Virus record (IMG/VR): IMGVR_UViG_3300032282_000615 | Coordinates: 1 to 20,212 of that record | From: a virus | DNA length: 20,212 nucleotides | Direction: 5' to 3' (one strand) | In this document: piece by piece, positions 1 through 20,212 of the stretch | Position numbering within the stretch: the stretch's first letter is position 1 | Layout: each line of letters starts with the position of its first letter | Made by a program: the position numbers and the translations under genes | The notes under the pieces: generated by a model | Told to the model about the DNA's origin: nothing | The model's input: the letters and a program-made list of their open reading frames with translations, nothing else | The model's database searches: none

Positions 1-77
1 TAACGGTTGCAACAGCAAAAACAATTCTGTTGGCAGCAACTTCCGCAACTACATGGGTTTCAATCACAGGGGCATAA
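1..77 (+). CDS. C-terminal end of an upstream structural gene (partial)
   Basis: Reading the third frame from base 3 gives about 24 residues, rich in Ala and Thr and ending ...WVSITGA, before a TAA at 75-77. The composition resembles the end of a phage capsid or decoration-type protein. The stop lies one base before the TTG start proposed for the next gene, a spacing typical of this operon. Frame 2 is also open to 88, but would run into the next gene and is less protein-like. Only the end is present, so the product cannot be named. The structural role is inferred from position and composition. Confidence 0.5.
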   Translation, partial: TVATAKTILLAATSATTWVSITGA

Positions 78-78
78 A

Positions 79-615
79 TTGGCTTTAGACAGCGATGTTT
101 TCAACGCAGATTCTCACCTACACGTCGAGTTTTACGTTTACGATAAAGATCCTTATAAAGATAAGCCGTTTGTTAGAATCATAGTGCCAGGCGATAAAAC
201 GACGATTATTGACCAACCCGTTCGGGACGATCATAAACAGCGATTTCCTCGCCAATGGTTACATTTTCAAATGCAAAACAATAACGCAGAAGTTATTGGC
301 GTGCCTTTGAAACAATGGGTAAAGGACGATCCTGAAAATTTTAACGATATGCAGATGGCAGAATTGCAAATCTTTAAGTTTCAGACCGTTGAGCAAGTTG
401 CTACCGCTACCGATAACCAATTGCAGCGAATTGGCATGGGTGCGGTGGGCTTGCGAGAGCAGGCTAGGCGTTATTTACAAGTTAAAAACCAATCTTCAAG
501 TCAGACTGAAATTGAAAAAACAAAGCAAGAGCTTGCTGAAGTAAAAGAGCAGTTAGCGGCTTTGATGGCTCAATTGACAGAAAAGAAGGTTGGGAGGCCA
601 AAAAAAGAGGACTAA
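79..615 (+). CDS. Conserved phage protein with hairpin-helix-like motif, coiled coil and basic tail
   Basis: The function is not known. I choose the TTG at 79 because a good ribosome site (AGGGG, 68-72) lies six bases upstream and the previous frame stops at 77. A longer reading from the TTG at 7 adds 24 unlikely residues. The 178-residue product has a conserved-looking N-terminal half (VEFYVYDKDPYKDKPFVRI near residue 17). At about 103-133 is a helix-hairpin-helix-like stretch with IGMGA, at about 143-169 a charged coiled coil, and at the end GRPKK, which resembles an AT-hook core. The motifs suggest nucleic-acid contact or scaffolding. Its place between capsid-end and tail-adaptor genes points to virion assembly, but both are inferences. 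Confidence 0.8.
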   Translation: MALDSDVFNADSHLHVEFYVYDKDPYKDKPFVRIIVPGDKTTIIDQPVRDDHKQRFPRQWLHFQMQNNNAEVIGVPLKQWVKDDPENFNDMQMAELQIFKFQTVEQVATATDNQLQRIGMGAVGLREQARRYLQVKNQSSSQTEIEKTKQELAEVKEQLAALMAQLTEKKVGRPKKED

Positions 616-618
616 ATG

Positions 619-1104
619 TCATCCGTTTGAAAATTCTTTGTGCAAATTGTTTCTTATTTCAGATGCTTTATTGATTGCTTCATCTAAATCTTTAAAATAT
701 CCGTAATGTTGCAATTTGCCATTATTTCTAAAAGATATTTTCCATTTGTTTGCATTTTTACTCCAACTTATGTTTTTGTTTTTTGTAATACCTTGTTTGT
801 TTTGACAATTCTGTTGTGCAGTACAAGGTCGTAAATTTTCTATTTTATTGTTTGCTTTGTTGTTATCAATGTGATCTATAAAATCCGGTAAATAACCGTG
901 CTGCATTAAAAAAACAACTCTGTGAAAATAATAAGGTTTGTATTGAATAGTGATAGTTTTATAGCCATCTTTTCGTTGATAACCAGAAGTTATATCGCCA
1001 ATTTTTACACATTTTGATGGTCTTGTTTTGTAAATAAGACTCCCATTATCGTAATCAAAAGTTTGATGTAAATATGACTGTGTTAGCGTAAAATTTGTAT
1101 TCAT
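619..1104 (-). CDS. Free-standing HNH homing endonuclease
   Basis: The 161-residue product has an HNH_3-type nuclease core at about 60-99: FHR with H61, then IDHIDNNKANNKIENLRP with D77-H78 and the following asparagines. An AP2-like DNA-binding segment follows at about 111-155 (NISWSKNANKW...YGYFKDLDEAI). Such enzymes cut intron- or gene-free alleles and spread by repair. It lies on the opposite strand to all surrounding virion genes, ends three bases from the upstream stop, and is much richer in A+T than its neighbours, all signs of recent insertion. A ribosome site (AAGGA) precedes the ATG. It interrupts no visible gene, so it appears to be an intergenic, free-standing mobile gene. Confidence 0.9.
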   Translation of the reverse strand: MNTNFTLTQSYLHQTFDYDNGSLIYKTRPSKCVKIGDITSGYQRKDGYKTITIQYKPYYFHRVVFLMQHGYLPDFIDHIDNNKANNKIENLRPCTAQQNCQNKQGITKNKNISWSKNANKWKISFRNNGKLQHYGYFKDLDEAINKASEIRNNLHKEFSNG

Positions 1105-1128
1105 TTCATATCCTTTTGTGATTCTGTC

Positions 1129-1157
1129 ATTATACTATAATTGAAATGAATTGTTAT
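1129..1157 (-). promoter_or_regulatory. Possible promoter of the homing endonuclease gene
   Basis: On the minus strand a perfect TATAAT (1134-1129) is preceded at 17 bases by ATAACA (1157-1152), a four-of-six match to the -35 consensus. Transcription would start near 1122, just ahead of the endonuclease ribosome site. The area is A+T-rich, so chance matches are likely, but a gene opposed to its neighbours needs its own promoter. Confidence 0.35.
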
Positions 1158-1168
1158 AAGGATTGATT

Positions 1169-2077
1169 ATGAGCAGTACGATGCTACAGCTAGTAACCCA
1201 AGTCACTAATGAGCTTGGGGTATCAACGCCAACAACTGTGGCATCAAATACTAACCAAGATGTAATTCAAATCTTGGCGTTAATGAACGCTGCCGGTTAT
1301 GAGTTCTTACGAAAGCATGACTGGCGGCAATTAACGAAACAATACACATTCACCACGGTCTATACCCAAACAACGGGTAACGTGACGCTAGACACTTACA
1401 CCATCACCGGCATACCATCGACTGCTGGACTTGATTCAACGTATCAAGTGGTGGGTAACGGCATTTCAAACGCTTGTTATATTGAGTCGGTTGATTCAGC
1501 CACGCAAGTAACCGTTAATTTACCCTCAACAGGAACGTATACAGGGGCTACGATCACTTTTGAAAAGGTGAAGTACGCATTACCCTCAGATTACGAATCA
1601 ACCGTTCCTAGAACCCATTGGGACAAATCAAAACATTGGGAAATGCTTGGCCCTGAAAGCGCACAGCAATGGGAATGGCTGTTGTCTGGCTTTATCTCAA
1701 CCGGCCCACGGATTCGTTATCGACTGCTTGGCAAATACTTTCAGATTTGGCCTGGTGTTTCGACTAATGAGCTGCTTGGCTACGAATATCGGTCAAATGG
1801 TTGGGCATTGTCTGATACAGGCGTTGTAAAAACATCGTTTACCGTAGACACAGATACTTGTATTTATCCTGACCGATTGATGGTTTTGGCTACAAAACTT
1901 AAGTATTTTGAGGCTAAAGGCTTTGATACCACGGCAATGTATCGCAATTATATTGAGGAATTTGAGATTGTTCGGGCGCAGGATACGTCAGCGGCTAACT
2001 TGTCGTTTGCACCACGACCAGGCACAGTTCTGATTGGCTACGACAACATTCCTGATACTGGCTACGGGACAAACTAA
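1169..2077 (+). CDS. Head-to-tail adaptor (P22 gp4 / tail tubular A-like)
   Basis: This 302-residue protein matches the general pattern of podovirus adaptor proteins that sit under the portal ring and receive the tail. It opens with a helical segment (TMLQLVTQVTNELGV...ILALMNAAGYEFLRKHDW), continues with a beta-rich middle containing Thr/Val repeats, and has a C-terminal region with WPG and YEYRSNGW. The ATG at 1169 is chosen over the TTG at 1163 because AAGGA (1158-1162) stands six bases before it. It overlaps the next gene by one base (TAATG), so the two are translationally coupled, as expected for partners in one tail machine. The family call rests on size, pattern and neighbours; no alignment could be run. 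Confidence 0.7.
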   Translation: MSSTMLQLVTQVTNELGVSTPTTVASNTNQDVIQILALMNAAGYEFLRKHDWRQLTKQYTFTTVYTQTTGNVTLDTYTITGIPSTAGLDSTYQVVGNGISNACYIESVDSATQVTVNLPSTGTYTGATITFEKVKYALPSDYESTVPRTHWDKSKHWEMLGPESAQQWEWLLSGFISTGPRIRYRLLGKYFQIWPGVSTNELLGYEYRSNGWALSDTGVVKTSFTVDTDTCIYPDRLMVLATKLKYFEAKGFDTTAMYRNYIEEFEIVRAQDTSAANLSFAPRPGTVLIGYDNIPDTGYGTN

Positions 2078-3606
2078 TGGCAAGCCGACTTGTTCAAGGT
2101 ACGGCAGCTCGTGTTCAGTCGCTACCAGCGCCTATCGGTGGTTGGAACGTGCGGGATTCCATTGCGAACATGGATACGCTTGATGCCGTTCAATTAACCA
2201 ATTTGTTTCCAACAGTAAACAACGTAGTGTTGCGTGGCGGCTATAGTAAGTATTCCACCGGAATCACAGGTCAAGTTCAAACTTTAATGGGCTATTCAAG
2301 CGGTGCAACGGACAAATTGTTTGCAATTGCCGTTACGTCCATTTATGACTGTACAACTGGAGGCGCTGTTGGCGCAGCTGTAAAGACTGGTTTAAGCAAC
2401 GCAAAGTGGGAATACACCAACGTTACAACGCCTGCCGGTGGCTACCTTTATTGCGTAAATGGCGTAGATGCGCCATTGCTTTATGACGGTACAAGTTGGA
2501 CAAATCCAACCATTACTGGCGTGACTGCCTCAACGTTTAGCAACATAACCACGTTTAAAAATCAAGTTTGGTTTACGCAAGCATCGACATTGAAAGCATA
2601 TTATTTGCCAACTTTGAGCATTGCAGGCGCAGCAGCGTATATCGACATGAGTGCTGTTGCCCAACTTGGCGGTTATTTGGTTGCTGCGGGTACTTGGACG
2701 ATTGATGCGGGTTACGGCGTAGACGATAACCTAGTGTTTATAACGTCCAATGGCGAAGTTATTGTTTATTCGGGTACTGACCCCTCAGATTCTACGAAAT
2801 GGGCGCTAGTGGGCGTTTGGCGCATTGGCAAGCCCGTTGGCAAACGATGTCTGATGAAGTACGGTGGGGATATTATTATTCTCACTTATAACGGGCTTTA
2901 CCCACTTGCTGCAAGCCTACAATCATCCAGACTAGATCCACGGATTGCGCTATCGGACAAAATTCAAGGCGCATTTTCTGCTGCTACGCAACAATACGGC
3001 GAAACGTTTGGTTGGGACATTAGTTTTGATCCTAAACACAACGCTTTGACGGTCAATGTGCCGGTCATGGAAGGTCAACAACAGCAATATGTGATGAATA
3101 ACATCACTAAAGCGTGGTGCAACTTTACAGGACAAGCGGCTAATTGCTGGACAATCTTTGATAATGAGCCGTATTGGGGTGGCAATGGATTTGTTGCCCA
3201 TGCGTGGGATGACAATTACGCCAACGACACAAGCGATATAAATGGCTATGCGTTGCAAGCATTTAACTATTTTGATGCTCGTGGCGTTAAAAAGTATTTC
3301 ACTAGAGCTAGACCGTCGATATTTACCAACGGCGTACCGTCAATTTTCATTGGTTTAAACATGGATTTTGATTTGGCAGACACAACTGCTGCGTTAAGTT
3401 TTAGCCCGTTGGTATCTGCTAAATGGGACGTTGCCTTGTGGGATGTTGGATATTGGGCTACAGATACGGTTATCACAAACAATTGGCAAGGCGTGACAGG
3501 TATTGGTTATTGCGCTGCGACACAGTTTAAAACCGCAAGTCAAGGAACGACAATTCTATGGGCATCGACGGACATTGTGTACCAACAAGGTTGGGCTGGC
3601 ATATAG
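2077..3606 (+). CDS. Tail nozzle / DNA-stabilisation protein (P22 gp10-like)
   Basis: This 509-residue, beta-rich protein lies directly after the adaptor. The N-terminal pattern APIGGWNVRDSIANMDTLDAVQLTNLFP followed by LRGGY is the common opening of podovirus nozzle or 'phage stabilisation' proteins, which form a six-membered ring below the adaptor and close the DNA channel. The body is full of short Gly/Asn/Asp turns and aromatic strands, consistent with a beta-propeller-like fold. There are no membrane segments. Start ATG at 2077 overlaps the adaptor stop. The last 49 bases are shared in another frame with the proposed start of the acetyltransferase gene. Confidence 0.7.
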   Translation: MASRLVQGTAARVQSLPAPIGGWNVRDSIANMDTLDAVQLTNLFPTVNNVVLRGGYSKYSTGITGQVQTLMGYSSGATDKLFAIAVTSIYDCTTGGAVGAAVKTGLSNAKWEYTNVTTPAGGYLYCVNGVDAPLLYDGTSWTNPTITGVTASTFSNITTFKNQVWFTQASTLKAYYLPTLSIAGAAAYIDMSAVAQLGGYLVAAGTWTIDAGYGVDDNLVFITSNGEVIVYSGTDPSDSTKWALVGVWRIGKPVGKRCLMKYGGDIIILTYNGLYPLAASLQSSRLDPRIALSDKIQGAFSAATQQYGETFGWDISFDPKHNALTVNVPVMEGQQQQYVMNNITKAWCNFTGQAANCWTIFDNEPYWGGNGFVAHAWDDNYANDTSDINGYALQAFNYFDARGVKKYFTRARPSIFTNGVPSIFIGLNMDFDLADTTAALSFSPLVSAKWDVALWDVGYWATDTVITNNWQGVTGIGYCAATQFKTASQGTTILWASTDIVYQQGWAGI

Positions 3607-4004
3607 TCCAAGGCGCTGAAATAGGGCATTGGGTAGCAAAGAGGATAGCAGGCGAGTTTTTTGCAGAAGGATCAAGTGCAATTGGTTTGCAAAAAGACGG
3701 GGTAACAATTGCAGGCGTAATTTACGAAAATTGGAATCGGCAAAGCATTTTCTGTCATATAGCAATTGAAGGACGTATGACAAAGGCGTATTTAAAAGCA
3801 ATATTTGATTACCCTTTTAATGTTTGTAATTGCAAAAAAATTATTGTGCCTGTGGTTAGTAATCATGCAAAAAGCATAAAATTGGTTACAAAGATGGGTT
3901 TTATTGAAGAAGCAAGATTGAAAGATGCCTCACTTGATGGCGATATTATATTTTTGACATTGGCAAAAGAAAATTGCCGATTTCTAGGGGTAGAAAATGG
4001 GTAA
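3558..4004 (+). CDS. GNAT-family N-acetyltransferase
   Basis: The 148-residue product looks like a compact GNAT fold. It has a strand pair AIGLQKDG..IAGVIYEN (about 41-57) and, at about 102-119, NHAKSIKLVTKMGFIEEA, the usual C-terminal acetyl-CoA-fold signature (N..S.KL....GF.EE). The substrate is unknown. The ATG at 3558 has AAGGA eleven bases upstream but overlaps the nozzle gene by 49 bases. Homologous-looking regions begin only near residue 16, so the TTG at 3591 is an alternative start, although its ribosome site would be too close. The gene overlaps the next by eight bases. Being locked inside the virion operon suggests late expression, and it may modify a virion protein or host target (inference). 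Confidence 0.8.
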   Translation: MGIDGHCVPTRLGWHIVQGAEIGHWVAKRIAGEFFAEGSSAIGLQKDGVTIAGVIYENWNRQSIFCHIAIEGRMTKAYLKAIFDYPFNVCNCKKIIVPVVSNHAKSIKLVTKMGFIEEARLKDASLDGDIIFLTLAKENCRFLGVENG

Positions 4005-5274
4005 GTCAGCGGCAACACCACCAACACCAGATTATGTTGGCGCAGCCAAGCAACAAGGCATTGATAACCTTGCAGCGGCAAAACAGTCTAACATTATGTC
4101 AAACCCAAATATGTACACGCCATTTGGGAATCAAACTGTTTCTTATTCTAGCCCAACGTTTGACCAAGCGTCGTTTGATGCAGCTACGGCTAAATATAAC
4201 GCTGGCAACGTAGACCGCAATACATTTATGCGGGCAGGCAGTCCTGAAGGCGATACGACAACTGGCGCTAGTTATTTTGACCAAGCCGGTTACGATGCCG
4301 CACAAGCAAAACGAGGCGCAGCGCCTACTCGTGAGGCTTATTCGACTGGCGGCGGTGTTCCAACCGTTACGCAAACCCTTACTCCACAAGCGCAACAAAC
4401 TTTAAATTCGCAACAACGGGTACAAACTGCATTAGCCAATCTTGGTGAAGTTGGAATTGCTAATGCTTACGATACTTTGTCAAAACCGTTTACACCGACA
4501 ACAACTGCTATTGAACACGATTTTGGTGGTTATGGCGCTGTGCCATTGTCTGAAAATTTTAACGCTAAATCTACCGTTCCGTTGCAATATTCTCTTGATA
4601 CAAGCAATCTTGCTGCAATGCCTATCAATGCAGGAACAACGGCACAGGATTTGATTCTACAGCGCCTGAACCCAACGATTACCGCTGGCGATACATCATT
4701 TAAGCAAGCATTGGCAAACCAAGGTTTAGCACCAGGCACAGCTGCCTATGATGCTGCGTTTCGTAACCGTGAATTGAGCAAAAACGATTTGTACAACCAA
4801 GCGGCACTCCAAGGCATTAACTTGGACATGGCGGCTCGTCAGCAAGGTTTAAACGAGCAAAACACACTTGGTACGTTTGCCAATCAAGCGCAATTGGCTG
4901 GCGCAGGGCTGTACAACTCGGCAATGACCGATAATTATGGTCGAGGCATGACCACTCAAGGCACTCAGTACAGTCAAGGTCTTAACAAAGCTCAGTTTCA
5001 GAACACCGCACAGCAACAGCAATTGGCGCAGGACTTGGCATTACGGGCGCAACCGATCAACGAAGTCATTGGGCTTATGGGTGGATCACAGATTCAATTG
5101 CCCCAGTTCCAAGGTTATCAAGGTACGTCAGTTGCACCAGCGCCTACGTTTGCGGGTACGCAAGCACAAGGGCAGGCGGCGTTGCAAAATTACGGTATTC
5201 AGCAAGCAGGCAACAACGCAGGGATGCAAGGCATTACCAGTTTGGCATCTTCTGCGGCAATGGCTTATTTCTAA
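3997..5274 (+). CDS. Internal virion / DNA-ejection-type protein 1
   Basis: The 425-residue product is rich in Ala, Gln, Asn and Gly. It opens with GKSAATPPTPDYVGAAKQQG, then TPFGNQTVSYS (41-51) and VTQTLTPQAQQTLNSQQ. This order (small Pro/Ala start, 'TPFG' box, then Gln-rich helices) is what I know from a family of podovirus virion proteins often annotated as injection or tail proteins. The second half is helical, with repeated Gln/Asn/Ala segments (TAQQQQLAQDLALRAQ) and no membrane segment until a short hydrophobic end. An AGGGG ribosome site precedes ATG 3997, and it overlaps the flanking genes on both sides. Role by family pattern and position only. Confidence 0.6.
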   Translation: MGKSAATPPTPDYVGAAKQQGIDNLAAAKQSNIMSNPNMYTPFGNQTVSYSSPTFDQASFDAATAKYNAGNVDRNTFMRAGSPEGDTTTGASYFDQAGYDAAQAKRGAAPTREAYSTGGGVPTVTQTLTPQAQQTLNSQQRVQTALANLGEVGIANAYDTLSKPFTPTTTAIEHDFGGYGAVPLSENFNAKSTVPLQYSLDTSNLAAMPINAGTTAQDLILQRLNPTITAGDTSFKQALANQGLAPGTAAYDAAFRNRELSKNDLYNQAALQGINLDMAARQQGLNEQNTLGTFANQAQLAGAGLYNSAMTDNYGRGMTTQGTQYSQGLNKAQFQNTAQQQQLAQDLALRAQPINEVIGLMGGSQIQLPQFQGYQGTSVAPAPTFAGTQAQGQAALQNYGIQQAGNNAGMQGITSLASSAAMAYF

Positions 5275-5966
5275 TGCTTGGATTAGCTTTCTCAGGCGGG
5301 AAGGATTCTTTAGCGTGTTGGTACTTATACCGTGAAAAGAATCCCATCGTTTTTTGGGCAAATACAGGCAAGGCTTATCCTGAAACAATGGAAATCATTG
5401 AACAGGTCAAAGCAGAGGCAATTGAGTTTATTGAAGTAAAGTCAGATCAAGAGCAACAAATTAAGTTTTACGGCTATCCAAGCGACATTGTGCCGATTGA
5501 CCATAGCCTTGAGGGTATGCAATTTGCAGGCGATAAGCCAGTACGAGTACAGAGTTATTTGAATTGCTGTTGGGCAAACGTGGGACAGCCTCTTACAGAG
5601 GCAATTTCAAAACGTGGCATTACGCATTTGATCCGTGGGCAAAGGCTTGATGAAAGCCACAAATCCACGGCTCGGCATGGGTCGGTAGTGAATGGTGTGA
5701 CGTACATTCAACCGATAGAAACATGGACTAAAGATCAAGTTTTGGCATTTTTACGGACTCAATGTCAGTTACCAGAACATTATGCAATCGACCATTCAAG
5801 CCTTGATTGTTACGATTGCACAGCGTATTTGGCACATTCAGCGGATCGAGTAGCATGGATGAAAGAAAAACACCCAAATTTGCATGAAAAATATAAAATA
5901 AACATGGCGGCACTAAAGTCTGCCTTGTTGCCTACTTTAGAGTTACTAAGGAATTGCGATGCTTAA
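5274..5966 (+). CDS. PAPS-reductase-family PP-loop protein (CysH-like)
   Basis: The 230-residue protein carries the PP-loop SGGKDS at 7-12, which binds the ATP- or adenylyl-type phosphate. The ANTGKAYPET box at 29-38 is equivalent to the DTG..FPET of PAPS reductases. RGQR follows at 121-124, and PIETWTKDQV near 147-156 matches the late 'P...W...DV' motif. Cellular relatives reduce phosphoadenylyl sulfate to sulfite in sulfur assimilation. The usual C-terminal catalytic Cys motif is not recognisable; instead there are C98-C99 and C179/C182 (CYDC), which could hold a metal or Fe-S cluster. It is coupled to its neighbours (TAATG at the start, eight-base overlap at the end) inside the virion operon. 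True substrate unproven; DndC-like or tRNA-modifying activity is possible. Confidence 0.82.
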   Translation: MLGLAFSGGKDSLACWYLYREKNPIVFWANTGKAYPETMEIIEQVKAEAIEFIEVKSDQEQQIKFYGYPSDIVPIDHSLEGMQFAGDKPVRVQSYLNCCWANVGQPLTEAISKRGITHLIRGQRLDESHKSTARHGSVVNGVTYIQPIETWTKDQVLAFLRTQCQLPEHYAIDHSSLDCYDCTAYLAHSADRVAWMKEKHPNLHEKYKINMAALKSALLPTLELLRNCDA

Positions 5967-6264
5967 TCAATACGTTAACATGACTCCGCAGCAGAAAATG
6001 GCTCAAATGCTGCAACAGCAAGGGCAGCAGACTCCATTGCAAGGTCAAGACATGGGGCAAAGTCAGATGCCTGCGGCTCAAAACCCGTTTGGCGGCGCAT
6101 CTGATGCAATGAATATGTACGGCAAGATGAGCCAACAAAACAATATGCAAGATATGCAAGACTACCTTGCTCGATTAAAACTCGGTCAAGCTCAAACTGG
6201 TGGAATGTTTAATTCAGCCAATGCTCAAGCGCCAGATGTGACTGCGAACAATTACACGGGGTAA
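5959..6264 (+). CDS. Small Gln/Met-rich protein of unknown function
   Basis: I do not recognise the family. The 101-residue product is extremely rich in Gln, Met and Asn (for example QKMAQMLQQQGQQ near residue 12 and MSQQNNMQDMQDYLARLKLGQ near 56-76), with helix-forming stretches and no membrane segment or cysteine. A clear AAGGA precedes the ATG, and it overlaps the PAPS-reductase-like gene by eight bases. Its composition matches the ejection-type proteins on either side, so a minor virion or internal protein is the best guess, inferred from context only. Confidence 0.65.
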   Translation: MLNQYVNMTPQQKMAQMLQQQGQQTPLQGQDMGQSQMPAAQNPFGGASDAMNMYGKMSQQNNMQDMQDYLARLKLGQAQTGGMFNSANAQAPDVTANNYTG

Positions 6265-6267
6265 GTC

Positions 6268-7653
6268 ATGGTTGATAACATTTATGGCAGTCAATCTAAC
6301 ACATCAGCGCAAATTCCAAGTCCTTATTCGTCAGAATTAGCGGCAATTCAAAGGCGTGAGCGTTTGGCGCAAGTGATGCAGCAACAGGCTTTTCAGCCTC
6401 TTGAAATTAACAGTTATCAAGGTATTCAAGCGCCAATTTCTCCGCTTTCAAGCATTGCTAAAGCCTTGCAAATGTACGCAGGCGTGACTGGTCAAGATCG
6501 TGCCGACGAAGCAAGAGCAGGCGTTGCAAAGAAAATAGAAGCCGATACTCAAACTCAATTGGCTCGTTTGCTTGGATCGCAAGGTGCACCAGCTGTGCCT
6601 GCTACACCGGCAACAATGGGTACGCCTGAAATACTTGGTACACCGGCATCATCATTTACGCCAATGGGTTCGGATTTTGAAGATAATCCAAATCTGAAAT
6701 TAAGTACGGGCGAGACACCGCAAATGGGTCAACCGTTTGTTGCGCCTGGCGATGTTGCCGTGCCTGCTGTGCCGACAATTCCTGCTGTTGCGGGAACGCC
6801 AGCGCAGCTAGGCAGACCAGCGCAACCTGCCAAACCACCAACGGAAGATGAACAACGCAAGATATATTCTGATTTTGTTGTAAGCGGTAATCCTCGGTTG
6901 GCAAAACTAGGTGAGCTTGGTTTACAAGAATTGCGCTCGTCTGGCACAAACGACATTAAAAATTGGAAAGCGTCTAACTCAGGATTGCCTTTTGACCAAT
7001 GGTTAGCTAATCAAAATGCTCAAAAAAGCACAAGAGTTTCCGTTAATGTTCCTGTCAGTACAGAAAAAAGTTATGGCGAACAATTTGCAGGCGGTATTGC
7101 AAAAGATGATATTTCATTAAGATCTGCGGCATTAAAAGCGCCATCAATTATTGAAAACGCTGATCGTCAAAGAGAAATACTTAATAGTAATCAAGTATTT
7201 ACGGGTAAAGGCGCAAACGCTCAAAACGAATTGGCTTCTTGGGGTGATTTTCTTGGGGTTGGTGGTGCAACAACTGCTGAAAAAATTGCTAATACAAACC
7301 GTTTGTATTCAGACCGTGCAGCAGCGGTTCTTGAATCTATACCAAGTTCAGGCCTTGGCCCTGTTATTACCGATAGCGATCTTAAAGTTTTAAGAGATGC
7401 GAAAATGGGTAACGTAACTTACACCAAAGACAGTTTATTGCGTCAAATTAACGTTGAAGAAAAAATTGCTAGAGAATTGGCTAATAGATGGAATACAAGA
7501 CTTGGAGAATTGCCAAAATCAGCGTCAATGCCAACAGGCGTAACTCCAGTTAATATTCCACCACCTAAAGCAGCAAATACGCCACCTCCTGCGGGAGTAA
7601 CGCAGCAACAATGGAACGCAATGACTCCCGATGAGAGGAAATTATGGCCATGA
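6268..7653 (+). CDS. Internal virion / ejection-type protein 2
   Basis: This 461-residue protein has helical Gln/Ala-rich ends around a low-complexity Pro/Ala/Thr linker (about 106-190, many short PA and TP units such as VPATPATMGTP). After it comes a helical domain with an INVEEKIARELANRWNTRLG segment, then a Pro-rich tail with PPPAGVTQQQWNAMTPDERKLWP. The tail has a pattern I associate with phage structural proteins. There is no enzyme motif and no membrane segment. It overlaps the next gene by ten bases in another frame. Assignment to the ejection apparatus is by composition, size and position, second of three. Confidence 0.55.
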   Translation: MVDNIYGSQSNTSAQIPSPYSSELAAIQRRERLAQVMQQQAFQPLEINSYQGIQAPISPLSSIAKALQMYAGVTGQDRADEARAGVAKKIEADTQTQLARLLGSQGAPAVPATPATMGTPEILGTPASSFTPMGSDFEDNPNLKLSTGETPQMGQPFVAPGDVAVPAVPTIPAVAGTPAQLGRPAQPAKPPTEDEQRKIYSDFVVSGNPRLAKLGELGLQELRSSGTNDIKNWKASNSGLPFDQWLANQNAQKSTRVSVNVPVSTEKSYGEQFAGGIAKDDISLRSAALKAPSIIENADRQREILNSNQVFTGKGANAQNELASWGDFLGVGGATTAEKIANTNRLYSDRAAAVLESIPSSGLGPVITDSDLKVLRDAKMGNVTYTKDSLLRQINVEEKIARELANRWNTRLGELPKSASMPTGVTPVNIPPPKAANTPPPAGVTQQQWNAMTPDERKLWP

Positions 7654-9641
7654 CAGAAGCTCAACAAGCAGCATTAGATCAAGCTAATGCTAGAGCCGCT
7701 GTGCTTGCTGAAATTGACGCAAAACTGCAAGCGGCAAATCAAAATGAAAGCGTAATGCCTGGCATGACAGGTGATCGTCAATTGTTGCCTATGGTTGGTC
7801 AAAGTTTATTAAAAGGTGCAGCAGGACTTGGTGATATGGTGGTTGGTTTACCAGAAGATGTAAAACGACTGTACGAATATTTCAGCACAAAAGGTGCGCC
7901 AGTTCCACAAAAGTATCAACCAATAACCGACATTGCAAAAGAACGTGGTTACATTGTTCCTGAGAATGAGCCAGGCTCAAATCCTATATTAAAAGGAATT
8001 GATTTTACGGCTCAATTGGCAGGCGGCGGCGGAATTAATCCGTATACCATTGGTCGAGCAGCGTTAACTTCTGGGTTGCCTGCTGTGGCTCGCAATGTTG
8101 GAGGTCAATTAGCTCGAACTGGCGCTCAAGGCGCTGTTGGTAGCGCAGCATTACAAGGTATGCAATCGGTTGGGTTTGATAATCCTGCTGTTTTAGGATT
8201 AGGAACAATGTTGCCAATGGGCATAACAGGCGCAGCAATGTCTTTGCGCCCATCCACGGCAACCATTGCAAATGAGGCATTAAAAGGCGCAACACCTGAA
8301 CAACTTAGATTAGCTCAAGCATTGCAAACCCAATCTTTTGGTGCGGGTGCGCCTACAACAGCTGCTGAAGCAATTTCTCAAACTACTGGCGGCAATCCTT
8401 TGTCAAATATTCAACGTATTGTTGAATCTTCACCTAAAGGCGCTGCGGTAATGTCACCATTTATGGCGGCTAGACCAGCGGGTAATGCTCAATATTTTGC
8501 ACGAACGGTTGATGAAATTAGTCCTACTCAAGGCGGACTTGAAATACCTGAACGTATGCAAGTTGTTGCTAAAGAATCTATTGATGCAGCAAGAAAAGAA
8601 GGCAATGTTCTTGCTGAACCTTTTTATAAGGCATCAGAAAGGCAACTAGTAGACAATTCAACAATGGTTAGCTTAATGAGCGACCCAGCAATTGAAAAAG
8701 CCGTAACAGCGGTAATGAAAGATCCGTTTTACAGGGTAACAAACGCAAATCCAAATTCAATCCAAGTATTTGATGCAGCAAAAAAATATTTAAACGATAA
8801 GTCTAGTGAGTTTGCACGAGCAGGCAACAATAATGCGTCAGATGTTGCATCGTCAGCAGCTAGAACCATTACGTCTAATATTGACGTAATTTCGCCTGCT
8901 TATCAACGTGCAAGAGGTATTGTTCAGCAAAACATGACTGATGTTGTTGAACCAATGCAAAAATTGCCACTTGGGAAAATTGCTGAAACCGTTGGATATG
9001 GCGAAGATATTGCTGGCGCACAACGCAATGTTTTAATGCCTACTAATCCTAAAGCATTAACCCCAACAGAAATAAGCAAAACTGTTCAAATTTTAAAAAG
9101 TAAAGATCCAAATATTGTTCAAGATTGGACAAGACAAAACCTTGAGGGAATTTTTAATGAAAATTCTCAAAATTTGCAAAGTGGTGCAAACCAAGCAGGC
9201 GGCGCTAAGTTTATTACAAACATCACAGGCAATCCGCAACAAAAAGAAAATTTAAAAACTTTAATTTCGGAAGGCGTAAGCCCAGCAGCATGGCAAGGAT
9301 TTGATAATTTTGCTCAAGTTATGGAAGCGCAAGGCAAGCGTCAAGGTCAAGGTTCTTTAACCGCATCAAATATTGAAGCGCAAAAAGAGCTAAAAGGCGG
9401 CGGTATTGGGGTTATACCTAAATCAATTTTTAAACCATCAACAGTAACTGGATGGTATGAAGATTGGCGGCTTGGCAAAAATACTCAGGAATTGGCAAGG
9501 CTTTTGACAAACCCTGAAGGCGTTAAATTGTTTGTTGAATTATCAAAAACTAAGCCACAATCTGCAAAGGCGCAAGCACTTGCAAACACACTTGCTGGCG
9601 GCAATGTTGCTACTAGTCCGCTAGAAAAAGAGGAACAATAA
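7644..9641 (+). CDS. Large internal virion / ejection-type protein 3
   Basis: At 665 residues this is the largest product in the window. A ribosome site (AGAGGAA) precedes the paired ATGs at 7644 and 7650, and the first is used. The N-terminal 50 residues form a charged helix. At about 100-200 is a Gly/Ala-rich, moderately hydrophobic region (AQLAGGGGINPYTIGRAALTSG; GLGTMLPMGITGAAM), which could insert into or cross a membrane during DNA entry. The C-terminal half is helical, with FDAAKKYLNDKSSEFARAG near 370-390. Large proteins with amphipathic Gly/Ala helices in this position are usually ejected with podovirus DNA. No transglycosylase motif is visible. Confidence 0.6.
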   Translation: MAMTEAQQAALDQANARAAVLAEIDAKLQAANQNESVMPGMTGDRQLLPMVGQSLLKGAAGLGDMVVGLPEDVKRLYEYFSTKGAPVPQKYQPITDIAKERGYIVPENEPGSNPILKGIDFTAQLAGGGGINPYTIGRAALTSGLPAVARNVGGQLARTGAQGAVGSAALQGMQSVGFDNPAVLGLGTMLPMGITGAAMSLRPSTATIANEALKGATPEQLRLAQALQTQSFGAGAPTTAAEAISQTTGGNPLSNIQRIVESSPKGAAVMSPFMAARPAGNAQYFARTVDEISPTQGGLEIPERMQVVAKESIDAARKEGNVLAEPFYKASERQLVDNSTMVSLMSDPAIEKAVTAVMKDPFYRVTNANPNSIQVFDAAKKYLNDKSSEFARAGNNNASDVASSAARTITSNIDVISPAYQRARGIVQQNMTDVVEPMQKLPLGKIAETVGYGEDIAGAQRNVLMPTNPKALTPTEISKTVQILKSKDPNIVQDWTRQNLEGIFNENSQNLQSGANQAGGAKFITNITGNPQQKENLKTLISEGVSPAAWQGFDNFAQVMEAQGKRQGQGSLTASNIEAQKELKGGGIGVIPKSIFKPSTVTGWYEDWRLGKNTQELARLLTNPEGVKLFVELSKTKPQSAKAQALANTLAGGNVATSPLEKEEQ

Positions 9642-9643
9642 TC

Positions 9644-10210
9644 ATGAGTTATAACGGTTCAGGCACGTTTGTAATCAACTCAACTGGTCAGCCAGTTGTC
9701 ACAGGCACAGTCATCTCATCGACAGCGTTTAATGCGCTGACAGCTGATTTGGCTACCGGCTTATCGACTGCTTTGACCAAAGACGGTCAAACGACACCGA
9801 CAGCCAATCTTCCCATGGGAACTTTTAAGTTCACAGGATTGAGTGCGGGTTCGGCAGCGACTGACTCTGCAAATATTGCACAAGTGCAAAACTCGTTTGG
9901 CTCGTTTTTGACTGTATCAGGCACAGACACGATTACAGCGACTGTTAGCCCATCATTGTCTGCATATGCTGTTGGTCAAACGTTTAAGTTTATTGCTGCT
10001 GCAACGAACACAGGCGCAGTTACGATAAACATTAGTGCGCTTGGTGCTAAATCTATTGTTAAAAACGGTTCAACAGCGTTATCTGCGGGTGAATTAGTTA
10101 GCGGTTCAATGTATCAAATTGTTTATGATGGTACACAATTTCAACTTATCGGGGCTGGCGGCGTAACAGCTGGCAAATCAATAGCTTTTTCAATTATTTT
10201 TGGATTATAA
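9644..10210 (+). CDS. Tail fibre / spike-type protein
   Basis: The 188-residue product begins SYNGSGTFVINSTGQPVVTG, continues ISSTAFNALTADLATGLSTALTKDGQTTPTANLPMGTFKFTGLSAG, and then repeats Thr/Ser/Ala-rich beta strands. This opening is a widespread phage tail-fibre leader; the KDGQTTPTANLPMG box is the best mark. Such proteins form trimeric stalks that present an adhesin. A GAGGA ribosome site precedes the ATG, two bases after the preceding stop. The following genes encode further beta-rich and polyglycine proteins, so this is likely the base of a multi-protein receptor-binding assembly. Confidence 0.75.
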   Translation: MSYNGSGTFVINSTGQPVVTGTVISSTAFNALTADLATGLSTALTKDGQTTPTANLPMGTFKFTGLSAGSAATDSANIAQVQNSFGSFLTVSGTDTITATVSPSLSAYAVGQTFKFIAAATNTGAVTINISALGAKSIVKNGSTALSAGELVSGSMYQIVYDGTQFQLIGAGGVTAGKSIAFSIIFGL

Positions 10211-10213
10211 ATC

Positions 10214-10588
10214 ATGGCCGCACCTAATATTGTTAACGTCAGCGCAATTTATGGCAAAGTCGTAACTGCCGATTTAACTTCAACATCTGCTATTTCAGTT
10301 TTAAGCAATGCTGCATCAAGTGGCAAAGTTTTTAAACTTGATTCATTGGTGGTGGCTAATATTGATACGGCAAACGCTGTAACAATAACAATTAACCATT
10401 ATTCTGCTGCCGCACTTGCTGGTACTGCAACACCAATTGCATCAACTATTTCAATTCCTGCTGCTGCAACTTTGGTTGTAATTGATAAAACCAATATGAT
10501 TTATCTTGAAGAAAATATGTCAATTGGTGCTGTAGCGGGTACAGCAAGCAAATTGAAGGTTGTTTGTTCTTATGAGGATATTTCGTAA
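10214..10588 (+). CDS. Small beta-rich virion protein
   Basis: The 124-residue protein is made of alternating hydrophobic and Thr/Ser residues with many Ala and Ile (IVNVSAIYGKVVTADLTSTSAI; VFKLDSLVVANIDTANAVTI), a pattern of a beta-sandwich without catalytic residues. It resembles small tail or capsid-decoration proteins seen before fibre genes in other phages, but I cannot name the family. It starts three bases after the fibre gene and shares TAATG with the polyglycine gene, so all three are probably made together as parts of one fibre assembly. Confidence 0.6.
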   Translation: MAAPNIVNVSAIYGKVVTADLTSTSAISVLSNAASSGKVFKLDSLVVANIDTANAVTITINHYSAAALAGTATPIASTISIPAAATLVVIDKTNMIYLEENMSIGAVAGTASKLKVVCSYEDIS

Positions 10589-11394
10589 TGACCAACGGAC
10601 GAATTATTGGGCCTTTTAAACCATTTGGCCCTAATGGAATTTGGAAATTATCTGATTTACAACAATCAAAAACTGCTACTTATTCGGCAAGTTTGTTAAT
10701 TGTTGGATCAGGTGGTGGAGCTTCGTCCGTTGGCGTATATGGTGGAGGCGGCGGCGGCGGTGGCGGCGTTAATTCTGCAAGTGGATTTATCTTAACCCCT
10801 GGCACTGCTTACACACTTACTGTTGGTGCAGGTGGCGCTACTGGTTCAGCAGGAAATACTAGTTCTGGTTTTACTTATAGCTCAGGCGGCGGTGCTGCTT
10901 CTGCGGCAAGTAGTGGTTCAAATGGTGGCGTTTCCGGCACACCACAATCTTCTGCTGCCGGAACTGGAGTAACTGCGGCCAATGGCGAAGCAGGTGGTGG
11001 TGGCGGTGGAGCTGGTGGTGCAGGAACTAATGGAGTTGTATCGTCAATTGGTGGAACAGGTGGAGCAGGGATAGCAAGCACTATATCTGGATCAACCCTT
11101 TATTATGGCGCTGGCGGTGGTGGTGGTGGTGCGTTAAACACGGCAAGCGGACCTGGCGGTTCAAGCAATTCTGGTGGTCGAGGTTATGGCAACAACGTGG
11201 CAAATAGTGTTCCATTAGCAAACCAAGGTGGCGGCGGTGGCGGCGGTGGACAAAACAACGCCGGAACAGCCGGTGCAGCAGGCGTAATTGTTATTTCCTA
11301 CGCTGGCCCGCAACGTGGCACAGGCGGCACGGTAACAAGTTCTGGTGGAAATACGATTCATACTTTCACCACATCAGGAGTCTACACAGCATGA
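10588..11394 (+). CDS. Polyglycine tail-fibre tip adhesin candidate
   Basis: The 268-residue protein has an N-terminal anchor (GPFKPFGPNGIWKLSDLQ), then a domain dominated by glycine runs: nine in a row at 52-60, and others near 82-90, 136-145, 175-182 and 213-220. They are separated by short Ser/Thr/Ala loops. It closes with GNTIHTFTTSGVYTA, the usual end of the 'glycine-rich domain' of phage fibres. Polyglycine-II bundles of this type form the receptor-binding tip (gp38) of phage S16; by analogy this protein would recognise the host surface, with the loops setting specificity. The codon pattern (repeated GGTGGCGGC) makes the gene prone to slippage and recombination. Confidence 0.75.
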   Translation: MTNGRIIGPFKPFGPNGIWKLSDLQQSKTATYSASLLIVGSGGGASSVGVYGGGGGGGGGVNSASGFILTPGTAYTLTVGAGGATGSAGNTSSGFTYSSGGGAASAASSGSNGGVSGTPQSSAAGTGVTAANGEAGGGGGGAGGAGTNGVVSSIGGTGGAGIASTISGSTLYYGAGGGGGGALNTASGPGGSSNSGGRGYGNNVANSVPLANQGGGGGGGGQNNAGTAGAAGVIVISYAGPQRGTGGTVTSSGGNTIHTFTTSGVYTA

Positions 11395-11789
11395 GTTATT
11401 TTGCTAATGTGCCAACATTAATTGATGGCAAAGGGATTGTTGATTCTGTTATTAGTGCTGAACAATCGTTTATTGATTCAGGTGCAGTTGGTGATCCAAG
11501 CCTGTGGTGGCAAACTTCATTTGACACACATGGAAACGTTCATTACGGCCCTGACGGTCAACCAGATGGTGGCGTAGCATTTAGAGCAAATTACGCAGGC
11601 ATTGGCTATACACTTGATACAACTGTTGTCATTGATGGCGTAACTGGTGTGTTTTATGCGCCACAACTTTATCCATCATGGATATTAAATACACAAACAT
11701 ATTTGTGGGATGCGCCTATTCCGTATCCAAAAAGTGGTGGCGATTACATTTGGGATGAAACTACGCAATCTTGGGTACTTTCAACATAA
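11391..11789 (+). CDS. Conserved phage tail-fibre-associated protein
   Basis: The 132-residue protein opens SYFANV and contains WWQTSFDTHGNVH, FRANYAGIGYT and, near the end, YPSWILNTQTYLWDAPIPYP then YIWDETTQSWV. This is a pattern I know from small proteins found next to fibre genes in many aquatic phages. Their function is not established; a fibre chaperone or a small virion component are the usual guesses. It shares ATGA with the adhesin gene. No signal peptide, membrane segment or catalytic motif is visible. Confidence 0.7.
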   Translation: MSYFANVPTLIDGKGIVDSVISAEQSFIDSGAVGDPSLWWQTSFDTHGNVHYGPDGQPDGGVAFRANYAGIGYTLDTTVVIDGVTGVFYAPQLYPSWILNTQTYLWDAPIPYPKSGGDYIWDETTQSWVLST

Positions 11790-11804
11790 TACGGAAAAAT
11801 TATT

Positions 11805-12059
11805 ATGGATTGGCAAAATCTTATCAATATAGGTGCAGGCGCTGGTTTAGGCGTTGTGGGTTGGTTTGCTCGCCAATTGTGGGATTCCGTCAAAGAATTG
11901 AAGTCTGATATTGCAGCGTTAAAACTCCATGTAAGCGATGCTTACGTTAAAAAATCAGAAATGGACACGCTTAAATCAGAAATGGATAAGCGGTTTGATC
12001 GTGTTGAAATGTTGCTTGACCGTTTGTTCGATAAACTTGAATCAAAGGTAGACAAATGA
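11805..12059 (+). CDS. Small membrane-anchored coiled-coil protein, lysis block
   Basis: The 84-residue product starts with a Gly/Ala-rich hydrophobic helix (about 5-25, INIGAGAGLGVVGWFARQLW). It continues as one long charged helix (26-84, VKELKSDIAALKLHVSD...KSEMDTLKSEMDKRF), a clear coiled coil. Similar one-helix-plus-coil proteins are common just before holin genes in phages, and some resemble XhlA-type proteins, but their function is unsettled. It is the first gene of the lysis block and overlaps the following short gene by four bases (ATGA). Confidence 0.7.
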   Translation: MDWQNLINIGAGAGLGVVGWFARQLWDSVKELKSDIAALKLHVSDAYVKKSEMDTLKSEMDKRFDRVEMLLDRLFDKLESKVDK

Positions 12060-12127
12060 TTGATTATTTGAAATCAGAGTGGCAAGCCTTTACAGCATGG
12101 CTGTGGCGCATGGTTGCTAAGTTTTAA
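12056..12127 (+). CDS. 23-residue aromatic peptide gene
   Basis: A very short reading frame sits exactly between two coupled genes. Its ATG overlaps the upstream stop as ATGA, and its TAA overlaps the next ATG as TAATG. The peptide carries three Trp plus Tyr and Phe residues and alternating charges (SEWQAFTAWLWRMVAKF), giving an amphipathic, membrane-active-looking helix. The alternative is a mere coupling leader that carries ribosomes to the holin gene, which has no good ribosome site of its own. I do not know a family. Confidence 0.5.
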   Translation: MIDYLKSEWQAFTAWLWRMVAKF

Positions 12128-12324
12128 TGGATCGTTGGAAAAATCGACGCAGAATGGCATGGTTGTCTATGCTTGCTGGGTTGGTCTTTCCCTGCCTTAT
12201 CCTAGTGTCTGAGTCCCCTACCCTTGGCACTATAGCCATGCCGTTCTATATCTTTGTCAGCGCCGTTGTAGGTTCGTATATGGGCTTTGCAACGATAGAT
12301 GACAACAATTTCAAAGGGCATTGA
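12127..12324 (+). CDS. Two-helix holin candidate
   Basis: The 65-residue protein has a basic start (DRWKNRRRM), a first hydrophobic helix at about 11-28, a short turn with SESPTLG, a second helix at about 36-55, and an acidic tail. With both ends inside, this is the layout of a class II holin, which makes holes in the inner membrane at the time of lysis. It lies next to the spanin and endolysin genes and overlaps both neighbours by one base. The single-helix protein at 12731 is a second candidate for the same role, so one of the two may be a partner or antiholin. Confidence 0.65.
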   Translation: MDRWKNRRRMAWLSMLAGLVFPCLILVSESPTLGTIAMPFYIFVSAVVGSYMGFATIDDNNFKGH

Positions 12325-12731
12325 TGTTTCCAATACCCTCAATTTTGATGATTAAAGTCGGGTTAGCGTTGGCGGCCTGTGCGATTTTTTATTTTATGGG
12401 ATATAGCCATGAACACAAGAAATTCGTTGCTTTTCAGGCTGAGATTGCTGCATTGGGCAAAGCACAGGAAACCATTAACGCTGCAAAGGTAAAAGAACAT
12501 GAAACTATATCGACTTCAATCGCAAATCAATATGAAGCTCGTTTGTCTGCTGTTCATAGTTATTACGCTGACAGGGTGCAGCCAAATCCCAGTAGCGGTA
12601 ACTTGCCCACCGTTTCCAAGCCCACCAGTTGCCCTAATGCAACCACCGCCGACACAGTTTCTGCTCGACAATGTGCTGAAACCACGCTCCAACTGACTGA
12701 ATTACAAAACTGGGTGCGGAGTATTAAATAA
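12324..12731 (+). CDS. Inner-membrane spanin (Rz-like)
   Basis: The 135-residue product has an N-terminal membrane helix at about 6-26 (SILMIKVGLALAACAIFYFMG), then a periplasmic helical, coiled-coil-like region (EHKKFVAFQAEIAALGKAQETINAAKVKEHE), and a C-terminal region with two Cys (PTSCPN, ARQCAE). This is the i-spanin layout, which joins with an outer-membrane lipoprotein to fuse the two membranes in the last step of lysis. ATG 12324 is used rather than TTG 12321 because AAAGGG lies a few bases upstream. A lipoprotein gene is nested entirely within it in another frame, the classic Rz/Rz1 arrangement. Confidence 0.82.
   Translation: MFPIPSILMIKVGLALAACAIFYFMGYSHEHKKFVAFQAEIAALGKAQETINAAKVKEHETISTSIANQYEARLSAVHSYYADRVQPNPSSGNLPTVSKPTSCPNATTADTVSARQCAETTLQLTELQNWVRSIK
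12499..12696 (+). CDS. Outer-membrane spanin lipoprotein (Rz1-like), nested
   Basis: The 65-residue frame, shifted by one base relative to the Rz-like gene and fully inside it, has a hydrophobic signal and a lipobox VITLTGC with the lipidated Cys at residue 27. A short proline-rich mature part follows (CPPFPSPPVALMQPPPTQF). This is what Rz1 o-spanins look like. AAAGG nine bases before ATG 12499 supports that start; the Met at 12532 would give a more usual 16-residue signal (54-residue product) but has a weaker ribosome site. Two functional proteins from overlapping frames explain the Pro/Ser-rich composition of the Rz-like C-terminus. Confidence 0.82.
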   Translation: MKLYRLQSQINMKLVCLLFIVITLTGCSQIPVAVTCPPFPSPPVALMQPPPTQFLLDNVLKPRSN

Positions 12732-13393
12732 TGGTAACGGCTAAAAAACCTGCGGTTAAACGAGCGCCAGTTAAACGGGTTACAAAACGTGCGCCAGTTA
12801 GGAACTTAGATTTTACCGACAAAGTGGTTGATCTTATTAAGTGGGTGGACAGCCCGTTTAAGCTAATCTCGGTGGTGCTAATTGCATTTGTTGCGTTTGC
12901 TGGTTACTTTGCTTGGGATTCACGGCAGGTCATTCTTGGTGCAATCAGTAGCAAAAAAACAGAGTTAAAAGAACCTTTGTTGGTTGAGGCTATTGCTAAG
13001 TCTTTGATTTACGACCTAAGCGCAGATGTGGTAATTGTGAACTCAGTCAATCTTCAGTCAAATAGCCGCACAACCATTTTGGCAATGAGCAATCAAGGGC
13101 GAGAGAAGTCGCTTGAAGGCGCAATCAATGCCTTGTTTACTAGCGCACCTGAGCATAACCGTTCGGTCATTACGATGTTTCAAGGCGAAGTAGCTTGCGA
13201 TCCGTTTGTGCCAAGCTCAAAGCTCGGGGAGTACGCTGTCAAGCATGGCGTGACGTATATGTGCCGTGGCTCAGTACCGCCCGAACAAGGTAGGTTTGTA
13301 GGCTACATTGCGGTTGGCTTTAAGATTCCGCCCAAAGACATTTCACAAGCAAAGACTCGTATTAACCTAGCAAGCACGGAGATGAGTAAATGA
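12731..13393 (+). CDS. Single-helix membrane protein with T4 holin T-like layout
   Basis: The 220-residue protein has a very basic cytoplasmic start with KRAPVKR-type repeats (1-24), an amphipathic piece, one membrane helix at about 45-62, and a periplasmic domain of about 155 residues with exactly two Cys (156 and 178). The T4 holin T has 218 residues, one helix, a similar large periplasmic domain and a periplasmic disulfide. The strand after C178 here (YMC...GYIAVGF) resembles, from memory, the T4 segment with YSC...GTITMYW. The gene stands directly before the endolysin. Sequence identity is low, so homology is an inference; otherwise it is an unknown lysis-block membrane protein. Confidence 0.6.
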   Translation: MVTAKKPAVKRAPVKRVTKRAPVRNLDFTDKVVDLIKWVDSPFKLISVVLIAFVAFAGYFAWDSRQVILGAISSKKTELKEPLLVEAIAKSLIYDLSADVVIVNSVNLQSNSRTTILAMSNQGREKSLEGAINALFTSAPEHNRSVITMFQGEVACDPFVPSSKLGEYAVKHGVTYMCRGSVPPEQGRFVGYIAVGFKIPPKDISQAKTRINLASTEMSK

Positions 13394-13902
13394 TTAGTAA
13401 TTGGCAAAAATTGTTTGAGCTGATGCTCAAGTCAGAAGGTGGATACGTTAACAATCCCGCAGACCCTGGCGGCATGACTAACCTTGGCGTGACTAAGGCA
13501 ACGTGGGAAAACTGGGTAGGCCGTGAGTCCGACGAGGCAGAAATGCGTGGTTTGACACCTGAAAAAGTCGAGCCGTTGTACAAAAAGAAGTTTTTTGACG
13601 CTGTGCGTGGTGATGAGCTGCCTGTAGGTCTTGATTACCTAATGTTTGATTTTGCCGTAAACGCTGGCGCAGGCAGAGCGATCAAGACGCTGCAAAGCTC
13701 GGTGGGTGTTACGCCAGATGGTGGGTTCGGCCCGATGACGATGGCAGCTGTGCAGGCCGTTGACCCTATTGAGCTGATTGAACGGTTCAGTCAAGCTAAA
13801 GAAGATTTTTATCGGTCTTTGACCACCTTTTCAACATTTGGTACGGGATGGCTCAATCGAGTCGCAGATGTTAAACAACACGCAACTTCAATGGTGACAT
13901 GA
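13390..13902 (+). CDS. Endolysin, GH108 N-acetylmuramidase
   Basis: The 170-residue enzyme shows the GH108 signature SEGGYVNNPADPGGMTNLGVT near its start, with E16 as the expected catalytic acid. After the catalytic half comes the peptidoglycan-binding (PG_binding_3-like) segment around 88-125 (FDFAVNAGAGRAIKTLQ...DGGFGPMT). It hydrolyses glycan strands of the cell wall at lysis. There is no signal peptide, so it should wait in the cytoplasm for a holin, which fits the membrane proteins just upstream. ATGA overlaps couple it to the genes on both sides. Length is normal for the family. Confidence 0.92.
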   Translation: MISNWQKLFELMLKSEGGYVNNPADPGGMTNLGVTKATWENWVGRESDEAEMRGLTPEKVEPLYKKKFFDAVRGDELPVGLDYLMFDFAVNAGAGRAIKTLQSSVGVTPDGGFGPMTMAAVQAVDPIELIERFSQAKEDFYRSLTTFSTFGTGWLNRVADVKQHATSMVT

Positions 13903-14462
13903 TGAAAACATTTATTGTAGTCAGTACCGTTATTTTGTTTTGGGTTGTAGGTTTAGTTAATACAATTCAAGCCCAGACCATAGCCATTTGTAAAGGTGAA
14001 TACGCTCTCTGTGCAGCCTCGCCAACGACTTTAACTGGCAAGTCTATATCCGTGGCAGGCAAGACGTTCAAAGAGGGCGTGGCGGTGTGTCCTGTGCTGT
14101 CAGGCATGGCTGTGGCAAATATGGAATTGATGCAAGGCAGCTGTGACGCACCAAAAGGCAAAGTTTGGTCATTGTTTGGAGTACCACCATTGACAGCCTA
14201 TCCACAAGCGCCTGACTGGACAGTTCAGCCTGCGGTGTTTCGGTCATTTAAAGTCGGTGACACGCCAACAACAGGAATGTCAAATATGTGGGCATTTCTG
14301 TGTACTAAGCAAGCCAAGCAAGTTAATGGCGTGACGCTTGCCTCTTGTTACGGGCCAGTCATGGAATCACCTTGGACTGGAAACCACGTTGTAGCAGGTG
14401 AAACAGCGTTCACGCAAGCACCAGTCGGCGCTAGTTATCCCGTCGGCGGCAATGTTCCGTAG
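13899..14462 (+). CDS. Secreted six-cysteine protein of unknown function
   Basis: The 187-residue product has a typical signal peptide (KTFIVVSTVILFWVVGLV, cleavage likely after A25 in IQA-Q). The mature part has six Cys (31, 38, 64, 82, 135, 150), enough for three disulfides, in motifs such as ICKGEYALCAASPTT, GVAVCPVL and GSCDAPKGKVWSLF. I recall similar proteins from other phages and from betaproteobacterial genomes, without known function. It is coupled by ATGA to the endolysin and is the last gene of the late operon, so it is probably exported late in infection. Its end overlaps an opposing gene by 32 bases. Start at 13899 or 13902. Confidence 0.75.
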   Translation: MMKTFIVVSTVILFWVVGLVNTIQAQTIAICKGEYALCAASPTTLTGKSISVAGKTFKEGVAVCPVLSGMAVANMELMQGSCDAPKGKVWSLFGVPPLTAYPQAPDWTVQPAVFRSFKVGDTPTTGMSNMWAFLCTKQAKQVNGVTLASCYGPVMESPWTGNHVVAGETAFTQAPVGASYPVGGNVP

Positions 14463-14652
14463 GTTTGTAAAAATTAGTGCAATACGCACACATTCCCTGT
14501 CGTAACTGGCTAGACACTTGACCGCAACCGTCACAAATCCAATCTTTAGGATATGTCGGCGGTTTGCGTCTGGTGCGATACATAAAAATCATGCCACCAA
14601 CCGTGATTGCGGCTGACAAGTAAAACACGAACATCCAGTCCCAGAGTGTCAT
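14431..14652 (-). CDS. Membrane-anchored zinc-ribbon protein
   Basis: The 73-residue protein has an N-terminal hydrophobic helix at about 5-25, a basic stop-transfer (RTRRK), and a cytoplasmic domain with CDGC (40-43) and CAYC (55-58), a four-Cys zinc-ribbon pattern. A ribosome site (AAGGG) lies eight bases before the ATG. It runs leftward and converges on the late operon, overlapping the secreted-protein gene by 32 bases. It belongs to the leftward transcript together with, or downstream of, the repressor gene. Function unknown; a membrane-tethered zinc protein could act in host takeover or exclusion, but nothing here proves it. Confidence 0.65.
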   Translation of the reverse strand: MTLWDWMFVFYLSAAITVGGMIFMYRTRRKPPTYPKDWICDGCGQVSSQLRQGMCAYCTNFYKPTEHCRRRDN

Positions 14653-15019
14653 AGCGTTAACCCTTATTGTTATTATTTAAAATAAAGTACCCCTACCCTT
14701 ATACCCACCCACCGTAGTAGTTGCCTACTGTGATAGTTGAGGATAAATCCTTTACGACAGACCTGTGCTTTCGCTTGTGGCAGGCGGCTCACCCCACCCC
14801 TAAACTCCCTAAAACAGTAGCAGTCCTTGCAGCTGTAGAAGATCACAATTTAGAGTAAATGGTTTTACTAGATTTCTCTAGTCTGTCTATATCCTGTTCG
14901 ATTTCTCTACTAGGGCGTGCGGGTCACACGGGATACAACTTTATATCTTTACTTAACCTGTTCTGGGTACGAGTGGTCACTCTATTAGCTAATGCGCCCT
15001 GACAAGTAAGTGACAGACA

Positions 15020-15165
15020 ACAAAAAGCCCTAATAAGGAGGCTTTAGGCTTGGTTGCCACATACAAAAGGTGAAGCACCACCATTCTGTAGCTTTGACGA
15101 AGCCGCCTTATTAGGGCGTTCTATTCGTTGTGCTTAACTACTAAAGGTTTACCAGACCTCTAGAT
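15020..15165 (-). ncRNA. Candidate structured small RNA
   Basis: A leftward transcript started by the promoter at 15200-15172 would begin near 15165. It has no protein frame with a ribosome site. An arm at 15117-15100 can pair with 15044-15027 (17 of 18 positions), forming a long closing stem. Inside it, 15089-15063 folds into a hairpin of six plus four base pairs with one bulged base and loop GUGCUU. The closing stem is followed directly by TTTTTGTTG (15026-15018), so the RNA ends as an intrinsic terminator. Promoter, structure and terminator in one line make a dedicated RNA of about 145 nt likely. Family unknown; a decoy, antisense or protein-binding RNA is possible. Confidence 0.6.
15021..15044 (-). 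terminator. Intrinsic terminator, leftward
   Basis: On the minus strand a short stem AAAGCC/GGCTTT (or the longer stem with the upstream arm at 15117-15100) is followed by TTTTTGTTG. It would end the small RNA and part of any transcript coming from the repressor gene. On the plus strand the far arm is followed only by GTTCTATTCG, so it is a weak terminator for rightward late transcription. Confidence 0.65.
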
Positions 15166-15171
15166 ATATCA

Positions 15172-15200
15172 ATTATTTCATCGTTTGTTCGATGTGTCAA
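15172..15200 (-). promoter_or_regulatory. Strong sigma-70-type leftward promoter
   Basis: The minus strand carries a perfect -35 TTGACA (15200-15195), a spacer of exactly 17, and AATAAT (15177-15172), five of six to the -10 consensus. A TGA directly before it gives the extended -10 element TGn. It is the best promoter match I found in the window. It lies downstream of the repressor gene and ahead of no protein gene, pointing to a dedicated RNA. One arm of a 12-base inverted repeat (15202-15213) abuts the -35. Confidence 0.65.
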
Positions 15201-15201
15201 G

Positions 15202-15309
15202 TTGTTGGTATGTTACTCGCTGCACTATGCAAGCTATTTATAACGACTAACTAGTATGGTTAAAGGGTACTACCCTTGAGCAATAGAATCCGCTTTCACA
15301 TACCAACAA
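15202..15309. repeat. Spaced 12-base inverted repeat with inner palindrome
   Basis: TTGTTGGTATGT at 15202-15213 is the exact reverse complement of ACATACCAACAA at 15298-15309. Between them, at 15263-15277, is an odd palindrome AAGGGTA-C-TACCCTT. One arm abuts the repressor stop codon, the other the leftward promoter. It could be paired protein-binding sites or the closing stem of a structured 3' leader of the repressor mRNA. There is no T-run, so it is not an intrinsic terminator. Confidence 0.55.
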
Positions 15310-15311
15310 TT

Positions 15312-15527
15312 TTAATTCAACTCGGGCCAGATTTGCGCCCAGTTAGGGATTTCTTTGCGAGTCCAAGCGCCATTAGACTTTGTTTCAATTTCCGTGGCTA
15401 ACATAATTAATTTGTCCTTTGCTATGCCGTTGTTACGCCATTGACTCACGGCTGAAGGACTGACACGACATAGCTTGGCTACGGCAAACGTACCGCCTAG
15501 TGCTTGGATGATGTCTGTTGTTTTCAT
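15312..15527 (-). CDS. Cro/YdaS-like helix-turn-helix regulator
   Basis: The 71-residue product has a single HTH: TTDIIQALGGTFAVAKLCRVSPSAVSQWRNNG at about 3-34, the layout of Cro and YdaS-type phage regulators. A short C-terminal strand region with WPEL at the end follows. Two in-frame ATGs exist (15542 and 15527). The second is preferred because the protein match begins there and a weak AAGA lies upstream. It faces the rightward early promoter across a 130-base gap that contains repeated candidate operators, so it very likely represses the early operon or itself. No partner CI-type gene is visible in the window. Confidence 0.82.
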   Translation of the reverse strand: MKTTDIIQALGGTFAVAKLCRVSPSAVSQWRNNGIAKDKLIMLATEIETKSNGAWTRKEIPNWAQIWPELN

Positions 15528-15534
15528 AAGACAT

Positions 15535-15622
15535 CTTAACATTAGTTGTCAAAGAAACTCAATAAATATTTTAATTGTGAGTTTTCCACTTGCTTTCTGT
15601 GTTTAGTTGTCTTAATATTAGT
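15535..15622. promoter_or_regulatory. Repeated candidate operators of the Cro-like protein
   Basis: Two overlapping motifs occur twice in the divergent gap. CTTAACATTAGT at 15535-15546 and CTTAATATTAGT at 15611-15622 match at 11 of 12 positions. TTAGTTGTC at 15542-15550 recurs exactly at 15603-15611. One copy covers the start of the regulator gene; the other covers the -10 region of the early promoter. This is the expected placement for operators that switch both directions. Binding is inferred, not shown. Confidence 0.5.
15590..15618 (+). promoter_or_regulatory. Early rightward promoter 1
   Basis: A -35-like TTGCTT at 15590-15595 and TAATAT at 15613-15618 are 17 bases apart. The 29-base block matches a second block at 17854-17882 in 20 positions, including TGTTTAG and CTTAATAT at identical spacing. 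It would drive the recombination genes. A copy of the repeated operator-like motif overlaps the -10. Confidence 0.55.
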
Positions 15623-15646
15623 CATGGCATACCCGCCATTAACGAT

Positions 15647-15664
15647 AAAAGGTACATAAATGAA
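15647..15664 (+). repeat. Shared early leader, copy 1
   Basis: AAAAGGTACATAAATGAA holds the ribosome site (AAAAGG) and start codon of the ERF gene. The same 18 bases occur at 17915-17932 and 18190-18207. Confidence 0.85.
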
Positions 15665-16226
15665 TGAATTAGCAAAATCCCTTGTAAAAGCTCAAGCAGC
15701 AATGAGCCACGCAGCCAAAGATAGTAAAAACCCACACTTTAAATCTGCATACAGCAGCCTGGCATCAGTCATCGACGCTGTGCGGCCTGCTTTGTCGGCT
15801 AACGGTCTAGCCTTTGTGCAGATGTTGCATACAGCAGACGGTGGCGTAGCTGTTGAAACAGTCTTAATACATGAGTCAGGTGAACAACTTAGCTGCGGTA
15901 CGTTGTTTATTCCTGCCAGTAAGCAAGATGCACAGGGCTACGGTTCAGCGATTTCGTATGCAAAACGCTACAGTTTGCAAAGTGCGCTTGGCATTGCGTC
16001 AGAAGATGATGACGGTAACTCAGCCGTTAAATCAGCGCCAGTTAAAGTTGTTGAGAAACCCAAAGGCATCGAGTTGGACAACACCGTGGCTCAAATGGCA
16101 TCAGCGGTTAGTTACGAAAGCCTGAAGGACATATTTAGGGCAGCATGGACTATTTGCCTTAAAGAGCAACAGATTCCATTAAAGGCTGCATACGATCAAT
16201 TTAAAGCAAACTGGGAACAACAATAA
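15660..16226 (+). CDS. erf: ERF-family single-strand annealing protein
   Basis: The 188-residue protein matches the ERF superfamily of phage recombinases (P22 Erf type), which coat single strands and pair homologous DNA, often circularising phage genomes. Marks are NPHFKSAYSSLASVID at about 24-39, VRPALSANGLAFVQ (about 41-54), and the strongly conserved YGSAISYAKRYSLQSALGIASEDDDGN at about 94-120. The C-terminal part is variable and helical. It starts at the shared early leader and shares TAATG with the SSB gene. With SSB and the RecB-like nuclease it forms a complete annealing-type recombination set. Confidence 0.92.
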   Translation: MNELAKSLVKAQAAMSHAAKDSKNPHFKSAYSSLASVIDAVRPALSANGLAFVQMLHTADGGVAVETVLIHESGEQLSCGTLFIPASKQDAQGYGSAISYAKRYSLQSALGIASEDDDGNSAVKSAPVKVVEKPKGIELDNTVAQMASAVSYESLKDIFRAAWTICLKEQQIPLKAAYDQFKANWEQQ

Positions 16227-16654
16227 TGGCAAACGATCTTAACCGCTGCGAGTTTATTGGGCGTTTGGGCAAAGACCCTGAAGTACGTTACACCGCTGAT
16301 AGTAATGCAATCTGTAATTTCTCAATTGCGGTAGGCTACAAGACCGCAACAAAGGAAACGACAGAATGGGTCAGGATCACGGCGTTTGGTAAGTTGGCAG
16401 GAATATGTGCCGACTACCTAAAGAAAGGCTCACAGGTCTTTGTGGCGGGTCGTATGACTACTCGTAAGTGGCAGAACAAAGATGGCGTGGATCAATACAC
16501 AACTGAAGTGGTTGCCGATCAAATGCAGATGCTCGGTGGAAAACCTGCTGAAGCCAATGAACCGGCAGCAAAATCAAAAACAGACGGTTATCGAGCCATG
16601 AAAGAAGGCACGTTTGTTCCGATGGAATCTGATTTTAACGATCCGCCATTCTGA
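16226..16654 (+). CDS. ssb: Single-stranded DNA-binding protein
   Basis: The 142-residue product has an OB-fold of the bacterial SSB type at about 5-105 (CEFIGRLGKDPEVRYTADSNAICNFSIAV; WVRITAFGKLAGICADYLKKGSQVFVAGRM). A disordered linker rich in Ala, Lys and Glu leads to an acidic tip, DFNDPPF. This tip resembles the host DDDIPF tail that recruits partner proteins but lacks two of its acids. It covers single strands during replication and for the ERF protein encoded just upstream. Length is slightly shorter than cellular SSBs. It overlaps the next short gene as TGATG. Confidence 0.94.
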   Translation: MANDLNRCEFIGRLGKDPEVRYTADSNAICNFSIAVGYKTATKETTEWVRITAFGKLAGICADYLKKGSQVFVAGRMTTRKWQNKDGVDQYTTEVVADQMQMLGGKPAEANEPAAKSKTDGYRAMKEGTFVPMESDFNDPPF

Positions 16655-16797
16655 TGAATCAAACGGAAGAAGCAATTTTAATCAGTTGGCGCATCCAGCA
16701 ATGGTACGAGGGCATGGTTCTTGACGCTAGAGCCATGCAAGACCTACAGGATGCAATCGAGATGCTTAAACAATTAGCTAAACAGGTGCAAAAATGA
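16654..16797 (+). CDS. 47-residue hypothetical protein
   Basis: A short frame is coupled at both ends: TGATG with SSB and ATGA with the following gene. The product is one long, charged, probably helical peptide (EEAILISWRIQQWYEGMVLD then MQDLQDAIEMLKQLAKQVQK) without Cys or membrane segment. No known family. Position in the recombination operon and the coding-like composition support a real gene; it may be a small partner or inhibitor (inference). Confidence 0.65.
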   Translation: MNQTEEAILISWRIQQWYEGMVLDARAMQDLQDAIEMLKQLAKQVQK

Positions 16798-17009
16798 ATA
16801 CAGATAAGTTTTTACCGGCTTTCCCAACATGGATACAAAACGATTCAATGATGCCAGGCATGAGTTTGCGAGATTATGTCGCAGTTCAAGTGTTAACTGG
16901 AATGTGTGCCGGTGATTGGAAATTGCCAATTGATGACCAAACTTGGGCAAAAGCAGCAACAACTCGTTGTTTTGAAATTGCAGACGAATTTATGGAGGCT
17001 CGGAAATGA
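16794..17009 (+). CDS. Conserved small phage protein
   Basis: The 71-residue protein contains GMSLRDYVAVQVLTGM near its middle and ends FEIADEFMEARK. I know this pattern (MSLRDYFA...A...IAD.M...R) from many small phage early proteins of unknown function. It is probably an all-helical soluble protein. ATGA overlaps link it to the genes before and after. Confidence 0.75.
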   Translation: MNTDKFLPAFPTWIQNDSMMPGMSLRDYVAVQVLTGMCAGDWKLPIDDQTWAKAATTRCFEIADEFMEARK

Positions 17010-17740
17010 TTATTAAGTCAGCAGACTCAGAATCAGGCCATTGGTACGCAGCTGACGGTTCACCAGCCTACAAGATCATTGGCAAGAACGGTAAAGAGCG
17101 CAACACAACGGTTCGTGACGCACGAGAGCGCAACCTAGTTCCGTCAGTAACTACCGTGTTGGGATTGGTTGCCAAGCCTGGTCTTAACACTTGGCTGCAA
17201 CAACAAGTATTATTGGCGGCGTTGACGTTGCCACGCATAGCTGGTGAAACAGAGGAAAACTGGTTAGAGCGAGTAATGTCCGACAGCAAGAGTACGGGTC
17301 GTGACGCTATGGACAGAGGCACAATGATGCATGGGGTGCTTGAGCGTTTTTACCGTGGCGAACAAGACGATTACCCTGTTTACGTTAACCAAGTGGATGC
17401 GTCGATCAGAATCCATTTTGGGCATGACCAAACTTGGGAGGCAGAACGCTCGTTTGCATACAAAGGGTTTGGCGGCAAGGTGGATTTGATTGCTGAAAAC
17501 ATTGTGATCGACTTTAAGAGCAAAGATAAGCTCGACAAGGTTGTGCCTTATCACGAACAATTGATGCAGTTGGCTGCTTACCGTGTTGGTCTTGGCAAAC
17601 CTACAGCTCGATGCGCTAACGTGTTCTTTACTGCCGAAGGTGATGTGAAATTGATTGAACATTCAGAGGAAGATTTAGCCTCTGCATGGGATTGCTTTCA
17701 ATATTTACTAGCGTTCTACAAGCGTAAAAACAACTTATAA
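17006..17740 (+). CDS. PD-(D/E)XK exonuclease, RecB/Cas4-like
   Basis: The 244-residue protein carries the RecB-type nuclease signature in order: RGTMMHG with H109, E145/E147, GGKVDLIAE with D160, IDFKSK with D169 and K171, and QLMQLAAY at 185-192. Enzymes of this layout resect duplex ends to produce the single strands used by an annealing protein; the ERF and SSB genes are in the same operon, so this is the expected exonuclease partner. The first 45 residues (GKNGKERNTTVRDARERNLVPSVTTVL) resemble N-termini of other phage exonucleases. It ends the first early operon, followed by a strong terminator. Confidence 0.88.
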   Translation: MIIKSADSESGHWYAADGSPAYKIIGKNGKERNTTVRDARERNLVPSVTTVLGLVAKPGLNTWLQQQVLLAALTLPRIAGETEENWLERVMSDSKSTGRDAMDRGTMMHGVLERFYRGEQDDYPVYVNQVDASIRIHFGHDQTWEAERSFAYKGFGGKVDLIAENIVIDFKSKDKLDKVVPYHEQLMQLAAYRVGLGKPTARCANVFFTAEGDVKLIEHSEEDLASAWDCFQYLLAFYKRKNNL

Positions 17741-17777
17741 TAAATTGTCGGTGTTGTTCACTCCTTGTTCCATCGAC

Positions 17778-17803
17778 CGCCCCTTCATTGGGGCGTTTTG
17801 TTG
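17778..17803 (+). terminator. Intrinsic terminator after the nuclease gene
   Basis: CGCCCC (17778-17783) pairs perfectly with GGGGCG (17790-17795) across a TTCATT loop and is followed by TTTTGTTG. It closes the recombination operon 38 bases after the nuclease stop. Confidence 0.9.
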
Positions 17804-17853
17804 TAAAAATCCAAATAAATTAAAAATAATTACAAAAACTAGGGTAAACACCT

Positions 17854-17882
17854 ATGCAATTACTGTTTAGATAGCTTAATAT
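17854..17882 (+). promoter_or_regulatory. Early rightward promoter 2
   Basis: This 29-base block matches promoter 1 in 20 positions (TGC at the -35, then TGTTTAG, then CTTAATAT at the -10). It lies between the terminator and the next gene, where a new promoter is required. The weak -35 (ATGCAA) suggests that a phage or host factor may help, or that TGTTTAG is a binding site. Confidence 0.55.
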
Positions 17883-17914
17883 CTGTAAATGGCAACAACG
17901 CCACAAACCACGAA

Positions 17915-17932
17915 AAAAGGTACATAAATGAA
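17915..17932 (+). repeat. Shared early leader, copy 2
   Basis: This copy is identical over 18 bases to the leader before the ERF gene. It provides the ribosome site and start of the 76-residue protein gene. Confidence 0.85.
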
Positions 17933-18158
17933 TAACGAAATGTTCGGTTGCAACCCAGACAAATTTATCGAAAGCGTTAAAGATTCGATTACATACAAAT
18001 TTAGCGGTGCATACATGGTTGCAATGGGCCTTATGTCAGATGCTCAAGAATTGATTGCCGCTGATGCAAAAGAGCAAGCCCGTCAAACTTTAAATTTAGC
18101 AAAATACATTATTGGCGAAATTAGCGATGGTAATTTGATTGGTACTGTGCAGCGTTAA
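17928..18158 (+). CDS. Small conserved phage protein of unknown function
   Basis: The 76-residue product is helical, with two predicted helices. One is around FIESVKDSITYKFSGAYMVAMGLMSDAQELI (13-43); the other is EQARQTLNLAKYIIGEI (49-65). The 'AM.LMSDAQELI...EQARQ.LN.AKYII' pattern is one I have seen in small early proteins of other phages, without a role. It is the first gene behind promoter 2 and uses the shared leader, so strong early expression is likely. Confidence 0.75.
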   Translation: MNNEMFGCNPDKFIESVKDSITYKFSGAYMVAMGLMSDAQELIAADAKEQARQTLNLAKYIIGEISDGNLIGTVQR

Positions 18159-18162
18159 TCCA

Positions 18163-18180
18163 ATGGGGCGTAAGCCCTAT
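18163..18180 (+). promoter_or_regulatory. GNRA-type hairpin in a gene gap
   Basis: ATGGGGC and GCCCTAT can form seven base pairs (one G-U) around the loop GTAA, a very stable GNRA tetraloop. It sits in the 44-base gap just before the third shared leader. No T-run follows, so it is not a terminator; RNA stability or processing is more likely. Confidence 0.5.
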
Positions 18181-18189
18181 CGCCACGAC

Positions 18190-18207
18190 AAAAGGTACAT
18201 AAATGAA
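18190..18207 (+). repeat. Shared early leader, copy 3
   Basis: This is the third identical 18-base copy of the ribosome-site and start leader. It is not preceded by a promoter block like the first two. Confidence 0.85.
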
Positions 18208-18466
18208 ATACTCATACATCCAGATGACAGACGAAGGCAAGCGCCAATTGATGCGTGAACTTAGCCTTGAGCTTACCGACAAAAAGATTGCAGAACTGAT
18301 GGATCAATTTGCCGATGGCGTAAAAACAGACAGTAACGGCGAACCGTACATTAAGATTGACCGTGACGAGGTGTTGATGTGTGCCTGCCCAATGTACACC
18401 CATTTCATTGACATTAACCATATTGAAACTGTGACAGCAAACGAGGAGGATGGCAGCGATGAATAA
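18203..18466 (+). CDS. Hypothetical acidic protein
   Basis: I do not recognise the family. The 87-residue product is acidic, with a helical first half (EGKRQLMRELSLELTDKKIAELMDQFADG) and a C-terminal half with CAC at about 60-62 and a strongly acidic end (EEDGSDE). It starts at the third copy of the shared leader. The frame overlaps the next gene by eight bases. Confidence 0.72.
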   Translation: MKYSYIQMTDEGKRQLMRELSLELTDKKIAELMDQFADGVKTDSNGEPYIKIDRDEVLMCACPMYTHFIDINHIETVTANEEDGSDE

Positions 18467-18656
18467 GCACAATTGGCCTTTTCTGACTGACCTTGGTGAT
18501 TCTAACTGGACAGGTCGAACCACTCGCACAATGCGTCACCAGACACGCTATTCACGGGCTGACGAACGCATACCACCAATCGCTTGGGTTGTTGGTTTGG
18601 CGCTCTTAGGGGTTGTTTTTGGGCTTGTCCCGTTTATGGCATGGGTGATGCAATGA
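18459..18656 (+). CDS. Small single-pass membrane protein
   Basis: ATG 18459 is preferred because AGGAGG (18444-18449) lies nine bases upstream; for the ATG at 18450 the same site would be too close. The 65-residue product has a polar, basic N-terminal region (TGRTTRTMRHQTRYSRADER) and one hydrophobic helix near the C-terminus (IAWVVGLALLGVVFGLVPFMAWV). The positive charge before the helix suggests the N-terminus stays inside. Function unknown; ATGA overlap couples it to the winged-helix gene. Confidence 0.68.
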   Translation: MNKHNWPFLTDLGDSNWTGRTTRTMRHQTRYSRADERIPPIAWVVGLALLGVVFGLVPFMAWVMQ

Positions 18657-18949
18657 ACCAAGTAGCCAGAAACTCCGATCCGTTAACCAGTTGGGCTGCT
18701 GCTGACTCTGCAAAGTCTTTAGCGGCTCAACACGCCACGATCATTATCCAATCCTTATGTAAGTACGGGGCAATGGGTAAAGACGGTATAGCCACGATCA
18801 CAGGACTCGATGGCAACCAGGTTGCCAGACGGCTTAGTGAATTAGAACGCAATCATGAAATCCTGTTAACTGGGCGCAACGTGCAAAGCAAGTCAGGCCG
18901 TGCCGAACGGGAGTGGAAAGTAATGCCAAAACAGATGGATTTGATATGA
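18653..18949 (+). CDS. Winged-helix / HTH DNA-binding-type protein
   Basis: Start ATG 18653 overlaps the upstream stop (ATGA); an in-frame ATG at 18584 lies inside the membrane gene and is rejected. The 98-residue product opens VARNSDPLTSWAAADSAKSLAAQHATIIIQSLCKYG, continues with DGIATITGLDGNQVARRLSELERNHEILLTG and ends in a basic wing with RAEREWKV. That is a classic winged helix: helix, turn, recognition helix (NQVARRLSELERN), wing. Small proteins with this 'DP.TS..AA' opening are common in phage early regions and are thought to bind DNA. Target unknown. Confidence 0.75.
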   Translation: MNQVARNSDPLTSWAAADSAKSLAAQHATIIIQSLCKYGAMGKDGIATITGLDGNQVARRLSELERNHEILLTGRNVQSKSGRAEREWKVMPKQMDLI

Positions 18950-19575
18950 GCTACATAATTGGAAACTTACCGCCAGTTAAGTGCTTTGTGCGGCGTGAGT
19001 ATCTGTACAACTTTGAAAAAGACCACGGTGAGCTTGAGCCTGCCATTTGGGTGAGCATCAAGGCAATCCGTGGGCAAGTGTTTCGCATTGAAAGCCTGCT
19101 GCCACGTTACGGCGCACTTTACGACAAGTTGCCAATCCAAGCCTACGTTTGGAATACTAAGCATGGGGATTTGGATTACGACATATTGCAATTGTGGGAT
19201 TGCATGGGCTACAGGTTCACGGTGCATGAAAAGATCGGATTGCGTAACCTTGGAGTTAAATTTTTAGGTAAAGACAAAGTTTGGCATTTTGGCAAATACC
19301 TGTTTACCGTGGACTTTTGTGCCGACGGTATGGATGTAGATACAGGTTTTACTGAAGTTGCTGAAGAACACAAAAGTTTTAATTTTATCCGGCTAGATAA
19401 TGGGCAATTTGCAGCGCAGCCTAACAACCGATGCCTTTGGTACGACCAGTCGCTTATTTCATCTGAAACAATGTTCCCTGATTTCCAAGCATCACGCCAC
19501 ATTTGGAGTGTTGACGGGTCACGCAAGTGGGCAGCTGGTGACGATTGGTTTTATGACATTGGGGAAAGAACATGA
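18946..19575 (+). CDS. Conserved phage protein, unknown function
   Basis: The 209-residue product contains PPVKCFVRREYLYNFEKDHGELEPAIW near its start, then IKAIRGQVFRIESLLPRYGALYDKLPIQAYVWN and many aromatic residues. I have seen the same conserved opening in proteins of other phages, always without function. There is no membrane segment, signal or known catalytic motif; it looks like a soluble alpha/beta protein. ATG 18946 overlaps the upstream stop as ATGA; the longer reading from 18913 is not needed. It overlaps the next short gene by four bases. Confidence 0.8.
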   Translation: MSYIIGNLPPVKCFVRREYLYNFEKDHGELEPAIWVSIKAIRGQVFRIESLLPRYGALYDKLPIQAYVWNTKHGDLDYDILQLWDCMGYRFTVHEKIGLRNLGVKFLGKDKVWHFGKYLFTVDFCADGMDVDTGFTEVAEEHKSFNFIRLDNGQFAAQPNNRCLWYDQSLISSETMFPDFQASRHIWSVDGSRKWAAGDDWFYDIGERT

Positions 19576-19631
19576 TAGAAATCGTTTGTATTTTTGTTTT
19601 TGTTTTAATTGCCACTTTGTTGACATGGTAA
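19572..19631 (+). CDS. 19-residue membrane microprotein candidate
   Basis: The frame starts as ATGA on the preceding stop, with GGGGAAAG just upstream, and encodes almost only hydrophobic residues (VCIFVFVLIATLL in the middle), enough to span a membrane once. The frame is too short for family recognition. Coupling at the start and overlap with ATG 19625 at the end favour translation; it may be only a coupling element. Confidence 0.42.
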   Translation: MIEIVCIFVFVLIATLLTW

Positions 19632-19636
19632 AAGAT

Positions 19637-19966
19637 ATGAGTGAATACAGCCCACACCCAGCAATTGAGTACATTTGGGATAACGCACCAGCCTATGCCA
19701 AGGCAAAGGGTGAGTTGGCGCAACTGGAGGCGTTTAAATCAAGTCTAAAAGCTATCTTGATGAAAGAATCAGGCGAAACTAGCATTGGAGGTCAAGAGCG
19801 AGAGGCTTATGCTCACCCAAAGTATCAAACTCATTGTGACGCAATCGGGGCAGCAACCGAACAGGCCGAGCTATTAAAATGGCGCATGACAAGCGCACAA
19901 ATGAGGTTTGATGCCTGGCGCACAGAACAAGCCAGTAATCGACAAATTGAGAAAATAACAAAATGA
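19637..19966 (+). CDS. Conserved helical phage protein
   Basis: The 109-residue product starts SEYSPHPAIEYIWDNAPAYAKAKGELAQLEAFKSSLKAILMKESG and continues to FDAWRTEQASNRQIEK. It is strongly helical, probably a coiled-coil hairpin. I know this pattern from small proteins in the recombination/early regions of many phages, function unknown. ATG 19637 is preferred over ATG 19625 by the ribosome site (GGTAAAAG) ahead of it and by the family-like start; the choice is not certain. It overlaps the next gene by four bases (ATGA). Confidence 0.78.
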   Translation: MSEYSPHPAIEYIWDNAPAYAKAKGELAQLEAFKSSLKAILMKESGETSIGGQEREAYAHPKYQTHCDAIGAATEQAELLKWRMTSAQMRFDAWRTEQASNRQIEKITK

Positions 19967-20139
19967 TCGACTATTCTGAAAGCCTGATTAAACTCAACGC
20001 AATGCTGCACCAATACCAAAAACTTGTATTGCAAGGCAAATATGAAGCAGCAGCTGACGTTGCTGTGGATATGCAGATTGTGGTCGTAGACTTGCAACAA
20101 TGGGCAGAACATAAATGTACCGAAACCCCAAACTCTTAG
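19963..20139 (+). CDS. 58-residue helical protein
   Basis: A short coupled frame. The product is helical and acidic at first (DYSESLIKLNAMLHQYQKLVL, then KYEAAADVAVDMQIVVVDLQQWAEHK), with one Cys near the end. No known family. ATGA overlap with the upstream gene and a 25-base overlap with the HNH-like gene at its end show the dense early packing. Confidence 0.7.
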   Translation: MIDYSESLIKLNAMLHQYQKLVLQGKYEAAADVAVDMQIVVVDLQQWAEHKCTETPNS

Positions 20140-20212
20140 TAGCTTGCCGCCAGCTGCCGTGCCAACTCTGCGAAATTGAGGACGGTACGGTTGTTGCGGC
20201 CCACTCAAACCA
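20115..20212 (+). CDS. HNH-like protein, YbcO/DUF1364 type (partial)
   Basis: The window cuts this gene after about 32 residues: YRNPKLLVACRQLPCQLC, then VVAAHSN. The pair CxxC and the AAHSN motif match the opening of phage HNH-like proteins of the YbcO/DUF1364 type that I recall, which bind a metal at the Cys/His cluster and may cut branched or nicked DNA. It starts inside the preceding gene in another frame, 25 bases before its stop. The rest of the domain lies beyond the window. Confidence 0.65.
   Translation, partial: MYRNPKLLVACRQLPCQLCEIEDGTVVAAHSN

Follow-up and report, generated by a model that had tools for sequence, protein, structure and literature searches.

A predicted double-pseudoknotted RNA of freshwater phages with its own promoter and a fast-changing self-matching code

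The noncoding locus and its promoter

The window, that is the whole stretch of DNA analyzed here (20,212 nucleotides), comes from IMG/VR as a phage contig of 20.2 kb, and its genes include Erf-like, exonuclease, HNH, PAPS-reductase-like and endolysin genes. On the minus strand approximately 650 nt of noncoding DNA separate its Cro-like gene (15542-15312) from the late genes at their lysis end. A first-pass annotation had placed here a dedicated, undescribed small RNA with its own promoter, and all the promoter parts that it named are found on the minus strand (15200-15172): the -35 element TTGACA (15200-15195), a 17-nt spacer and the extended -10 element TGA-AATAAT (15177-15172), in which TG precedes AATAAT, with 11 of 12 consensus matches. 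Transcription is predicted to start at about 15165 and would yield an RNA of approximately 144 nt (15165-15022), the W-type RNA or element A, which ends in the T-run of an intrinsic terminator (15026-15022). No open reading frame of at least 50 aa covers this region, in agreement with the earlier statement that it holds no protein frame. The larger structured noncoding element that follows in the same direction, the downstream cargo B1 (15003-14690), has no visible promoter of its own.

Relatives were gathered from two gene anchors (the Cro-like and endolysin genes) and with RNA sequence patterns, and any invariance inside these patterns is therefore by construction. Over 59 different upstream contexts the top-scoring promoter reaches a mean of 10.3 of 12 consensus matches, compared with 6.2 at control places, spacers of 15-19 nt being allowed at real and control places alike. 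The end of the -10 element lies 4-7 nt from the first hairpin of the RNA, P1 (5-6 nt in 54 of the 59 contexts), and this near-constant distance suggests that transcription starts at approximately the first base of the RNA. The T-run contains at least four T residues in every collected copy.

The 17-nt promoter spacer (15194-15178, minus strand) holds an inverted repeat, CATCG-AACAAA-CGATG. Its arms co-vary in the relatives (CACCG/CGGTG, CTCTG/CAGAG and ATCTG/CAGAT) around a conserved GGAAAGAC centre, which gives it an operator- or hairpin-like appearance. Another structured-looking element (GTTGGTATGT...ACATACCAAC) is situated on the minus strand between the stop of the Cro-like gene and the promoter (15310-15205); at this site the relatives have a different, shorter element (CCTTTAGCAAGC...AGCTTYAG).

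Fold, covariation and the self-matching code

The RNA had originally been described as a closed rod with an inner hairpin. Indeed, the arms named at that time, 15117-15100 and 15044-15027, pair at 17 of 18 positions, and the inner hairpin (15093-15059) and the T-run are present. The calculated fold has an energy of -57.8 kcal/mol, compared with -37.3 ± 3.5 kcal/mol for shuffled sequences (z -5.8), and none of 200 shuffles is as good. The rod itself did not hold, however, and the simple rod or decoy reading is superseded by a three-way junction with two pseudoknots. The 5' hairpin P1 (15163-15141), in which 15163-15157 pair with 15147-15141 around the loop UCUGGUAAA (15156-15148), is followed by a linker and by the terminator or closing stem P2 (5' arm 15117-15100, 3' arm 15045-15027), which ends at the T-run. 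P2 encloses the inner hairpin P3 (15093-15059) and the small hairpin P4, GGC-AACCAA-GCC (15058-15047). The first pseudoknot (PK1) joins UGGU in the P1 loop to ACCA in the P4 loop, and in the second (PK2) six bases of the P1-P2 linker, AAGCAC (15135-15130), pair with GUGCUU (15078-15073) in the P3 loop.

In an alignment of 65 sequences from related phages, 94.7% of the cells are paired when both pseudoknots are included, and 31 of the 47 pairs have two-sided changes. Such changes occupy 504 cells, compared with 152 in shuffles, and no shuffle reaches the observed covariation. The P1 helix has two-sided changes at all six pairs and 99% of its cells are paired, while P3 (helices 8 and 9) has them in 10 of 11 pairs; the compensatory changes that the first-pass annotation would have taken as support for the 15117-15100/15044-15027 stem are present as well (helices 4-7). 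The target of PK1 was invariant in the first set of copies, because the search pattern had a fixed P4 loop. When the target was left free, six copies with UGGC/GCCA instead of UGGU/ACCA were found, together with one mismatch. The core sequences GGCUUCGUCAAAGC and GGCAACCAAGCCUAAAGC are strongly conserved, part of this core having been set by the search pattern. The fold has many G-U pairs and is much weaker on the reverse strand (consensus energy -24.6 vs. -40.5), and both findings point to a function of the minus-strand RNA. The inverted repeat of the promoter spacer means that DNA-binding sites may exist here, so an operator, an origin or a cruciform could be suspected instead of an RNA, or the structure could be due to chance. 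Such readings are contradicted by the covariation, the fold z score, the G-U pairs and the weak reverse strand, and we consider them extremely improbable.

All six pairs of PK2 show two-sided changes. In the alignment-wide count 87.7% of its cells are paired, which is probably an underestimate, since gaps introduced by MAFFT shift some of its pairs out of register. The helix that each copy forms with its own partner has a mean length of 6.21 bp, whereas permuted partners give 5.09 ± 0.10 bp, the maximum of 5000 permutations being 5.48. At least 5 bp can form between the linker and the inner region in 70 of the 71 copies, whose linker segments come in 47 distinct versions; these numbers include a few longer chance matches that lie off the PK2 register. 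In the phages most similar to the window the same place is taken by RNAs of unrelated sequence but shared layout (types I, II, III/IV and V). There the partner of the P1 loop is the far side of the inner hairpin, with 7.9 bp compared with 5.74 ± 0.22 bp after permutation (21 codes, the true number being about 18, since two or three are chance matches elsewhere).

The per-site rate of change in PK2 is also approximately seven times that of the remaining RNA (23 close pairs, which share sequences), a ratio somewhat inflated by the 21 bases that the search pattern fixed elsewhere. Between two copies (L176 and L178) there are 4 differences in 147 positions, each of which lies in PK2 and is compensating. 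This fast turnover hints at selection for change without proving it, and a self-matching code that evolves faster than its scaffold would be a direct and testable sign of specificity. Pairing of the code with the cargo was rejected, as its 6-mers are not clearly enriched there (0.24 for the own cargo vs. 0.18 for those of other copies).

In the first 20 nt past the T-run the W-type copies share a GCTTT-n-GCC motif. Back-pairing of this motif with AAAGC and CGGC in the RNA is conceivable, and it might give read-through transcripts a structure beyond the terminator.

Distribution of the RNA and its downstream elements

About 80 distinct copies of the W-type RNA were collected from viral contigs. 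A covariance model (R1) built from 65 copies matches the window at 15165-15020 with 123.4 bits, the window itself being in the training alignment, and nine more copies obtained with a looser pattern score 75-145 bits with the 65-copy model. Thirty freshwater phage contigs were searched over their full length, and in 25 of them the model finds one copy per contig; two additional weak hits lie on the opposite strand at the same sites and are shadows of these copies. One pattern hit (L172) was judged to be coding sequence and discarded as false. Bacterial hosts or prophages were rejected as carriers: the model matches none of 369 Gammaproteobacteria genomes, in a search run without a positive control, and a DNA pattern gives 9 hits in 84,980 bacterial and archaeal genomes, which are judged to be chance matches from their scattered taxonomy.

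Rfam 15 gives zero matches in the window at the gathering threshold and none at E <= 5 for 14640-15320, and neither GOLLD, ROOL, 6S nor any other Rfam family matches element A in 30 related loci at the gathering threshold. No earlier description of the W-type RNA was found in a literature search, which is weak evidence given its partial coverage. The unit of promoter, RNA and terminator is kept in dozens of unrelated phage contexts, which bears out the proposal of a dedicated, undescribed small RNA. As judged from the same fold in about 80 phage copies, with one matching pair of segments changing together, the W-type RNA is a real and apparently unnamed RNA family.

Behind the T-run there is no room for a further promoter, and the cargo is on the same strand. 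Of 119 copies, which span all layout types, the majority lead into a co-directional structured noncoding cargo belonging to one of several sequence classes, the structure having been tested for B1 and read for the other classes from sequence and the absence of open reading frames. In about 10 of the 119 an open reading frame begins no more than 70 nt from the T-run. One cargo cluster of 70 occurs behind every layout type (W, I, II, III/IV and V). A stem and T-run of this kind precede 41 of 41 distinct copies of B1/B2 cargo, compared with 10.6% of random places, the loci having been fetched partly via protein neighbours and partly via the RNA itself. B1 (~314 nt) has 83 consensus pairs, 16 of which show two-sided changes, and 0.6% non-standard cells (17 sequences). 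Its minus strand folds better than the reverse, and it has no Rfam match (E <= 5, 14640-15320). The sequences display the first module of a two-part cassette, in which promoter, RNA and T-run are followed by cargo.

Other phages have different cargo classes at the position of B1. In three loci (L068, L184 and L267, the last being MW202545) the cargo is the Betaproteobacteria-1 RNA of Rfam (RF02932), found in the same kind of phages directly behind an A-type module. This RNA is the cargo and not element A, which the RF02932 covariance model does not match. Acidovorax phage AP1 (L266) carries it without a recognizable A module. A tRNA-like cargo was rejected, since ARAGORN, applied to the cargo regions of 20 loci, calls no tRNA genes. 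The cargo RNAs of three loci (L178, L174 and L176) contain tRNA-like T-arm sequences (e.g., GGGTTCGATTCCCG), and ARAGORN does not call these RNAs tRNAs.

The first-pass annotation had suggested that the RNA might be a decoy of RNA polymerase or an RNase, or an antisense RNA. Neither role finds support in this analysis. The most variable part pairs with the RNA's own sequence, and the association that is conserved is the one with the immediate downstream element. More generally, the W-type RNA could be a free-standing sRNA that acts in trans on host or phage molecules by protein binding, as a decoy or by antisense pairing, the downstream element being a mere neighbour. The strong promoter and terminator of its own, the single copy per phage and the conserved core would all fit such an sRNA. 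Nevertheless, the cargo lies on the same strand without space for a second promoter, unrelated sequences of the same layout replace the W-type RNA before the same cargo, and no free hypervariable target-pairing region is seen, the variable strands pairing mutually. We regard a free-standing sRNA as possible if somewhat unlikely.

Primase-like replication proteins or Holliday junction resolvases are frequently encoded upstream. On the downstream side HNH endonucleases or terminase small subunits are frequent, and ParB genes are also common. No tyrosine integrase was found in 17 phage contigs, which makes a role in lysogenic immunity, as in P4, unlikely, and temperate-phage immunity was rejected on this ground. 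A late leader of the lambda PR'-6S-tR' or Q-like kind was rejected for the window, where the cargo is followed by lysis genes in convergent orientation, and a repeated operon leader like HK022 put is weakened by the one copy per contig.

The packaging RNA of phi29 has self-complementary loops, keeps its fold despite sequence change and forms rings. The code of the W-type RNA might similarly pair between molecules, giving dimers or rings like those of the phi29 packaging RNA, GOLLD, ROOL and OLE with a structural role together with the downstream RNA or in packaging. The code is hypervariable but self-matching, as this would require, and the downstream terminase, HNH endonuclease and ParB genes also speak for it. 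In type I the linker from P1 to the stem of ~22 bp has 1-2 nt, which would make simultaneous pairing within one molecule hard. Covariation can also arise from intermolecular kissing pairs in phage RNAs (PMC12286853). The linkers of the W type are, however, long enough for pairing inside one molecule, and we consider multimers quite unlikely. The phi29 packaging RNA is likewise a phage RNA of similar size with self-complementary segments; the W-type RNA differs in having neither a phi29-like layout nor an Rfam match. GOLLD and ROOL are also phage-borne and pseudoknotted with kissing loops, and one of the relatives, in MW202545, adjoins a tRNA cluster, but the W-type RNA is several times smaller, has another structure and lacks an Rfam match.

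A possible role in transcription of the cargo

The analysis supports a short transcription unit that would make a double-pseudoknotted RNA of ~144 nt with an intrinsic terminator. The c4 RNA of phage P1 is grouped with IsrK and P4 SeqA/CI as similar short phage RNAs. Just short of even confidence, our tentative reading is that the W-type RNA is a promoter-borne module that governs transcription into its cargo by means of its self-matching code, in the manner of Gifsy IsrK or P4 SeqA/CI. Most transcripts would end at the T-run and give the short RNA, and read-through past it would give the cargo RNA. The fold, read via the 6-bp code of PK2, might set this read-through in cis, or alternatively the short RNA might work in trans, with longer RNAs of its own kind as targets. 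On this view a fast-changing code would mean changing specificity of self-recognition. The near-fixed promoter distance, the covarying double pseudoknot, the one copy per contig and the co-directional cargo argue for such a module, while the Betaproteobacteria-1 RNA of AP1, with no recognizable A module, argues against it.

No mutually exclusive or competing antiterminator helix was found in the RNA, and read-through may be slight, since the terminator looks strong. A riboswitch-like leader, in which the conserved core would bind a ligand or a phage protein that decides on termination, could account for a pseudoknotted conserved core with a terminator, and genes do follow in loci such as L169, L065, L070, L073 and L074. 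The missing antiterminator helix and the mostly noncoding cargo speak against it, as does the hypervariable helix, a feature that riboswitches are not known to have, and we hold it to be highly unlikely.

The module that we favour resembles the IsrK and P4 SeqA/CI RNAs, which are short phage RNAs with their own promoter, a Rho-independent terminator and self-complementary segments, and in which read-through yields a second stable RNA (PMC4825925). The terminator of IsrK is partially read through and its short form acts on the long form, P4 SeqA being its structural homologue (PMC4825925). The same layout of promoter, terminator and downstream element is present in the W type by sequence, and its self-complementary segments are shown by covariation, while read-through would be the inferred part of the likeness. 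The W-type RNA differs in lacking a sequence or Rfam match and in having a three-way junction, two pseudoknots and a hypervariable 6-bp code; its cargo is mostly noncoding and there is no sign of lysogeny.

Structured phage RNAs are common and mostly without known function, and the W type would add to phage biology a structured family with two pseudoknots backed by dozens of covarying sequences. Its strict linkage to downstream RNAs, including the orphan Betaproteobacteria-1 RNA, may offer a first handle on what such orphans need for expression. A more speculative and rather unlikely extension is that lytic freshwater phages possess interchangeable promoter-borne RNA modules, with PK2 as a rapidly diversifying self-recognition code that controls the output of large structured RNA cargo. 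If so, this would be an RNA-based identity system by which the transcripts of one phage are kept from cross-acting on those of another.

In MW202545.1 (L267:3240-4109) a five-tRNA cluster, a promoter, a type-I-like module (loop GTGGAAAAC, target GTTTTCCAC) and the Betaproteobacteria-1 RNA follow each other in tandem.
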